From contig JAPLUR010000060.1 of assembly GCA_026397505.1 (NCBI GenBank), forward strand, positions 1-64,000: a stretch of 64,000 nt of DNA, given 5' to 3'. The position numbers and the translations under genes were made by a program. The stretch is from Candidatus Zixiibacteriota bacterium. GTDB lineage: Bacteria > Zixibacteria > MSB-5A5 > GN15 > PGXB01. Numbering within the stretch: the stretch's first letter is position 1; the number at the start of each line of letters is the position of its first letter. The notes under the pieces are model-generated. The model saw only the letters and a program-made list of their open reading frames with translations. It did not search any database and was not told where the DNA came from. Of the stretch, positions 1-64,000 are shown piece after piece.

Positions 1-83
1 GGCGTCTTACCCAGCCTCACCAAAGCTTCCAATTCCCGCCGCTGAATACGATTCAATCTGAGAGGTCGACTAACATTGCTCAT
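1..83 (-). CDS. IS630-type transposase, N-terminal fragment (runs off window)
   Basis: Reading leftward from an ATG at 83, an open frame runs to the window edge and encodes 27 residues beginning MSNVSRPLRLNRIQRRELEA and continuing with LVRLGKTP. The pattern of a basic RPL, then a helix with R..ELE.L.R.GKTP, is typical of the helix-turn-helix at the N-terminus of IS630/Tc1-mariner-type transposases and of the orphan HTH proteins derived from them. A consensus promoter lies directly upstream. Only the first helix region is visible, so the catalytic DDE domain and intactness cannot be judged. It could also be a stand-alone HTH protein. Confidence 0.45.
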   Translation of the reverse strand, partial: MSNVSRPLRLNRIQRRELEALVRLGKT

Positions 84-88
84 ACCCC

Positions 89-117
89 ATAATAAAAAGT
101 TTAAATCATACTGTCAA
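89..117 (-). promoter_or_regulatory. sigma70 promoter for the transposase-like gene, leaderless geometry
   Basis: On the minus strand TTGACA (117-112), a 17-base spacer and TATTAT (94-89) are followed by only five bases before the ATG at 83. There is no Shine-Dalgarno sequence. The geometry matches several other promoters in this window. It could also be part of an insertion-sequence end. Confidence 0.55.
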
Positions 118-289
118 GTTATTTATGGGACACAACACTAGCTAATGATGACCGGAATGTCCCAGGAAATGGTAGAAAGGAACCCCTTTTATGCGGAGAA
201 TAGCTATATTTTTCTTAAAAAAGTCGCAATTGGTGATTGACAGGTCGTTGTACAAATGGTTAGGTTGTAATGGCAGCGAAAGGAAAATC

Positions 290-784
290 ATGATATTAGA
301 TAGTGCCGAACTGGCAGCCGAACGGGTTAGAAAATTATATTGGAATGGCCTCTTCCCTATCGATCCGGTTAAGATAGCCGCATCAATGGGAGTGAAAGTC
401 CTCAAATCAGAATTACCTCCAGAAGTATCGGGAGCGATTATCAAACAACAAGGTCAAGATGCGATAATATATTTGTCAGCAGATGATTCAGATCAACGTA
501 AGCGATTCACCTGCGCTCACGAATTAGGCCATTTCTATCAACATTTGGGTGATGACAAGATTGGTTATGTTGATCTTCGGCATGATACACTTTCGGCTGC
601 GGCCTCCCAACCCGAGGAAATATTCGCAAATCAATTCGCAGCCCATTTGCTTATGCCGGAAACAGAAATAAAAAGACGTTGCAGAGATAGCAAGGTAGAA
701 CTGACAGCATACTTTGGCGTTTCAGCCGAAGCCTTGAAATATCGACTGATGAATCTCAAGATTAAACATCCAGAATTTGAATGA
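290..784 (+). CDS. ImmA/IrrE-family metallopeptidase
   Basis: A 164-residue protein with the zinc-protease signature HELGH at residues 77-81 (FTCAHELGHFYQH) and a downstream acidic helix PEEIFANQFAAHLLMP that supplies the third zinc ligand in this family. ImmA/IrrE proteins cleave or inactivate repressors of mobile elements or stress regulons, normally with an Xre-type repressor encoded beside them. No such repressor is visible here. The ATG at 290 is chosen because AAAGGA precedes it at good spacing; an in-frame ATG at 191 would add 33 residues with no ribosome site and no family similarity. The next gene overlaps by ATGA, so the two are probably translationally coupled. Function as a protease is family knowledge; its target is unknown. 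Confidence 0.85.
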   Translation: MILDSAELAAERVRKLYWNGLFPIDPVKIAASMGVKVLKSELPPEVSGAIIKQQGQDAIIYLSADDSDQRKRFTCAHELGHFYQHLGDDKIGYVDLRHDTLSAAASQPEEIFANQFAAHLLMPETEIKRRCRDSKVELTAYFGVSAEALKYRLMNLKIKHPEFE

Positions 785-1119
785 CAGAGGGGCAAGAAAA
801 AACATTTTCTGAAATGCAAAAAGCTCCATTTACTTATATAAATCAAATTATAAGTGGATCAGGAGTGCCCCAAGACCCGCTCACTGATGAGGATGTCGCG
901 GATCGCAAGGCCGATAGAGACCTACGGAAAAAACTCGCACATAGATGGTTTGCGGTTGTGGCCGTGCAACTATTAGTAATGAATATAGTCTTTATTATTA
1001 TTCTTGTAAAATATCCGATTGATCAATGGACATTGCGTTTATATGTATCGGCTACATTATTAGAGACATGGGGCATCGTTAAAATCATTATACTCAATCT
1101 TTTCCCCAAAAGAAAATAG
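781..1119 (+). CDS. small membrane protein coupled to the ImmA-type protease
   Basis: This 112-residue protein starts in an ATGA overlap with the protease gene. The N-terminal 60 residues are hydrophilic and charged (ADRKADRDLRKKLAHR). Two hydrophobic segments follow: about residues 57-78 (WFAVVAVQLLVMNIVFIIIL) and about 88-106 (LYVSATLLETWGIVKIIILN), with a basic C-terminus FPKRK. I do not recognise a named family. Small two-helix proteins encoded directly after ImmA-like peptidases occur in integrated elements and may be the immunity, target or anchoring partner, but that role is inference. There is no signal peptide. Confidence 0.7.
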   Translation: MTEGQEKTFSEMQKAPFTYINQIISGSGVPQDPLTDEDVADRKADRDLRKKLAHRWFAVVAVQLLVMNIVFIIILVKYPIDQWTLRLYVSATLLETWGIVKIIILNLFPKRK

Positions 1120-1125
1120 CTTTTG

Positions 1126-1727
1126 TAGGTCGGAGTTTCGGATGATTCGCCTTTGGCGAATAAGGAGAAACCCGACATCAATCTTAATCGGCTGCTTGGG
1201 TGGCATTCCCAGGCTCCGACTTCTGTCGGAGCTTGGGGATGAGCTTTTGTCCCCATCTGCAAAATCTGTATCGAATCGATGGTAATTACTGCTTCACCCC
1301 CCTTATATAGAAGGAGTGTTTATTTATATGTCTGCCCGCGAAAAACAACTTATTGCCAATCGTGCCAGTGCTTTAAAATCAATCGGCCCCAAAACCGGCC
1401 GGGACACGTCCGCTTCCTACAACTGGGTCTCATTGTCGATTCCCCGCCAGGCTAGAAGAGACATTTTAAAAATCGAAGAAACAAACCCATTATGCCGACC
1501 CTCTCCCGCTTACCCAATCCCTTCTCCGGCAATAAATAAAATGAAAGTGAGTATGTTTCTTGGAGGGACAAAGATTTTAAAAGCAAACCCATTTTACAGG
1601 CTGCCGGGCGCCCCACCGCCGCACATTTATTGTGCCGGGCGCTTGTGCCGTTCTTGCTTGCCCACCCGGCATAATATTCTTATCATGTCTGGTATATTAT
1701 TGTAGGCCACGAGCCCCGCGCTCGTGC
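1126..1727 (+). repeat. composite dispersed repeat, copy A (fills the gap 1120-1751)
   Basis: No gene is credible here. In order: a palindrome of the form GTCGGaGTTTC...GAAACcCGAC around 1130-1176; a second hairpin GCTCCGAC-ttct-GTCGGAGC near 1212-1231; a conserved 23-base block CAAAATC...ATCGATGG at 1260-1282; an ATGTCT near 1328; an A-rich core ATTTTAAAAATCGAAGAAAC at 1463-1482 continuing AAACCCA; a related AAAGC-AAACCCATTTT motif near 1577-1595; and a closing hairpin CACGAG...CTCGTG at 1708-1726. The 23-base block and the core recur at 4.9-5.6 kb (opposite strand) and 8.8-9.1 kb. An open frame through the element (1316-1705) has proline-rich, low-complexity content and is not called as a gene. 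Confidence 0.7.
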
Positions 1728-1751
1728 CATTCCAAACATAAGGAAAAAGAA

Positions 1752-2366
1752 ATGCATCTCATCGGTCAAAAAATACTCGGAGTCATAATCTTGATTCTGC
1801 TTGGTCTTCTGGTCGCGATCAAATGGAAAGCGACTGGTTCAATCCTGGAGAAACCGAAAGGTAATCTTCTTCTCTGCGTGGTCAATGCGTTCAACCTCTT
1901 CTTCTTGTTAATCGTAAATCCCCTGGCGGCAATCCTGCTGGTAACCGGCCGGATTGAATCTGTCGATATCACATTTCTGGCGATTAATGAGGGGTGGCTT
2001 TTGATGCTCTTAGAGATCGGCGGTTTTATATTTTATCTTTCCGGTTTCATTTTGATGGCATGGGCTTTGAGCGCATTAAATACCAATTATCAGTTGGGCG
2101 GAACTACTCCTCGCGCCGGCGATACTTTTATCTCATCCGGCCCTTATAGAATTGTCAGACATCCGATGTATACCGCAGTGTTGGGCATTGCTCTGGGGCT
2201 TGCCTGCCTGACCCAGTCGCTTGCCTTCTATTCCGTATTTGTCATCTATCTGGTGTTGATCATTTTTCTCATACCGGCCGAAGAAGAGGGCCTGCGACAA
2301 ATGTACGGTGAACAATATGCCGCCTATCGGAAAAAAGTAAAAAGGCTTTTTCCGTTCATATACTGA
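1752..2366 (+). CDS. isoprenylcysteine carboxyl methyltransferase (ICMT/PEMT)-like membrane protein
   Basis: A 204-residue polytopic protein with about five hydrophobic segments and the C-terminal SAM-binding signature of the ICMT/phospholipid-methyltransferase family: a GPYRIVRHPMYTA motif at roughly residues 133-145, then AEEEGLRQMYGEQYAAYRKK near the end (conserved E...YG..Y..Y). These enzymes methylate lipids or prenylated or thiol substrates at the membrane; the substrate here cannot be told. The ATG at 1752 is preceded by AAGGAAAAAG. An upstream in-frame start would extend into repeat copy A and is unlikely. A second member of the same family follows 70 bases downstream. Confidence 0.85.
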   Translation: MHLIGQKILGVIILILLGLLVAIKWKATGSILEKPKGNLLLCVVNAFNLFFLLIVNPLAAILLVTGRIESVDITFLAINEGWLLMLLEIGGFIFYLSGFILMAWALSALNTNYQLGGTTPRAGDTFISSGPYRIVRHPMYTAVLGIALGLACLTQSLAFYSVFVIYLVLIIFLIPAEEEGLRQMYGEQYAAYRKKVKRLFPFIY

Positions 2367-2435
2367 TAATACAGGTGAGATGACTTTGAAGACTCTGATA
2401 ACGAACAAAACAAATTGTCTCTGGAGAATCCGGAT

Positions 2436-2996
2436 ATGATAGAATCACTGATTATCACTCTCTTGCCGGTAATTTTCCTGATTGTCCTGTTTGGTGGAGG
2501 GGCGGTGTTTCGGCGTCGGAATATCGATATGGATGGTGTTGCTCCGATCGGCACGGCGGTGTTCATATCAAGCAAGTACGCCATCGTTCTTCTTTGGGTG
2601 TGTATGATATTTCAGAGTTGGGGAGTTCGTCTTTCTATCTTTGAAATACCGGAGCCGGCGCGATCGATCGCGCTCTTATTATTTATTTTGGGATTCCTGC
2701 TTCTATTTGCAGGACGCTTTGAAATGGGTAGCTCTTTCAGAATCGGGTCGCCGAAAGAAGACACTAAGCTGAAAGTAAATGGTCTCTTTAGATTCAGTCG
2801 AAACCCAATGTATCTCGGGGTATATACAACTATTTTGGCCTCGGTAGTTTATACTCTTAATCCGATTCTATTGGCTGTCTGCATTTTTGTGATAGCCGTC
2901 CACCACCAAATTGTTCTGGCCGAAGAGCAGTATCTATTAAGAGCGTTTGGCGAAGAGTATAGAGAATATTGTGCTCATGTGAGAAGGTATATTTAA
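2436..2996 (+). CDS. second ICMT-like membrane methyltransferase
   Basis: A 186-residue membrane protein of the same family as its upstream neighbour but clearly diverged. It has hydrophobic segments at the N-terminus and middle, a GLFRFSRNPMYLGVY motif (family R.P.Y) and a C-terminal AEEQYLLRAFGEEYREYC. The ATG at 2436 is preferred over the TTG at 2415 because GGAG lies nine bases before it. The pair probably arose by duplication or acts on related lipids, and both could be transcribed together. Substrate unknown. Confidence 0.85.
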   Translation: MIESLIITLLPVIFLIVLFGGGAVFRRRNIDMDGVAPIGTAVFISSKYAIVLLWVCMIFQSWGVRLSIFEIPEPARSIALLLFILGFLLLFAGRFEMGSSFRIGSPKEDTKLKVNGLFRFSRNPMYLGVYTTILASVVYTLNPILLAVCIFVIAVHHQIVLAEEQYLLRAFGEEYREYCAHVRRYI

Positions 2997-3002
2997 CCGG
3001 GA

Positions 3003-3027
3003 GGGGACAAAACAATGTTCTGTCCCC
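3003..3027. terminator. hairpin between converging genes
   Basis: GGGGACA (3004-3010) and TGTCCCC (3021-3027) form a seven-pair stem with a ten-base loop exactly between the end of the rightward methyltransferase gene and the end of the leftward GNAT gene. No strong T-run follows, so termination is only likely. Confidence 0.45.
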
Positions 3028-3035
3028 ACGGCTCC

Positions 3036-3470
3036 TCATACATCTTTTGAGGTGCGCTTGGAGAAATAAAGAATATTTTCGCCATATATGTACCCCGCTT
3101 TACGGAAGGCTGATATCGAGGGAAGATTCTCTTCCTCGATAAGGCAGGCGATAATCTTTATGCCGCAACCAAAAAGGAAAGACTCACACTCGGCAATCAA
3201 TTGCCCGGCCAGCCCCTGCCCGCGGCAGTCGGGGTCGATGGCCAGACGGTTGATCCATCCTCGGCGGCCGTCATGGGCGGCGATCACCGCACCGATCATT
3301 TTCTCCCTGTCGTACATCCCCAGGATAGCGGTCTCGGCCCGCTGGAATTCGACCTGCATTGTTTCGCGCGAATCGCGCCCGTGCGGGCGATATGTCAGGC
3401 CGGAGCGCCCCCAGAGATTTATCAAATCATCATATTCGCAATAATCAATCGGACGAATCATGTATTCCAT
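3036..3470 (-). CDS. GNAT-family N-acetyltransferase
   Basis: A 144-residue protein with the acetyl-CoA binding motif A written as INRLAIDPDCRGQGLAGQLI at about residues 72-91 (R-G-Q-G-L-A), and a C-terminal AFRKAGYIYGENILYFSK corresponding to motif B. Members acetylate amines on small molecules or protein N-termini; the substrate is not evident. Its start overlaps the end of the upstream DUF116 gene by 26 bases in another frame, so the two form an operon transcribed leftward from the promoter before the DUF116 gene. Confidence 0.88.
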   Translation of the reverse strand: MEYMIRPIDYCEYDDLINLWGRSGLTYRPHGRDSRETMQVEFQRAETAILGMYDREKMIGAVIAAHDGRRGWINRLAIDPDCRGQGLAGQLIAECESFLFGCGIKIIACLIEEENLPSISAFRKAGYIYGENILYFSKRTSKDV

Positions 3471-4134
3471 ATTTCTCCTCCAGTATCGCCCTGACCCGCG
3501 CCACGGCGGTCTCGGTCGAAAACGGTTTCTCGGTCCAATGCTCGCAACCGGTGAAATTCAAAAACACTCCCCGCGCGGGAACGCCGACCTCTTTAGCCGT
3601 GCGCATCCCCGGGGCAAGGGTCAGAATACAGGAAATACCGATGGCCGACAGTGACGGTTTCACTTTTATTATTTTTTTCAGCTGTTTTTCCAGCGCCCGT
3701 TTGGAAAAATACCCCTCGACTCCATGCCGATCGGCGATCTCCATGATTTTATTCACCTGGCAGTTGGGAACACATCGGGCACATCTCTTCCCGAACCGGC
3801 CCCGCGTTCTCTTGCACTTATCACCCATGAGAGAAAGACAATCGGGGAGAATAATAACTGTATCCCGGGCTTTATTAAATGCCTCGCGGTTGAAATCATC
3901 GAATATATTGGAGTACAATGCCTCGATAAGATAGAACGGTTTGGCCGTGCGCCGGAAAGCATGATCATCACGTTTGGAGTGGTCGCTTATGGCTTTTTCA
4001 TAAAACGAATCAACATTCTTGAATTCCTCGCCGAAAAGGGCAAGGCCCTCCACGAGAACCTTCTGAGTGAACTGCTCCAGCTTGTCGTAGAAATCCTCAC
4101 CGAGACGGAAAGTATTGGTCGGTTTTTCCTGCAT
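3445..4134 (-). CDS. DUF116-domain protein, cysteine-rich
   Basis: About 229 residues ending in a cysteine-rich module characteristic of DUF116: ILPDCLSLMGDKCKR, then KRCARCVPNCQVNKI, then the ISCILTLAPGMR and NFTGCEHWTEKPF motifs. The spacing of the cysteines suggests metal or Fe-S binding; the biochemical role of DUF116 is not established. The ATG at 4134 is chosen over an upstream TTG (4179): the TTG sits at the end of the previous gene's terminator, while the ATG lies six bases after a good -10 box. First gene of a two-gene operon with the acetyltransferase. Confidence 0.8.
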   Translation of the reverse strand: MQEKPTNTFRLGEDFYDKLEQFTQKVLVEGLALFGEEFKNVDSFYEKAISDHSKRDDHAFRRTAKPFYLIEALYSNIFDDFNREAFNKARDTVIILPDCLSLMGDKCKRTRGRFGKRCARCVPNCQVNKIMEIADRHGVEGYFSKRALEKQLKKIIKVKPSLSAIGISCILTLAPGMRTAKEVGVPARGVFLNFTGCEHWTEKPFSTETAVARVRAILEEKYGIHDSSD

Positions 4135-4140
4135 GGGGCC

Positions 4141-4169
4141 AATATAAGAGAAAGGTTGCGGTTTTCCAA
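4141..4169 (-). promoter_or_regulatory. promoter of the DUF116-GNAT operon, leaderless geometry
   Basis: Minus-strand TTGGAA (4169-4164), 17-base spacer, TATATT (4146-4141), then six bases (GGCCCC) to the ATG at 4134. No Shine-Dalgarno precedes the ATG, so transcription would start at or next to the start codon. Confidence 0.55.
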
Positions 4170-4180
4170 CGGCGGGCAAT

Positions 4181-4213
4181 AAAAAGGCCGCCCCGGCCGG
4201 TGCGGGGACGGCC
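4181..4213 (-). terminator. rho-independent terminator of the TPR lipoprotein gene
   Basis: A GC-rich hairpin (GGCCGTCCCC stem with GGGGCGGCC return) at 4186-4213 is followed on the minus strand by TTTTT at 4185-4181. It ends transcription of the leftward lipoprotein gene before the DUF116 operon begins. Confidence 0.8.
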
Positions 4214-4231
4214 CGGAGATGAGAGAATGGT

Positions 4232-4783
4232 TTATCCCTCGTATTCGATTTCTTTATCCTTGCCCCAGTTCTTGAGAGTCTTTTCGACTTTCACCCGGTT
4301 GCTTCCCTTGCGGGCGGAATCGTTGCCGGGGTTGTATGTCAGAGAAGTTTCGTACTCTTTGCGGGCTTCATCGAGCCGCCCCATATTTTCGAAACAGTAG
4401 CCGAGAGAAAAATGCATCTCCGCTTTAACCAGCTTATTATCGGGGACGAATCGCAATCCGGTTTTGATAGTCTCGACAGCGCGGGCGAAATCCTTTCTCT
4501 TCTGCATGCAAAGCCCCATGTAGTAGTAAGCCTCCCAGTTGCGGCTGTCGAATGAGACCGCTTTCTCGCAGTGCTGCAACGCCTGTTTGTATTTGTCCCG
4601 GGCGTAGAATATCTTGGCCTGGCGCAAATGCTCGATGGAGGCGTTGAAATTGGTCTCCGGGTTGCGCATTACCGTTGTAGAGGGGGTTGCCTCGGTGCCG
4701 GTCTGGACGATAACCACCTCTTTGCTGCAACCGAGCGCGATAAGAAGTACAACTGGTATCAGAATAAGGAACAATTTTCTCAC
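4232..4783 (-). CDS. TPR-repeat lipoprotein
   Basis: A 183-residue exported protein. The N-terminus MRKLFLILIPVVLLIALGC is a lipoprotein signal peptide whose lipobox LALGC places the lipidated cysteine at residue 19. Several tetratricopeptide helices follow (LRQAKIFYARDKYKQALQHC, AYYYMGLCMQKRKDFARAVE, MHFSLGYCFENMGRLDEARK). TPR lipoproteins are usually scaffolds in envelope assemblies; no partner is indicated. The GTG at 4783 is chosen because GGAGG lies five bases before it. An ATG four codons upstream overlaps that Shine-Dalgarno. The gene is monocistronic and ends in a strong terminator. Confidence 0.85.
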   Translation of the reverse strand: MRKLFLILIPVVLLIALGCSKEVVIVQTGTEATPSTTVMRNPETNFNASIEHLRQAKIFYARDKYKQALQHCEKAVSFDSRNWEAYYYMGLCMQKRKDFARAVETIKTGLRFVPDNKLVKAEMHFSLGYCFENMGRLDEARKEYETSLTYNPGNDSARKGSNRVKVEKTLKNWGKDKEIEYEG

Positions 4784-4829
4784 GACAACCTCCATTGCTG
4801 AAAGGAAGAATCTGATTTCTTCTATTATC

Positions 4830-5592
4830 GGCAGGTGAGGGGGGAGACTTGAAATTGATGTGCAGGGATTGAACAGGGGGCGGTATCCTCAAGATAAGCC
4901 TGCCGCGCACCAGACATGGCCGGATGCCGGGTCACATTCCCCCCGACTTCGTCGAGGGAAACAAGACCCGGCATAACATTGTCGTTGCCTGTTGGTAATT
5001 CGCTTCGCAAAACCGTTCGGGATTTTGCGCTACATAGCTGCGGAACGCCGAACCAAGAGACTGATAGACAATGACTTGCGGTAGGGTCGGAAAAGCGAAC
5101 CCACCGAGAATTGGACGATCCTCTTGTCTCTTATCGAGTTGCATAATTTTGGGTTTGGTTTTTAGAAATTTTCCCGTTTCTCCGAAAAGAAAAATGCCGC
5201 CTAAGATTATGCTGTACAGAGGATAAGCGATGAGAATTGGGACGGCCAAATTGGGTTTGTTTTTTTGTTTTTTAAAATGTATGCGGGGCTGGGCTGGCGG
5301 CAGGGGAGTTCGTTTCTTCATTTTTGTATTATTTTGTAGTGGTCTTGTAGTGAATTTGTGAAGGATGCCACACAGGTGACAAGTTTTGACATTGGGACAG
5401 TCGATAAATGGCTTTTTGACGTTAGACATATAGATGGCTGTGCTTTCTATTAGAAGGGGGAGGAGCCAATTCACCATCGATTCGATATAGATTTTGTAGA
5501 GGGGTCGGGGATTGAACTTGGATGATAGTAATTGTCGAAACCCCCGCTCGTTCCGCCTGCGGCAGAACTTGGGGGGAATTTCGACCTACCGT
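4830..5592 (-). repeat. composite dispersed repeat, copy B, inverted (fills the gap 4796-5612)
   Basis: Read on the minus strand this has the same parts as copy A: a palindrome GTCGAAA...TTTCGAC at 5534-5585 next to GTAGG, the CAAAATC...ATCGATGG block at 5474-5496 (one mismatch to copy A over 23 bases), ATGTCT near 5430, the A-rich core ending CAAACCCA at 5252-5278, and a second A-rich CCAAACCC motif near 5150-5165. The open frame across it (4932-5477) begins in the repeat and shows no recognisable domain, so it is not called as a gene. The left boundary is uncertain. Confidence 0.65.
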
Positions 5593-5612
5593 TCCTGCGG
5601 TTCCCACCCGCG

Positions 5613-8600
5613 TTATTTAGGCAGTTTGGGGAGGCCCGGGTCGAATATTTTATAATGCTTAGGGCAGAGCCAGAGAATATCCCCCTCCGGGCTCGGCGTC
5701 TTTCTGAGGCCACCCCAATAGTGGCTTGGGTCGAGGTGATCGAGGAGTTCAAAAATGACTCTTAATTCCGCACCACCAAATTGCTGCAAGGTTCTTTCTC
5801 TATGATATAGATGCCTTCCAATAGTATCAGGTTTATAGATCAAGTCAGATGATTCTTCGGTACGGGGCATGAGATCAGCTATCTCGGCCATGCCCTCCAA
5901 TCTAATTCTCGCCATATCCCATGAAGACTGCGGTAAGACACCCTTGGCAGTCGCTGAAATTAACGGTACATAGAATTTCAGGATTTCTATTACATGCTTT
6001 AGTATGGGCATTGCTTTTTGCAGCCATACTTTGGGTTGAGTCAGTTCATAGATACCCTTTTCCATCGGGTGCGAATCGCCGGGCATTTGGCACCAGCATT
6101 GGACTTCATAAGTTGTGGAGAAAATATTGGCCTTTGTGAGGACGCCCTTTTGTTTCGGCGATATGGTTATAAGGGAAGGGCAATCGGCTTCCATTTTTGA
6201 TAGTTCAAGATTGAACAGTCGCACAAAATTGCGGATTAATAAATCAGTCAATTGCTCATGTTGCTTGCCAAGCTGTCCCTTGATCCCTTTGAGATCGGTT
6301 AATATCTGCTCGTTTGTCGAAGGATGAATGCCATAGAGAAGTCTGCTTATGGGGACCTTCGTATATGTGATGTCGCACTCCGCGTCATCTTTATTGGATT
6401 CAAGTCGTCTAATAATACTTTCAAGACTGAAGAAGTGGCCGCAATGTTCTCTAACATTTCTGATTTCGTGGCAGATACAGGGAATAAAACGATTGACTTT
6501 AAGTCCCGGAAATTCCCGGAATATCTCTTCTGCGGCATCTCTCAGAATTCCAAAGAAAAAGGCGGGCGTTATTCCCTGAACTTCAAGTGACAATTGCTTT
6601 TGTTCAGCATCCAATTGGGCACGGCCTTTATGTTCCTCATAGGTGAGAAAAACACCTTCACGCCAATGATTGTAATGGTCCGAAAAGCGGTGCGTGCGTA
6701 CTATGTACGACGGCATTAAACCGGCGGGAACAAAATCCATCGTGAAATTCATGGTCAGATGCGTTTGTGGTAGTGGAACAGCATTTATGTCAGGCCAGGG
6801 GTAGGCGGGCGGCTCGAAAGGCAGAAGCTGCGGAACAACCGAAGACTCTTTTCCCTGAATACGATAAGTGAGAAAGAATTTCTCCATTAGTCGCAGGAAG
6901 ACCGGATGCAGATTTTCGTTGTACTCATCCCAAATGGAGAGCAGTATCTTGTGGTCCAGCACTCCTTTGGAATTCTTAACTCCCTTATCTTCAAATACTC
7001 TACTGATCGCCTTGGTTATCCATTCCGGCTGTAATATTACGCGATCGTTAAGCCCAATATCGTCATAATAACAGATAACATCGCCCAAATCATGCAGAAG
7101 GCAGGCAAAATCACGAATCGTTTGCTCGCCGACGCCATTATCACGGCACAACTTTTCGAATTCGGCTCGCGAAATGTGATGCTCCTTGATTTTTCTTATT
7201 TCTTCCAGCGCCTTGACCCAACTTACCGGTGCGGGCATCCCCATTTGAGGCAAGGCCGCGGCCGCATTTTGAATCGCGGCGGCCAATTCCTTAATTCCCG
7301 TATCCGTTTTATTACTGACCGCGAAACTACCGATTAATTGCGGAAATTTCTCTTTATATTTTTGATAGTTTATATCGGGCGCTCTTTCATCGGCATGGGT
7401 GGCGACCAAGATTACGGGGGAATCGGGGGCAAGGGAATTGATAGTGCGAAGCCAATAGTCAAGGCGGCATTGTTCCGGCTCTTTGCGGGCGTTCCAGCAC
7501 AAAATATATAGAGAACGGTTTGTGAGAAAAAACTGATGCGTCGCCTGGTATATGTATTGCCCCCCAAAATCCCAGGTGTTCAACTTCATGGTTGCATTCT
7601 TCTCTCGCGGATGGGCATACTCAAGCACGCCAATATCTATTCCATGAGTTGTATATTTGCCTTTATCAAATCTCTTTCCTTTAAGTCTATCGAGAGTGCA
7701 ACTCTTACCGACCGCTCCCTCACCCGCAAAGATAACTTTCGCCCGGTACTGCTTTTCTTCACCGGCTGCTTTAAGCTCGCGAAGATATCGGAGAATCGCC
7801 TTTGTCCCTTTTTCAATAGTGGCCGGGGGAATGTTTAATCTGTAATTCCCTTCTCGAATTCTTAGCACTTCAAGTTTCGGCAGATTTCCAATTTCCTTGG
7901 GGATTTCCGTCAACTGATTGAAGAATAGATTGAGAATCGTCAGGTTTTTCAGTTGGGCGATTTCTTTGGGGATTTCCGTCAACTCATTGGAGGATAGATA
8001 GAGCCCCTTCAGGTTTGTCAGTTGGCCTATTTCTTTGGGGATTTGCGTCAATCGATTGTTGTTAAGATAGAGCGTCGTCAAGTTTGTCAATTGGCCCATC
8101 TCTTTGGGGATTTGTGTCAATTGATTGTTGTTAAGATTGAGCGTCGTCAAGTCTTTCAATTGGCTCATCTCTTTGGGGATCTCTTTCAACTGATTGCGGG
8201 ACAGTTCGAGCAGGGTAAGATTTCTCAGTTGGGCGATTTCTTTGGGGATTTCCTTCGACTGATTGAAAGACAGGTCGAGCTCCGTCAGGTCTATAAGCTG
8301 GCTGATTTCTTTGGGGATTTCCGCCAACTGATTGGAGGATAGATTGAGCGTCGTCAGGTTTGTCAGTTGGGCAATTTCCCTGGGGAGTTCCGTCAACTGA
8401 TTGGAGGATAGATCGAGCCTCCTCAGGTTTATCAAGTGGGCTATCTCTTTGGGTAAACTGGTGAATTTATTATGCGACAGAAAGAGATATTGAAGGTCTT
8501 TTAGAAGGAATAGTTGTTCCGGAAAGGTTCTTAAAAAGCAATTTTCGCACTTAAGATAAGCGATATTTCCGTCCCTATCTAGAGCGTATAAACCAAGTAA

Positions 8601-8657
8601 GCTTCTGCCTGCCCACACCTGTATCTTCTTTAGTATTTCTTCATTTTGATTGCGCAA
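5613..8657 (-). CDS. Roco protein: leucine-rich repeats, Roc GTPase and COR domains
   Basis: A 1014-residue cytoplasmic multidomain protein. Residues about 42-271 are leucine-rich repeats in 23-residue units of the type LTEIPKEIAQLxNLTxLxLS. The Roc GTPase domain follows with P-loop GEGAVGKS (312-319), switch II DFGGQ (363-367) and the G4-like THAD (420-423). The COR dimerisation region spans about 500-700, followed by about 300 residues with no repeat or motif I can assign. Roco proteins act as GTP-regulated dimers; bacterial members have few known roles. Start is TTG with GAGGGA upstream; the downstream neighbours face away, so it is a single-gene unit between repeat copies B and C. Its size and repeats suggest accessory status. 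Confidence 0.92.
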   Translation of the reverse strand: MRNQNEEILKKIQVWAGRSLLGLYALDRDGNIAYLKCENCFLRTFPEQLFLLKDLQYLFLSHNKFTSLPKEIAHLINLRRLDLSSNQLTELPREIAQLTNLTTLNLSSNQLAEIPKEISQLIDLTELDLSFNQSKEIPKEIAQLRNLTLLELSRNQLKEIPKEMSQLKDLTTLNLNNNQLTQIPKEMGQLTNLTTLYLNNNRLTQIPKEIGQLTNLKGLYLSSNELTEIPKEIAQLKNLTILNLFFNQLTEIPKEIGNLPKLEVLRIREGNYRLNIPPATIEKGTKAILRYLRELKAAGEEKQYRAKVIFAGEGAVGKSCTLDRLKGKRFDKGKYTTHGIDIGVLEYAHPREKNATMKLNTWDFGGQYIYQATHQFFLTNRSLYILCWNARKEPEQCRLDYWLRTINSLAPDSPVILVATHADERAPDINYQKYKEKFPQLIGSFAVSNKTDTGIKELAAAIQNAAAALPQMGMPAPVSWVKALEEIRKIKEHHISRAEFEKLCRDNGVGEQTIRDFACLLHDLGDVICYYDDIGLNDRVILQPEWITKAISRVFEDKGVKNSKGVLDHKILLSIWDEYNENLHPVFLRLMEKFFLTYRIQGKESSVVPQLLPFEPPAYPWPDINAVPLPQTHLTMNFTMDFVPAGLMPSYIVRTHRFSDHYNHWREGVFLTYEEHKGRAQLDAEQKQLSLEVQGITPAFFFGILRDAAEEIFREFPGLKVNRFIPCICHEIRNVREHCGHFFSLESIIRRLESNKDDAECDITYTKVPISRLLYGIHPSTNEQILTDLKGIKGQLGKQHEQLTDLLIRNFVRLFNLELSKMEADCPSLITISPKQKGVLTKANIFSTTYEVQCWCQMPGDSHPMEKGIYELTQPKVWLQKAMPILKHVIEILKFYVPLISATAKGVLPQSSWDMARIRLEGMAEIADLMPRTEESSDLIYKPDTIGRHLYHRERTLQQFGGAELRVIFELLDHLDPSHYWGGLRKTPSPEGDILWLCPKHYKIFDPGLPKLPK
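7845..8465 (-). repeat. tandem 69-bp coding repeats (LRR array)
   Basis: About nine successive 69-base units encode the 23-residue leucine-rich repeats of the Roco protein. Units share long stretches such as TTTGGGGATTTCCGTCAACT on the plus strand. The nucleotide similarity, beyond what amino-acid constraint requires, indicates recent duplication or gene conversion and a capacity to change copy number. Confidence 0.85.
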
Positions 8658-8792
8658 TTGCTGATCCCTCGAATATTATTATTGGCGATTAATCGTCGCT
8701 AATATTATAACTCAGGCTCACCTACTTCACAAGCATGATTTTCCATATATATTTCATCTCAAATTATGATGCACGCAGCCTTTCATCGGTTC

Positions 8793-9075
8793 GGGCAGGT
8801 CCTGATTCCGTCAAGCGGAATTGTGACCTGCCCGCATATCGTTGTCCAACCAGCTGATTTCGCCCGTAACTTCTTGCCAATCACCATACCCCATACAAAA
8901 TCGCTACAAGATCGATGGTGAATTGCCCCCCTCGCTCTATATATGAAGAGTATGATTATTTCCATGTCCGTAAATAAGAAGAGAATTTCGGTTGACCGAA
9001 AATGCCATTACATCTCCAAATCAGGGCAGAACCGGAGGTCGGAATATTTTAAAAATCGAAGAAACGAACCCAATT
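8793..9075 (+). repeat. composite dispersed repeat, copy C (in the gap 8658-9352)
   Basis: Palindrome GGGCAGGTC...GACCTGCCC at 8793-8833 with an inner ATTCCG/CGGAAT stem, then CAAAATC...ATCGATGG at 8896-8918 (about 17 of 23 bases as in copy A), an ATGTCC near 8963, and the core ATTTTAAAAATCGAAGAAAC continuing GAACCCA at 9046-9072 (one mismatch to copy A over 27 bases). Same orientation as copy A. Outside it, 8658-8790 and 9076-9160 show nothing I can support as a gene. Confidence 0.7.
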
Positions 9076-9166
9076 TTCCACCACCGATTATTTCCGCCCA
9101 ATCCATTGTTGTATCTATATGTTACGCCGGAAAAAGCCTATGACCAAATGGCCCCAAAAAATTAGT

Positions 9167-9243
9167 AAAGCGAAGCCAAACATTGCCATCTCTTTGCCGC
9201 GTATGGATTTCAATCATTATTATTTGGCTTCGCTTTTTTTGCG
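9167..9243. terminator. perfect 14-bp inverted repeat with T-run
   Basis: AAAGCGAAGCCAAA (9167-9180) is exactly complementary to TTTGGCTTCGCTTT (9223-9236), separated by 42 bases and followed by more T. It would work as a terminator for anything transcribed rightward from repeat copy C. The long loop is unusual. Confidence 0.5.
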
Positions 9244-9317
9244 CTCCCTCAATCCCTTGTGCCACAACGTATCAGGTTAGTGCCTTGCCCCGGTCCACAA
9301 AATGGGTGCGTTTCGAT

Positions 9318-9346
9318 TTGACTTTCAGTTTCCTTAGCAATATATT
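9318..9346 (+). promoter_or_regulatory. coaX promoter, leaderless geometry
   Basis: TTGACT (9318-9323), 17-base spacer and TATATT (9341-9346) are followed by six bases (CGCCTC) and the ATG at 9353. There is no Shine-Dalgarno sequence, so the transcript is predicted to begin at the start codon. Confidence 0.65.
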
Positions 9347-9352
9347 CGCCTC

Positions 9353-10135
9353 ATGCTTTTAGCAATCGATATCGGGAATACCAATACGGTTGTCGGGGTG
9401 TTCGATGAATCCCGGCTGATCAACCATTTCCGGGTGGGATCAAACCACGCCATGACAGTCGATGAATGCGGCTTCTTTGTTACCGGACTGCTGGAAAAAC
9501 TCACGATCAAGCCGGAGCAGTTGAACCGGGTGGTAATCGCCTCGGTGGTGCCGCGTCTCACGCCAATATTCGAGCAGATGTCCGAAAAATATCTCAAGCT
9601 CACGCCGCTGATGGTTTCATCCAAGACAAAGCTCCCGATAAAAATCGCCTATCATGACCCGACCGCGGTCGGCGCCGACCGAATTGCCAACGCGGTGGGC
9701 GGGTTTATCCGTATCGGCGGGCCGATAATTATTGTCGATTATGGTACGACCATAAATTTCGATGTGGTGACTGATAATGGCGTTTTTGTCGGCGGGGTGA
9801 TCGCCCCCGGGCCCGAAACCTCGGCCGTTGAGCTGGCGCGCAAAGCGGCGAGGCTGTTTGAGGTGCGTATCGAGAGACCGGAGCGGGTAATCGGACGTAC
9901 TACCGCCGAATCACTCAAGGCGGGGCTGTTCTATGGTACGATCGGGCAGGTTGATTTGATTATCGAGCTTATCCTTAAGGAGCTTATGGTGCCGGCGCGG
10001 GTAATCGCCACCGGCGGGCTGGCATCCGAATTTGCCGAATACTCGCGGCATATCGAGACCACCTTCCCTGCCCTGACCCTTGAAGGGCTGAGAATTATCG
10101 CCGACTACCAGGAAGGCGAAATACCTAACTTCTGA
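9353..10135 (+). CDS. coaX: type III pantothenate kinase
   Basis: A 260-residue cytoplasmic enzyme that phosphorylates pantothenate, the first step of coenzyme A synthesis. Family signatures are the N-terminal phosphate loop DIGNTNT (residues 5-11), the pantothenate-site GADRIAN at about 106, a DYGTTINFD motif that corresponds to the usual D-x-GT-TxxD, and a C-terminal ATGGLA. Length is typical for CoaX, which differs from the CoaA/PanK types by being insensitive to CoA feedback and needing a monovalent cation (family knowledge). The gene stands alone before the groES promoter. Confidence 0.95.
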   Translation: MLLAIDIGNTNTVVGVFDESRLINHFRVGSNHAMTVDECGFFVTGLLEKLTIKPEQLNRVVIASVVPRLTPIFEQMSEKYLKLTPLMVSSKTKLPIKIAYHDPTAVGADRIANAVGGFIRIGGPIIIVDYGTTINFDVVTDNGVFVGGVIAPGPETSAVELARKAARLFEVRIERPERVIGRTTAESLKAGLFYGTIGQVDLIIELILKELMVPARVIATGGLASEFAEYSRHIETTFPALTLEGLRIIADYQEGEIPNF

Positions 10136-10179
10136 TTATCCAATCACTTATAAAAAATCAAAAAAATCTCTGAAACCTC

Positions 10180-10207
10180 TTGACAATCCCGCGTAGAAGG
10201 ATATATT
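10180..10207 (+). promoter_or_regulatory. groESL promoter
   Basis: TTGACA (10180-10185), 16-base spacer and TATATT (10202-10207). The expected transcription start falls at or just before the CIRCE operator, as is usual for HrcA-controlled operons. Confidence 0.8.
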
Positions 10208-10217
10208 TGGTGACCTG

Positions 10218-10244
10218 TTAGCACTCTTATTGAGTGAGTGCTAA
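10218..10244 (+). promoter_or_regulatory. CIRCE operator (HrcA binding site)
   Basis: A perfect inverted repeat TTAGCACTC-N9-GAGTGCTAA, identical to the CIRCE consensus. HrcA repressor is expected to bind here and release on heat or protein-folding stress. hrcA itself is not in the window. Confidence 0.97.
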
Positions 10245-10297
10245 CAAGGGAAGACAGGCTGACAACTATACGAAACATTCCATAAGGAGGATTTGAT

Positions 10298-10588
10298 ATG
10301 ATGGTGAAGCCGTTGGCCGACCGAGTTTTAATCCGGCCGATTGAGATGACGGAAGTCAAAAAGGGTGGAATTATTATCCCCGACACCGCCAAGGAAAAGC
10401 CCGTTGAGGGCGAAATCATGGAAGTTGGTCCCGGGAGACTGACTGAAGATGGGAAGAAAATCCCAATGGAGATCAAGAAGGGTGACCGCGTGCTGTATGG
10501 CAAGTATTCCGGTACCGAGGTCACTATTGAAGGCAACGAGTATCTTATCATGCGGGAATCAGACGTTTTCGCAATCGTGTCCAAGTAA
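10298..10588 (+). CDS. groES: co-chaperonin GroES
   Basis: A 96-residue Cpn10 protein forming the heptameric lid of the GroEL chamber. Visible signatures are the N-terminal [11 protein letters not shown], the mobile-loop segment [17 protein letters not shown] (residues 23-39) with the conserved GGI.IPD, and [16 protein letters not shown]. The start is supported by AAGGAGG; the adjacent second ATG is also possible. It lies 18 bases before groEL in a CIRCE-regulated operon. Confidence 0.97.
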
Positions 10589-12241
<1,653 letters not shown>

Positions 12242-12270
12242 TTTGCGGATACTATACCCGTTTTATGCAG

Positions 12271-12300
12271 AAACCCCCCGTGAATTTCGGGGGGTTTTTC
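12271..12300 (+). terminator. rho-independent terminator of groESL
   Basis: ACCCCCCG-tgaattt-CGGGGGGT stem followed by a TTTTT run. The mirrored A-run upstream is short, so it mainly serves the groESL direction. Confidence 0.9.
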
Positions 12301-12347
12301 TATTCCCAAATTTGCCTTTTGAGAGGCCGACGCGGTCGGGATTGGTT

Positions 12348-14561
12348 TTATTGTTTCTTGATTGCTCCCAGTATCTGCGTCAGATGCCGTCGATGCGATT
12401 CGAATTGAGGGTCATTGTTGCCGGATCGGATGTACTGTTCGAAATTTGACGCGGCTTTGGCATTGTCGCCAAGTTTCGCATAGGCCAGAGTAAGAAAATA
12501 ATAAGCCATCGGATTTCCCGGATCGAGTCCTGCTAATTTTTCTCCGTAGTAGATAGACGAATCCGGACGACCCTGTGCAAGATGCAGCCCGGAAAACCCT
12601 TCGAGAATATCGCCGTCGGTGGAATTCAGTTGGTAAGCCTTTCTCAGGCAGATCAACGCAGAATCGCCCTTGCCTATGCTGGAAAGGATTCGCGCCCTGG
12701 CACTGTAAAGCTTGTAATTATATGCCTGCAAGGTTATAGCCTGATCCGATTCTTCGAGAGCTTTTTCATAATCGCGGTCCCAATAATAGAGGATACTCAT
12801 CATACCATGATAGCGTGAAGAGAATCGGTCCGGATTGATTGTCCGGGCGATCTCCCTGGCCTGCTCGACCTGCCCCTGATCGAGCGCAGTTAGGGCGCGA
12901 TCAATCTTGACCGAGTTGAAGCCACTGGAGCGGAGCGTTTTATCGCGTTCAATGGCGGTGGCGTTATCTCCCCTGTCGATGTAGTATTGCCGGAGTGCGA
13001 TAAGAGTGCCGACTGATTTTTCGCCGTCAAGGTCATACATATACTGGGCGTAACGAAGGGAATTTTTCTCATTCAGATTAACCAGAAGAAACGGCATGAT
13101 GGAGAACGCCAGAAGAATCATCATTCCCGGAAATACCTTCCGCAAGAAATCCGTTTTTCCGGGATGATAAAGCGCCACCAGGAGCAGAGTCAGGCTGTAT
13201 CCCGAGAGAGAAAACAGATCCCAGTCGCGGGCCATCCCCAGAGTGGGATCAATCAGGAAAAGAAATGACAGGCCGCCTATTGCCGTTAGAATCAGAAAAG
13301 ATGGGATTCTATCTTTGAAAACCCCGGGTAACGCGCGGCCCGAATAGAATAACAAAAGAGGCAGCAGGGGTGAAAGAAGTAGAAGCTGGTTAAGTATATC
13401 GGCCAGATGAGAAAGGCTGAAAAGTGTATATCCGGGAGCAACCGGTTTGCCTTTCCACAGGGGGACAAAGATATTCTCAAAATAAAGGTCGGTATGATAT
13501 TTTCTGATAAAGAGAAATATCCCGGCCAATAAAATAATAGCCACGACTGACCAGAATAATATTCTCAGTTTATTATACAGTAAGAGACCGCGCCCACGAC
13601 ACAAGAGAAGAAAGAGATAAGCCGGAATGAGAGCCCCCATTTGAAGATGGAGGAACAATCCGAAGCCCAGAAAGAAGCCGGCGGCGGTCAATCCCTTTTG
13701 GCCTTTGAGATAGCTGATACTGAAATAGATGAATCCGGACAGGATCGGCCACAGCAGAGGGTAATTTTCCACATATCCGAAGAAGAGAAGTATGGCGCCG
13801 GAGAAAATGGAGACAAAGAAAGTCAGTAACCGTTTCATTCTGTCTTCCGAAATTGCTTCGGCAATGAGAAAGAAAAAATAAAGAGCTGTGGCTCCGGAGC
13901 AAACCGATACCATTTGAAAGGCGGCCAGGGCGGTTTTTTGATTTTGAGGTCCCAAAAGAGATTGGATTGCAATCAGGATAAGGGTCATGCCCTTCTCACT
14001 CCATTTCACAAAGGTGCCGGCAGGGGAAGCCAGATTGGTGATAAGGGCATATCCATCGCCAAAGAAATGGGTCGGCGTCCGGAAGATTATAAAGAGGCCG
14101 GTCATGATGATGATGAAAAGAAGGCGATAATAATACTTCCAACGGTTCTCGAATAAAGCTGTGGAAAGGCTGTCGATAAAAACCTCGCGCCATTTTGACG
14201 ACCCAAGTAGGAATGGGATTATGAGGGCAGCGGCGGCTAAGATGACATAAGCAGCAGTCACACCGGTCGATAAAAACAGCAAATGGTTAAAGCCCCAGGT
14301 GCGGCTTGAGGGGAATAGCAAAGGAATCAGGTGAAGAAGAAATGAGCCGACCAGAATCAGATAGCCGGTTAGAAAGCCAGATTTTTTCCGCAATGTTTTA
14401 CTTACGCCATTACTGAGTTGACTTTCCACCAATCTATTGACTTGGCCATCTTTTTTCAATAAGATTATCCAATGGTCAATTTGGAAACGTTCATCAATAT
14501 CATAAAGAGTGAGTTTCCCGAGGACAGACTCACTTATCAGAGGGGAATCGCCACTTTTCAT
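12348..14561 (-). CDS. polytopic membrane protein with C-terminal TPR repeats
   Basis: A protein of up to 737 residues. The first part has about 12-14 hydrophobic segments with short polar loops, including an early loop FRTPTHFFGDGYALI resembling the first acidic loop of GT-C glycosyltransferases. The last 190 residues are soluble TPR-like helices (ALEESDQAITLQAYNYKLYS, ARARILSSIGKGDSALICLR, AYAKLGDNAKAASNFEQYIR). That arrangement resembles bacterial O-glycosyltransferase-like proteins of unknown acceptor, an inference only. The start is unresolved: the ATG at 14561 has no ribosome site and overlaps the divergent FAD gene by 90 bases; a TTG at 14459 would avoid the overlap. Confidence 0.75.
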   Translation of the reverse strand: MKSGDSPLISESVLGKLTLYDIDERFQIDHWIILLKKDGQVNRLVESQLSNGVSKTLRKKSGFLTGYLILVGSFLLHLIPLLFPSSRTWGFNHLLFLSTGVTAAYVILAAAALIIPFLLGSSKWREVFIDSLSTALFENRWKYYYRLLFIIIMTGLFIIFRTPTHFFGDGYALITNLASPAGTFVKWSEKGMTLILIAIQSLLGPQNQKTALAAFQMVSVCSGATALYFFFLIAEAISEDRMKRLLTFFVSIFSGAILLFFGYVENYPLLWPILSGFIYFSISYLKGQKGLTAAGFFLGFGLFLHLQMGALIPAYLFLLLCRGRGLLLYNKLRILFWSVVAIILLAGIFLFIRKYHTDLYFENIFVPLWKGKPVAPGYTLFSLSHLADILNQLLLLSPLLPLLLFYSGRALPGVFKDRIPSFLILTAIGGLSFLFLIDPTLGMARDWDLFSLSGYSLTLLLVALYHPGKTDFLRKVFPGMMILLAFSIMPFLLVNLNEKNSLRYAQYMYDLDGEKSVGTLIALRQYYIDRGDNATAIERDKTLRSSGFNSVKIDRALTALDQGQVEQAREIARTINPDRFSSRYHGMMSILYYWDRDYEKALEESDQAITLQAYNYKLYSARARILSSIGKGDSALICLRKAYQLNSTDGDILEGFSGLHLAQGRPDSSIYYGEKLAGLDPGNPMAYYFLTLAYAKLGDNAKAASNFEQYIRSGNNDPQFESHRRHLTQILGAIKKQ
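14437..14465 (+). promoter_or_regulatory. promoter of the FAD-binding gene, leaderless geometry, inside the opposite gene's 5' end
   Basis: TTGACT (14437-14442), 17-base spacer, TAAGAT (14460-14465), then six bases (TATCCA) and the ATG at 14472. No Shine-Dalgarno is present. Confidence 0.55.
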
Positions 14562-15236
14562 CCCGAATCGGCCGATGAGGCGGCGCGGTTGTTTAAATAT
14601 GCCGGGCAGGAAAGGCAGCCGCTGTTCATCAGTGGTTTCGGCAATAATATCGATCCGGTCGGGAAGTGGTTCGAAAAGGTGATCGTTATGCGCACCGACC
14701 GACTAAACAGTTTCACGAGAGTCGTACCGGAGGATTTCTATATTGTGGTCGGGTCCGGATTCCCCCTCCGGGAAATAAATTCTGTCCTGGATGAGCATGG
14801 CCTCTATTTACCGCACTCGGCGCTTCCCTATGTCGGTTCAGTGGGTGGGGCGGTGGCAGTTGGACTGTCGGCTAAGCTGGACAAACATGCCTTCCCCATC
14901 AGCCGACACCTGATTAAGGCCGAAATTGCCACCCCACAGGGAGAGGTGATTAAGCCCGGGTCGGTCTGTTTCAAATCGGTTTCCGGTTTCGATATTGTGA
15001 AAATATTTTCCCCATCATGGGGCCTTCTTGGCCTGCTTGCCTCGGTTACTTTCCGGGTTTTGCCTGTTGCAGCCAGGGGGGAATATGAGATACTGAAAAT
15101 GTCGGCCATTCAATTTGGGGATTTTTGGAAGCGGTATCAAAACCCGGGCGACAACGTCTCCGTCCAATATTCCATAAAAATAAAGAGAAAATTCGATCCT
15201 GAAAATATTCTCCCCCTGATTGACTCTGTCGCCTGA
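14472..15236 (+). CDS. FAD-binding (PCMH-type) oxidase-like protein, short
   Basis: A 254-residue protein matching the FAD-binding half of glycolate-oxidase/VAO-type flavoenzymes. It has FHPESADEAARLFKYAGQ at the start, RLNSFTRVVPEDFYIVVGSG in the middle (residues about 77-96) and the flavin-contacting SVGGAVAVGLS, then FDIVKIFSPSWGLLGLLASVTFR. The usual C-terminal substrate/cap domain of GlcD is missing, as in GlcE-like subunits, so it may work with another subunit or be a stripped-down protein. Substrate unknown. Transcription is predicted from the leaderless promoter immediately upstream. Confidence 0.8.
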   Translation: MVNLETFINIIKSEFPEDRLTYQRGIATFHPESADEAARLFKYAGQERQPLFISGFGNNIDPVGKWFEKVIVMRTDRLNSFTRVVPEDFYIVVGSGFPLREINSVLDEHGLYLPHSALPYVGSVGGAVAVGLSAKLDKHAFPISRHLIKAEIATPQGEVIKPGSVCFKSVSGFDIVKIFSPSWGLLGLLASVTFRVLPVAARGEYEILKMSAIQFGDFWKRYQNPGDNVSVQYSIKIKRKFDPENILPLIDSVA

Positions 15237-15363
15237 ACTTTTTTTCATTATCCGACGGCTCAAAGAGTATAATTACTTGCCTGGTAACATGGTTAATTTT
15301 TATCCGTAATATTATGTATGAAGTAATTGGCGGTGATGATACGGAATAGTTTACGGATGTGAT

Positions 15364-16149
15364 ATGCTGATTAAAGTGGCGGCGGTGCAATGCCGGGTGG
15401 GGAAAAGGCTGACTCTGGAGGAAAAACTCCATATCTTCAAGCGGCGTCCCGATTTTATCTGTCTCCCCGAATATTCCCTTATCGATAGCAGTGTGCCTGA
15501 TTTTCTGCGCGCGGCCCTCACCGTCAGGGAGAATCTGCAATACCTGAAAAATCTCTCCAACGATTTTGCCGCCTGCCTGATCGGCGGTTCCGTGGTTGAA
15601 GCGGAGGGGGATTCATTGTATAACAGCTGTTACCTTTTTGACTGCGGCATGGAGATTGGCAGGTATCGGAAGTTAAACCCGGTGAGTGGCGAAGTGAATA
15701 AGGGGATTCTCCCGGGAGACAAGCTGTTTGTAATTGATGTTGACGATGTGCGGATCGCGGTCCTTATCTGCGCCGATGCGCTCAATATCGGGTTGTTTGA
15801 AATACTCGGAACTAAAGATGTCGACATAATCTTCATCCCCACCACTTCTCCTTACCGCCCCGGAGAGTCTAAATCGGAGAAACGGAAACGTGATGAAGAT
15901 ATTTATCTGGCCGGGGCGCAGAGAGCCGATGCTTATCTGGTCAAGACCTGTGCGGTCGGGACGCTATTCGGCAAACCGCTGCAGGGGCGGTCGCTGATAG
16001 CGGCTCCCTGGGGAATTCTGGAGCGGGTAAACTACTATTCCGAAGCCAATGAATGCCTGCTTACCGCAATCCTCGATATTGAGGAACTGCGCGAATTCCG
16101 GCGGAAAAAGAAATACCAGAGATTCAGATTGGCCAATTCAGGTGAGTGA
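15364..16149 (+). CDS. nitrilase-superfamily carbon-nitrogen hydrolase
   Basis: A 261-residue enzyme with the nitrilase triad: Glu36 in CLPEYS, Lys103 in RYRKLNP and Cys136 in LICADAL. Superfamily members hydrolyse amides or nitriles or make amide bonds. The length fits a single-domain omega-amidase or carbamoylase-like member, and substrate cannot be read from the sequence. No clear Shine-Dalgarno; a weak TTGGCG/TTTACG pair precedes the ATG. The 127-base gap before it holds no recognised element. It may follow the FAD gene in one transcript. Confidence 0.88.
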   Translation: MLIKVAAVQCRVGKRLTLEEKLHIFKRRPDFICLPEYSLIDSSVPDFLRAALTVRENLQYLKNLSNDFAACLIGGSVVEAEGDSLYNSCYLFDCGMEIGRYRKLNPVSGEVNKGILPGDKLFVIDVDDVRIAVLICADALNIGLFEILGTKDVDIIFIPTTSPYRPGESKSEKRKRDEDIYLAGAQRADAYLVKTCAVGTLFGKPLQGRSLIAAPWGILERVNYYSEANECLLTAILDIEELREFRRKKKYQRFRLANSGE

Positions 16150-16204
16150 TATTAGCTGTAATCGCCTCGGGAATTCGCGACAGGTATAAAGCGGAACAAT
16201 AAAA

Positions 16205-16231
16205 AAAAGGACACCATCAGGTGTCCTTTTT
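16205..16231. terminator. bidirectional terminator between nitrilase and ppiD-like genes
   Basis: AAAAGGACACC-atca-GGTGTCCTTTTT: an eleven-pair stem with A-run and T-run, placed between converging genes so it can stop both. Confidence 0.93.
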
Positions 16232-16254
16232 ACTCTTATGGTTACTGATTATCG

Positions 16255-18096
16255 TCAGTAGGCGCCGCCGTAGAATTTATCGACATTTTCAACAATTTCA
16301 GCGTTCTTTACCAGATTGTCAAACCAGCGGCCATAAATATCCTGCTGTTTGGTTTGCAGGACAGCCCCCCTGATAGAATCCTGCAGTTGGTTGAACTCCT
16401 CAATATTGGGGGAGGTTTTCTGGAGGAGTTTGACAATGGCCGAACCGGCGGCGTAATTCACCGGCTCAGAGAGATTGTCGATATTCTTGAGGGCAAAAGC
16501 GGCACCCAGAACTTCGGGTGAATTCCCCATGCCGGGCAGCTTCACTTTCATATTGATCATCTCAGTCTCGGCATAGGGATAGCCGTAAGTTTGACCAGCC
16601 TTTTCCATCGGGATGCCGTTCTTGATGGCGGCATATATCACCTTGGCCATATTAGCGGTGAGCTCTTTGGCCTTTTCCATGGCCAGTTTCTGGGAAATAT
16701 TCTTTTCCACTTCTTCAAAAGCGGCGTAGCCGGCCGGGATATGAGATGCAACTTTCATTACGTAATAAGCGGAACTATTCTCCAGGGGGTCGGAGATCTT
16801 TCCCGGCTCGTTATTGAAAGCAAAATCGAGGGCGACCGGATCAGAGCCAAGGTACTGGATATAATCTTTCTTTTTAAATGGTGCGGTGGTGCGAATTTCA
16901 TATTTCATATCTTGCGCCGCCTTCTCAAAGCCTTCCTTCTCCGCCAGGGTAATAAGATCCTTGGAATTAAGTGACAATTGATCCAGAGTCTCTTGCGTTG
17001 GGGTTACCTTCAAGAGGATATGCGCGGCATTGGCTTCCTCCACATCGGTGGGGGCACCGCCTCCCAGAGGAACTTTTTTCTCGATCCGCTTTCCCAGAAG
17101 CTTAATGATATGCCATCCAAACTGGGATTTCACCGGGCGGCTGATCTCGTTGGGCTTGAGAGCCCATACGGCACTATCGAATTGCGGAACCATCTGTTCA
17201 TGCTGGAACCATCCCAGATCACCCCCCTTTTCAGCCGAACCCTCATCCTGCGAATAGTTGCGGGCCAGTTCGGCAAAATCGGCGCCGACCATGGCGGAAT
17301 CATATATTTCCCTGATCTGGGAGGAAGCCCTTTCCCAGTCATTTTCCGAAGGGGCTTTCTGGAAGAGGACTATTTGCAGCGTGGCTCGATCCTCCAGTTT
17401 GAATTCATCGCGATGTTCGTCATAGTACTTTTTCGTCTGCTCCGGAGTCGGTTTGGGCGCTGTCTGTATCATTTTCGAACTGGGCAGATTGATATATCCG
17501 AATTTGATCATTTCCTTCTCAGCCATGAATGCGTCCATCACTTCGGCCGGGGAGACCCTTATGGTATTAATAATCTCCTCCTGAAGTTTGTATTTTTTCA
17601 ATTCCGGAGTGATGAAACTCTCGATCGATGCCCAATAGGGTGCATATTGCGGATTGGTCATGGCGCCGACATATTTCTGATAATCAAATTTCCCATCAGT
17701 CTGGAATTGGGGTGTGCTCTGAACTTCCGCCGGCGGATACATCCGCAGGAAGGCAAAAATCTCCTCATCAGTGATAACAATCCGGCGTTTATTTATTTCC
17801 TGGTTGATAAGGACGTCACCCAACATCTGGTTCCAAGCCTGCCGCCTGATTTGTTCCAACTTATCCGGCGGGAGTTCGGCCTCGGACTTTTCCTCCTCCT
17901 GGCGCAGGATGCTGGTGTAATATCTCCCAAATACCTCCGGCTGGATTTTCTGATCGTTGATTATGCCAATGTCGTTGGCAATCACCCGTGATTTGGAAGT
18001 GATATTCATCCCCCATTCAAAAACGATGGTCATCAGGAAAAATACCAGAACCGTAGCCATTATCGGGACAATCAATTTCCTCAAGAACGCGAACAT
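16255..18096 (-). CDS. PpiD-like membrane-anchored peptidyl-prolyl isomerase
   Basis: A 613-residue periplasmic foldase with one N-terminal membrane anchor (residues about 9-30, IVPIMATVLVFFLMTIVFEW). A SurA/PpiD-type N-terminal chaperone region follows, including RRQAWNQMLGDVLINQEINK. A parvulin domain occupies roughly residues 225-335, with FAELARNYSQDEGSAEKGGD, LGWF and FGWHIIKLL. A second degenerate parvulin-like segment starts at AAHILLKVTP. Such proteins help fold outer-membrane proteins. AAAGGAG precedes the ATG, with a TATATT-like -10 further up. Monocistronic, ending at the bidirectional terminator. Confidence 0.92.
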   Translation of the reverse strand: MFAFLRKLIVPIMATVLVFFLMTIVFEWGMNITSKSRVIANDIGIINDQKIQPEVFGRYYTSILRQEEEKSEAELPPDKLEQIRRQAWNQMLGDVLINQEINKRRIVITDEEIFAFLRMYPPAEVQSTPQFQTDGKFDYQKYVGAMTNPQYAPYWASIESFITPELKKYKLQEEIINTIRVSPAEVMDAFMAEKEMIKFGYINLPSSKMIQTAPKPTPEQTKKYYDEHRDEFKLEDRATLQIVLFQKAPSENDWERASSQIREIYDSAMVGADFAELARNYSQDEGSAEKGGDLGWFQHEQMVPQFDSAVWALKPNEISRPVKSQFGWHIIKLLGKRIEKKVPLGGGAPTDVEEANAAHILLKVTPTQETLDQLSLNSKDLITLAEKEGFEKAAQDMKYEIRTTAPFKKKDYIQYLGSDPVALDFAFNNEPGKISDPLENSSAYYVMKVASHIPAGYAAFEEVEKNISQKLAMEKAKELTANMAKVIYAAIKNGIPMEKAGQTYGYPYAETEMINMKVKLPGMGNSPEVLGAAFALKNIDNLSEPVNYAAGSAIVKLLQKTSPNIEEFNQLQDSIRGAVLQTKQQDIYGRWFDNLVKNAEIVENVDKFYGGAY

Positions 18097-18252
18097 TTAT
18101 CAATCTCCTTTACGCAATATGTCCAAAACAATCGTCTAATATACGCCAATTTCCAAAATCCGCAAGCCCGTAAAATCAGCCCGGCCCGGTCCTGCCTTTC
18201 AAATTACTTTGACTTTGAGACGCCCGGCCTTTAATTTATCAAAATACCAAAT

Positions 18253-20508
18253 ATGATAGACTTATCGACCATATGCAGAGCAATATTAGTTTTGCTCCTT
18301 TTTCTGTCTGGGGAGGGCGCTGAGGGGGGCGAATCATGGCCGGTTAAAGGGGAAATAGACATATCCTCCGGTTTCTGTGATTTCCGAACGGCTCATTTTC
18401 ACGGCGGCGTTGATATCCGGACCGGCGGGGCTGAAGGGCGGGAGGCATTTTCTCCGGTTGATGGTTATGTCTGGCGTCTCCGATACTCCTATACCGGTTA
18501 TGGCAAGGCCCTATATCTCAAGGACAGCGAAGGGAATATCTATGTTTTTGGCCATCTGTCGCGGCTGGCCGACCGACTGGAAAAATGGGTCAAGAATAAG
18601 CAATATCGAACCCGTCGCTATTATCTGGATCATGAATTCCCGCCGGATTCTCTGCCGGTTAAGCAGGGCGAGTTGATAGCCTATTCCGGGCAGAGCGGGT
18701 CGGGACCGCCACATCTTCATTTCGAAAAGAGAACCGCCGCCAATGTTCCTTTGAATCCCTTGACCAACGGCTTTCCCCTGGCCGACCGGGTGTCCCCCGA
18801 AATGGAATCGGTCGGTTTCATTTATCTTGACAGCAACTCCCTGTTTGCCAACGGTCGCAGGAAAGCTAATTTCCGCCTGCAGCTTGACCGGGGAGAAAGA
18901 AGATATTATACCGATTCTGTTCTCTATCTTGAGGCTCCCTTTGGGATTGAGACAAAGGCGTTCGACCGTATCAGCCATCAGGGACCGCTTCTGAATATCT
19001 ACAAAGCCAGGCTTTTCATCGATGACTCCCTCTATTACGAAACAGAGTACGATCATTATGATTATGCCGAAACCAAAATGGTTGATCTCTGTTACGACTA
19101 TTACCCGGCAGTAGCCGATAAAAATTATCATCACCTCCTGTTCAATCCTGCGGGGAAATATTTCAGCGGCAGCAAATCACAAATTCCCGCCGAAGGGATA
19201 TTTTCAGAGGACAGAGGGAACTTTATCGGCCTGCATTCGGCCCGAATTGAGGTTTACGATGCCGCCGGCAACAAATCGGATGCGGAATTTTCTTTTTTCT
19301 GCGGCCCGCCAGGAAATCTTTTCGAATACGAAAAAATAAGTGATACAGTTTTCTACCTGATACCGGTTTCTGATGCCCGGGAATTGGGAATCAAGGAAGT
19401 GGCCGTATATACCGCCTCGGGGAACTCCGGCTGGCGGCGGCTCCCCGCCAATCTGACTGAAGTGAGGAAAGGCGGAGGATTCAGAATCACTTTGCCGGCC
19501 GGCAAAAAGCCGCTCAGGGCGTTTCGGGTCGTCGCTGACGGTTTTTCACGGTGGAGAAAGGAGGAACTTTATATATCCCAATCTCCCATCGCGGCGGAAA
19601 AATATCAACTCAGCTATGAGCTTTCGGATAACGGAATTCTATTCAATGTCTCGGCGGCTATGCCCTTCATGCCGGCTCCGAAAATCACCGTCCAGTATGC
19701 CGATGGATACAGCAAAGTAATCGAATGCAGGGCTGTCACACCGAGCAAATTTGCGGCTTTTTATAGAAATCCGGAAATAGGCACGGCAATTATTGGTTTC
19801 GGGCTGATTGACCAATTTAGAAATCCCGCGAATATGAAAGAAGTGTACATTGCCCTGGCCGGCAAATCAAAAGAGACGATGATTTTCCCGGATGAAGGTG
19901 AATTCCAGGTAACTTTTCAGGAAGAGAATTTTTACGCTCCGACCTATATTAAGGTGAGCAAGGGGGGCGGATGGTTTCTTATGGAGGCCAATATCGTGGG
20001 TGATGTTTATTCCGTAACGCCGGAAATAATCCCTCTGGCCGAGCCGGTAACTGTCTCGTTTATATCAAAAGACTCGGCATTGAAGAAAGATATCGGCCTG
20101 TGCCATATGGCGGGAAAAAACGGCTGGAACTGGATGAAATCAAAGAATGAGAGTGGCCGGGTATCAGTGAAAAGCGGTTTTCTCGGCACCTTTGCGCTTT
20201 TAAAGGATGACGAGGCGCCATCGCTAAAGAGAGTCAGTCCTCAGAATCAGAAAACAATCCAAAATGGATTTCCGGAAATCAGCTGTCTTATCACGGATGA
20301 TCTTTCAGGCATAGAAGATGACAACGGTATTACCATCCTTCTTGACGGCCGATGGCTAATTCCGGAATACGACCCGGAGACTACCGTTTTGAAAACATTT
20401 CCGGATAAGAAACTCGCCAAAGGGAAGCACACTCTGGAAATCACCGCTCAGGATCGGGCCGGGAATAAAAAGACAGTAAAATCCGAATTCCTTGTCGGGT
20501 CAAAATAA
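18253..20508 (+). CDS. exported M23 (LytM-type) metallopeptidase with large C-terminal region
   Basis: A 751-residue exported protein with a signal peptide (ILVLLLFLSGEGAEG). The M23 domain at residues about 35-175 has the zinc ligands H50..D54 in HGGVD and H154/H156 in PHLHF, plus GHLSR around 101. It should cleave peptidoglycan cross-links or, if regulatory, activate amidases. The remaining 570 residues are beta-rich and contain Ig-like segments, e.g. the final DDLSGIEDDNGITILLDGRW and AKGKHTLEITAQDRAGN unit, suggesting surface-exposed modules. A TTGACT box lies at 18209 with a weak TAATTT -10, giving a very short leader and no Shine-Dalgarno. The rhomboid gene follows 25 bases downstream. 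Confidence 0.9.
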   Translation: MIDLSTICRAILVLLLFLSGEGAEGGESWPVKGEIDISSGFCDFRTAHFHGGVDIRTGGAEGREAFSPVDGYVWRLRYSYTGYGKALYLKDSEGNIYVFGHLSRLADRLEKWVKNKQYRTRRYYLDHEFPPDSLPVKQGELIAYSGQSGSGPPHLHFEKRTAANVPLNPLTNGFPLADRVSPEMESVGFIYLDSNSLFANGRRKANFRLQLDRGERRYYTDSVLYLEAPFGIETKAFDRISHQGPLLNIYKARLFIDDSLYYETEYDHYDYAETKMVDLCYDYYPAVADKNYHHLLFNPAGKYFSGSKSQIPAEGIFSEDRGNFIGLHSARIEVYDAAGNKSDAEFSFFCGPPGNLFEYEKISDTVFYLIPVSDARELGIKEVAVYTASGNSGWRRLPANLTEVRKGGGFRITLPAGKKPLRAFRVVADGFSRWRKEELYISQSPIAAEKYQLSYELSDNGILFNVSAAMPFMPAPKITVQYADGYSKVIECRAVTPSKFAAFYRNPEIGTAIIGFGLIDQFRNPANMKEVYIALAGKSKETMIFPDEGEFQVTFQEENFYAPTYIKVSKGGGWFLMEANIVGDVYSVTPEIIPLAEPVTVSFISKDSALKKDIGLCHMAGKNGWNWMKSKNESGRVSVKSGFLGTFALLKDDEAPSLKRVSPQNQKTIQNGFPEISCLITDDLSGIEDDNGITILLDGRWLIPEYDPETTVLKTFPDKKLAKGKHTLEITAQDRAGNKKTVKSEFLVGSK

Positions 20509-20533
20509 TGTCGTTCGGGAAGAAGAATAAGGG

Positions 20534-21241
20534 ATGTTCATTCCACTAAAAGATGAGAATCCGATAGTCAGGAAGCCGGTCGTCACGATTATTCTGATAG
20601 CGCTCAACGTTCTGGTCTATCTTTTTACGATGACCAAAACCTCTCGCGCCTTTGAGGCTATTATCTTTCAGTATGGCCTGATACCGGTGGAATTGACGCG
20701 TCTGGCTGAAGCGACCCCCAGCCTTCCGTCGCCGATCTTTTTAACTCCATTTACGAGCATGTTTCTCCATGGCGGGCTGATGCATCTGGCCGGCAATATG
20801 CTTTTCCTCTGGATCTTTGGAAATAATATTGAGGATCATCTCGGCCCGTTCCGATTCCTGCTGTTCTATCTGGTGGCCGGCCTGGCCGCCGATTTTCTCT
20901 TTGTGGTTTTTAATCCCAGTTCCACCGTTCCTCTGGTGGGAGCTTCGGGCGCCATAGCCGGTGTACTGGGTGCTTATATGTTTCTTTTTCCGCGGGCGCG
21001 AATTTTAACCCTGATTTTCCTTTTTTATTTTATCCGGATCGTCCGCCTGCCGGCGGTCGTCGTTCTGGGATTTTGGATATTCTACCAGATTCTGATGTCG
21101 GCCCTCTCGACCGGGGCCGGCGGCGGTGTAGCCTGGCTGGCGCACGTTGGAGGATTTGCCTTTGGCTGGCTATGGTTCAGAATCTTTGCCTCAAAGGGAA
21201 AGAGCGGGAGGCAGAGGATTTACCGAGTAGAAAGGGAATAG
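20534..21241 (+). CDS. rhomboid-family intramembrane serine protease
   Basis: A 235-residue protein with six or seven hydrophobic segments and the full rhomboid signature: HGGLMHLAGNML (H84, N88), catalytic Ser138 in GASGAIAG, and His204 in AHVGGF. It cleaves transmembrane segments within the bilayer. The substrate is unknown; location after the M23 peptidase gene suggests co-transcription rather than a functional link. A basic C-terminus (KGKSGRQRIYRVERE) is cytoplasmic. Confidence 0.95.
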   Translation: MFIPLKDENPIVRKPVVTIILIALNVLVYLFTMTKTSRAFEAIIFQYGLIPVELTRLAEATPSLPSPIFLTPFTSMFLHGGLMHLAGNMLFLWIFGNNIEDHLGPFRFLLFYLVAGLAADFLFVVFNPSSTVPLVGASGAIAGVLGAYMFLFPRARILTLIFLFYFIRIVRLPAVVVLGFWIFYQILMSALSTGAGGGVAWLAHVGGFAFGWLWFRIFASKGKSGRQRIYRVERE

Positions 21242-21382
21242 ATATTCAATCAGTTGTTTTTCAGCAGCTTAGACCAGCCATCAGAGCGACCGGGCTGGGG
21301 CCAGTTTCAGGTGTGAAAGCAAGAAAATATCGATTTTTCTTTTTCTTTCCAAAAATGAGTTGTAGAATGTTTGCTTATTCTA

Positions 21383-21412
21383 TTGACTTCAGGGCCCAAT
21401 TTCTGATATTAT
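21383..21412 (+). promoter_or_regulatory. promoter of malic enzyme gene
   Basis: TTGACT (21383-21388), 18-base spacer, TATTAT (21407-21412). Predicted leader of about 55 bases containing AAGGA before the ATG. The rest of the 21242-21474 gap shows nothing else recognisable. Confidence 0.6.
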
Positions 21413-21474
21413 GAATCTTGTGAAAAAAGTAACCAGCTAATTCATTTAACTGAAGGTTTTATAAGGATTGCCTC

Positions 21475-22926
21475 ATGAAAAAATATGACATCACTTTAGA
21501 GAATCTGCCGGAATTATTTCCAAAGGATTTTACGAAGGATCAGATTGCCAAAGCGCAGACCGTGTTCTTGAAAGAACTGTCCCGCCAGGCGCATCAATTC
21601 TATGGCGGTAAAATGATGACGGTGCCCAAGGCCGGGCTTTATGGATTTAACTGGTTCAATGTCTGGTACACACCCGGAGTATCGGTTGTTTCGACCTCTA
21701 TCCGCGACAATTATGATGCCTCCTTTGAGCTCACAAATCGTGGAAATCTGGTGGCTGTGGTTTCCGATTCGACCCGCGTGCTGGGCGACGGCGATGTTAC
21801 ACCTCCGGGGGGGCTGGGTGTTATGGAGGGAAAGGCATTCCTGATGAAGTATCTGGGCGGGATTGACGCCACGGCGATATGCATCGACAGCAAGAATGCC
21901 AAAGGGGAAAACGATGCCGACAAGATGATCGAATTTGTCAAAATGCTTCAGCCGAGTTTCGGAGCAATCAACCTTGAGGATATTTCTCAACCCAATTGCT
22001 ATAAAGTACTCGATACGCTCCGCGAGGTTTGCGATATTCCGGTCTGGCACGATGATGCTCAGGGAACCGGCTGCGTGACATTGGCTGGACTGGTCAATGC
22101 TCTGAAAGTAGTCGATAAGGATATTTCCAAGGTAAAGATTGTCATGCTTGGTGCGGGAGCTTCAAACACGACTATCGCCCGCCTTATCCTTAAGGCCGGC
22201 GCCGATCCCAACAGGATGGTCATTTTTGACACCAAGGGAACGCTCCATAGAAAGCGCGAGGATATCAGAGCCGATACCCGATTCTACCGCAAATGGGAAC
22301 TCTGCGAGCAAACCAATCCCGACTGTATCGACAATATGGAAACGGCCGTAAAGGGCGCCGATGTATTCATAGCTCTATCCAAATCCGATCCGACCACAGT
22401 GAAGCCAGCCTGGATCAAGGCGATGGCCCCCAAATCAATTGTCTTTGCCTGTGCGAATCCGGAACCGGAAATTTACCCACATGCCGCCAAAGCTGCCGGC
22501 GCCGCCATTGTCGCCACCGGCCGGGGTGATTTCCCCAACCAGGTCAATAACTCGCTCGGGTTCCCCGGTATTCTGAAAGGGGCGCTGCTTGTCAGAGCGC
22601 GGAAGGTTACCGATGAAATGGCGATTGAAGCGGCTTATTCCATTGCCCGGGCCGCCGAGAAAAATGGTTTGCGACCTGACTATATCGTTCCGACCATGGA
22701 AGAGGATATTTACCCCACTCTGGCCGCCGATGTGGCCATGCAGGCGATCAAAGACGGCGTGGCGCGAAAAGAGATGGGATATGACGAAATTTTCGCCCGG
22801 GCCAACAAATCGATTAAAGAGGCTCGCTCGCTTATCAACCATCTGATGCAGGAAGACTTTATCAAGAAGCCCCCTATGGACTGCATTGAGAAGGCGGTTG
22901 AGCTGGCGGTTGCCGCCGTAAAGTAG
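21475..22926 (+). CDS. malic enzyme (malate dehydrogenase, decarboxylating)
   Basis: A 483-residue oxidoreductase that converts malate to pyruvate and CO2 with reduction of NAD(P). Signatures are the N-terminal VVSDSTRVLGDGDV, the acidic metal site INLEDISQPNCY and VWHDDAQGTG (the conserved D-D-x-Q-GT), then the Rossmann glycine motif LGAGASNTTIARL at about 223 and the C-terminal CANPEPEIYP and GRGDFPNQVNN. Cofactor preference is not determined. A C-terminal extension of about 60 residues carries SIKEARSLINHLMQEDF. Single-gene unit with its own promoter and terminator. Confidence 0.95.
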   Translation: MKKYDITLENLPELFPKDFTKDQIAKAQTVFLKELSRQAHQFYGGKMMTVPKAGLYGFNWFNVWYTPGVSVVSTSIRDNYDASFELTNRGNLVAVVSDSTRVLGDGDVTPPGGLGVMEGKAFLMKYLGGIDATAICIDSKNAKGENDADKMIEFVKMLQPSFGAINLEDISQPNCYKVLDTLREVCDIPVWHDDAQGTGCVTLAGLVNALKVVDKDISKVKIVMLGAGASNTTIARLILKAGADPNRMVIFDTKGTLHRKREDIRADTRFYRKWELCEQTNPDCIDNMETAVKGADVFIALSKSDPTTVKPAWIKAMAPKSIVFACANPEPEIYPHAAKAAGAAIVATGRGDFPNQVNNSLGFPGILKGALLVRARKVTDEMAIEAAYSIARAAEKNGLRPDYIVPTMEEDIYPTLAADVAMQAIKDGVARKEMGYDEIFARANKSIKEARSLINHLMQEDFIKKPPMDCIEKAVELAVAAVK

Positions 22927-22951
22927 AGCGGCGATAGATTATTCTTGTATT

Positions 22952-22982
22952 AAGGGCGGTCTCTGACCGCCCTACTTTTTTG
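22952..22982 (+). terminator. terminator of malic enzyme gene
   Basis: AGGGCGGTC-tct-GACCGCCCT followed by ACTTTTTT. On the other strand the same element reads GTAGGGCGGTC, i.e. it also fits the GTAGG-led palindromes seen in the dispersed repeats. Between it and 23034 lies a G-rich stretch with nothing else recognisable. Confidence 0.85.
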
Positions 22983-23034
22983 GGGCGTGAGGGACTTGCA
23001 GTAGCAAGAATGGGGGGGAGATTGCATTTCATGG

Positions 23035-23063
23035 TTGCATAAATGGACAGCATTGACTAAATT
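23035..23063 (+). promoter_or_regulatory. candidate exosortase-operon promoter, leaderless geometry
   Basis: TTGCAT (23035-23040), 17-base spacer, TAAATT (23058-23063), six bases (GACCGC), ATG at 23070. The boxes are weaker than in the other cases, but the spacing is identical and no Shine-Dalgarno precedes the ATG. Confidence 0.4.
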
Positions 23064-23069
23064 GACCGC

Positions 23070-23657
23070 ATGGGTACACCGTCGAGAGTCCCCGAAGGAC
23101 CATCAGACGACAATATGCAGAAGACCGATCGCGCCGGGCGAAAAATTTCGCCAATGGTGAAGTTTGTTCTTCTGTTTCTGGTCTTTCTGCTGATTGTCGG
23201 TGTAGTGTTCTCGCAGTTGATTACCCGCTACCACGATAATATAATCTGGCTGATGCGCCTGACTGCGACCTTAACCGGGGCTATCGTGTCGATTTTCAGC
23301 AGTAATGTCTTCTATTCGGGCGTAATTGTCAGTTTTCGGGGATTCAGCGTGGAAATAATCGATGAATGCACCGGGCTGTTCGAGATGCTCATTTACATTG
23401 CCGCGGTGGCAGCTTTTTCCACATCTATCCGCAAGAAACTCCTCGGCATGGCAATCGGAATCCCGGCCATATTCCTGTTTAATCTGGCGAGGATAATATT
23501 CCTTCTCCTGGCGGGCGCCTATTCCAAATCGCTCTTTGATTTCATGCACCTCTATTTCTGGCAGGCAACTCTGATTATCATGATATCTTCGGTCTGGATA
23601 GGCTGGCTCTATTTAGTGGTTTATCGTGAAAAAAGAACTTTGGAAGTTTCTTCTTAA
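23070..23657 (+). CDS. xrtH: exosortase, XrtH-like
   Basis: A 195-residue membrane enzyme with five or six hydrophobic segments and the exosortase/archaeosortase active-site triad: Cys100 in IDECTGLFE, Arg141 in FNLARII and His160 in FMHLYFWQ. Exosortases are transpeptidase-like proteins thought to cut C-terminal sorting signals and pass the substrate on toward the surface. The small size, and a facing gene whose product ends in an IPTLxxWG-CTERM-like signal, point to the XrtH class. The start at 23070 is supported by promoter spacing; internal ATGs at 23115 and 23154 are possible. The next gene overlaps by 32 bases. Confidence 0.85.
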   Translation: MGTPSRVPEGPSDDNMQKTDRAGRKISPMVKFVLLFLVFLLIVGVVFSQLITRYHDNIIWLMRLTATLTGAIVSIFSSNVFYSGVIVSFRGFSVEIIDECTGLFEMLIYIAAVAAFSTSIRKKLLGMAIGIPAIFLFNLARIIFLLLAGAYSKSLFDFMHLYFWQATLIIMISSVWIGWLYLVVYREKRTLEVSS

Positions 23658-24135
23658 GCTGGCGATTTTTTCGCTGATATTGGGTTTCCTCTGGTTCTGG
23701 AAACTGCAGGATTTTTATCCCTTTCTGCTCAAACCGGCAGCCATTCCCTTTTTCCAGTGGGTCGGCGTAAAGAAGTGGTATCTGTCATGGGTGCTGGATC
23801 ATTTTACCAATATTGTGCCGTACATAGCGCTGGTGCTGGCTACCCCGGGGATACTCAAGAGATGGAAATGGACGCTGTTGGCGCTGGTCGGCGGGCTGGT
23901 GGCGCTGATGATTTCGCATCTATTTCTTTCGTGGATGGTTTATCATTACTCCGCCGAATATCAATTCACCAAATCATTTTTCCGCAGGACTTTTCCTTTT
24001 TTCCTGTTGAGCGACGGCCTGCCGCTGCCGCTTTGGCTTTTATTCTATCCCAGGGTGCTTCCGGAATTATTCCGGTTTATTAAACTGGGCAGGAAAGATA
24101 AAGCAAGCGAAACAGAATCGAATTTATCGCCCTAA
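23626..24135 (+). CDS. exosortase-associated small membrane protein
   Basis: A 169-residue protein starting with GTG inside the exosortase gene. It has about four hydrophobic stretches (LAIFSLILGFLWFWKL, FTNIVPYIALVLATPGIL, WTLLALVGGLVALMISHLFL, FFLLSDGLPLPLWLLFY) and a charged C-terminal tail RKDKASETESN. Its position and character match the membrane proteins that accompany XrtH-type exosortases, probably forming a complex with the enzyme. That assignment rests mainly on context. Confidence 0.7.
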   Translation: MKKELWKFLLKLAIFSLILGFLWFWKLQDFYPFLLKPAAIPFFQWVGVKKWYLSWVLDHFTNIVPYIALVLATPGILKRWKWTLLALVGGLVALMISHLFLSWMVYHYSAEYQFTKSFFRRTFPFFLLSDGLPLPLWLLFYPRVLPELFRFIKLGRKDKASETESNLSP

Positions 24136-24142
24136 ATGATTA

Positions 24143-24225
24143 GGGGAAGCGTCGGAGCATTTGTGGTTCCGGCGTCTCCCCATATCCGAATTGGGGAATG
24201 GCCAGGATTAAGACCGGACCATTTC
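24143..24225. terminator. two hairpins between converging exosortase and substrate genes
   Basis: GGGGAAGCGTCGGA...TCCGGCGTCTCCCC (24143-24181, with two mismatches and a wobble) and GGAATGG...CCATTTCC (24195-24225). They lie directly after the exosortase-partner gene and before the end of the facing substrate gene. There is no clear T-run, so factor-independent termination is uncertain. Confidence 0.4.
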
Positions 24226-24248
24226 CATTCCTTTATCCGCTATTCAGA

Positions 24249-24812
24249 TCAGCCAGCGTGTCTGGTCGCCTTTTTGGCCCTGATAACAAAGGCTGTCGCA
24301 AAAATTAAAAGAGCGATGAGTACAGCCAGCCCATAAGTAGTCAAGGACGGCACCCCTGCTTTCTGGTTGAAAGTAACATACATGTCCGCCTCGTTCTGCC
24401 ATTTAATGGTATCAGGAGCAACCGGTCCGGCATGTGCGACAATCATCTGTTTGACCTTGAAATGCCACACTCCTACGTCGGCAGGGTCGCAGAACTGAAG
24501 AGTTTTCTGCTGCCCAAGGGCATTGAAAGTCAGCGGAGCCTTGGGAGAGCCGCCGGGGTAAACGATGTTAGTGATCACTAATGAATCCCACGTGCTGTCT
24601 CCAGGGATGAGGTCCTTGATATTATCCACATAAGTCTGAGTATAGCATCCGCCGGGTGCCGAAACCAGATCCTGATAGTAATCGCCGAGAACAGGACCGC
24701 TATCGACCGTAATAATATTCTCCGGATGGAGATCTATCTCCGCCGAGACTCCGGGCGTCAATAGAAGAAAAAGCGCCAGCGAAAGTCCAGCCATAAAAAC
24801 CCTACGCATCAT
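24249..24812 (-). CDS. exported protein with IPTL-CTERM-like sorting signal (likely exosortase substrate)
   Basis: About 187 residues: a signal peptide (MRRVFMAGLSLALFLLL..GVSA), a beta-rich domain of about 125 residues with two cysteines (GGCYTQ and QFCDPAD) that could form a disulfide, then a tripartite C-terminal signal. The signal consists of VPSLTTYG (about residues 154-161), the hydrophobic segment LAVLIALLIFATAFVI and the basic tail RAKKATRH. VPSLTTYG is a variant of the IPTLxxWG motif recognised by XrtH-type exosortases. GGAGG lies before three consecutive ATGs; the second or third (24812/24809) has the best spacing. Lone substrate next to its predicted enzyme. Function of the mature domain unknown. 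Confidence 0.8.
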   Translation of the reverse strand: MMRRVFMAGLSLALFLLLTPGVSAEIDLHPENIITVDSGPVLGDYYQDLVSAPGGCYTQTYVDNIKDLIPGDSTWDSLVITNIVYPGGSPKAPLTFNALGQQKTLQFCDPADVGVWHFKVKQMIVAHAGPVAPDTIKWQNEADMYVTFNQKAGVPSLTTYGLAVLIALLIFATAFVIRAKKATRHAG

Positions 24813-24856
24813 CATTTCCTCCATGGTTTATTCATATTAGAATTTCGAAATCAATT

Positions 24857-25543
24857 TTAAATGCAAAGACATTCCGGTCGCGGGGGGGCGCGGCTTTCCG
24901 AGATGCTATAAAAGTCCGTGCCGACAAAAGGATTGACTTGAGTTGATATCAGGGTTCGATCCGCGCAATTAACGCCTGTCCGACCCAATCTGATTTTTGA
25001 AAAAGCTTTTTCAAAAGTAAGGATTAATATGGAATTAAGGAATACAATCAAGAAGGATACTAGAAGGGAACCGAATAGAGAGCCTATTCTGATCAGAAGA
25101 CCAGAGTTTTCAGAGGCCGGAAGGAAGATGCCGCCCAGATTTGTCAGATGGCGCAGAGCATATTCCAGAGGCAACCATAAAATGGCGATGATGAGGGGAT
25201 TGAAACCCCAATGCTTCCTGATTCGGTTGACAGCTAATGCGAAAACGGCAAGAATGAATCCCATCGCCACCAAATTGAAAAGGAAGTGAGGTGGGGCATT
25301 TATCAATTCCGCGGGATATGCGACGGTAGCATATGCTATTGACAGAATTATCCCGCTCTCAATTGAGCCGCGGATGTCTGTTGTGCCGGCTTTCCATAGA
25401 AACGGGACCAGCGCAAACAGGGACAAGAAACCAATGCCGGGGTAGAAATGAGCCAACAAGAGAAGAAACGCCGAACTCCCCGCCCAGACAAAGTGCTCCA
25501 AGAATTGAATATGCTTAGAGTATCGCTCCAATTTTTCTCCCAT
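24857..25543 (-). CDS. membrane protein resembling the N-terminal half of apolipoprotein N-acyltransferase (no nitrilase domain)
   Basis: A 228-residue protein with about six hydrophobic segments. The pattern FYPGIGFLSLFALVPFLWKA followed later by IIAILWLPLEYALRHLTNLG recalls the membrane part of Lnt (an LxxFALVPLL helix, then a W.P..E.LR motif before the periplasmic loop). Lnt needs a nitrilase-fold domain after these helices, and here the protein stops with a short polar tail instead. It may be a lineage-specific membrane partner or a truncated Lnt. It sits directly upstream of the exosortase substrate on the same strand, 45 bases away, and may be co-transcribed with it. Confidence 0.55.
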   Translation of the reverse strand: MGEKLERYSKHIQFLEHFVWAGSSAFLLLLAHFYPGIGFLSLFALVPFLWKAGTTDIRGSIESGIILSIAYATVAYPAELINAPPHFLFNLVAMGFILAVFALAVNRIRKHWGFNPLIIAILWLPLEYALRHLTNLGGIFLPASENSGLLIRIGSLFGSLLVSFLIVFLNSILILTFEKAFSKIRLGRTGVNCADRTLISTQVNPFVGTDFYSISESRAPPRPECLCI

Positions 25544-25991
25544 CCCTCAGACCCGCTTCAGAAATTCCGGCACCAATTCGGACTTGATTTCCAGTTCTGT
25601 CACGTCCTTAAAGGCCGATGATGGAAATCCAGATAGCTAGTCCGCAAAAGCCAACAGGGTTTGTCAGGTAGTCAGAGATAAAAAATCGCGATGAAATAAC
25701 TATCGATGCAAGTCACCCAATTATGTTGTTAATATATTGCGGAGCCAGCCATCTGTCAAGCTCATTTTGTTCCGCTTTGCCCGCCAGTCAACCCGTTTTG
25801 TCATGCTATCGCATTCTGTTGCCGTATAACTCGAGGAGTGTCTTCATAATAAAAATGGTTTAAGGCGCTCCTCTAATCCTACTCTTTTTTTTATTGCTTT
25901 TTGGGGGAGAGTCGATTAAACTACCGGTCAGCCTGAAAGATATGGATATCAGACATTGACTTTGAATAGGAAAGAGACTTAAGGAAACAGA
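25544..25991. other. intergenic region upstream of mreB, no gene seen
   Basis: About 450 bases of lower-GC sequence between divergent genes. A short leftward reading frame ends in TGA at 25545-25547, with about 29 in-frame codons after a TAG and no ATG; it may be a remnant of an upstream gene. A TTGACT at about 25958 lies near mreB without a convincing -10. No RNA gene recognised. Confidence 0.5.
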
Positions 25992-27020
25992 TTGGCCTTC
26001 TTTGATTTTATCTCAAATGATGTCGGAATCGACTTAGGAACTGCCAATACTCTCGTATTTGTCCGCGGGCAGGGGATAGTCCTTAATGAACCATCGGTGG
26101 TGGCGGTGGAGAAATCCACCGGCAAAGTGCTGGCAGTCGGTTCGGCGGCCAAAGAGATGCTGGGGCGCACCCCCGGTGAAATCGCCGCCATAAGACCGCT
26201 TAAAGACGGTGTCATAGCCGATTTTGAAATTTCCGAAAAACTTCTGTCCGATTTTATCCGGCGGGTCGTCAAACACAAATATTTGATGAAGCCGCGGATT
26301 GTGATTTCGGTTCCTTCGGGTATCACGGAAGTCGAAAAGCGGGCGGTGCGCGACTCGGCCGAGAATGCCGGCGCCCGCGAGGTTTTTCTGCTTCAGGAGC
26401 CGATGGCGGCGGCCATTGGAGTCGGTCTGCCGGTCGACCAACCCTCGGGAATAATGGTTATTGATGTCGGCGGCGGGACATCTGAAATAGCGGTTATCGC
26501 CTTGAATGGAATAGTCAACAATATCTCGGTGCGTATTGCCGGTGATGAGATGAACGACGCCATTATCATGTATCTCAAGAAAAATTATAACCTTCTGATT
26601 GGGGAATTGACGGCGGAGGAAATAAAGATCAAAATTGGTTCAGCTTTTCCTCTGGAGAAGGAACTTTCGCAGGAGGTTAAGGGGCGCGATCTGGTGGCCG
26701 GGGTGCCGAAGACTCTGAAGCTTTCTTCGGTACAGGTACGTGAGGCGCTGGTCGAGCCGATTGAAAGAATCGTCGAGGCGGTGCGGCAATCACTCGAAAG
26801 AACCCCTCCCGAGCTCGCCTCGGATATCCTTGACCGCGGCATAATTCTGACCGGTGGCGGCGCGCTTCTGCGCGGCCTCGACCGTCGGCTTCGTCAGGAA
26901 ACTAATCTTCCAGTCCATATAGCCGATGACCCATTAACCTGCGTGGTCCGGGGAACCGGCAAAGTGCTCGAAAATATGCAGCAATACTCAAAAGTGCTGA
27001 TAAAGAGCCGCCGCGACTAA
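25992..27020 (+). CDS. mreB: rod-shape-determining protein MreB
   Basis: A 342-residue actin-like ATPase that forms filaments under the inner membrane and guides lateral wall synthesis. Actin-fold nucleotide motifs are present: phosphate 1 [12 protein letters not shown] (11-22), phosphate 2 [13 protein letters not shown] (about 157) and the adenosine motif [13 protein letters not shown] (about 290). The start is TTG with TAAGGA upstream; the typical N-terminus [17 protein letters not shown] supports it. No mreC follows immediately, so this copy is outside the usual mreBCD cluster. Confidence 0.97.
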
Positions 27021-27051
27021 CATACAGAATTCTTTATATGACAAGAATTTA

Positions 27052-27081
27052 GGGCAGACTTGAAATGGTCTGTCTTTTTTG
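27052..27081 (+). terminator. terminator of mreB
   Basis: GGCAGAC-ttgaaatg-GTCTGTC followed by TTTTTT. Confidence 0.85.
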
Positions 27082-27130
27082 TTAGTCTTTTCGGAGAGCG
27101 AATTGTCTAAATATTGAAAACAACTGATAA

Positions 27131-27667
27131 ATGGAAGCAGAAGATGAACAAGAATTCACGGGTAGAGCAAAGGCGGGTGACCGTAGCGCCTTTGACCAGT
27201 TAGTGAGGCTCAATAAAGACAAAATGTTCGCTCTAACTTACAGAATGACCGGAGATCGCGAGGCTGCCCTCGATTTGATGCAGGATACTTTTTTTGCCGC
27301 TTTCAAAGAGATGGGAGGCTTTCGTCGCGAGGCCAATTTCTCCAGTTGGCTTTATCGCATTGCGGCCAATAAAACCTTGAACTACCTGCGGCGTAAGAAG
27401 TTAGTATCCCATATTCCTCTGGCTGGCGCTAATGAGCCGTCTTATGATATGCCGGATCTGGCTGGTTCCGGTGAGCTGAGCCGGGCGATCCGGTCCGGAA
27501 TGAACTCGCTTCCCCCAAAGCAGAAACTGGTTTTCAATCTTCGTTTTTACGAGCAGCTTCCCTTTGCAGAAATTGCAGCCATAATGAATAAGAATGAATC
27601 AACGGTGAAAACTCATTATCAAAAAGCAGTGAATAAGCTTAGAGAAATGCTTCAGGATTACAAGTAA
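27131..27667 (+). CDS. ECF-type RNA polymerase sigma factor
   Basis: A 178-residue sigma factor with region 2 (AFDQLVRLNKDKMFALTYRM, DREAALDLMQDTFFAAFK, FSSWLYRIAANKTLNYLRRK) and region 4 (LPPKQKLVFNLRFYEQLPFA, EIAAIMNKNESTVKTHYQKA). It directs transcription of a regulon released by a membrane anti-sigma factor, encoded just downstream with a four-base gap. The following Spy-like genes suggest envelope or metal stress as the signal (inference). Its own promoter was not identified. Confidence 0.95.
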   Translation: MEAEDEQEFTGRAKAGDRSAFDQLVRLNKDKMFALTYRMTGDREAALDLMQDTFFAAFKEMGGFRREANFSSWLYRIAANKTLNYLRRKKLVSHIPLAGANEPSYDMPDLAGSGELSRAIRSGMNSLPPKQKLVFNLRFYEQLPFAEIAAIMNKNESTVKTHYQKAVNKLREMLQDYK

Positions 27668-27671
27668 TATT

Positions 27672-28277
27672 ATGAATTGCGAACAGCTCAAAAAGGAATT
27701 GTCCCATAAATTGGGATTGCTCTCCGTGACCCCTGCGGAGAAGGAGCATCTTGACAGTTGTGCCGGATGTATGCAATACTATGAAGAGTTGTCCTCGCTG
27801 GAAGAGGGTCTGAGATTCCAGCCCAATCCGCTTACGAAAGAGGAATTCGCCCATCTGCAGGAAAGCTTGGAGAATAAAATCAGCCGTTTTCAGAATCGGG
27901 CTTTTCTGTTTTATCGAGTGGCGGTGCGTTATGGGGCCTCGCTGGCGGCTGTCCTCTTGCTTGTCTTTGTCTCGATGCTGGGTCATAACAGTCAGAAATT
28001 ACGGCCGCTTTCGGAAGGAGATTCGGTGGCGGCGCTCATTTCCGGCACTTCTGCCGGCATAATCACTGATTCTACCGAGGCGAGCAATCTGACCACCGAA
28101 AGTGCGGAAGGGACCGATACAAATGATGAGACTCTGGATGACCAATATCTTGACGTCATAATTGGCAATTATGTTGAGGCTTATGGGTTTAACGCCGGTG
28201 AAATGCTTCTGGGAGAGCTGAATAGTGATGAGCTTCGAATTTTAAAAAGTAGAATGAAAACAAAGGATATCTTATGA
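27672..28277 (+). CDS. zinc-finger anti-sigma factor, membrane-anchored
   Basis: A 201-residue protein with an N-terminal anti-sigma zinc site: Cys3 plus HLDSCAGC (the HxxxCxxC motif of ZAS/RsiW-like domains). One membrane segment at about residues 81-98 (YGASLAAVLLLVFVSMLG) follows, then a 90-residue acidic, Thr/Ser/Asp-rich periplasmic part. It should bind and hold the upstream sigma factor. Overlaps the next gene by ATGA, indicating translational coupling. Confidence 0.88.
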   Translation: MNCEQLKKELSHKLGLLSVTPAEKEHLDSCAGCMQYYEELSSLEEGLRFQPNPLTKEEFAHLQESLENKISRFQNRAFLFYRVAVRYGASLAAVLLLVFVSMLGHNSQKLRPLSEGDSVAALISGTSAGIITDSTEASNLTTESAEGTDTNDETLDDQYLDVIIGNYVEAYGFNAGEMLLGELNSDELRILKSRMKTKDIL

Positions 28278-28783
28278 GGAAAGAGAAATATTTTGCCCTG
28301 ATCTTTGTTTTGCTGCTTGTTCTTCTCTTTGGCAATGCAATTCGCGCTCAGGAGCCTGGTTGGCCCGGCTGTGGCCGGGGAGAAGAACGGGCCAGAAATC
28401 TGGAAAGCCTTCGACTCTTGAAGCTGATGGAAGCATTGGAATTGAATGATGAACAGAGCACCAAATTTATCTCCTTATTTGTGGACTTCAGAAAGGAGAT
28501 GCGCGGGATTAATGACGATATCCAGACTGAAATAGACCATCTATCTGAATTATTGAGCGCCGAGAAGCCCTCCGAAGATTCCATAAAGACGGAAATAGCC
28601 AGAATAGAGGCACTAAAGTCAGGGATGGAGGATAATCAAAGGAAATTTCATACTGAAGTTTCAAAACTATTAACCGTGGTACAGATGGGGAAGATGGTGG
28701 TTTTTGAGATGCGGTTTGAGCGGGAACTGATAATGAATGTCAGAGGTCTCCGCACCGGTCAAATGCCGCCGCTCGGCCCCTGA
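28274..28783 (+). CDS. exported Spy/CpxP-like (heavy-metal-sensor-type) protein
   Basis: A 169-residue protein with a signal peptide ending around NAIRAQEP, followed by an all-helical domain: LLKLMEALELNDEQSTKFIS, then long charged helices (IQTEIDHLSELLSAEKPSED, IARIEALKSGMEDNQRKFHT). The ELNDEQ..KF motif is the LTxxQ-like signature of Spy/CpxP/ZraP periplasmic proteins, which are chaperones or metal-linked stress sensors. Third gene of the ECF operon; probably a target or modulator of the same stress response. Confidence 0.8.
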   Translation: MRKEKYFALIFVLLLVLLFGNAIRAQEPGWPGCGRGEERARNLESLRLLKLMEALELNDEQSTKFISLFVDFRKEMRGINDDIQTEIDHLSELLSAEKPSEDSIKTEIARIEALKSGMEDNQRKFHTEVSKLLTVVQMGKMVVFEMRFERELIMNVRGLRTGQMPPLGP

Positions 28784-28818
28784 GTACTGCATAGAACTTA
28801 TTATTCCAAGGAGAAGAA

Positions 28819-29445
28819 ATGAAAAGAAACCTGGCATTGTTCGCAACCGTGATTCTGCTTCTGGCCCCGTTGGCCATGGCCCAGCCCGGTGGCTGTGGAA
28901 AAGGGATGGGCATGGGCAAAGGTATGGACATGGGAAAAGGGATGGGGATGGGGATGTGCCGGCAGGATTGCATGATGGGTGGGGAATGCGTTCATCCCGG
29001 CATGATACTCAAAATGGCCGATGAAATCGGATTGGATGCCGGGCAGAAGACCCAGATATCCAAAATGACTGAGGAATTCGGTGTTGCCCGTATCGACAAA
29101 GATGCTGAATTGGAGAAAGCGGAACTGAAATTACGCTATTTGATGAAGAATGATGGGGCGGAAAAAGAGATTCTGGCGGCGATGGATAAAGTCGGCCAGT
29201 TGAAAACTGAAATGCAGAAAATGAGATTCCAGCATCAGCGGCAAATCAAGGCTCTCTTGAATGCCGATCAGCAGAAGAAACTCAAAGAGCTGATGCCCAA
29301 GATGTGCGGCCAGGGGGGACCGGAAATGGGTGAAGGACCGGATTGCAGGATCGAGAAAGTTATCATGCTTTCAGATGATGATCCGGGCGATGCCCCTGGC
29401 AGAATGATGGGATGCAATAAGCCATGTGGCAAGAAGTCTAGATGA
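28819..29445 (+). CDS. exported Spy/ZraP-like protein with Met/Gly/Cys-rich metal-binding segment
   Basis: A 208-residue exported protein (signal peptide ...LLAPLAMAQ). Residues about 24-60 are extraordinarily rich in Gly, Met, Lys and Cys (GCGKGMGMGKGMDMGKGMG.. then MCRQDCMMGGEC), a pattern that binds soft metals such as copper or zinc. A Spy-like helical domain follows (MADEIGLDAGQKTQISKMTE, LLNADQQKKLKELMPKMCGQ), and the tail has more cysteines (PDCR, GCNKPCGKK). Strong AAGGAG start. Last gene of the ECF operon. Metal specificity is inference. Confidence 0.82.
   Translation: MKRNLALFATVILLLAPLAMAQPGGCGKGMGMGKGMDMGKGMGMGMCRQDCMMGGECVHPGMILKMADEIGLDAGQKTQISKMTEEFGVARIDKDAELEKAELKLRYLMKNDGAEKEILAAMDKVGQLKTEMQKMRFQHQRQIKALLNADQQKKLKELMPKMCGQGGPEMGEGPDCRIEKVIMLSDDDPGDAPGRMMGCNKPCGKKSR
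28932..28953 (+). other. G-quadruplex-capable tract in the Met/Gly-rich coding segment
   Basis: GGG-aaaa-GGG-at-GGGG-at-GGGG: four runs of at least three G with loops of two to four bases on the coding strand, preceded by further GGG runs from about 28908. It arises from the ATG GGN codon pattern. Confidence 0.6.
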
Positions 29446-29483
29446 CGAAACTAGTGTAACAGGCAGATTAATAAATCTGACAT

Positions 29484-29517
29484 AGAAGGCAGGTTTTTGA
29501 CTTGCCTTCTTTTTTTA
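29484..29517 (+). terminator. terminator of the ECF operon
   Basis: AGAAGGCAGG-tttttga-CTTGCCTTCT followed by a T7 tract. Confidence 0.88.
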
Positions 29518-29528
29518 TTGCGAATATC

Positions 29529-29551
29529 TGCCAATTTGGCAGAAAAATGGC
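29529..29551 (+). promoter_or_regulatory. palindrome and possible -24/-12 element before rnr
   Basis: CTGCCAATTTGGCAG (29529-29543) is a perfect palindrome of the size of a dimeric repressor site. TGGCAGAAAAATGGC (29537-29551) also puts GG and GC ten bases apart, as in sigma54 promoters, though the fit to TTGC is imperfect. A TTGACT-based sigma70 promoter follows at about 29555-29586. Confidence 0.35.
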
Positions 29552-29596
29552 ATATTTGACTTGACTTTTGTGGCTCGCCTTATTAACAATAGCGCC

Positions 29597-31744
29597 ATGA
29601 GTATTAAAGATCAGTATATAATTGATTATCTGGCCTATAAGGCCGGAAGACCTTTGAAATTGAGAGAGCTGGCTCACGAATTAAGAATTTCTGAAAAGGA
29701 ATACCCATCTTTCCGAGGCGCTGTCAAGAAGTTGATAGATTCCGGAAAATTGGTGAAGCTGCGGCGAAACCGATTGGGAGTCCCCTCGGAATTGAATCTG
29801 GTGGTCGGCAATATCTCTATTTCCAAAGGAGGATATGGAACGACCTTCACCGAATCAGGCGAGCCGGTTGTGATTCCTCCCTCCGATACTCTTACGGCCC
29901 TCGACGGTGATAAAGTCATGGTGCGGGTCGAGACCGGCGATGAAAACGAATTGCATGGTAAAGTAATTAAGGTTCTGGAGCGGGCCTCACGCAATATTAT
30001 CGGGACTTTCAGAATCGGCCGGAATTTCAGCTTTGTCGTCCCGGACAATAAGAAAGTCCAGCGCGATATTTATATTCCTGTCAAATTATCCCAGAAAGCG
30101 CGTGATGGCGAGCGGGTGGTGGCCCGAATCAACTCCTGGGAGGATGCTTTGAGCAATCCGGAGGGAGAGGTACTGGAGAGAATCGGTATGCCGGGCGAGC
30201 CGGGCGTGGATCTTCTGACGGTTATAAAGAATTATGAACTTCCCGAGGAATTCCCCAGAAAAGTAATCGAGGAAACCGAAGAGGCCGCCGCATTTTTTGC
30301 ACCGGAGGAATTGGGTCGGCGGCATGATTTCACCAAAGATATTATTTATACCATCGATCCTGAGGATGCCAAAGACCATGATGATGCCATTTCTGTGACG
30401 AAAACGCCCCAGGGATACCGCCTGGGAGTGCATATTGCCGATGTTTCTTTCTTTGTGCGCGAAGGAACGATGCTCGACAAGGAGGCATTCGAACGGGGCA
30501 ATTCGGTCTACCTTCCGGGGATGGTGATACCGATGCTTCCCGAGAAGCTTTCCAACGACCTCTGTTCTCTGCGGCCGAACCGCAAGCGGCTGGTTTATTC
30601 GGCACTCATCAATTTTGATGTTGACGGCAACATGCGGGATTGGGAACTCTGCGAAGGGGTGATCAACTCCAAGGCCAAGTTAAGCTATGAAGAAGTGCAG
30701 GAATTTTTCAACACCGGCAAATCTGGTGATAGTGTCGGCAAGGTGGCCGAGAATCTTCTTCTGGCGCGGCAGCTTGCCTCCCTGCTTCAAAAGAAGAGGA
30801 TAGCGGAGGGTTCTCTGGACTTTGATCTTCCCGAGGCCAAAATAGTTCTTAACAGTAGAGGGGAGATTATTGAAATAGGAAACCGTGTGCGGTTGGAGTC
30901 GCACCGTCTTATTGAGGAATTCATGCTGGCGGCCAATAAGGCGGTGGCGTTGCATGTCTTCCGGATGGGACAAAAATTTCTCTATCGGGTACATGACAAG
31001 CCCGATATGGAGAAACTTGAGGCGTTTTCCTATCTGGTTTCGACTCTGGGATACCATTTCCCGGTTTCCGACACGGTCAAGCCGATTCAATTCTCCCGTT
31101 TTCTGGAAAAAATAAAAGGGAAACCGGAGGAGGAGCTTCTCAACGAACTGGCGCTCCGCTCCATGAAGAAGGCGGTCTATCAGCCGCAAAATATCGGTCA
31201 TTTTGGATTGGCATTCACCCATTACACTCATTTTACTTCGCCTATCAGGCGTTATCCCGATTTGATGGTGCACCGTCTGCTGCGGAAACTGAAAAGCGGG
31301 CGTTACCCCGAAACATTGAGCAAGCGTATTGATAATATTTTGACCAATGTCGGGCAGCATTGCTCCGAGACCGAGCGCACCGCCGAAGCGGCGGAACGGG
31401 AAGCAATCAAAATCAAGCAGGTGGCTTTCATGGCCGAGCGGATAGGCCAGGAATATGTCGGAGTAATATCGGGGCTTCTGAATTTCGGTTTCTTTGTTCG
31501 TCTCGGCGGGACCGGGGCGGAGGGGATGGTTCGTCTATCCAGTCTTGATGATGATTACTATAAGTATGATGCGGACCATTTTCGTCTCGTGGGAAGAAGA
31601 ACCGGGCGTATTTTTCGATTGGGGGATCAAGTGACGGTGGGAATTCAGACAGTCGATAAGGTCAAAAACGAAATAAATCTTTATCTGGTTGAAGCCGCCG
31701 AACCCCGGCAACGAAAGTCTAAAAGGAAACATCGTCAAAGATGA
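29597..31744 (+). CDS. rnr: ribonuclease R
   Basis: A 715-residue 3'-5' exoribonuclease that degrades structured RNA. Domain order: N-terminal winged helix (MSIKDQYIIDYL..), cold-shock domains, the catalytic RNB domain with the metal-binding DPEDAKDHDDAIS motif at about residue 262, a C-terminal S1 domain (YVGVISGLLNFGFFVRLGG) and a basic Lys/Arg tail RKSKRKHRQR. The ATG at 29597 is preferred; a TTG at 29561 lies in the promoter region. No Shine-Dalgarno. Overlaps the next gene by ATGA. Confidence 0.95.
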   Translation: MSIKDQYIIDYLAYKAGRPLKLRELAHELRISEKEYPSFRGAVKKLIDSGKLVKLRRNRLGVPSELNLVVGNISISKGGYGTTFTESGEPVVIPPSDTLTALDGDKVMVRVETGDENELHGKVIKVLERASRNIIGTFRIGRNFSFVVPDNKKVQRDIYIPVKLSQKARDGERVVARINSWEDALSNPEGEVLERIGMPGEPGVDLLTVIKNYELPEEFPRKVIEETEEAAAFFAPEELGRRHDFTKDIIYTIDPEDAKDHDDAISVTKTPQGYRLGVHIADVSFFVREGTMLDKEAFERGNSVYLPGMVIPMLPEKLSNDLCSLRPNRKRLVYSALINFDVDGNMRDWELCEGVINSKAKLSYEEVQEFFNTGKSGDSVGKVAENLLLARQLASLLQKKRIAEGSLDFDLPEAKIVLNSRGEIIEIGNRVRLESHRLIEEFMLAANKAVALHVFRMGQKFLYRVHDKPDMEKLEAFSYLVSTLGYHFPVSDTVKPIQFSRFLEKIKGKPEEELLNELALRSMKKAVYQPQNIGHFGLAFTHYTHFTSPIRRYPDLMVHRLLRKLKSGRYPETLSKRIDNILTNVGQHCSETERTAEAAEREAIKIKQVAFMAERIGQEYVGVISGLLNFGFFVRLGGTGAEGMVRLSSLDDDYYKYDADHFRLVGRRTGRIFRLGDQVTVGIQTVDKVKNEINLYLVEAAEPRQRKSKRKHRQR

Positions 31745-33180
31745 TACAGAACATATTGGTACTTGCCAAACCGGAATTTGCGGAGGGGGATCCGCTTTTT
31801 GGCAGTACTTTCAGGGCGATGGGGGAATTCGTTTCAGAGCTGTCACAATTATATACTATCCTCAAGGAGCGTTCGGTCGAGTTGATTCTTATCGGTGGGG
31901 AATTTCAGGGGATTAATCCCGGGATCATAAGACGAATCAGAATGCGGGCGCCGGTTGTCGATATCTGGAAAATTGTCCCGACCATGCAGCATCAAATCGG
32001 CGACGAAGGGTTATCGCTTGATGGGTTCATCAGCCTGGCCGATGGTGCCGATTCCATCGCCAAGAAGGTCCGCCGCATTTTGTATCAAAAGGCTCTGCTG
32101 CGAAAATACGATCTGGTGGGGCGCTCGGAAAAAATGAAAATGGTCGCCGAAACGATAGATAGAATCGCCGCGACTGATATCAGTGTCCTGATAATCGGGC
32201 CCTCGGGTAGCGGCAAGGAACTCGTGGCCCGCGCCATACATACTAATTCCAATCGAAACGAGCGCCGTTTTGTGGCGGTGAACTGTGGGGCGCTGGCCGA
32301 GGGGATTCTGGAATCGGAGCTCTTCGGGCATGAAAAGGGTGCATTCACCGGATCGGTCGGCAAGCGTGAAGGACTCTTTGTGCAGGCAGACGGCGGCACA
32401 ATTTTCCTTGATGAAATCGGCGAGACGAGACCGGATATGCAGGTAAAGCTATTGCGGGTGCTGGAAGACGGCATTTTCTACCCGGTGGGAGGCGACAAAC
32501 CTGCCCATTCCGATGTCCGGGTAATTGCGGCCACAAATCGCGACCTGTCGGAGGCGATACGGGAAGGTGCTTTCCGTGAGGACCTCTATTTTCGCCTCGG
32601 CGTGGTCAAGATAATTCTTTCCTCGCTCTACGAGAGGAAAGAAGATATTCTTCCCCTGCTCTGCCACTTCGCATCGTGTGAAAAAGTAAAAGGATTCTCG
32701 GATGGCGCTGTTGATTTGCTCTTACGGTATGACTGGCCGGGGAATGTGAGACAGTTGCGCAACTTTGTGGCGCATGTGGCGGCGCTTCACCCGGAAGGTG
32801 AAATTTCCGTACATAATGTTGAACAGTTTATCGCCGAACAGGGGATAACGCAGCGACAACTGCCGGTCGTAACCGGGAGGACGCCGGATGAAGCCGGGCA
32901 TGAATTAATTTACCGCGCACTGCTCTCGCTGGGAAGCGAAATCAAGATGCTGCGTGACTTGATAACGGTCAATCTTCCGACCAGAACAGAATTCGAAAAT
33001 GGCGCCGCCGGGCAGCAGACAACAGTCGCCGGATCGGGTGGGACAATGCAGGAGGTGGAAAAAGAGATGATTGAAGCGGCGCTGAATGAAGCCAACGGCA
33101 ATCGCAAGATGGTGGCTCGAAAGCTCGGTATCGGCGAAAGAACGCTCTACCGAAAATTGAAGAAGTACCATCTGACTTGA
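31741..33180 (+). CDS. sigma54-dependent transcriptional activator
   Basis: A 479-residue bacterial enhancer-binding protein. The N-terminal 120 residues resemble a receiver fold but show no obvious phospho-acceptor aspartate (VELILIGGEF where the Asp would be). The AAA+ domain has Walker A GPSGSGKE (153-160), the sigma54-contact loop GAFTGS (200-205, Ser replacing the usual Ala), Walker B TIFLDEIGE (220-228) and YDWPGNVRQLRNF. The C-terminus is a Fis-type helix-turn-helix (NRKMVARKLGIGERTLYRKL). It is the only sigma54 activator in the window and a candidate regulator of the flagellar promoter at 48.6 kb. Confidence 0.92.
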   Translation: MIQNILVLAKPEFAEGDPLFGSTFRAMGEFVSELSQLYTILKERSVELILIGGEFQGINPGIIRRIRMRAPVVDIWKIVPTMQHQIGDEGLSLDGFISLADGADSIAKKVRRILYQKALLRKYDLVGRSEKMKMVAETIDRIAATDISVLIIGPSGSGKELVARAIHTNSNRNERRFVAVNCGALAEGILESELFGHEKGAFTGSVGKREGLFVQADGGTIFLDEIGETRPDMQVKLLRVLEDGIFYPVGGDKPAHSDVRVIAATNRDLSEAIREGAFREDLYFRLGVVKIILSSLYERKEDILPLLCHFASCEKVKGFSDGAVDLLLRYDWPGNVRQLRNFVAHVAALHPEGEISVHNVEQFIAEQGITQRQLPVVTGRTPDEAGHELIYRALLSLGSEIKMLRDLITVNLPTRTEFENGAAGQQTTVAGSGGTMQEVEKEMIEAALNEANGNRKMVARKLGIGERTLYRKLKKYHLT

Positions 33181-34824
33181 CCAGAATTCTCCATGTTTTC
33201 ACTTTCAGCCTGCTTTTTATCGTTATATCTGTACCCACTGCTCTGACTCAGATTATATCCGGTGAGGTTTATCCCTCCGATGAAGAGATTTTTGAGGCGT
33301 ACTTGCGCGGTGATATTGACTATCAAGCATATCTTAATCTGGTCGAGATATTTGACGGCGGAATTGACAGCACTGAGCTGTATCTTCTGGATGAAATTCC
33401 CGGCTTCGACTACTTTACTAATTCGTACCTGAAAAGCTTCACGGAATCGGAATCGGAGCAGGCGGCGGCATTTTTAAGTGTAAGCGAAGTCGAAAATGAA
33501 GTTAAGGCCAATGGGTATCTGAAATATCGAGGGTGGCAGAAACTTGGAGAAAACGGTGAGCGAAAAAACCAGTATTATATCAATTCATCTATTGCCGCCG
33601 ATTGGAACTTGACCGGACGATTCGAAAGGAATTATCAGCATATCGGGAAATGCACTCAAAGGGCGCTTACCTATCGGGGGAAACCGGGAACGCTGAAGAA
33701 AATAGTGATTGGGAACTATAACGCCCGGTATGGTTTGGGACTCACTGTAGGATATCGCGGCAGGCTCTTTGACAAGGGCGAGCAATCCGAAGATGCCTCC
33801 TGGCTCTTCCCGGTTTATGGCGGATTCAACGGTATCTATGCCGAGGGGGGGGCGCAAAAGCGACGCGGTCAAGTGGCTGATTCATTATGATCAGAACTCC
33901 GATTATCGCATTCGCGCCACCGCCCTCGATCTATCCAGACGATTCCACAAATTCCAGCTGGAGGGAATCCTTCTGGGGGCCATGGTCAACAATCGTATTA
34001 CCGGGGTGGAATATCGTCATTATCAATTGGGGATATCGGCACAGTATCGCGTGAAGGCAGGACAGGCGGCGCTGGAACTGGCCTTTCCCAAAAATGCCCG
34101 CACTCTTTTCCCGGCGGCGCTTATGGAATCGGAATATACGGAGGGCCCGATCCGGCTGCGGCTTTCGGCCTGGCATTATGATGGAGAGTTCCTGAATCTG
34201 ATTGGCGGGGGGCGCTCCGGGCTGCTTTATAGCGACGTTACAATCGACACCATTCAATTCAGTTTCCGCGACCGCCGCCATGACCAGCAGGGAATGCTGT
34301 TCAAAGCAAATACCGAGATGGGTCATGATATCACCACCGATTTCTCCTGTTCCATTTATGGTAAAGACCGCTATGAGAGAGCCGCCCGTCTGGTCGCCGG
34401 GCTGGAGGTGCCGCTATCCCTTCAATCCCGTGTAAGAATGGAATTTCGCCATTATGAAGAAAACCACCCGGGTGAGTTGGTTTTTGAAAATCAAGCCCGA
34501 GCCGAGTATCGGTTCTATTCAGACCGAATTTCTCTAAGAAGCTATCTGGGGTATAAGTTGGATAAATGGAATAATGAATACCTTTCCTGCTTCACACGGG
34601 TCAGAGTGTTCTTGTCATCACCGGGGACAACAGAAATCTGGCTGAATCTGGATAAACTGAATACCCGAACCGGCCGAATTGATTATTTCTACGGCTATCT
34701 GCGCGAGGCCTTCCGCCTGATGAAATATGTTGAGTTGGCTGCGAAATATTCATATCGTTACAGTCGCAGTTATACCGAGCGGGTAGAAGCGACTCTCTTT
34801 TTTGAGGTGAAAGTAGAATGGTAA
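33177..34824 (+). CDS. outer-membrane beta-barrel protein, frame broken at a G8 tract
   Basis: Two frames form one protein of about 548 residues. The first (33177 to a stop at 33890) has a signal peptide (LHVFTFSLLFIVISVPTALT), an acidic helical region (PSDEEIFEAYLRGDIDYQAY) and the start of a barrel. At 33845-33852, eight G residues put the ribosome out of frame. With seven, the reading would continue YAEGGRKSDAVKWLIHY and on through barrel strands to the aromatic C-terminus FFEVKVEW. An indel is therefore inferred: sequencing error, phase-variable tract or recent mutation. It starts TTG, overlapping the activator's stop, and its end overlaps the lamin-tail gene. Role unknown. Confidence 0.75.
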
Positions 34825-36452
34825 TGAGCCGGATTTTTTGCACATTGTTATTTCTGTTGGCGGCTTTTGGTTTGGCGCAGGCCGATATAATTATCAACGA
34901 GGTCATGTCCAACGAACTTGGCGCCAACGTGTCGCTGGAGTGGATTGAATTATATAATAACTCCGATAGTGCCAAATCGCTTCTGTTCTACTCGCTTGAC
35001 ATTGATGGTGTCAGTCTTACTCTGCCCGGTATCTCGTTGGGGCCATATCAATATTATATCGCATGTCGCAGGTTGTACGATTCGGCAACCGTTATCGGTT
35101 TTGAATCGGTTTGGGGCGACGGCAGCGGCTTATGGGGTGACACACCTCAGGAAAATTATCAGGTACACCGCCTCGCGGAACTGGCTTTGAGAAATGATTC
35201 CGGGACCATTATCCTGAAATATGCCTCAATTGCCAAATCCATTTTCCATTGGACGAGCGCTGGACAGGATGGAGTTTCATGGGAAAGATTCGCACCCACT
35301 TCGCTGGTAATAAGCAACTCTTTCGACCCCCGCGGCGGAACACCGGGAAGAATAAATTCCAGTACGCCCCGACAGGATGATCTGGCGTTGCTGAAAATAT
35401 CGGCTTATCCGGAATCGGACAACATGACCGGATTAAATTACTTGATCGCCAATATCGGGCTTCAACCTGTGTCAGGGGCAGCACTGAGTATCTATTATGA
35501 TAATAACGAAGACAGCATTGTTGCCGATTCCGATTTCGTGGTTATATTCAATCTGCCGGATATGGCGCCGGGTGATACCATAGCGCGGATAGAGAATTTG
35601 CACCTTCGGGGTACATACGCCACTCTTCTGGCGCGGCTTCCCCAGGATGACCGTCCCGCTAATAATCTGGTATTGCTGACGGCGCCGGGTGAATATTTCC
35701 CGCCGATAATCCTCTCCGAATTTCTGGCCGATCCGCAATCGCCCCTGAGAGCGGAATGGGTCGAAATAAAAAACCGCAGTGACAGCACCATTAATATTAA
35801 AGGGTGGCTGCTGGGTGATTCGGCCCGGCAATATCAAATTACGGCGCTGGATTATTTTCTGTCGGTCGGCGAGTATCTGGTGCTCTGTGATGACAGCAGC
35901 GCTTTCAAATCCTTCTATACGGCAAGCGAAATCCCGTTGCTCCAGATGAGCGGCTGGGCGTCACTCAATAATAATGGGGATAAAATCAGACTGACCGATT
36001 CCTTTGGCTTTGTCGCCGATAGTTTCCTCTATAGTCTTGCCTATGGAGATAATTACACCTGGGGACGAGGCGGAGAGGTCGATATCACCGGCCGCTGGGG
36101 ACGTTCTGTTTCGCCCGGCGGTACGCCCGGACAGGGGAATGAAGTTTATTATCAGGCATCGGCGTCGAAGATAGAGATTAAAGTTGAACCGAATCCATTC
36201 TCGCCCAGAGAAGATGGTGAGATGGTGATAACCTTTGCCGTCCCGCCCGGCGATAATTTGAGCATGAGATTATATGATACCGAGGGGCGAGTGGTTAAGA
36301 CTCTGCTGGATAAAATGCCGGCATTGGACGGAACGGTTCGCTGGAACGGCAGCAGCGAGGCCGGGCGGCGTCTGCCGGTCGGGATTTATATCCTTTTTGT
36401 TGAAGTTTATGGCCGGGAACAGTACAAGCAGACGGTGGTGATCGCGCCATGA
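34818..36452 (+). CDS. exported lamin-tail-domain protein with FlgD-like Ig C-terminus
   Basis: A 544-residue secreted or surface protein. After a signal peptide (FCTLLFLLAAFGLAQA) come two lamin-tail domains: IIINEVMSNELGANVSLEWI (residues about 24-150) and ILSEFLADPQSPLRAEWVEI (about 294-410). A CARDB-like Ig segment lies between them (LNYLIANIGLQPVSGAALSI). The last 90 residues match the FlgD-Ig fold used as a C-terminal module in many FCB exported proteins (VEPNPFSPREDGEMVITF, LPVGIYILFVEV). Lamin-tail domains are thought to bind nucleic acid or act as surface modules. Flanked by barrel proteins in an overlapping operon, it may be their passenger or partner. Confidence 0.85.
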   Translation: MVMSRIFCTLLFLLAAFGLAQADIIINEVMSNELGANVSLEWIELYNNSDSAKSLLFYSLDIDGVSLTLPGISLGPYQYYIACRRLYDSATVIGFESVWGDGSGLWGDTPQENYQVHRLAELALRNDSGTIILKYASIAKSIFHWTSAGQDGVSWERFAPTSLVISNSFDPRGGTPGRINSSTPRQDDLALLKISAYPESDNMTGLNYLIANIGLQPVSGAALSIYYDNNEDSIVADSDFVVIFNLPDMAPGDTIARIENLHLRGTYATLLARLPQDDRPANNLVLLTAPGEYFPPIILSEFLADPQSPLRAEWVEIKNRSDSTINIKGWLLGDSARQYQITALDYFLSVGEYLVLCDDSSAFKSFYTASEIPLLQMSGWASLNNNGDKIRLTDSFGFVADSFLYSLAYGDNYTWGRGGEVDITGRWGRSVSPGGTPGQGNEVYYQASASKIEIKVEPNPFSPREDGEMVITFAVPPGDNLSMRLYDTEGRVVKTLLDKMPALDGTVRWNGSSEAGRRLPVGIYILFVEVYGREQYKQTVVIAP

Positions 36453-37255
36453 GGTCGAAACTAATCTTTCTCTGCCTACTTGGCCTTTCGCTGCCGGCAT
36501 TCTCGTTCGATATCGGGGCGGGAAGGCTGACCGGTATGGGCGGAACAGTGCTTTTCTCATCACCGTCCGCATCTGATTATCTGGCCTGCCCGGCGGTATT
36601 ACTTTCCGAGCGGCAGTTGGTTTTTGAGTCGGGTTTCCAGAGAAAATATGATTTGGCCGATCTGGATAAGGTTTTTGCGGCAGCGGCTTATCGGTATAGA
36701 AGTTTCTCCGGGGCCGTCGGTTTCTCGCAATTTGGCCGGGAGAATTATTACACGGAGAAACTTATTAGGGGGGCACTGGGGGTGCAGTTCCGCTTGATGA
36801 CGCTGGCAATTGATATTTCGGGATGGACCATAGAGATAGGGGACAACCATGGTTCGTTCAATATGGCCTCCCTGGGAGTAACCGGCGGCCTGAATTATGA
36901 GAGGTTTCACCTGGGATTAGCCGCAGACAATATCAATCAGCCGGCGCCGATCGACGACGCTGAAAGGTATCAGACCGTCTTTAAGATTTATGCTGAAGTA
37001 GAGGGACCCTCGACCTATTCTCTCACCGGGCGGGTGGCGCTGGAAAAGTACGAAAAACCGATTCTGGCCGTCGGCCAATATATCCGTTTGCAGGGGAAGA
37101 ATGCCATCTTCTGGGGGGTAAGCAACAATCCTCTCACTTATGGCGGTGGTATTGACCTGCATTATCGCGGTTTCCGGCTCGGTTATGCAGCCTCATATCA
37201 CCCGGTTCTGGGGATGAGTCATAATTTGTCGCTGGAATTCGTGTGGAAGAGCTGA
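36449..37255 (+). CDS. PorV-like outer-membrane barrel protein
   Basis: A 268-residue protein with a signal peptide (LIFLCLLGLSLPAFS) and the opening GAGRLTGMGGTVLFSSPSAS seen in PorV/PorQ/UPF0164-type barrels, followed by alternating amphipathic strands and a terminal strand SLEFVWKS. Such proteins serve as attachment or transport barrels for FCB-type surface proteins. ATGA overlap with the lamin-tail gene supports a joint role. Exact family uncertain. Confidence 0.75.
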   Translation: MRSKLIFLCLLGLSLPAFSFDIGAGRLTGMGGTVLFSSPSASDYLACPAVLLSERQLVFESGFQRKYDLADLDKVFAAAAYRYRSFSGAVGFSQFGRENYYTEKLIRGALGVQFRLMTLAIDISGWTIEIGDNHGSFNMASLGVTGGLNYERFHLGLAADNINQPAPIDDAERYQTVFKIYAEVEGPSTYSLTGRVALEKYEKPILAVGQYIRLQGKNAIFWGVSNNPLTYGGGIDLHYRGFRLGYAASYHPVLGMSHNLSLEFVWKS

Positions 37256-37272
37256 TCGCATAAGAGAGCTTT

Positions 37273-38421
37273 ATGGAATTTCTATCACCTCAGGACAGAA
37301 TCATACAATATGAGCGGCGGATATTAGCTCCTTATGCCGCATTTTCCTCGGGCAGCCGCGGGCGGCAGTACCGCCAGAGCGAACATCCCCTTCGTTCAGT
37401 CTATCAGCGTGACCGCGATCGGGTCATCCATTCGGCGGCTTTCCGCCGCATGGAATATAAGACACAGGTTTTTGTCAACCATGAGGGGGATCATTATCGA
37501 ACGCGCCTGACACATACGATAGAAGTAGCTCAGATCAGCCGGACGATTGCCCGGACTCTGGGATTAAATGAGGATCTGGCCGAAGCGATCGCACTGGTGC
37601 ATGATCTGGGACACACCCCGTTCGGCCATTCGGGTGAGGATGTTCTTGATAATCTCATGGCCGATTTCGGCGGTTTTAATCATAATCGGCAGTCACTGCG
37701 GGTGGTTGATATTCTGGAACGAAGGTATCCTGATTATCCCGGCCTCAATCTTACCTATGAGGTTCGTGAGGGGATTATCAAGCATGAAACCGGCGGCCCG
37801 CAGATTTGCCCGGAAATATTTCCGCCGGAGGAAAAGCCGACTCTGGAAGCCTCGCTGGTTGATATGGCCGATGCCATCGCTTACAACAGCCATGACATCG
37901 ATGACGGATTATCATCGGGAATACTCAGTTGGGATGAATTGGCGGACGTGCCGATATGGGTCGAAGCCAGGACCGAATCGGAGCGGATATTCCCGTATCT
38001 TGATAAAAAGCTTCGTCGCCATTCCATAGTAAGACTTCTGGTCGACCGTCAGGTAGGCAGCCTGATACAGCAAACCTCCCAGAACATTCAAGAAAACAGG
38101 ATCAATTCACTGGCTGATGTTCGCCGTTATCCGGGAAGGCTGGTCGAATTTGCAATTCCGATGCAGGAAAAGATGAGCGTCCTCAAAAAATTTCTCACGT
38201 TGAAAATGTACCGCCACCCAAAGATCATGAAAATGGCCGATGAGGCCCGGATGATTTTGGAAACATTGTTTGAGGAATATCGCCGTGACCCAATAAAACT
38301 CCACGGTAAGTTCAAGCTCCGTCTTGATAAGGAGCCGGTCGAAACCATCATTGCCGATTTCATTGCCGGAATGACCGACCGATATGCGGTACGTATGTTC
38401 GGGCAGATGAAAGCGCGGTGA
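37273..38421 (+). CDS. dgt: deoxyguanosinetriphosphate triphosphohydrolase-like protein
   Basis: A 382-residue HD-domain enzyme of the dNTPase family, which releases triphosphate from dGTP or related dNTPs. Signatures: HSAAFRRMEYKTQVF, RTRLTHTIEVAQISR, the metal-binding HDLGHTPFGH (residues about 114-123) and ASLVDMADAIAYNSHDIDDG. It lacks the long C-terminal region of the E. coli enzyme, as is usual for type-2 dGTPase-like proteins. Last gene of the rnr-led run, 17 bases after the barrel gene. Confidence 0.93.
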   Translation: MEFLSPQDRIIQYERRILAPYAAFSSGSRGRQYRQSEHPLRSVYQRDRDRVIHSAAFRRMEYKTQVFVNHEGDHYRTRLTHTIEVAQISRTIARTLGLNEDLAEAIALVHDLGHTPFGHSGEDVLDNLMADFGGFNHNRQSLRVVDILERRYPDYPGLNLTYEVREGIIKHETGGPQICPEIFPPEEKPTLEASLVDMADAIAYNSHDIDDGLSSGILSWDELADVPIWVEARTESERIFPYLDKKLRRHSIVRLLVDRQVGSLIQQTSQNIQENRINSLADVRRYPGRLVEFAIPMQEKMSVLKKFLTLKMYRHPKIMKMADEARMILETLFEEYRRDPIKLHGKFKLRLDKEPVETIIADFIAGMTDRYAVRMFGQMKAR

Positions 38422-38504
38422 AAAATTCTCACCATTTGTCATCCGGGTCTCAGCCGAAACCCTCTTTATCGAATTCCATGTAAAATTGTAATGGGCAATA
38501 AAAA

Positions 38505-38567
38505 GGGAGTGGAAGCTGTTAGGTAGAGGGGGCTAGGAAACTACCTGAAGTTCAGCGCTCCACTCCC
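38505..38567 (+). ncRNA. candidate structured RNA (stable 63-nt hairpin) in the gap 38422-38785
   Basis: GGGAGTGGA (38505-38513) pairs with TCCACTCCC (38559-38567). Inside, GCTG pairs with CAGC and AGGTAG with CTACCT, closing a loop AGGGGGCTAGGAAA. There is no T-run, so it is not a normal terminator. The conserved-looking purine-rich loop resembles a protein- or RNA-binding site. I cannot match it to a known RNA family (it lacks the SRP GGAA/AGCAG motif). The rest of the 360-base gap is AT-rich with no gene. Confidence 0.4.
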
Positions 38568-38785
38568 AAATCTCAACTGGAAGAACTACCCTTCGCAAAT
38601 AATATAAATAATAAGACCGAAATTGCATAGTGAAAATACCGGGATTTCATCTAAGATATGAATATTTTTTCACAAGGACAACAATTCCGTAAGTTTTCCT
38701 CTTGCGTATCTCGTTGAAAAACAATGAAATGCGATTAAGTTTGACTATCTATCCCGGGGGCATGACTTTTGCCGGTTGATAGTTC

Positions 38786-39163
38786 ATGGACTGTTTCTTT
38801 GGCGCATATCAGAAGAGACTGGATGCTTCTACAACCCAGAAGATGCTGGTCTGTTTTTCCATACCGGCGGCGGGCATTTCATTCAAGGCTCCTTTCGTCG
38901 GGGAAGAACTGCACACCGAGTATGCCTCACTCTTGACCCTGCTTGAATTCATTGAACTGAACCGCCAGCTTTTTGAGGGGCGAGAGTTGAGGATTTATGG
39001 TGATAACCTGGAATTGGTCAACCAGATCAATTTGCAGTCGGTCTGTCGTTATGAATTCACCGAATTGTTGAAAAAGGCGTTGGAATACCGCGAAAAATAC
39101 AAATTTTGCCTTGGCTGGGTGCCAAAAAAGAATAATCCGGCCTTGAACTCCCTTTTTGATTGA
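38786..39163 (+). CDS. RNase H-fold protein, possibly catalytically degenerate
   Basis: A 125-residue protein. EELHTEYASLLTLLEFIELN, then LRIYGDNLELVNQIN, then the amphipathic ELLKKALEYREKYKFCLGWV and finally KKNNPALNSLFD follow the order of RNase HI / reverse-transcriptase-like domains (E in helix A, D in the strand 'I.GDN..VV.QI', 'VPRK.N..AD' at the end). The first catalytic Asp of RNase HI is not evident at the N-terminus (MDCFFGAYQKR). Similar small proteins are often annotated ribonuclease HI family. It lies just upstream of holA but ends before that gene's own promoter. Confidence 0.55.
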   Translation: MDCFFGAYQKRLDASTTQKMLVCFSIPAAGISFKAPFVGEELHTEYASLLTLLEFIELNRQLFEGRELRIYGDNLELVNQINLQSVCRYEFTELLKKALEYREKYKFCLGWVPKKNNPALNSLFD

Positions 39164-39188
39164 CAGTTCTTTCCCCTCTCTCTTAATT
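39160..39188 (+). promoter_or_regulatory. holA promoter, leaderless geometry
   Basis: TTGACA (39160-39165) overlaps the stop region of the upstream gene; 17-base spacer; TTAATT (39183-39188); seven bases; GTG start at 39196. No Shine-Dalgarno. Confidence 0.55.
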
Positions 39189-39195
39189 TGGGGCT

Positions 39196-40191
39196 GTGAC
39201 TCCAAGCGAACTTAATCAGGAACTGGAATCCGGTAGATTCCGGTCGGTCTACTATTTTTGTGGGACCGAAGATTATCGGATGAAAGAAGCCGAAAAGGCG
39301 ATTGTCCGGAGATTTCTTCCCAAATCCCAGACGGCTATAAATCATACAGTCATAACCGCGCAGAAAGGAAAGCTGCCCGATATTCTGACCGAGCTTTCTG
39401 TCATCCCGATGCTGGGAGAGCGGCAGGTTTTCACCATTGATGAAATTCAATCCCTTGCACAGAGCGAGATAGAGAAGATACTTTCTATCTTGAGCCCGCC
39501 GGATCCGAGCCGAGTTGTCATTTTCGTGACACCGGCAACCAGGGCGTTGAGCAAGAAAACGAAGCTGCTGGAATTCCTGCTTCAAAAAACCGCGGCAATT
39601 GAATTTAATCGGATCCCGGGGGACCAGGCGCGAAGAAGAATCACCGCCGTCTTCAAAGAGCACCAGATCACGATTCAGCCCGAAGCCGAAAAAATACTGA
39701 TAATGTTGGGCGGTGGTGATATGGGAGGACTGACCGAAGAAGTGAACAAGCTGGTCAACTATGTCGGTCAGGGAGGAACGATCAGAAAAGAGGATGTAGC
39801 GCTGGTCTGTTCCGACTATCAGGCTTACCAGATTTACGAGTTGGCGGATCGGGCGGCACAGGGGGATTTTGATCGATCACTGGCCATCATAAGTTATCTG
39901 TCCGGTCAGGGGGAGAGAGCTTCCACGATTACATTCTGGCTGGGAGAGCATTTTATCGACCTTTATCTGGTCAAGAATAAGAAGCCTTTGCCGGTCTGGA
40001 AAAAGAAGTTTCTTTGGAAATACAGCCAGCAGGCGGATCTGTTTGATAATAAACAGCTTGAGAAGATAATCGAGTTGATTTCCGAGGCCGATTATGAGCT
40101 TCGCAGCAATATCAAACCGGAAATCCTGATTATCGAGAAATTGGTTATTAATATCTGTAACCTTCGCAATCAAAAAACTGCCCATGGATGA
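39196..40191 (+). CDS. holA: DNA polymerase III subunit delta
   Basis: A 331-residue clamp-loader subunit that opens the beta sliding clamp. Features of the family: the N-terminal SVYYFCGTEDYRMKEAEKAI (degenerate AAA+ start), LGERQVFTIDEIQSL, VVIFVTPATRALSKKTKLLE, and the collar-domain helices DMGGLTEEVNKLVNYVGQGG and the later QAYQIYELADRAAQGDFDRS. The start codon is GTG, directly downstream of a strong promoter. Overlaps the following sigma factor gene by eight bases. Confidence 0.92.
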   Translation: MTPSELNQELESGRFRSVYYFCGTEDYRMKEAEKAIVRRFLPKSQTAINHTVITAQKGKLPDILTELSVIPMLGERQVFTIDEIQSLAQSEIEKILSILSPPDPSRVVIFVTPATRALSKKTKLLEFLLQKTAAIEFNRIPGDQARRRITAVFKEHQITIQPEAEKILIMLGGGDMGGLTEEVNKLVNYVGQGGTIRKEDVALVCSDYQAYQIYELADRAAQGDFDRSLAIISYLSGQGERASTITFWLGEHFIDLYLVKNKKPLPVWKKKFLWKYSQQADLFDNKQLEKIIELISEADYELRSNIKPEILIIEKLVINICNLRNQKTAHG

Positions 40192-40786
40192 AAAAATCCG
40201 GGAAGAAAAAGCGGCTCTATCTGTAAATAATGCGAATGATGCCGCCTTGGACCAGGCTCTTATCAAGGCAGCCCGGGACGGTGATAAGAATGCGTATGGG
40301 CGGCTGGTGCTGAAATATCAGAAGCGGGTATATAGATTCGTGGCGGCGCTTCTGGGCCGAACGGATACCGCCGAGGATATGGTGCAGGAAGCTTTTGTGA
40401 AAGGATACCTGGCCTTGAATGATTTTGAGTGGGGAAGGCCGTTTTATCCCTGGATTTCAACTATTGCCAGAAATCTGGCCCTCAATCATATCAAGAGAGA
40501 GGAGCGGGAGAAACCGATTTCGGAAATCGATGATTTCCTCTATCAGGTGCCTGATTCCAGCGCAAACCCGCTGGAACGAATGATTGAGAAGGAGAATGAT
40601 AAGAGGCTCTTGCGAGCCATTATGGCTTTGCCGATTCAGTTTCGGTCGGTTTTCATTCTGCGAATGTTCGAGAAGATGAGCTATGAGGAAATTGCCCGAT
40701 ATTTGAATATCTCGGTCGGAACCGTTGATTCCAGGCTGCACCGGGCGCGGGAAAGGCTGATTGAGGCCCTAAAGGATTCGCTTTAG
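40184..40786 (+). CDS. ECF-type RNA polymerase sigma factor (second)
   Basis: A 200-residue sigma factor with region 2 (AYGRLVLKYQKRVYRFVAAL, DTAEDMVQEAFVKGYLAL, FYPWISTIARNLALNHIKRE) and region 4 (LPIQFRSVFILRMFEKMSYE, IARYLNISVGTVDSRLHRAR). A 25-residue N-terminal extension precedes region 2. It overlaps holA and is followed after eight bases by its zinc-finger anti-sigma factor. Signal unknown. Confidence 0.95.
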   Translation: MDEKIREEKAALSVNNANDAALDQALIKAARDGDKNAYGRLVLKYQKRVYRFVAALLGRTDTAEDMVQEAFVKGYLALNDFEWGRPFYPWISTIARNLALNHIKREEREKPISEIDDFLYQVPDSSANPLERMIEKENDKRLLRAIMALPIQFRSVFILRMFEKMSYEEIARYLNISVGTVDSRLHRARERLIEALKDSL

Positions 40787-40794
40787 AAGGAATT

Positions 40795-41982
40795 ATGAAG
40801 TGTGACAGGATAAAATTGATTTTGGGTCGGTATGTTGATGACCGGCTGACCGCATTGGAAAGAGCCGAGGTCGAGGAGCATCTGACCGGCTGTACCGAAT
40901 GCCGCGCACATTATCAGGATCTGCTGAAATTAGAGGCTTCGGTCGAGAAGCTGCAACTTGGCGGCGATGAGGAGTATTGGTTGCGGCAGAAAGACGCCAT
41001 CCTCGGCACCATAGGCGAAATTGAGGCATCCACAGTTGTTAAACTGCCAAAGAAAAAGAGAACCGGACTTCCTTTTAAGCTGGCGGCAATCGCCGCCTCG
41101 GTTTCGCTGGTGGCCTATATATCCATACATGAATCGAAAGTCACCGAGCCGACTAGGGCACTATTTACGCCGCAAGCTTTGCCGAGTGTATCAACCGTCA
41201 AACCTTCAATGCCTGAAACAACCAAAGCGGCCGAGCATCTGATGATCGAGAAGAGGGCATCTGATACCGGCGCTCGGACCTCTCCGAAAAGCACAATCAT
41301 AAGCATGGAACCGGAAAAGAGGGAGGTTCCGGTAGTGTCTCCAATTACTGTCACTCAAAGTGCGGAGTCGATGGTGGCCGGCGAGAAGCCAATAGTTCTT
41401 GAAGCAGTACCGCCTGCTCCAGACACAACGAGCAGAATCTCGAAAATTACGAAAATGGAGCAGACGCTAATCCAGAAAGTGCCGGAGCCTGCCGGAGAGT
41501 CTCTACTTAAAAAAGAGAGAAAGAGCGCACCGTCGGCAAAGCCTGAGGAACAAAAGGGTCACAAGCCAGAGGCCCTGCCCGAAATTCCAGTTCCGAAGAC
41601 TGATCTCGCGAGTGCTGACCGGCAGATGAATCCAAAAAGCCAGAGCAACGCAATCATATCGGCCGCGTCCGACAGCAGCGATATGATTGCCTATGTGGAT
41701 TGGCGCCGTCAGACGGAGTATCTGGAGGCACTGCACGGTCAACTCCTGACTTCTGAAGGCAAAGGGATTTCTTCCATCAGCTCATCTCAAAAGACCGATT
41801 CCCTGAAACAGGTACTGCTGGACATGGCCGAGGCTTATTACAATGTCGGCCGTCTCACGCCCGATAAGGATGAGAGATATGTCATGCTGGGCAAACTCCA
41901 GAGTCTAGCCGCCCGGGCGGATTCAAGCTGCCTGAAAACGATACAGGATTATATAACTGCTCTTGATTCCCTGACAAAATAA
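40795..41982 (+). CDS. zinc-finger anti-sigma factor with long extracytoplasmic region
   Basis: A 395-residue protein. The N-terminal zinc-finger has Cys3 and HLTGCTEC (residues about 30-37), followed by a cytoplasmic helix and one membrane segment at about 87-104 (FKLAAIAASVSLVAYISI). About 290 residues then lie outside: a long Pro/Lys/Glu/Ser-rich low-complexity linker to about residue 290 and a helical end (WRRQTEYLEALHGQLLTSEG, LLDMAEAYYNVGRLTPDKDE) with TPR-like character. It presumably sequesters the upstream sigma factor and releases it on an envelope signal. Confidence 0.85.
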   Translation: MKCDRIKLILGRYVDDRLTALERAEVEEHLTGCTECRAHYQDLLKLEASVEKLQLGGDEEYWLRQKDAILGTIGEIEASTVVKLPKKKRTGLPFKLAAIAASVSLVAYISIHESKVTEPTRALFTPQALPSVSTVKPSMPETTKAAEHLMIEKRASDTGARTSPKSTIISMEPEKREVPVVSPITVTQSAESMVAGEKPIVLEAVPPAPDTTSRISKITKMEQTLIQKVPEPAGESLLKKERKSAPSAKPEEQKGHKPEALPEIPVPKTDLASADRQMNPKSQSNAIISAASDSSDMIAYVDWRRQTEYLEALHGQLLTSEGKGISSISSSQKTDSLKQVLLDMAEAYYNVGRLTPDKDERYVMLGKLQSLAARADSSCLKTIQDYITALDSLTK

Positions 41983-42049
41983 GAACTTTTTGTTCCCCCT
42001 TCCGTAAATAAACAATAGAAGAACGGAATTTGAAACGGATGGAGGTCTT

Positions 42050-42490
42050 ATGAATAAACGACTTTACTGGTCGCGGGTAGACCACAAGATTGGCGGCGTA
42101 TGCGGCGGTCTGGCGGAATACTTCGATATCGATCCGACGCTGGTAAGGATTGCGGCCATAGTGCTGATATTTTTTCACGGCCTCGGTCTTCTGGCCTACA
42201 TTATCGCCTGGATCACCATGCCCAGACGTCCCCTGGTAGTTGTCGACGGAGCAATTGTCAACGAGCGGCCAGCGGGTAAGAATGGAGCTTCGAAAGGCGC
42301 TTTCATTCTGGGTTTTATCCTGATTCTAATCGGACTGCTTTTTCTAATTGAGAAATTTTACTGGTGGTTTGATTTTGGCCTTGTCATTGCGATTGCACTG
42401 GTTTTATTGGGCATATTTTTACTTGTTCGGCCGGGGAAAGGAGAGCATGTCAATCATAATAATGCACAGCCGGGGGAGGTGGTAAGATGA
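42050..42490 (+). CDS. PspC-domain membrane protein
   Basis: A 146-residue protein. Residues 3-60 form the PspC domain: YWSRVDHKIGGVCGGLAEYF, DIDPTLVRIAAIVLIFFHG, LLAYIIAWITMPRRP. Two more membrane segments follow (GAFILGFILILIGLLFLIEK and FGLVIAIALVLLGIFLLV). PspC-type proteins respond to membrane stress together with PspA or LiaF-like proteins. GGAGG precedes the ATG. Overlaps the next, LiaF-like gene by ATGA. Confidence 0.93.
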   Translation: MNKRLYWSRVDHKIGGVCGGLAEYFDIDPTLVRIAAIVLIFFHGLGLLAYIIAWITMPRRPLVVVDGAIVNERPAGKNGASKGAFILGFILILIGLLFLIEKFYWWFDFGLVIAIALVLLGIFLLVRPGKGEHVNHNNAQPGEVVR

Positions 42491-43401
42491 CACCGAGCCG
42501 TCTGAGATGGGGACTTCTTCTGGTCGCAATCGGCGCGATGCTATTGCTTAACAATACCGGCGCTCTCAGTTGGGAATACTGGCTCCAGTTGCTTTATTGG
42601 TGGCCGATTATCCTCATCGCCATAGGTGTGGAGAAAATATTCCTCAGGACCAGATTGCAGATTTTGTCGTACCTGTCGCCGTTGATTCTGGTGGGAACCA
42701 TGGTTTATATTGCCTTTGATACCGGGGCGGAGACAGCTAATTCCCATGATTACTTCTCCCGCTATCGTTGGAGCGAAGCATCGGATTCCTCGGTTCGTCT
42801 GACCGAGGCGACCATAGAGAACGGCAGCACGAATCTCTATGTTGGCCGCGGTGGTTCCGACCTGGTTTCGGCGCGATTTGACCGGTTTTCCCGAAAGCCC
42901 AAAATTGATTTTTCCAAGAACAGCGGTATTGCCCGGCTCGAGATGCGGCGCGGAGGCGGGGGATCGAACTGGAGCGGACGGGATTTCATCGTGATCAACA
43001 ATCACCGCGACGGGCGCACCTGGAATCTTACTTTTTCCGAGGCAGTGCCTCTCAAACTCACCTGTCGTGGCCGCAATGCAGATATGGATCTCAATATGAC
43101 TTCGATCCCGATGGAAAATTTGCTCATCGATGACCCGGGCGGGGAAGTCTACTTGAGAGTCGGAACGCTGAAACCTCGGGTAAATGTGGAGTTGAGCGGC
43201 CGCGATGCCCAGCTTCAGTTTCGCATCCCCGACGGAGTCGGAGTTAAAGTAACCGGCTCCGGAAAGAGCGATTACCTGCAGAGGAAGGGATTCATTGAAA
43301 GGGGCGGGGATTATTTTTCCGGCGGCTATGACACCTCGAATGTTCAGATCTCTTTGAAGATCAATGATGAACTGGAAGAATTTTCAATCGAGCCTTACTG
43401 A
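42487..43401 (+). CDS. LiaF/toastrack-type membrane-stress protein
   Basis: A 304-residue protein. The N-terminal 80 residues hold three or four membrane segments of the LiaF N-terminal/DUF5668 type (GLLLVAIGAMLLLNNTGALS, WWPIILIAIGVEKIFL, ILSYLSPLILVGTMVYIAFD). The rest is a soluble beta-rich domain with repeating strands (IENGSTNLYVGRGG, LRVGTLKPRVNVELSGRDAQ, FRIPDGVGVKVTGSGK) like the toastrack domain. Coupled to PspC; together they form a membrane-stress sensing pair, possibly in the regulon of the adjacent sigma factor (inference). A terminator follows. Confidence 0.88.
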   Translation: MTPSRLRWGLLLVAIGAMLLLNNTGALSWEYWLQLLYWWPIILIAIGVEKIFLRTRLQILSYLSPLILVGTMVYIAFDTGAETANSHDYFSRYRWSEASDSSVRLTEATIENGSTNLYVGRGGSDLVSARFDRFSRKPKIDFSKNSGIARLEMRRGGGGSNWSGRDFIVINNHRDGRTWNLTFSEAVPLKLTCRGRNADMDLNMTSIPMENLLIDDPGGEVYLRVGTLKPRVNVELSGRDAQLQFRIPDGVGVKVTGSGKSDYLQRKGFIERGGDYFSGGYDTSNVQISLKINDELEEFSIEPY

Positions 43402-43419
43402 CGACTATCGGTTTTGACC

Positions 43420-43447
43420 AAAGGCCGCCCGCGGGCGGCCTTTTTTT
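43420..43447 (+). terminator. terminator after the PspC-LiaF-like pair
   Basis: AAGGCCGCCC-GCGGGCGGCC followed by seven T. Very strong stem. Confidence 0.93.
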
Positions 43448-43492
43448 ATGAACTTCTCCTGCGCGGCGCCTGCCCGGGTCCAGAAAAAAGGG

Positions 43493-43520
43493 TTGATTTG
43501 CGCCATGTTTTATTTATAAT
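43493..43520 (+). promoter_or_regulatory. cmk promoter, near-leaderless
   Basis: TTGATT (43493-43498), 16-base spacer, consensus TATAAT (43515-43520), nine bases, ATG at 43530. Predicted leader of zero to three bases and no Shine-Dalgarno. Confidence 0.65.
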
Positions 43521-43529
43521 AGTAACCTT

Positions 43530-44234
43530 ATGTCAAAACCATACAAACTTTCATCGCTGGAAGGTAAGGTCATAGCCATTGACGGCCCGGCCGGTTCCGG
43601 AAAATCGACCACCGCCCGGCTGCTGGCCGCCCGCCTCGGATATATTTACCTCGATACCGGGGCCATGTATCGGGCGGTGACCCTTTTTGCTTTAAGGAAT
43701 GATGTTTCGCCTGATGATGCCCGGGCGCTTGAGGCAATTGCGGGGAAGGTGGTCATCGAATTTAAGCCGGAAGGTGACGGCAATCGGGTTTTCCTTAACG
43801 GCGAGGATGTTTCCGCCGCTATCAGGAATCCTGAAGTAACCGCAGCGGTCTCGCAGGTCTCGGCTCATCCCGGAGTACGGGAGGCGATGGTCAGGCAGCA
43901 GCGGGAAATCTCCATAAAGGGGAGCGTTGTTGCCGAAGGGCGCGATACCACTTCGGTGGTTTTTCCCGAAGCCGATCTCAAGGTCTATCTGGAAGCCTCC
44001 CCGGCTGAGCGGGCGCGCCGCCGCCTGATAGACTTTACCCGTCTGAACATAAGTTCCTCGCTTGAAGAACAGATGAAGGATCTGCAGCGGCGTGATGCTT
44101 ATGACAGCGGTCGGGCTCATTCGCCTCTGACCCGCACCGGCGATGCAGTAGTTATTGATACGACGAATCTGACAGTCGAAGAGCAGGTAGATAGAATTAT
44201 CAAGCTGGCGAAATCGCGTTTTACGAAGGTATGA
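43530..44234 (+). CDS. cmk: cytidylate kinase
   Basis: A 234-residue nucleotide kinase that phosphorylates CMP and dCMP. The P-loop is IDGPAGSGKSTTARLLA (residues about 16-32), followed by YLDTGAMYRAVTLFAL, the NMP-binding insert (VFLNGEDVSAAIRNPEVTAA) and EGRDTTSVVFPEADLKVYLE. The lid region has RDAYDSGRAHSPLTRTGDAV. Heads a cmk-plsC-rpsA arrangement common in bacteria. Overlaps plsC by ATGA. Confidence 0.96.
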   Translation: MSKPYKLSSLEGKVIAIDGPAGSGKSTTARLLAARLGYIYLDTGAMYRAVTLFALRNDVSPDDARALEAIAGKVVIEFKPEGDGNRVFLNGEDVSAAIRNPEVTAAVSQVSAHPGVREAMVRQQREISIKGSVVAEGRDTTSVVFPEADLKVYLEASPAERARRRLIDFTRLNISSSLEEQMKDLQRRDAYDSGRAHSPLTRTGDAVVIDTTNLTVEEQVDRIIKLAKSRFTKV

Positions 44235-44860
44235 GATTTTTCTACCGTCTGTCGACCTTTTTGGTCAGAGCGCTGGCCCGCATAATCTTCCGAATAAGAA
44301 TCTTCCAGCGAGATAATATCCCGCCCAAAGGACCTTTCATTCTGGCCTGTAACCATATTTCCTATTATGATCCCCCGCTGGTAGGGAGCTTTCTTTATCA
44401 GGAAATTCATTTTATGGCCAAGAAGGAACTGTTTCGCAATCGGCTCTTTGGCGCTTTGATAAGCTACTTTCATGCCCATCCGATCAATCGGCGCGGCTTT
44501 GATAAAGCCGCCATTGATATGGCCATTGATGTTCTTAAATCGGAAGGGGGAATCATAATATTCCCGGAGGGCACCAGAGCCAAAGAAGGGGTGTTTCTTC
44601 CGCCCCGGCCCGGTATCGGCATGATTGCGGCAATGTCCGGGGCGCCGGTGATTCCGGCCTATATTCATGGTTCCAACCGTCTTTCGGCCTGCCTGATGGG
44701 GAAAGAAACATTGGGGATAATCTATGGCCGGGCTATGGCAGGTGAGAAGATCGCCTCTTATGCGAAAGAGAAGGACGGGTATCGGAGACTGGCCGAGGAT
44801 ATTATGAACCGCATAAAGGATTTAAAGACCGAATTTTATAATAAAGTGAAGAAAGATTGA
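44231..44860 (+). CDS. plsC: 1-acyl-sn-glycerol-3-phosphate acyltransferase
   Basis: A 209-residue membrane-associated acyltransferase that converts lysophosphatidic to phosphatidic acid. Motif I is NHISYYD (the NHX4D catalytic pair, residues about 41-47), the glycerol-phosphate motif is FPEGTRAK (about 115-122), and motif IV is APVIPAYIHGS. It has a hydrophobic N-terminus and is basic at the C-terminus. Translationally coupled to cmk; its stop codon region contains the -35 box of the rpsA promoter. Confidence 0.94.
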   Translation: MRFFYRLSTFLVRALARIIFRIRIFQRDNIPPKGPFILACNHISYYDPPLVGSFLYQEIHFMAKKELFRNRLFGALISYFHAHPINRRGFDKAAIDMAIDVLKSEGGIIIFPEGTRAKEGVFLPPRPGIGMIAAMSGAPVIPAYIHGSNRLSACLMGKETLGIIYGRAMAGEKIASYAKEKDGYRRLAEDIMNRIKDLKTEFYNKVKKD

Positions 44861-44884
44861 CATTTCGGGGGAAATGTATAATAT
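44857..44884 (+). promoter_or_regulatory. rpsA promoter
   Basis: TTGACA (44857-44862) over the plsC stop, then TATAAT at 44877-44882 (14-base spacing) or TAATAT at 44879-44884 (16-base spacing). Confidence 0.5.
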
Positions 44885-44937
44885 TTAAAGTTTGCGCCGA
44901 TATTGAAATCGTCGCTTGATTCTATGCGAATATCCCG

Positions 44938-44959
44938 CCCAGGCGTTCTGCGCCTAGGG
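44938..44959 (+). promoter_or_regulatory. leader hairpin before rpsA
   Basis: CCCAGGCG-ttct-GCGCCTAGGG stem-loop in the 5' leader, about 17 bases before the AAGGAGG ribosome site. S1 is known to repress its own translation in other bacteria; whether this hairpin is involved is inference. Confidence 0.4.
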
Positions 44960-44990
44960 ATAAATATATCGTAAGGAGGAATTTCTAACA

Positions 44991-47078
44991 ATGGCTGAAG
45001 CCAAAAACGAACAGAGAAGCAAAGTCCAGACGACAGGAGGTGATCAAACGCCAAGAATGACTAAGAGAAAAGCAGGCTTGGCAAAGAAAACCAAGGTAAA
45101 GAAAGTCAAACTGGTCAAGAAAGAAGAAATCGAAGGTTCCGCTGCAGCGGTGGAACTGGAAGAAAAGCCAAAGGAGCAGATTGTCACCGCCCGCAGGCAG
45201 CGGGTATCCGAACGTGCCGCCCGCGCTGAGATTCAGCCTCGACCGGTCGTGGCACTGGAGACGGTCGCCTCCATGAAGCTGACCGAGATCGACAGCAAGG
45301 AATACACGCCGGAGGAACACAAACGCCTTCTTGAAATGTACGAAGGTACTATCAAAGATATAAAAGAAGGTGAGATTGTCGCCGGCACCGTTCTGGGTGT
45401 CACCCGGGATGATGTTATTGTCGATGTCGGATTTAAATCTGAAGGAATTATACCCATTTCCGAATTCCCCGAACCGATCAATATTTCCGTGGGCCAAAAG
45501 ATCGATGTTTACCTCGAGGAAATTGAAGATCAGAACGGCCAGTTGGTTCTATCCAAGCAAAAAGCCGATTTCATGAGGGTCTGGGATAGAATCCAGGAGG
45601 CGCATGATTCGGGCGAACTGGTTGCCGGCAGAGTGGTCCGCCGTATCAAAGGCGGCGTCGTGGTTGACATTATGGGAGTCGACGCTTTCCTTCCGGGGTC
45701 GCAGATTGCGCTTCGGCAGGTTCCTGATTTCGACGCCCTCATCAATACCTCGATGCAGTTGAAAATTATCAAGCTCAACAAGAATCGGAGAAACATTGTC
45801 GTGTCCCGGCGGGTAGTGCTTGAAGAGGAGCGCGAGTCGAAGAAAGCCACACTTCTCAAGGAGATTGCCGTCAGCCAGGTGCGCGAGGGTATTGTCAAGA
45901 ATATTACCGATTTCGGCGTTTTCATCAACCTCAATGGTGTCGACGGCCTGCTGCATATTACCGATATGTCCTGGGGACGAATAAAACATCCCAGCGAAAT
46001 GGTCTCTCTCAGCGACCGGATTTCGGTCAAAATTCTTGATTTCGATGAGAAAACTTCGCGCATATCGCTCGGTTTGAAACAGCTGACGCCTTACCCGTGG
46101 GAGAATATTGAAGAGAAATATCCGATCGGTAAGAAAGTCACCGGCCGGGTGGTATCAATAACCGATTACGGTGCATTTGTTGAGCTGGAAAAGGGCGTGG
46201 AAGGTTTGATTCATATCTCCGAGATGTCCTGGACCCAGCATATCAAGCATCCCTCCAAGGTGATGAATGTCGGCGACAAGATCGACGCGGTGGTGCTATC
46301 GGTTGACCGGGAGAATGAAAAAATCTCTCTGGGCATCAAGCAGATGGAACCGGATCCATGGGATACCATTGAAAAGAAATATCCGGTGGGGAAGGTTGTC
46401 TCCGGCAAGGTTCGGAATTTGACCGCGTTCGGGGCATTTATCGAACTGGAAGAAGGGATTGACGGGTTGATTCATATCTCCGACATGTCCTGGACGAAGC
46501 GAATCCAGCATCCTTCCGAGTTAATGAAAAAGGGCGATAAGATCGAAGTGAAGATTCTTCGCATCGACCACGAAAATCGCCGCATTTCTCTGGGGTATAA
46601 GCAACTCAGGGATGACCCCTGGCCCGAAATTGCCAAGAAGTATTCCATTGGGTCGGAATCTCTGGGGACTATCACCCGGGTTTTGGATCGCGGTGTGACA
46701 GTGGCTCTGGATGATGATGTGGAAGGATTTGTCCCCACATCGCAGCTGGGAAAGCAGGATCTGGCTAACCCGGGCGATGTTTTCTCGGAAGGGGAAAAGA
46801 TTCCGCTTCAAGTCATCGAATTCGACCGGGCGGCCCACAAGATAGTGCTTTCGGTTTCCTCTTATTACCGGAATCGGGAAAAGACGGAATTTGAGCAGTA
46901 TCTGGCGGCGCACCCAACACGAACCGTGACCATGGGTGATGTTGTCGGGGAAGCGGCCACGGGGACCAAAAGCTCCGAGCCGACCGGCAGCGCTCAGCCG
47001 AGTGAATCCGGAGAAGAGGCGACTCCTGAAGAGCCCCGGATGGCTCCGCCTTCAGTTGATGAAGCTCCCGGTTCTTAG
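44991..47078 (+). CDS. rpsA: 30S ribosomal protein S1 with long basic N-terminal extension
   Basis: A 695-residue protein with six S1 (OB-fold) domains from about residue 126, e.g. EGEIVAGTVLGVTRDDVIVD (1), VREGIVKNITDFGVFINLNG (3), VTGRVVSITDYGAFVELEKG (4), VSGKVRNLTAFGAFIELEEG (5). Domains 3-5 are the most canonical. S1 binds mRNA leaders and helps start translation. The first 125 residues are an unusual Lys/Arg/Glu-rich, probably disordered extension (KRKAGLAKKTKVKKVKLVKK), and the last 50 are acidic and Pro/Ser-rich. Strong AAGGAGG start. Confidence 0.96.
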   Translation: MAEAKNEQRSKVQTTGGDQTPRMTKRKAGLAKKTKVKKVKLVKKEEIEGSAAAVELEEKPKEQIVTARRQRVSERAARAEIQPRPVVALETVASMKLTEIDSKEYTPEEHKRLLEMYEGTIKDIKEGEIVAGTVLGVTRDDVIVDVGFKSEGIIPISEFPEPINISVGQKIDVYLEEIEDQNGQLVLSKQKADFMRVWDRIQEAHDSGELVAGRVVRRIKGGVVVDIMGVDAFLPGSQIALRQVPDFDALINTSMQLKIIKLNKNRRNIVVSRRVVLEEERESKKATLLKEIAVSQVREGIVKNITDFGVFINLNGVDGLLHITDMSWGRIKHPSEMVSLSDRISVKILDFDEKTSRISLGLKQLTPYPWENIEEKYPIGKKVTGRVVSITDYGAFVELEKGVEGLIHISEMSWTQHIKHPSKVMNVGDKIDAVVLSVDRENEKISLGIKQMEPDPWDTIEKKYPVGKVVSGKVRNLTAFGAFIELEEGIDGLIHISDMSWTKRIQHPSELMKKGDKIEVKILRIDHENRRISLGYKQLRDDPWPEIAKKYSIGSESLGTITRVLDRGVTVALDDDVEGFVPTSQLGKQDLANPGDVFSEGEKIPLQVIEFDRAAHKIVLSVSSYYRNREKTEFEQYLAAHPTRTVTMGDVVGEAATGTKSSEPTGSAQPSESGEEATPEEPRMAPPSVDEAPGS

Positions 47079-47128
47079 GAAAAGGGTTCTAATTATAGAG
47101 CTTAATGAATTGATTCATTAATGCGGTT

Positions 47129-47164
47129 AAAAGTGAGCGGCAAGTGATTTGCCGCTCACTTTTT
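47129..47164 (+). terminator. terminator of rpsA
   Basis: AAGTGAGCGGCAA-gtgat-TTGCCGCTCACTT followed by TTT. A TATAAT (47166-47171) follows immediately and may be the -10 box of mtaB, ten bases before its ATG; no good -35 is visible. Confidence 0.93.
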
Positions 47165-47181
47165 GTATAATCGATTCTGAT

Positions 47182-48462
47182 ATGAAGAAAGTGGCTCTGG
47201 AGACAATCGGCTGCCGCCTGAATCAGTACGAAACCGAGCGGATAGCCGCCACACTGGCCGCCTGCGGCTTGGTGCGGGTTCCTTTTGAAGATGCGGCCGA
47301 TCTTTATATTATCAATACCTGCACGGTCACCGGGCGGGCTGATGCCAGTTGCCGACGGGCCATTTCGAAAACCATCAAGCATCATAATCAGGCCCGCATC
47401 GTGGTGGTCGGATGTTATGTCACCGCTGAAAGAGAAATGGTGACAAATCTCAATGGGGTCGATCTGGTCATTGATAATGAAGAAAAGGAGGAAATCGCGG
47501 GCATTCTTAGAAGAAAATTCCCGGAGCTTTTTGAAAATATTTCTGAATCCGCCCAGGCTCCATTGCTTTCCGATTTTCACAGGCACAACCGCGCCTGGGT
47601 AAAAGTCGGCGACGGGTGCAATCAGAATTGCTCTTTCTGCATTGTTCCCATGGTACGAGGCAGGCTGGTCAATCGCCCGCCTGGGGAGATAATAGCGGAA
47701 ATTGATCATCTCGTTTCGCACGGATTTAAGGAAATTGTCTTGACCGGCGTGCATCTGGGGCAATATCGTTACGACCGGATTGGCTCGCCCGCTGAACTCA
47801 TCCGACATATTCTAGCGGAAACTCAGGTCGCCCGCCTGCGGCTGTCATCAATAGAGCCGCAGGAAGTCAGCCCCGTATTGATAGCTGTTATGATCGAGGG
47901 AGGGCAAAGGGTCTGCCGCCATCTGCATATCCCGCTTCAATCAGGCTCCGATAGAATTCTTAAGATTATGCGCCGCCCCTATGATATACAATCATATCTG
48001 GAGAAACTGCGTCTGGCCGGAGGAGAAATCGGCCGCATCGTTATCGGCGCCGACATTATAGTAGGCTTTCCGGGAGAAACGGAAGATGATTATCAGCAGA
48101 CGATCAAGGCCGTTCAATCCGGTCTGATAGATTATCTTCATGTCTTTTCTTACTCCGATCGTCCCGGCACCGCTGCTGCTTCATTGCCGGACAAAATCCA
48201 TTCACGTGTCATCAAAGAGAGAAATGAAATACTCCACGGTATATCCGGTGAGCAATATGCGAAGGCGCTTAAAAGAGAAATAGGGGAAACCGCTTATGCC
48301 ATATCGGAGCATCGCGCCGAAAGGGGGGACCATTTCTGGGGGATAACCGATAATTATCTGAAGGTTGCTCTTCCGGCCGGACGCGGTGGAACCAAAGAGA
48401 TAATCAAAATGAAAATTACCGGTGCCAATGACAGGCATCTGATTGGTGAAATCAAGTCATAA
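47182..48462 (+). CDS. mtaB: tRNA t6A37 methylthiotransferase MtaB
   Basis: A 426-residue radical-SAM enzyme that adds a methylthio group to t6A37 in ANN-decoding tRNAs. The N-terminal UPF0004 domain has Cys ligands in ETIGCRLNQYE, NTCTVT and VVGCYV. The radical-SAM cluster motif is CNQNCSFC (residues about 145-152), and a TRAM-like C-terminal region ends the protein. LTGVHLGQYRYD and HIPLQSGSDRILKIMRRPYD fit MtaB rather than MiaB. The ATG at 47182 gives the canonical N-terminus MKKVALETIGC. Confidence 0.94.
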   Translation: MKKVALETIGCRLNQYETERIAATLAACGLVRVPFEDAADLYIINTCTVTGRADASCRRAISKTIKHHNQARIVVVGCYVTAEREMVTNLNGVDLVIDNEEKEEIAGILRRKFPELFENISESAQAPLLSDFHRHNRAWVKVGDGCNQNCSFCIVPMVRGRLVNRPPGEIIAEIDHLVSHGFKEIVLTGVHLGQYRYDRIGSPAELIRHILAETQVARLRLSSIEPQEVSPVLIAVMIEGGQRVCRHLHIPLQSGSDRILKIMRRPYDIQSYLEKLRLAGGEIGRIVIGADIIVGFPGETEDDYQQTIKAVQSGLIDYLHVFSYSDRPGTAAASLPDKIHSRVIKERNEILHGISGEQYAKALKREIGETAYAISEHRAERGDHFWGITDNYLKVALPAGRGGTKEIIKMKITGANDRHLIGEIKS

Positions 48463-48624
48463 ATGCTGTCATTTTTCATTTAATCCTCTTAACTCTTCAA
48501 AGAAGATTTTGCCCTTATTCGGGAAAAATTTTCATTACAGGCCTGAATTTCGGCCCTTATGCCGAGATTTTCTTTCTGTCGTAATCCATTGATTCTCATG
48601 TAATTGGCTCGCCGGCACCGTTTG

Positions 48625-48640
48625 CGGCACGCCCCGTGCT
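48625..48640 (+). promoter_or_regulatory. sigma54-type promoter of the flagellar operon
   Basis: CGGCACGCCCCGTGCT matches the TGGCACG-N4-TTGC[A/T] consensus, with GG (48626-48627) and GC (48638-48639) exactly ten bases apart. The start of transcription would fall near 48651, about 30 bases before the first flagellar ATG. A similar GGCACCGTTTGC just upstream has the wrong spacing. The remaining 48463-48620 shows no other element. Confidence 0.6.
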
Positions 48641-48680
48641 AAAATATCCTTCGGCAAAATGTAAATATGCCTTGGAATAT

Positions 48681-49379
48681 ATGGAAGAAAAAAAAGATAT
48701 AAATGAAATAGCCCCCGATGAGCGCGCGGGAAGGAAGCTGCAACTGGGCAGCCTGAAAAAGTACCTTCTGCCGACATTAATAGCCCTCGCCCTGTTCGTT
48801 ATTTCGACCGCCGTTTCCTCGCTGTTTTTTCAGAAGCCATCTGCTATAACAGGTCTGGAGGGGACACCTTCCGATACGGCCAACCTCAAGGCCGATTCCA
48901 TTTCCGAGCAACTTTCGTCAGATGATTCAGGGTCCCTCAAAATCGACACCGTCGCAATCATGAAGGAATTGGCTTTTCTTAATTATGATCCCGAGAAGAA
49001 AGCAGGCAGCTCACCGTCGGCCGCCCGCGACTCATCGGACACACTGAATTGGATACAGAAACAAGTTGCCAGGCTGGAAGAAGAAAAAACCACAATTGAA
49101 AATAAGAAGAAAGAACTGGAGATGCTGGATGCCAAAGTCAACCAGGGTCTTCAGAAACTGCAACAGGTGGAATCAGCGCGGATGGTCAGCTTGGCCCGTC
49201 TTTATGATGGGATGCGTCCCGAAGAAGTAGCCAAATTGTTTGAGAATCTTGATGATTCGATGGTAGTGGCGATTCTCCCTCGCATGAAAGCAGCCAATGC
49301 CGCCAAGTTGCTGGCGCTTCTCCCTCCCAAACGGGCGGCTCTTATTTCGACACAACTTATTTCGGTGGTAGAAAAGTAA
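48681..49379 (+). CDS. MotE-like flagellar protein (MgtE N-domain family)
   Basis: A 232-residue protein with one membrane anchor (residues about 28-50, YLLPTLIALALFVISTAVSS), a Ser/Asp-rich linker, a coiled coil (WIQKQVARLEEEKTTIENKK..) and a C-terminal MgtE-N-like helical domain (YDGMRPEEVAKLFENLDDSM, VVAILPRMKAANAAKLLALL). This architecture is that of MotE, a periplasmic chaperone or stator-assembly factor in flagellar operons. The ATG at 48681 lies 30 bases after the predicted sigma54 start; a GTG at 48636 would precede that start. First gene of the operon. Confidence 0.75.
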   Translation: MEEKKDINEIAPDERAGRKLQLGSLKKYLLPTLIALALFVISTAVSSLFFQKPSAITGLEGTPSDTANLKADSISEQLSSDDSGSLKIDTVAIMKELAFLNYDPEKKAGSSPSAARDSSDTLNWIQKQVARLEEEKTTIENKKKELEMLDAKVNQGLQKLQQVESARMVSLARLYDGMRPEEVAKLFENLDDSMVVAILPRMKAANAAKLLALLPPKRAALISTQLISVVEK

Positions 49380-49380
49380 G

Positions 49381-51015
49381 ATGAATACTGTCCCTCAAAT
49401 AATCGATCCCCTGGCTCTCCTGAGCGCGTCCGTCACCGGCATTAATATAGGCCCGGTACCGGCAACAGAGAAGGTCGCTTCGGCTCCGGATTTCACCCAA
49501 TTGCTATTTGAGGGATTGTCATCGAATAAAGCCGGCCAGAGCGTTTCCCTAATGGATACGAGAAAGCCGCAAGGGAACTCACCGGCACTATTCCAAAATC
49601 CTATTCCGGTGTCAATCATACCTGAAACAAAGACACCCTTATTTATTGCACCGGCTTTGATGCCGGCCTCTTCTGGTGGGAATGGATCAGTTCCCGAAGA
49701 ACTTCTCTTTGACGGTCTCGCAATGATAAGCCCCAATCCCGAGGCTGGTGAGGCACAGTTGCTTCAGGGCCTGGATAATGCCGTTTCCGCTCCGCTGGTC
49801 CCTATGTTTGCAGGCAATTGCTTTGAAACCGCCGACGGTCCTCTGGTTTCCAAGCAGAACGGTACAAAGCCGATCATGAAGAATCTTTTCCTGACATCTC
49901 ATCAAAATTTGGGGAAAACTTCCCCACAGCAATATAATGTGGGGAGGCTTTTAGGCCTTTCGGAAAGTGGCATGATAACACCAGATTTGAAAAGCGTTCC
50001 GACCGATCAAGTATCGCGGGGATTCATATTTCGCACGGACACTTTGCCGCTCCATGAAAATCCCCATGCACCTATGCTATCAATTGTCGAGGAGGGACTG
50101 AAGATTAAGGAAGTGAATATTACCACAATAGATTCAGGTGCCGCCAATTTTGCTAAAGCGAATAACAGTGAAATCAATATTAACCAATCAAATATAATTG
50201 AAGCCAATCCTGATGATAGCTCTATGAATAAGGGCGTGATTCCAAAGGGGGTTCTTTTTCTAAATGACAAGTCCGTCATAACCGGATTGATGCAAACGCC
50301 TTCGAATGATACGGTTCCCATTTCCTTAAATATAAGGAAAGGCGGCAATCTCTCCCCACAGGGTGTGGCTGTTTCTGAGGGGAAAACAGCTCTCCCTGAG
50401 GGTGTAATTTCTGAGGTAACCGCACCAGAGAGTGCTGCCAATACTTTAAATCAAAATCGGGAATTTCTTGAACTGACGGAACCTGTCATTAAGGGCAGTC
50501 CCGCGGTCACCGGTACGGATAAAGCTGTCATCATGCCGGCGGTTAAAGGAGTGCCGATCGCGGATAATACGCCGACTTCGGAGATGACCGCTGTTCGTTT
50601 TGTCCTGCCTCCGGAAGTGCGCGAAACCGACCTGAAGCAGGGCCGGACAATTATCATCAAGATGGAGCCGGAGCATCTGGGAAATGTACGATTGACTCTG
50701 ACTTCTCAGCATGACTCGATTACGGGAAGACTGGTGGTCGAGAACTCCGCCGCCCGCGCCGTGGTCGAGACCAACCTGGACAAGCTCTATGACCAGCTGG
50801 CTCGTCAGGGAATCAGACTTGATGCTTTTCAGGTATCCCTCAGCGGGGAGCATGCGGGAAACCGCTTTGCGCACAGCCGCTCCGCCGGAGATCTTAAAGC
50901 CAGGGGCCGTAACAGAAAAGAGTACGATTCCGCCGGGGAATCTTTGAATCGTTCGGAAAATATCTCCCGCAACCTGATGTATATCACGGCCGCGGGTGTG
51001 AACTGGGTAATATAG
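49381..51015 (+). CDS. fliK: flagellar hook-length control protein FliK
   Basis: A 544-residue protein with a long low-complexity N-terminal ruler region and the conserved C-terminal FliK domain at about residues 410-510 (TIIIKMEPEHLGNVRLTLTS, ARAVVETNLDKLYDQLARQG, IRLDAFQVSLSG). It measures hook length and switches export specificity at FlhB. One base after the MotE-like gene and followed by flgD, the usual order. Confidence 0.88.
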   Translation: MNTVPQIIDPLALLSASVTGINIGPVPATEKVASAPDFTQLLFEGLSSNKAGQSVSLMDTRKPQGNSPALFQNPIPVSIIPETKTPLFIAPALMPASSGGNGSVPEELLFDGLAMISPNPEAGEAQLLQGLDNAVSAPLVPMFAGNCFETADGPLVSKQNGTKPIMKNLFLTSHQNLGKTSPQQYNVGRLLGLSESGMITPDLKSVPTDQVSRGFIFRTDTLPLHENPHAPMLSIVEEGLKIKEVNITTIDSGAANFAKANNSEININQSNIIEANPDDSSMNKGVIPKGVLFLNDKSVITGLMQTPSNDTVPISLNIRKGGNLSPQGVAVSEGKTALPEGVISEVTAPESAANTLNQNREFLELTEPVIKGSPAVTGTDKAVIMPAVKGVPIADNTPTSEMTAVRFVLPPEVRETDLKQGRTIIIKMEPEHLGNVRLTLTSQHDSITGRLVVENSAARAVVETNLDKLYDQLARQGIRLDAFQVSLSGEHAGNRFAHSRSAGDLKARGRNRKEYDSAGESLNRSENISRNLMYITAAGVNWVI

Positions 51016-51024
51016 GAGGAAGCA

Positions 51025-51705
51025 ATGGGTATCATATCACCGGTTGGCGTTGACAGTAACGGCAAGGCGTTGTCAACCGGCAGCATGAAGTCGCTGGATA
51101 AAGACGATTTTCTCAAGCTGCTGGTCACCAAGCTGACTTATCAGGACCCCATGAAGCCGATGGAGGATGAGGCTTTTATCGCCGAACTGGCGCAGTTTTC
51201 CTCTCTGGAGCAGTTGCAGAATCTCAATAACGCTCTGGTAAATTCCCAGCAGTGGGACCTTATGCAGATGCAGACAATAAACAACACCATGGCCACCGGG
51301 CTGATCGGCAAGGAAGTGAAAGCGACCTACAGCGGTGTTTACCTAAGCGATGACAATCGCCCCATGATCAACTACACTACAACCGAGCAAGCCGCTCATA
51401 TCAAAGTGGAAATAAAGAACGCCGATGGAACGGTAATACGGACGCTCACCCAGAATGATGTTCCCCCGGGCCAGTCATCGGTCGTCTGGGACGGCAAGGA
51501 TGAAACCGGAAAACGAGTTTCCTCGGGATACTATACCATAGAGATTTCCGGTGAATCGGTTGGAGGAACCAAAATAACACCATCAACCTTTGTTACAGGA
51601 CGAGTCAACGGTGTGGTTTATCGCGAAGGCTCGGCCTTCCTGCAGGTCAACGGGCTGGAGATTCCTCTGAGCGATATCAGCGCCATAAACGAAGCGAATG
51701 GTTGA
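51025..51705 (+). CDS. flgD: flagellar hook capping protein FlgD
   Basis: A 226-residue scaffold for hook assembly. The N-terminal signature is LDKDDFLKLLVTKLTYQDPM (residues about 23-42), then EDEAFIAELAQFSSLEQLQN. The C-terminal half has the tudor/FlgD-Ig core (VKVEIKNADGTVIRTLTQND, SSVVWDGKDETGKRVSSGYY). GGAGG precedes the ATG. Confidence 0.96.
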   Translation: MGIISPVGVDSNGKALSTGSMKSLDKDDFLKLLVTKLTYQDPMKPMEDEAFIAELAQFSSLEQLQNLNNALVNSQQWDLMQMQTINNTMATGLIGKEVKATYSGVYLSDDNRPMINYTTTEQAAHIKVEIKNADGTVIRTLTQNDVPPGQSSVVWDGKDETGKRVSSGYYTIEISGESVGGTKITPSTFVTGRVNGVVYREGSAFLQVNGLEIPLSDISAINEANG

Positions 51706-51719
51706 GGAGCAGACTGATT

Positions 51720-52103
51720 ATGCAAGTCGACAATTATAATCGGGAAGTGAATCTTCTGGACATAGTCAACCGCGGCCGGATAATGCCGAAAACGGTTGCC
51801 ACCGGAAAAGCGGCCAAGAACAGTTTCTCGCAGGAGCTGGTCAAGGCCACGCAAATAAACATTTCCAAGCATGCCCGCGAGCGCCTTCATTCGCGCGGCA
51901 TTGAACTATCGGATACCAAGATGGCCGAGCTTTCCGCGGCGATCGATAAAGCCGCCGGAAAAGGCTCACGCGAGACTTTGATACTGGATGAATCGGCGGC
52001 CTATGTGGTTTCCATTCCCAATCGCACTATTATCACAGCTTTCGGGCGGGAGAATCTGCGGGAAGGGGTTATCACCGCCATTGATTCGGCCATTGTCCTG
52101 TAG
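51720..52103 (+). CDS. TIGR02530-family flagellar operon protein
   Basis: A 127-residue protein of the small flagellar family found between flgD and flgE in many bacteria. The conserved part is ISKHARERLHSRGIELSDTK followed by ETLILDESAAYVVSIPNRTI and TAIDSAIVL. Exact role unknown; probably cytoplasmic export or assembly support. The ATG at 51720 has GAGGAG ten bases upstream; a TTG at 51702 overlaps the flgD end and is less likely. Confidence 0.85.
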   Translation: MQVDNYNREVNLLDIVNRGRIMPKTVATGKAAKNSFSQELVKATQINISKHARERLHSRGIELSDTKMAELSAAIDKAAGKGSRETLILDESAAYVVSIPNRTIITAFGRENLREGVITAIDSAIVL

Positions 52104-52112
52104 GAGAAGAAA

Positions 52113-52205
52113 ATGAACAATGTAACAATACACACTAACCGAGGCTGGCCCCCGTATCGAAACGGGGAGGCCTTACCAAACGGTAAGGAGGATGTACTCC
52201 TATGA
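52113..52205 (+). CDS. possible 30-codon leader ORF before flgE
   Basis: ATG at 52113 follows GGAGAAG and opens a frame of 30 codons (MNNVTIHTNRGWPPYRNGEA then LPNGKEDVLL) whose TGA overlaps the flgE start (ATGATG). Ribosomes translating it would open the hairpins that cover the flgE ribosome site, which suggests translational coupling. No homology is recognisable. Could be fortuitous. Confidence 0.35.
   Translation: MNNVTIHTNRGWPPYRNGEALPNGKEDVLL
52150..52192 (+). promoter_or_regulatory. hairpins overlapping the flgE ribosome binding site
   Basis: CCCCG-tatcgaaa-CGGGG (52150-52167) and CCTTACC-aaac-GGTAAGG (52171-52188). The second includes part of the AAGGAGG Shine-Dalgarno (52185-52191), which lies ten bases before the flgE ATG. 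Folding would hide the ribosome site. Confidence 0.5.
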
Positions 52206-54169
52206 TGGCATCACTATTTGCCGGCGTTTCGGGACTCCGAAACCACCAAGTCAGAATGAATGTAATCGGCGACAACATTGCCAATGTCAACACGATCGGT
52301 TACAAAGCGGGTCGGGTTAATTTTCAGGAAGCCCTGGTGCAGACGTACAAGGGAGCCGGAAGACCTTCATCGATTTCCGGCGGCACCAACCCGATCCAGC
52401 TGGGATTGGGTATGACGGTGGCGACAATCGACAATCTCTTTCAGCAGGGAGGATTGGAAACCACGGGACAGATAACCGACATGGCTCTTCAGGGTTCGGG
52501 TTTCTTTGTCCTCGCCGATAACACCGGCCGGTATTATACGCGCGCCGGTTCTTTCGGATTCGACGCCAACTCGAATCTGGTTGACCCTTCAACCGGTCTT
52601 TTTGTGCAGGGGAAGATGGCCGATGCCAACGGCAATATTCCTTCGACCGCAACGGTCGGCAATGTTACCATGCCTTTCGGCCAGCAGGACCCGGCTCGCA
52701 TGACCACCCAGATTGCTCTCGGGAATAACCTGAATTCGGTGGCGACCGATTCGGCGGCTACCATGGTATCGGTCAGCACGACAAATATTGACACCGTCAC
52801 CGGTACCGCCATTAACGGCGCCGGCGGCGTGCATCGTCTGGATATCACCGGGAACCAGGCTACCAATTCGTCTTTTACCGGCAACAATGTGGCCGATGAC
52901 GGCTTCGGCAATCCCGGTGCGGTACTGTCGGGGGGTACAACCCTGACCAGTTTGGGAGTGACCGATGCCACCGGGTTTACTCTCTCCCGTGACAACGGCA
53001 GTCGTATCGACACCGTCTCCGGCCTGACCGTGGATTCCACCATTAATGATCTCATTTCCGCCATCAATCAGATAAGCGGCGTACATGCTCAACTGGTGGG
53101 AGGAGAAATCGAAATTACCAGAACCAAAGCCGGCTCAGGTGCGGATTTTAATATTGAGTCTTCGACTTCAGCGGTAACCCTGAATGGCAGCGGTGTTGCG
53201 ATCGGCGGCAATATTGTGGGAGTAATCTTTAATCCCATTGGCGCAACATTCCTGGCCAATAGCGGGACGAATAACACTTTCAGTTGCACTGATAGTTTCA
53301 CGCCGACCGGCGGCTCGGCCCTTCCGGGCCAGACGCTGGGAATCGTGGTCGATGACGTGACCGGATTAGCGGTGGGCGTGTCGGGTTTGGGTGCCGGCGG
53401 CGTTGAGGTGAGCAGCCTTAATGGGTTGAACGCCGGAACCGCCGTAATCAATACGGCTAACACCACTCATGCTATGTCGATTACGGTCTATGACTCGCAG
53501 GGCGGCAAGCATGCGCTTACTCTGGAATTTCTTAAATCGGTCAATCCCAACGAGTGGACCTGGTCGGCATCTTTTAACGGCAATGAGACCGTAGTGGACG
53601 GCGGCAGCGGGACGGTTCGATTTAATGAGGATGGCTCAATGCTTTCCTTCAATTATATCGGCGGCGCCACCTCGCTGACATTCAATCCCAATAACGGCGC
53701 GGCCCCGGTCAATATCGCCATCGATTCCGGTACAACCGGCCGATATGACGGTCTAACCGGATTCGCCTCGCCCCATACCGCCTCGGTTATGACCCAGGAT
53801 GGTTATGGACTGGGGATTCTCGACAAGATATCCATTGATAAGTCCGGTAATATCTCCGGGATTTTCACGAATGGTGTCAGCCGTGTCCTGGCGCAGATAA
53901 TCATTGCCGATTTCAACAACCATGCCGGTCTGCTCAAGGCGGGTCGCTCGCTCTATCAGGCCTCGGCCAACTCTGGCCAGGCTATCGAGGGCGTGGCCGG
54001 CGAGACCATCTCGGGAACGATTTCCTCGGGTGCGCTGGAGGCTTCCTCGGTCGATATAGCCCAGGAATTTACCAATATGATCACGGCTCAGAGAGGATTT
54101 CAGGCCAACGCCAGAATCATCACCACCTCCGACAATATGTTGGATGAACTGGTCAACCTCAAGAGGTAA
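52202..54169 (+). CDS. flgE: flagellar hook protein FlgE
   Basis: A 655-residue hook subunit. The N-terminal coiled part has SLFAGVSGLRNHQVRMNVIG and NIANVNTIGYKAGR (residues about 4-37), followed by DMALQGSGFFVL and YYTRAGSFGFDANSNLVDPS. The C-terminal D0 helix is ASSVDIAQEFTNMITAQRGF..ARIITTSDNMLDEL. The central 450 residues are Thr/Asn/Gly/Ser-rich and longer than in E. coli FlgE (about 400 residues in total), so the exposed hook domains are enlarged. Confidence 0.96.
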   Translation: MMASLFAGVSGLRNHQVRMNVIGDNIANVNTIGYKAGRVNFQEALVQTYKGAGRPSSISGGTNPIQLGLGMTVATIDNLFQQGGLETTGQITDMALQGSGFFVLADNTGRYYTRAGSFGFDANSNLVDPSTGLFVQGKMADANGNIPSTATVGNVTMPFGQQDPARMTTQIALGNNLNSVATDSAATMVSVSTTNIDTVTGTAINGAGGVHRLDITGNQATNSSFTGNNVADDGFGNPGAVLSGGTTLTSLGVTDATGFTLSRDNGSRIDTVSGLTVDSTINDLISAINQISGVHAQLVGGEIEITRTKAGSGADFNIESSTSAVTLNGSGVAIGGNIVGVIFNPIGATFLANSGTNNTFSCTDSFTPTGGSALPGQTLGIVVDDVTGLAVGVSGLGAGGVEVSSLNGLNAGTAVINTANTTHAMSITVYDSQGGKHALTLEFLKSVNPNEWTWSASFNGNETVVDGGSGTVRFNEDGSMLSFNYIGGATSLTFNPNNGAAPVNIAIDSGTTGRYDGLTGFASPHTASVMTQDGYGLGILDKISIDKSGNISGIFTNGVSRVLAQIIIADFNNHAGLLKAGRSLYQASANSGQAIEGVAGETISGTISSGALEASSVDIAQEFTNMITAQRGFQANARIITTSDNMLDELVNLKR

Positions 54170-54183
54170 TGGGAAACGGTTAG

Positions 54184-54405
54184 ATGATTAAAGTGACCCG
54201 ATTAAATAACGCGGAAATCGTGATTAACGACGATCTGATCGAATTTGTCGAATCGAGCCCCGATACTATTATCAGTCTGACCGACGGCAAGAAGATAATG
54301 GTCAAGGAAGCTCCCGATGAGATTATCAGGAGGGTGGCCGCCTTTCGCAGGCTGGCCACCGGGTCCGATCGATTGTCGATGAATGATAAAATGGAGGAGC
54401 ATTGA
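54184..54405 (+). CDS. flbD: FlbD-family flagellar protein (small)
   Basis: A 73-residue protein typical of the short FlbD/SwrD family between flgE and fliL or motA: MIKVTRLNNAEIVINDDLIE, then ESSPDTIISLTDGKKIMVKE and EIIRRVAAFRR. In Bacillus the homologue SwrD raises motor power. It is not the Caulobacter NtrC-type FlbD. Confidence 0.93.
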   Translation: MIKVTRLNNAEIVINDDLIEFVESSPDTIISLTDGKKIMVKEAPDEIIRRVAAFRRLATGSDRLSMNDKMEEH

Positions 54406-54406
54406 G

Positions 54407-54973
54407 ATGCCCCCGAAAAAGGAAAATGTAGAACTTAATGACGCAATGGCCGCCGAGGATGGCGGAAAAGAAAAGGCCCGAAGGAAAATCCCTCCTCTGG
54501 CAATCTATGCGGCCATCAGTCTGGTCATGATCGTGGCCGGCTACTTTGTTGGGACGAGCTTTTTCCGTTCTTCGGGAAAAGTCACCAGGCAGGAGACGGC
54601 CAGTGCTGAAAAAAAGAGCGAAGAGAAAAAGACTGAAAAGAAAACTGATAAGAAGGAAGAGTCAGAAGGAGCTGGCTCGGTGGTCAATCTGGATGATATC
54701 ATTGTCAACCCGGCCGGCACCTCGGGAACGAGATTTCTATCGGTCTCGATCGGTTTCGAAATCGGCTCGCCCGAAACGGCCCGGCTGTTTGAGGAACGCC
54801 AGCCGCTTATCCGCGATGCCCTGATAACCATTCTCGGGTCGAAAACGATCGAACAGTTGTCCGATTCCAAGCAGAAAGAGATCACCCGTTATCAGATCAA
54901 AAAGCGCGTCGAGCAGCTCTTGAAGATTGATGATCTGGCGGCGGTCTATTTCACCGATTTTATCCTTCAATGA
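54407..54973 (+). CDS. fliL: flagellar basal-body protein FliL
   Basis: A 188-residue inner-membrane protein that surrounds the stator. It has a charged cytoplasmic N-terminus, one membrane segment (IPPLAIYAAISLVMIVAGYF, about residues 29-48), a Lys/Glu-rich linker (EKKSEEKKTEKKTDKKEESE), and the FliL domain with NLDDIIVNPAGTSGTRFLSV, RLFEERQPLIRDALITILGS and IDDLAAVYFTDFILQ. The ATG at 54407 follows GGAGGAG. Confidence 0.94.
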   Translation: MPPKKENVELNDAMAAEDGGKEKARRKIPPLAIYAAISLVMIVAGYFVGTSFFRSSGKVTRQETASAEKKSEEKKTEKKTDKKEESEGAGSVVNLDDIIVNPAGTSGTRFLSVSIGFEIGSPETARLFEERQPLIRDALITILGSKTIEQLSDSKQKEITRYQIKKRVEQLLKIDDLAAVYFTDFILQ

Positions 54974-54995
54974 CAGGTAACAGGAGACAGTTTCC

Positions 54996-55988
54996 TTGGC
55001 CAAAATACTGACACAGGATGAGATTGATGCCCTCTTGACGACCGTGTCGTCGAATACGCCCGACCCGGAACCGGTCATCGGGAAATCGGAGCAGATGCGT
55101 TCGGTGGTCAACTATGACTTCAAGCATCCCAATCGGGTTTCCAAAGACCAGGTCCGGACTCTGGAGAACATGCATGATACTTTCGCCGGGCATATCAGTT
55201 CGACCATGTCGGCGATGCTGCGAAGCATGGTTGATGTCGACCTTGTGTCGGTCGACCAGATCAACTATTCGGAGTATGTCATGTCTCTGGTTTCTCCCTC
55301 ATGCACCTATACTTTCACGGCGCCGCCGCTGGAAGGGCTGTGCATTATGGATTTCAATCCCGCCCTGGCTTTCGCCTTTATCGACCGGATGTTCGGCGGT
55401 GGAGAAAAAAACCTGGAAATCGAACGGGAGTTGACCGGAATCGAACGGCTGGTGATGTCGAAAATCGCGCAGAGAATTTACCGCGATCTGGAAAACTCCT
55501 GGTCGAAGATCGTGCCGATAACCATCGAACAGAAGTCATTCGAGAGCAATCCCCAGTTCATCCAGATTGTCCCGGCCAATGAGACGGTCATTGTGATTTC
55601 GATTCAAATCAAGCTTTTCAGTACGACCGGTCTTTTGACCATTTGCTATCCCTATGTTTCCCTGGAGTCGGTTTTGGGAAAACTCTCCGCCCAGAACTGG
55701 ATTGACGCTACCAAGCGGAAAAATCTCCGCGAGAACCGGGATATAAATCGCGACAATCTGATGCCGGTGCCGGTGCCGTTGGCAGTCATACTGGCCCGAA
55801 CCAAATTGAAGCTGCGTGATTTTGTCAGCCTGCAGGTCGGCGATGTGATGACCACCGACCATAAGATCAACAATCCGATTGAACTGCTTGTGGCCCAACG
55901 GAGAAAATTCGTATGTCGCCCCGGCCTTTTCGGGAAGAGGAGAGCCTGTCAGATTATTCAATTACATTCCGGAATAGGAAAGGAGTGA
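54996..55988 (+). CDS. fliM: flagellar motor switch protein FliM
   Basis: A 330-residue C-ring protein. It begins AKILTQDEIDALLTTVS, the EIDALL motif that binds phospho-CheY. The CheC-like middle domain includes NMHDTFAGHISSTMSAMLRS and DRMFGGGEKNLEIERELTGI. The C-terminal SpoA domain is seen in PVPLAVILARTKLKLRDFVS and FVCRPGLFGKRRACQI. Start codon is TTG with CAGGAGA upstream. It ends GIGKE just before fliN. Confidence 0.95.
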   Translation: MAKILTQDEIDALLTTVSSNTPDPEPVIGKSEQMRSVVNYDFKHPNRVSKDQVRTLENMHDTFAGHISSTMSAMLRSMVDVDLVSVDQINYSEYVMSLVSPSCTYTFTAPPLEGLCIMDFNPALAFAFIDRMFGGGEKNLEIERELTGIERLVMSKIAQRIYRDLENSWSKIVPITIEQKSFESNPQFIQIVPANETVIVISIQIKLFSTTGLLTICYPYVSLESVLGKLSAQNWIDATKRKNLRENRDINRDNLMPVPVPLAVILARTKLKLRDFVSLQVGDVMTTDHKINNPIELLVAQRRKFVCRPGLFGKRRACQIIQLHSGIGKE

Positions 55989-55998
55989 AGACAAAAAC

Positions 55999-56318
55999 AT
56001 GGACGAAAAAAACGATTTGAAGATGCCCGAAGAGGAGATTCAGGCGGGACCGCCTGCGGAAGAAGATAAGCCTCTTGACTTGATGTCGATCTTCCTGTCT
56101 CAATCGAACTGGGGCGGGCCAAGATGAGCATCTCCGATCTGCTCGCTCTGGGACCCGGTTCGGTCGTGGAACTGGACAAGCTGGTCGGCGAGCCGGTCGA
56201 CCTTCTGGTCAATCAAAAGTGTGTCGCCCGCGGCGAGGTGGTAGTTGTGGAAGAGAATTTCGGGTTGCGGATTACGCAATTGATTTCGCCCGAAGAAAGA
56301 ATCAAGAATCTGCAATGA
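55999..56318 (+). CDS. fliN: flagellar motor switch protein FliN, with apparent one-base deletion
   Basis: The ATG at 55999 (AAGGAG upstream) opens a frame encoding an acidic FliN-like N-terminus and KPLDLMS, but then runs out of frame to a stop at about 56127. The next frame continues exactly as FliN should: [60 protein letters not shown]. One extra base near 56088-56093 would restore a normal protein of about 106 residues. Either a sequencing error, a real mutation or recoding. An ATG at 56124 could give only the 64-residue SpoA core. Its stop overlaps the fliO start. Confidence 0.8.
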
Positions 56319-56896
56319 AAGCCAATCCCAAAACCAGAGCCGTAACGCTGGCGATCATTCTGGCGGTGGTGATTCTGGGCCTGCTGATGCTAACGAGGTT
56401 CGGTCATGTGACTGCGGACCCGTCGGACACAACGAAAAGCTATCTGGTGCAAACGGACAGTACTGGTACAGCGGCCGGTACGATCAACCCGGTTGATAAG
56501 CGTGCCGATAATGAGACGGTGTTTCTTTCAATGGCCAAGCTGGTCGGCGCCCTGATTGTGGTCGTGGGGGCCATTTATGCCTTTCTGTTTATGCTGCGGA
56601 AGATGATGGGATCCAAGCTTTCGGCCAATCGCGGCCATCGGGTACTGGAGGTTCTCGAGACCACCTATGTGGCGCAGAAAAAATCGGTTTCTCTGGTCCG
56701 TTTCTCCGACCGGGCCGTCCTGATCGGTATCACCGAAAGCGGCATTACCCCGCTGGCGGAATTGGATGGTGATGAGACCGCCAGAGTGCTTTCGGCGGCC
56801 AATGCGGAAAAATCATCGGCCGGTTTCAGAAATGTCTTGAGTGAGGCAAAAGAGCGTTTCAAAGTATTCAGTTTCGGGAGGTCACAGAACTCTTAG
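56315..56896 (+). CDS. fliO: flagellar biosynthetic protein FliO
   Basis: A 193-residue membrane protein that helps assemble FliP. Hydrophobic N-terminus ([20 protein letters not shown]), a second membrane segment ([19 protein letters not shown], about residues 81-99), then the conserved cytoplasmic part [20 protein letters not shown] and [18 protein letters not shown]. Its start overlaps the fliN stop. The 90 bases between it and fliP hold an inverted AACCCGGCTTAAGCCGG, otherwise nothing. Confidence 0.85.
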
Positions 56897-56986
56897 ATTT
56901 TTCTGTTTTCACTCTGCGGCCAGGACGGCCGCTGTCAATTAACCCGGCTTAAGCCGGACAAATAGGATTGCACGGTTTCATAGGAT

Positions 56987-57733
56987 ATGAAAAAGAGAAT
57001 TGGCATCTTAACGTTTATCATCCTGCTTGCCCTGGCATTTTCAAGCGCCCAGGCGCAGGCGATCCCCAAGGTATCGGTTGAAGTGGGGCAGTCATCCAAA
57101 CCGGGTGACCTATCGGCCACGCTGCAAATTGTCCTTGTCCTGACCGTTCTGACATTGGCACCCTCGATTATATTGATGATCACCTCGTTCGTTCGGATCG
57201 TAGTCGTCCTGGGATTTCTGCGGCAGGCGATCGGCACCCAGCAGTTGCCCCCGAACCAGTTATTAATCTCATTGGCCCTGATTTTGACATTTTTCATTAT
57301 GAGTCCGATGGCCAATAAGGCGTACAACGAGGGATTGAAGCCGTATCTGGAGGAAAAAATCGGCAAGGAAGAGGCCTTCAACAAGGGAATTGAACCTTTC
57401 CGCAAATTCATGTTGGCCCAGACGCGGGAGAAAGACCTGGCTCTCTTTATCAACCTGGCCAATTTGCCGCGACCCAATACACCGGCGGATGTGCCGCTGC
57501 ATATTCTGATTCCCGGTTTTGTCCTTTCAGAGCTTCGCACCGGTTTCCAAATAGCCTTTCTGGTATTTGTTCCATTCCTGATTATTGACATGATTGTCGC
57601 TTCGGTTCTTATGGCGATGGGTATGATGATGCTGCCACCGACCATCGTGGCCCTGCCGTTCAAGATTCTGCTTTTTGTTCTCGTGGACGGCTGGTATCTG
57701 CTGGTAAAATCTCTGGTGGAATCATTTCATTAG
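56987..57733 (+). CDS. fliP: flagellar export-gate protein FliP
   Basis: A 248-residue protein with a cleavable signal peptide (ILTFIILLALAFSSAQAQA) and four membrane segments. Signatures: SFVRIVVVLGFLRQAIGTQQ, PNQLLISLALILTFFIMSPM, FVLSELRTGFQIAFLVFVPF and MGMMMLPPTIVALPFKILLF. Core of the type III export channel with FliQ and FliR. Confidence 0.97.
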   Translation: MKKRIGILTFIILLALAFSSAQAQAIPKVSVEVGQSSKPGDLSATLQIVLVLTVLTLAPSIILMITSFVRIVVVLGFLRQAIGTQQLPPNQLLISLALILTFFIMSPMANKAYNEGLKPYLEEKIGKEEAFNKGIEPFRKFMLAQTREKDLALFINLANLPRPNTPADVPLHILIPGFVLSELRTGFQIAFLVFVPFLIIDMIVASVLMAMGMMMLPPTIVALPFKILLFVLVDGWYLLVKSLVESFH

Positions 57734-57746
57734 GAAGGACAGATAG

Positions 57747-58010
57747 ATGACTCCGGAATTGATTGTCACAATCGCCCGCGATGCGATTATCACCATGCTT
57801 CTGGTTTCGGCCCCGATGCTGATTTCAGGGCTGCTTATCGGGCTCATAATTTCCATCCTTCAGGCGATCACCCAGATTCACGAAATGACGCTGACCTTCA
57901 TTCCCAAGATTATCGTGGTGGCGGTTTCTTTGCTCCTTTTTCTCCCCTGGATTATCAGCACGCTGGTGGAATTCACCCAGCGAATGTATGGAATGATTTC
58001 AACCTTATGA
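57747..58010 (+). CDS. fliQ: flagellar export-gate protein FliQ
   Basis: An 87-residue protein with two membrane helices: IITMLLVSAPMLISGLLIGL and IIVVAVSLLLFLPWIISTLV. The conserved ISILQAITQIHEMTLTFIPK lies between them. Start supported by AGGAAGG. Confidence 0.96.
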   Translation: MTPELIVTIARDAIITMLLVSAPMLISGLLIGLIISILQAITQIHEMTLTFIPKIIVVAVSLLLFLPWIISTLVEFTQRMYGMISTL

Positions 58011-58208
58011 AAAAAGCCTTTCTGAAAATATTTCTGTCTCGTCCGGTATTATTTTCCGCATCTCAGCTTCGCCGGGCCGCCGGCCTTTTTAACTCTCTTT
58101 CTAAACTTCATTAAATCAACGACTTAAAGCGCCTCCGGGCGCGCCTGCAGACCGGCATAAGACTTGATTAAAGTCTTGACGAATAACCCGTACTGTAGGT
58201 AAAAAGAT
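58011..58208. other. 198-base gap between fliQ and fliR
   Basis: Unusual in this otherwise tightly packed operon. It contains a GC-rich GCCGGGCCGCCGGC-TTTTT stretch (58069-58090) that could act as a weak terminator, an AAGACT...AGTCTT hairpin and a TTGACG about 34 bases before the fliR start. No open frame of note. Confidence 0.4.
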
Positions 58209-58997
58209 TTGTTTGAATTCGTAACATACAGCGCCGCCAAACTTCAGATACTCCTTCTGGTATCCTTTCGGGCCGCCGGGCTCTTTATCTCCGCTCCAAT
58301 ACTGGGGCATCGCGTGCTGCCGCCGTTGGTCAAGGCGGGGCTGGCCATAATCCTGGCCATCATTCTTATTCCGGTCGCCTCACAGGTGTCGCTCGAGCCG
58401 GTCAATTCAATCTGGCTGCTGGCCGTTCTGGCCGCCAAAGAGATGTTGATCGGCTTCATCATCGGCTTTTTCTTCTCACTCCTTTTTCTGGCGATCCAGA
58501 TGGGCGGGGGCATTGTCGGTTATCAGATTGGTCTGGCTATCGGCAATGTGCTCGATCCCGAGTTCGGGAGTGAAGTCTCGATTGTCGGCGAGTTCTGGGT
58601 TTTGATAGCGTCGTTGATATTTCTGTCCATTGACGGACATCATGCCATCATCTCCGCCTTTGCCGACAGTTATCGAATGATTCCCGTGGGCGTTTTCAAT
58701 TTCTCCGGACCGGCCGGTGAAAATATCATCCGCCTGTCCTCATATGCCTTTGTCATGGCCATCAAGATTTCGGCGCCGGTGGTAATCACTCTCTTCTTAA
58801 CGGAAGTGGCGCTTGGCGTGGTGGCTCGCACTGTGCCGCAGATGAATATATTTATTGTCGGTATCCCCCTAAAAATCGGCATCGGCTTTTTGATTCTGGC
58901 GATATCTCTGCCGGTTTTCAGATTCATAATCGAAAAATCGATTGGTTATCTCGATATGGAAGTGATCCGGCTGCTTCACAACATTGGCACCGCATGA
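58209..58997 (+). CDS. fliR: flagellar export-gate protein FliR
   Basis: A 262-residue protein with about six membrane segments. Family motifs: LQILLLVSFRAAGLFISAPI, the conserved KEMLIGFIIGFFFSLLFLAI, LAIGNVLDPEFGSEVSIVGE and VARTVPQMNIFIVGIPLKIG. Start is TTG with TAGGTAAAAAG upstream; no ATG is available nearby in frame. Confidence 0.95.
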   Translation: MFEFVTYSAAKLQILLLVSFRAAGLFISAPILGHRVLPPLVKAGLAIILAIILIPVASQVSLEPVNSIWLLAVLAAKEMLIGFIIGFFFSLLFLAIQMGGGIVGYQIGLAIGNVLDPEFGSEVSIVGEFWVLIASLIFLSIDGHHAIISAFADSYRMIPVGVFNFSGPAGENIIRLSSYAFVMAIKISAPVVITLFLTEVALGVVARTVPQMNIFIVGIPLKIGIGFLILAISLPVFRFIIEKSIGYLDMEVIRLLHNIGTA

Positions 58998-59006
58998 TAG
59001 GTTAAT

Positions 59007-60074
59007 ATGGCTGAAGAGCAATTCCAGGAACGCACCGAACAAGCGACCCCGCGCCGCCGCGAAAAGGCGCGCGAGGAAGGGAAAGTCGCCCGCTCCGCCG
59101 AGCTTAACTCGGCCGTGATTCTTTGTCTTGGTGCAGTCGCCCTCTATTTCATGGGGCCCATTCTGGTTTCGCAGTTGAAGCAGTTTATGATCTTCATATT
59201 TCAGGAAGCACCGCGTATGCATCCCGATTATGATACCATGGTGGCGCTTCTCACTTCGAAAGTAATGACCTTCTTCTTTCTGCTGGGGCCGATTCTTCTG
59301 GTCCTGATGGTGGTGGCGTATGGAATCAATGTCATGCAGGTGGGATTCCTTTTCACCGGCAAGCCGCTCGAACCGAAACTGGACAAACTGAATATCGCCA
59401 CCGGCATCAAGAAGCTTTTCTCGGCGCGTTCGCTGGTTGAGCTTATCCGCGACACCGCCAAGGTCATACTGATAGGCTTTGTGGGTTACAAGGCTATCAC
59501 CGCCCAGATGGATTCCTTCTTCCTCCTCTCGGATAACTCGGTGGGTGTCTTTGCCGGCGCCATGGGGCAGATGGCACTCAAAACCACGCTTCAAATTGGA
59601 GCGGTTATGCTGGTGCTGGCCATATTCGATTATGCCTACCAGAAATTTGATTTCGAAAAATCAATCCGGATGAGCAAGCAGGATATCCGGGATGAATATA
59701 AAGACACCGAGGGTTCACCGCAGATCAAGGCGCGGGTGCGACAGATACAGCGGGAGATGTCCCGCCGGCGAATGATGCAGGAAATCCCCAATGCCGATGT
59801 TGTCGTGACCAACCCGACCCATATAGCAGTCGCGCTCAAGTACAATTCGACGGAGATGGATGCGCCCATGGTCGTTGCCAAAGGCGAAAGGCTGATTGCG
59901 GAGAAAATTAAAGAGATCGCGCGTGAGGCGGAAGTGCCGGTCGTCGAGAATCCGCCGCTGGCGCGGGCCCTTTTCAGCATGTGCGAGGTCGGCTCGTATG
60001 TTCCGGCTAAGTTGTACCGCGCCGTAGCCGAGGTGCTGGCCTATGTGTACCGGCTTAAGGGAGTGGGAGTTTAA
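59007..60074 (+). CDS. flhB: flagellar export switch protein FlhB
   Basis: A 355-residue protein with four membrane helices and a cytoplasmic autocleavage domain. The N-terminus is EEQFQERTEQATPRRREKAR. The cleavage motif NPTH lies in DVVVTNPTHIAVALKYN (about residue 268), and the end is RALFSMCEVGSYVPAKLYRA. It switches export from hook to filament proteins when FliK signals. Confidence 0.97.
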   Translation: MAEEQFQERTEQATPRRREKAREEGKVARSAELNSAVILCLGAVALYFMGPILVSQLKQFMIFIFQEAPRMHPDYDTMVALLTSKVMTFFFLLGPILLVLMVVAYGINVMQVGFLFTGKPLEPKLDKLNIATGIKKLFSARSLVELIRDTAKVILIGFVGYKAITAQMDSFFLLSDNSVGVFAGAMGQMALKTTLQIGAVMLVLAIFDYAYQKFDFEKSIRMSKQDIRDEYKDTEGSPQIKARVRQIQREMSRRRMMQEIPNADVVVTNPTHIAVALKYNSTEMDAPMVVAKGERLIAEKIKEIAREAEVPVVENPPLARALFSMCEVGSYVPAKLYRAVAEVLAYVYRLKGVGV

Positions 60075-60077
60075 GAA

Positions 60078-62153
60078 ATGGCGTTTGAAGGCAATTCCCT
60101 GCTTAGCAATCTCATGAAGCGCTCGGATATAATCCTGGCGGTTTTTGTCATCGGGACCATCGGGGTTCTGGTGATACCGGTGCCGCCCGGATTCCTCGAT
60201 TTCGCTCTGGCTTTCAATATAACTTTCTCGCTGGTTATCCTTTTGACCACCCTTTATATCACCCGGCCGCTCGAACTCTCGGTTTTCCCCGGCATGCTTT
60301 TAATAGTTACGCTGATGCGGCTGGCGTTGAATGTCGCCTCGACCCGTCTGATTCTGGGCAACGGATACGCCGGCGAAGTCATCAACTCTTTCGGAAATTT
60401 CGTTGTCCGCGGCAATTATGTCGTGGGCTTTATCATCTTCATAATTCTGGTCATCATTCAGTTTGTCGTTATCACCAAGGGGGCCGGACGCATCTCGGAA
60501 GTGGCCGCACGGTTCACTCTCGATGCCATGCCCGGAAAGCAGATGGCCATCGATGCCGACCTCAACGCCGGATTAATCGATGACCAGGAGGCCCGCCGCC
60601 GTCGCGAAGAGATTGCCCGCGAAGCCGACTTTTACGGCGCCATGGATGGCGCCTCCAAGTTCGTCCGCGGCGATGCTATCGCCGGCATCCTTATCACCAT
60701 GGTTAACGTGGTCGGCGGATTCATCATCGGCATTCTGATGCAGGGGAAAACGGTCTCCGATGCTCTGCGCACCTATACGCTTCTGTCGGTGGGCGACGGT
60801 CTGGTCACTCAGATACCGGCGCTGATCGTTTCCACCGCCGCCGGCATCATTGTCACCCGGGCCGCGTCGACATCGAATATGGGCAGCGATCTCACCAATC
60901 AACTGGTGAAACAACCGCGCGCCATAATGATTGCGGCCTCGATGTTGGTGCTGTTCGGCATTGTGCCCGGTATGCCGACCCTGCCCTTTGTCCTCTTGGG
61001 AGCTGTGGTCGGCGCGATCGGATATATCACCAACGAAAACCTGAAGAAAAAGAAAGTGGATGATGATAGACAGTTGGCGCAGAAGGGCGCAAATGCCCCG
61101 CCGGAGCGCACCGAGGATCTTCTCAAAGTCGATTCCCTCGAAGTTGAAATCGGTTACGGCCTTATTCCTCTGGTCGATGCCAGTCAGGGCGGTGACCTGC
61201 TCGATCGCGTCTCGACCATTCGTCGCCAGCTGGCGTCGGAAATGGGTGTTATTGTCCCACCCATTCGTATCCGCGACAATGTCCAGCTTCAGCCCAATCA
61301 GTACCGTATTAAAGTCAAAGGCATAAATATCGCGGGCTACGAATTGATGCTAGACCATGTCCTGGCCATCAATCCCGGATATGTTCAGGATGAATTGGAA
61401 GGATTCGCCACCAATGAGCCGGCTTTTGGCTTGGGGGCGACCTGGATTATTCCCAACTTGAAAGAACTGGCCGAGTCGCGCGGGTACACCACCGTCATAC
61501 CCTCGGCCGTACTGGCGACACATCTCACTGAGACAATCAAGATCTATGCGGCCGAATTACTCAGCCGCCAGGATGTGGCTCATCTGATAGATACTCTCAA
61601 GGAGGACCATCCCTCGCTGGTGAATGATGTTATCCCGTCCGTGGTGCCTCTTTCGGCCATCCAGCGCGTGCTTCAGGTGCTTCTCACCGAACGGATTCCT
61701 ATTCGCGACCTGGCCGCCATTGTGGAAACCATTACCGATTATTACCCCGTCACCAAAGAAACTGATGTTCTCGCAGAATATGTGAGAATGGCGCTGAAAC
61801 GGCAGATAACTAATATGCATCGTGATAAAGACAACCGCATTCATGTCTTTACCATCGATCCGACTATTGAACAGATGCTTACCGACGCCGTGCAGAACAC
61901 CAAGCAGGGACTGATGCTGGTAATTGCACCGGCCGATTCGGAAAAACTATTGAAGGCTTTCGGACGGCAGATTGAGCGTATAACCACGGAAGGACATAAT
62001 CCGATCTGCCTCTGCTCCCCCAATATCAGGCTCGCTCTAAAACGTTTGACCGAGGCCGCCTATTCCGGCCTGATAGTGCTCTCTTACAATGAAATTACCA
62101 ACAATGTGGAGGTCATCTCCATCGGAACAGTGAGAATTGGCGATGATAATTAA
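60078..62153 (+). CDS. flhA: flagellar export protein FlhA
   Basis: A 691-residue protein with about eight N-terminal membrane helices (through about residue 310) and a cytoplasmic docking ring. Signatures: SVFPGMLLIVTLMRLALNVA, FTLDAMPGKQMAIDADLNAG, GAMDGASKFVRGDAIAGILI and QIPALIVSTAAGIIVTRAAS. The cytoplasmic part includes LLSRQDVAHLIDTLKEDHPS. Three bases after flhB; its end overlaps flhF. Confidence 0.97.
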   Translation: MAFEGNSLLSNLMKRSDIILAVFVIGTIGVLVIPVPPGFLDFALAFNITFSLVILLTTLYITRPLELSVFPGMLLIVTLMRLALNVASTRLILGNGYAGEVINSFGNFVVRGNYVVGFIIFIILVIIQFVVITKGAGRISEVAARFTLDAMPGKQMAIDADLNAGLIDDQEARRRREEIAREADFYGAMDGASKFVRGDAIAGILITMVNVVGGFIIGILMQGKTVSDALRTYTLLSVGDGLVTQIPALIVSTAAGIIVTRAASTSNMGSDLTNQLVKQPRAIMIAASMLVLFGIVPGMPTLPFVLLGAVVGAIGYITNENLKKKKVDDDRQLAQKGANAPPERTEDLLKVDSLEVEIGYGLIPLVDASQGGDLLDRVSTIRRQLASEMGVIVPPIRIRDNVQLQPNQYRIKVKGINIAGYELMLDHVLAINPGYVQDELEGFATNEPAFGLGATWIIPNLKELAESRGYTTVIPSAVLATHLTETIKIYAAELLSRQDVAHLIDTLKEDHPSLVNDVIPSVVPLSAIQRVLQVLLTERIPIRDLAAIVETITDYYPVTKETDVLAEYVRMALKRQITNMHRDKDNRIHVFTIDPTIEQMLTDAVQNTKQGLMLVIAPADSEKLLKAFGRQIERITTEGHNPICLCSPNIRLALKRLTEAAYSGLIVLSYNEITNNVEVISIGTVRIGDDN

Positions 62154-63273
62154 ATCATTCACAGCTCCCACCGTAGCAGGCGCGCTCAAGATAATCAAAG
62201 AGGAATTGGGCAATAGTGCCGTGATTCTCAAGACCCGTCTCTGTCCGGTCACCGAAACAGTGCAGGGAGGAGACCGCGTCGAGGTGACCGCCTGCATCGA
62301 TGAAAGCGCTCTGGCACCCAGACCGGCCAAAAAGGAAACAAAACCACGGCCGGAAATAAAGTCTAACCGGAATGAACCGGTTGAAAAAGCTGGATCATTG
62401 TCGCACTTATCGGCGACATCCGACCCCATTGATTTCGCCGTAATGCTGGAAAAGAAACTCGATTGCATTCTCAATTCTCAGCGTACCGCGGATTCAATGG
62501 GCGAGATCGACCGGAGAGTCCGGCCGATCTATCTCAATCTCATCGATGCCGATATTCCGGTCGAGATCGCCCGTGAATTGGCTGACGAGGTCGAAACCAG
62601 ACTGACCTCGGAAGCGGCGGAACTGGCCGCTTACAAAATCCTCCTTCAGGAATTAAAAAAGTACACGGCCGACGAAGTTCCGATTGAGCCGGGTATGCGG
62701 GTGGTTTTTGTCGGGCCGAGCGGCGCCGGAAAAACCTCCGCTCTGGCCAAAATGGCCGCCCTGCTTTCCTCCGGTCTCAATAAGAAAGTCACGCTCTCCT
62801 CGCTCGATAATATCAAAGTTTCCGCTTACGAGGAGATCAGCGGGTATGCCGACATACTGGGCGTTCCGCTTGATATTTCGGGGCGGTCGGAAAAGAAACA
62901 TAAAAAGGACTCAATCCTTCTGATTGATACCCCCTCGCTCAACGGCCGCGAGGAGCAACATATGGAACTGATGAAGAAAATAAGCGAAATCAGTCCCGAT
63001 CTCCTTTTCTTATGCTTCTCGGTTTGCACCCGATCGCGCGATCTGATCGATTCCATCAACCTCTTTGAGTCTCTGGCGCCCAACTATCTCATCGCGGGGC
63101 ATCTTGATGAGACTCCGCGCTGGGGCGGCATTCTTACCATGATGCGGTATCTGGATATTCCGCTGGCCTATCTGGCTGATTCACCCGGTGGGATGGGGCT
63201 GTTGAAGACGGTTGATCCGGCTGTTATCGCCCGCAGGATATTGAAAGTAGAGGAGGCCGGCTATGAAGATTAA
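62143..63273 (+). CDS. flhF: flagellar SRP-type GTPase FlhF
   Basis: A 376-residue GTPase that places or numbers flagella. It begins MIIKSFTAPTVAGALKIIKE, has a basic/proline linker, then the N domain and G domain with P-loop VVFVGPSGAGKTSALAKMAA (about residues 187-206). The switch region is ILLIDTPSLNGREEQHMELM, where the usual DTAG is DTPS. The last part keeps HLDETPRWGGILTMMRYLDI. It starts within the end of flhA and overlaps flhG. Confidence 0.93.
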   Translation: MIIKSFTAPTVAGALKIIKEELGNSAVILKTRLCPVTETVQGGDRVEVTACIDESALAPRPAKKETKPRPEIKSNRNEPVEKAGSLSHLSATSDPIDFAVMLEKKLDCILNSQRTADSMGEIDRRVRPIYLNLIDADIPVEIARELADEVETRLTSEAAELAAYKILLQELKKYTADEVPIEPGMRVVFVGPSGAGKTSALAKMAALLSSGLNKKVTLSSLDNIKVSAYEEISGYADILGVPLDISGRSEKKHKKDSILLIDTPSLNGREEQHMELMKKISEISPDLLFLCFSVCTRSRDLIDSINLFESLAPNYLIAGHLDETPRWGGILTMMRYLDIPLAYLADSPGGMGLLKTVDPAVIARRILKVEEAGYED

Positions 63274-64000
63274 TCGTCTGGCCGAATATTATCATGAAGG
63301 CATCCCGGAGAAGAGGGGACCCCATCTGGTTTCATTGCTTTCCGGAAAAGGGGGCGTTGGGAAATCGACCATCGCTTTCAACCTGGCCGCGACCATGGCC
63401 GAGGCCGATGAAAAATGCCTGCTTATCGACACCGACTGGTATTTCGGAAATCAGCATATTCTTGCCAACGTAACGCCTCGGGGCACCCTGCTGGATGTCA
63501 CCGGAAATCGTAATGATGCAGAAAAGGCGCTAACGGAAGTCAATAACAATCTGCATTTGATTGCCTCACCCTCATGCGCCGTCGACCCCCAGGATTTTGA
63601 AGCCGGATCGTTTGCGCATTTTGCGGCGGATATTCGTTCTCTTTTCCACGTCTACGATTTTGTTATCCTCGATACCCCCTCGGGCCTGATCGATCTGATT
63701 CGTCTTGCGGCATGCACGTCCGATACCAATATCATCGTTGTCAATCCCGAGCTAACCTCGATTGCCGATTCGTATGGCCTTTTCAAGTATCTTGCAAAAT
63801 GCAATAAAAATATCGCTGTGCATTTATTGATCAATCGTGTCACGAACAGCAATGATCATGAGTATATATATCAGAAATTGGCGGTCACGGCCGAGCGGTT
63901 TCTTGGGATTCTGCCGTACGACGGCGGCTATCTCCTTGAGGATGATGCAATTGTCACATCGGTGGCGCAACAGAAACCGCTAATCGGATTGGCGCCGGCC
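63263..64000 (+). CDS. flhG: flagellar number regulator FlhG (MinD/ParA-type ATPase), 3' end beyond window
   Basis: The first 246 residues are present. The deviant Walker A is LLSGKGGVGKSTIAFNLAAT (residues about 25-44), followed by CLLIDTDWYFGNQHILANVT and FVILDTPSGLIDLIRLAACT (Walker B). FlhG stimulates FlhF GTPase activity and limits flagellar number. AGAGGAGG precedes the ATG, which overlaps the flhF end by eleven bases. Truncated only by the window edge. Confidence 0.93.
   Translation, partial: MKINRLAEYYHEGIPEKRGPHLVSLLSGKGGVGKSTIAFNLAATMAEADEKCLLIDTDWYFGNQHILANVTPRGTLLDVTGNRNDAEKALTEVNNNLHLIASPSCAVDPQDFEAGSFAHFAADIRSLFHVYDFVILDTPSGLIDLIRLAACTSDTNIIVVNPELTSIADSYGLFKYLAKCNKNIAVHLLINRVTNSNDHEYIYQKLAVTAERFLGILPYDGGYLLEDDAIVTSVAQQKPLIGLAPA

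Follow-up and report, generated by a model that had tools for sequence, protein, structure and literature searches.

The locus considered here lies on contig C60 of a 3.4 Mb Candidatus Zixiibacteriota genome, within the 64,000-nucleotide stretch of DNA that was analysed as a whole (the window), and raises the question of how an exosortase, its overlapping membrane partner and a single secreted protein encoded convergently to them are related. The initial annotation proposed a dedicated pair of one enzyme and one substrate. The features on which this proposal bears are the following:

23070–23657, + strand: short exosortase of 195 aa, in a clade sister to canonical XrtH (open reading frame, profiles and tree)
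23367–23369, 23490–23492 and 23547–23549, + strand: exosortase catalytic codons for Cys, Arg and His, respectively
23626–24135, + strand: small polytopic partner of a family of its own, not NF041730, overlapping the exosortase gene by 32 nt
24249–24824, − strand: predicted secreted exosortase substrate, likely start at 24812, with a signal peptide and two cysteines in the mature part
24330–24353, − strand: sorting motif VPSLTTYG
24252–24329, − strand: hydrophobic helix and basic tail LAVLIALLIFATAFVIRAKKATRHAG

The enzyme belongs to the exosortase/archaeosortase superfamily, with matches to TIGR04178 at 60 bits and to Pfam EpsH at 43 bits, and the catalytic triad that had been recognized from the start (C100, R141 and H160) is invariant in an alignment of 15 homologues. 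The overlapping membrane partner was also correctly identified, and the order of the two genes is kept as an operon in relatives. The name XrtH stands only in part: the score against TIGR04177 (87.1 bits) passes the curated XrtH cut-off of 86 bits, but archaeosortase B scores better, in a tree of 63 short exosortases a 100/100 branch separates the window type from the canonical XrtH type, and none of 12 partners matches the XrtH-associated family NF041730 in a profile search. Comparison of the window-type and canonical XrtH-type partner families also gave no convincing homology. Those relatives of the exosortase that have names are from Candidatus Zixibacteria, a lineage little described, and from Myxococcota, where the resemblance is more remote; the literature searched (which excluded most subscription journals and preprints) has no paper on Zixibacteria exosortases.

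The convergent secreted protein is as first described, ending in VPSLTTYG-LAVLIALLIFATAFVI-RAKKATRHAG, and no other open reading frame in the window bears such a sorting signal. Its mature part is weakly predicted to be all-beta; the structure model is beta-rich, with a pLDDT of 61 that is too weak for structure search. Because a profile search of the genome finds the signal at E = 9.5e-14, and because the convergent arrangement of exosortase-partner operon and substrate recurs in other genomes (G013, G006, G072 and G058), the signal is not a chance resemblance. The TIGR04174 (IPTL-CTERM) profile does not find the window substrate, and a related VPTLTQYG protein scores 19.3 bits against its cut-off of 20.5. 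The motif itself drifts, as seen in a homologue from genome G009 (L077:15-545) that is 40% identical to the window substrate and reads GSTLTTAG instead of VPSLTTYG; the same genome also encodes a YGPSLSTVG protein (L174). That the window exosortase cleaves at VPSLTTYG we infer from their co-occurrence only.

The genome encodes a second exosortase, a canonical XrtH on contig C91 (120.8 bits) whose partner is related to NF041730 but falls below the cut-off (29.7 against 35 bits). A genome-wide scan with the signal profile gives exactly six strong matches, three of the form VP[ST]LTxYG (the window substrate and two VP[ST]LT[QK]YG proteins on contig C85) and three IPTLTEWG proteins (two beside the C91 XrtH and one on contig C132). 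Signal class follows exosortase type. The window-type signal reads VP[ST][LM][TS]x[YW]G, and in the alignment its hydrophobic stretch is shorter by one residue; the variant of IPTLxxWG noted at the outset goes with the window exosortase type: on signal lists compiled by hand, the residue before the W or Y is E in 9 of 9 signals from genomes with canonical XrtH only ([IV]PTLxEW[GA]) and in 2 of 19 from genomes with the window type only (p = 8e-6). Among the 30 relatives sampled first, only genomes with a short exosortase have signals at E < 1e-3, and the long exosortase of the 280-aa type is common in the phylum, in relatives that do not have these signals. A third exosortase-family gene (L243:962-2436, on G000:C39) encodes 280 aa and is followed by an EpsI-like gene.

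The proposal of one enzyme dedicated to one substrate agrees with the close convergent layout kept in the four genomes above and with the correspondence between signal class and exosortase type, but the two additional same-class proteins on C85 refute it as stated. The IPTLTEWG proteins and the second XrtH also count against it, genomes G010 and G007 each have several signal proteins of the same class, and in G003, G007 and G010 the substrates lie elsewhere, with no cassette of substrate and upstream gene (described below) adjoining the exosortase operon. We therefore regard strict pairing as very improbable. The presence of two exosortase types with separable signals in one genome is useful for asking how exosortases choose their cargo.

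A further gene, omitted from the initial annotation, lies directly upstream of the window substrate on the same strand and is the larger finding at this locus. Its features are the following:

24857–25543, − strand: LNT_N-like membrane protein of 228 aa with six helices, proposed arrest protein and first gene of the pair
24881–24892, − strand: RAPP codons CGC GCC CCC CCG, residues 218–221 of the LNT_N-like protein, proposed arrest site
24893–25018, − strand: spacer from the end of helix 6 (residue 175) to RAPP, with residues 192–215 of low model confidence
25731–25759, − strand: sigma-70-like promoter TTGACA-17-TATATT, 11/12, by consensus match only

The encoded protein matches only the N-terminal domain of Lnt (LNT_N, PF20154), a match found in 16 of 26 members of its family, and the best PDB matches to its structure model are all Lnt (6nwr, 5n6h), at a Foldseek E of only 0.15. 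It shares with Lnt this N-terminal membrane domain and differs in having no C-terminal nitrilase (CN_hydrolase) domain, and is therefore no acyltransferase; a true Lnt, which has no RxPP motif, is encoded elsewhere in the genome. Other LNT_N-like genes of the same genome precede one C91 substrate, the C132 substrate and both C85 substrates. The upstream promoter, if used, would leave a long 5′ leader.

Homologues of this protein were gathered by homology and not by motif, and 48 complete ones were read, 34 in a first set and 14 in a second set from other families of the phylum (the phylum scan gave more matches than those read). There are several conspicuous features. First, in an alignment of 26 LNT_N-like proteins, most of them only 18–33% identical to that of the window, the R, P and P of an R-x-P-P motif are the sole invariant columns besides Met1. 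Second, the motif lies near the C-terminus throughout, with R in 48/48 and PP in 48/48, x being A in 27, G in 18, S in 2 and V in 1, and is preceded by a looser [YF]-[LS]-[VLI]-P-[ED]. (The motif is missing from three further matches, of which two are truncated at contig ends and the third, at L223:3038-4346, is a 91-aa remnant that ends in LSPPPANCA before a VPTTTPYG protein and is possibly a decayed arrest gene.) Third, R[AGS]PP occurs in the last 40 residues of none of 639 non-family genes of the same loci, and anywhere in only two. Finally, all four codons vary synonymously and their third positions are free, so the constraint acts on the protein.

The motif is also held at a set distance from the membrane. 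From the centre of the last helix to the first Pro there are 52 residues in 23 of the 34 proteins of the first set and 52–60 in 31 (the exceptions are 48, 36 and 14, the latter two arising where the script took a hydrophobic tail stretch for the helix), and again 52 in 11 of the 14 of the second set. Between the end of helix 6 and the motif there are 43–45 residues (residues 175 to 220 in the window protein). The sequence in between is not conserved and is mostly of low model confidence, and between 0 and 24 residues follow the motif. The first Pro codon is 62–223 nt (median 112) from the start codon of the substrate, which places that start and its Shine-Dalgarno sequence outside a ribosome stalled at the motif.

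The association with exosortase substrates is close. An exosortase-signal protein is the next gene on the same strand after about 40 of the 48 LNT_N-like genes (29 in the first set, 10 in the second, and L235 by eye), usually within 200 nt; the other 8 have no recognised signal protein next, and where the following sequence can be read it shows either a secreted protein or the edge of the contig. Over 133 genomes of the phylum, 36 of the 51 that have a short exosortase carry the gene, as does 1 of the 82 that have none (p = 2e-19), in a hand tally that is uncorrected for relatedness, that separates short from long exosortases by match length and whose matches span a dozen families; the lone gene outside the short-exosortase group is in a 69%-complete genome. 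This co-occurrence holds for short XrtH-like exosortases only, as most of the 'exosortase-negative' genomes carry a long EpsH-type enzyme. The gene stays with the substrate even where the exosortase lies elsewhere. In the window the cassette adjoins an mreB-like gene (25992–27020), and in G003, G007 and G010 the exosortase operon is apparently also beside mreB with no cassette in between, so that cassette and operon move independently.

About 33 signal proteins do not have a LNT_N-like gene upstream, and the search for other RAPP-like short open reading frames before them found none that is convincing. The gene is likewise absent from 17 Myxococcota genomes with window-type exosortases, bar one match of 568 aa, the size of a true Lnt, so its association with substrates looks like a Zixibacteria trait. 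Nor is it strictly tied to exosortase signals, since a single 19-kb stretch (L209, G033:C1:174000-193000) has three LNT_N-like/RxPP genes, two of them lying directly ahead of genes for very large secreted repeat proteins whose ends are dockerin-like and which have no VPxL signal. In two other proteins (L049:4717-5811 and L059:7735-8037) the sorting signal is interior and further helices come after it, an arrangement like that of the 'midcut-by-XrtH' family, and a LNT_N-like/RAPP gene precedes one of them. The placement of a LNT_N-like/RAPP gene ahead of most exosortase substrates of the window's genome suggests a built-in translation brake on the synthesis of surface proteins.

RAPP and RGPP are both established ribosome arrest motifs, and for RAPP structures have been solved (PMC10951233). 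Mutagenesis of RAPP/RGPP shows that the Arg is irreplaceable, that Gly equals or surpasses Ala, that Ser is partially active and that Val is intermediate in ApdP (PMC12992588), and the residues found at the x position of the 48 LNT_N-like proteins (A, G, S and V) are the same set that this mutagenesis found to be tolerated. RAPP and RGPP are among the most avoided tetrapeptides in bacterial proteomes, yet they are enriched at the C-terminus in small membrane or secreted proteins whose genes lie upstream of regulated ones. In force-profile work, a helix ceases to pull once about 45 residues lie between its C-terminal end and the peptidyl-transferase centre (PMC7886326); the corresponding distance here is 43–45.

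On the strength of the motif, its permitted variants and its distance from helix 6, we read the LNT_N-like gene as encoding a polytopic arrest protein, and we consider it probable, as judged from sequence, that proteins of this family gate the synthesis of sorted surface proteins, the locus then being a sorting unit combined with an arrest cassette. In the first unit, the exosortase and its overlapping partner would form a membrane sorting enzyme that cleaves at VP[ST][LM][TS]x[YW]G; the second, on the opposite strand, would be a translation-arrest cassette made up of the LNT_N-like gene and the substrate. The LNT_N-like protein would insert its six helices in the membrane, and helix 6 would be at the translocon, with its C-terminus some 43–45 residues from the peptidyl-transferase centre, when R-[A/G]-P-P is reached. 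The ribosome would then stall with RAP in the P site and Pro in the A site, 0–24 codons before the stop codon, for a time set by the state of helix 6 and of the helix bundle (Sec/YidC insertion or capture by a membrane partner), and the duration of the stall would set the amount of substrate made 62–223 nt downstream. Sec/YidC insertion, the exosortase or a lipid might relieve the stall. Within this cassette model the order of the genes, the invariant motif, the fixed spacer, the co-occurrence with short exosortases and the signal classes are observed, and we infer the arrest itself, the direction of regulation and the thing sensed.

RNA folding gives no systematic support for coupling of a stall to the downstream gene by SecM-like unmasking of the ribosome binding site: the mean accessibility of that site is 0.35 in the free mRNA, 0.39 with the stalled footprint and 0.37 with the footprint moved (p = 0.89), plain folding being a weak test of such unmasking. 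As this test is negative overall, the coupling could be through local translation at the membrane or through effects beyond simple folding. Other points that count against the arrest reading are the 8 of 48 LNT_N-like genes with no recognised signal protein next, the roughly 33 signal proteins that have no such gene upstream, and the contrast with known RAPP arrest peptides, most of which are small and simple. The conservation of the six-helix domain suggests that the protein may also act after its synthesis, and the Lnt-like domain may have a second role.

Three other accounts of the motif have to be set against gating by arrest. The folding result agrees with a genuine arrest whose role is to keep the polycistronic mRNA at the translocon, in which case the substrate would be made beside the exosortase and its amount would not be gated by exposure of the ribosome binding site; the substrate start codon is indeed 62–223 nt away, outside the stalled footprint, and the two genes are on one strand and usually less than 200 nt apart. 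Known bacterial cases regulate amount, however, and folding tests unmasking only weakly, and we judge this account rather unlikely, though the least so of the three. Less likely still is that the finished protein uses R[AG]PP for docking, in which case its cytoplasmic tail would bind the exosortase, its partner or the basic tail of the substrate, with the LNT_N-like protein as a substrate-specific accessory factor and no involvement of translation. A cytoplasmic C-terminal tail fits the positive-inside topology, the six-helix domain is conserved and Lnt-like, and it is the substrates, not the exosortase, that the gene accompanies, all of which docking would explain. A docking motif in a disordered tail, however, need not hold a fixed distance to the last helix, the length after the motif is free (0–24 aa), and the motif is the exact arrest tetrapeptide with the exact published tolerance, avoided elsewhere.

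We give almost no credence to the third account, in which the R-x-P-P run is the in-frame by-product of a DNA or RNA element such as a terminator, riboswitch or GC-rich repeat. The run is GC-rich and sits in the 5′ part of the substrate mRNA, but it is always in frame with its synonymous third positions free, and neither the window nor the own-genome substrate loci have an Rfam match; an RNA element at the RAPP site was rejected on the synonymous variation of the codons.

If the arrest reading is right, it may apply well beyond this locus, and we lean slightly towards a phylum-wide system in which a polytopic, Lnt-derived, force-sensing arrest sensor is provided for each of several exosortase substrates and matches their synthesis to the capacity for membrane insertion or sorting. 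An arrest-type gene before most cassette-type substrates throughout the phylum would add a regulatory layer to exosortase biology. Neither arrest peptides nor exosortases are new in themselves; what would be new, as the sequences suggest it, is the link between them. The literature searched has no paper joining "exosortase" and "arrest peptide" and no RAPP-type arrest tied to protein sorting, and the words exosortase, sortase and CTERM are absent from the main text of the latest survey of RAPP proteins. Going by that literature, sortase-type cargo would here be seen under arrest control for the first time, and no earlier arrest protein would combine a multi-helix membrane domain with a fixed distance from helix to peptidyl-transferase centre. 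The fixed helix-to-motif distance would correspond, in nature, to the artificial constructs of force-profile analysis, and ribosome systems from E. coli or B. subtilis offer a test of the arrest reading that needs no culture of Zixibacteria.

The two units differ in how they stand to known systems. The sorting unit has its fold, triad and signal layout in common with XrtH / IPTL-CTERM (TIGR04177, TIGR04174 and NF041730), and differs in that its exosortase forms a separate clade, with a partner family and a signal, VP[ST]LTx[YW]G, that are distinct from those of XrtH. For the cassette, the closest likeness is to RAPP arrest peptides, which are known from positions upstream of Sec/YidC genes and, since 2022–2025, also upstream of metal-uptake and redox genes. 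One of these, CruR of Bordetella, is a RAPP uORF before a TonB receptor, and resembles the LNT_N-like gene in that the controlled gene is outside the Sec/YidC pathways; CruR responds to copper and has no relation to LNT_N or to sorting (PMC9426467). Features by which the RQH family is recognized (PMC10987492) are largely present here: a C-terminal RAPP-like motif kept in homologues (48/48 RxPP), a transmembrane localisation (six helices) and more than 30 residues between the localisation signal and the motif (43–45 from the end of helix 6). The RQH genes lie upstream of secA/secDF, and the family is further defined by a place upstream of sec or yidC and no annotated function, whereas the LNT_N-like gene is not upstream of sec or yidC and is followed by an exosortase-signal or other secreted protein. 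By analogy, the LNT_N-like protein would work like an RQH-type arrest peptide, and we do not file it as RQH. With ApdA, ApdP and the RQH family (PMC7897499, PMC10987492, PMC10951233, PMC12992588) it shares the C-terminal RAPP-like motif, membrane localisation, a spacer of more than 30 aa, the same tolerated substitutions and a position directly upstream of the presumed regulated gene. Known RAPP arrest peptides are mostly small and simple, with a signal peptide or a transmembrane segment; the LNT_N-like protein is instead a six-helix, Lnt-like protein of about 230 aa, its spacer from the last helix is fixed, and the gene downstream of it encodes an exosortase substrate and not a component of the Sec/YidC machinery.
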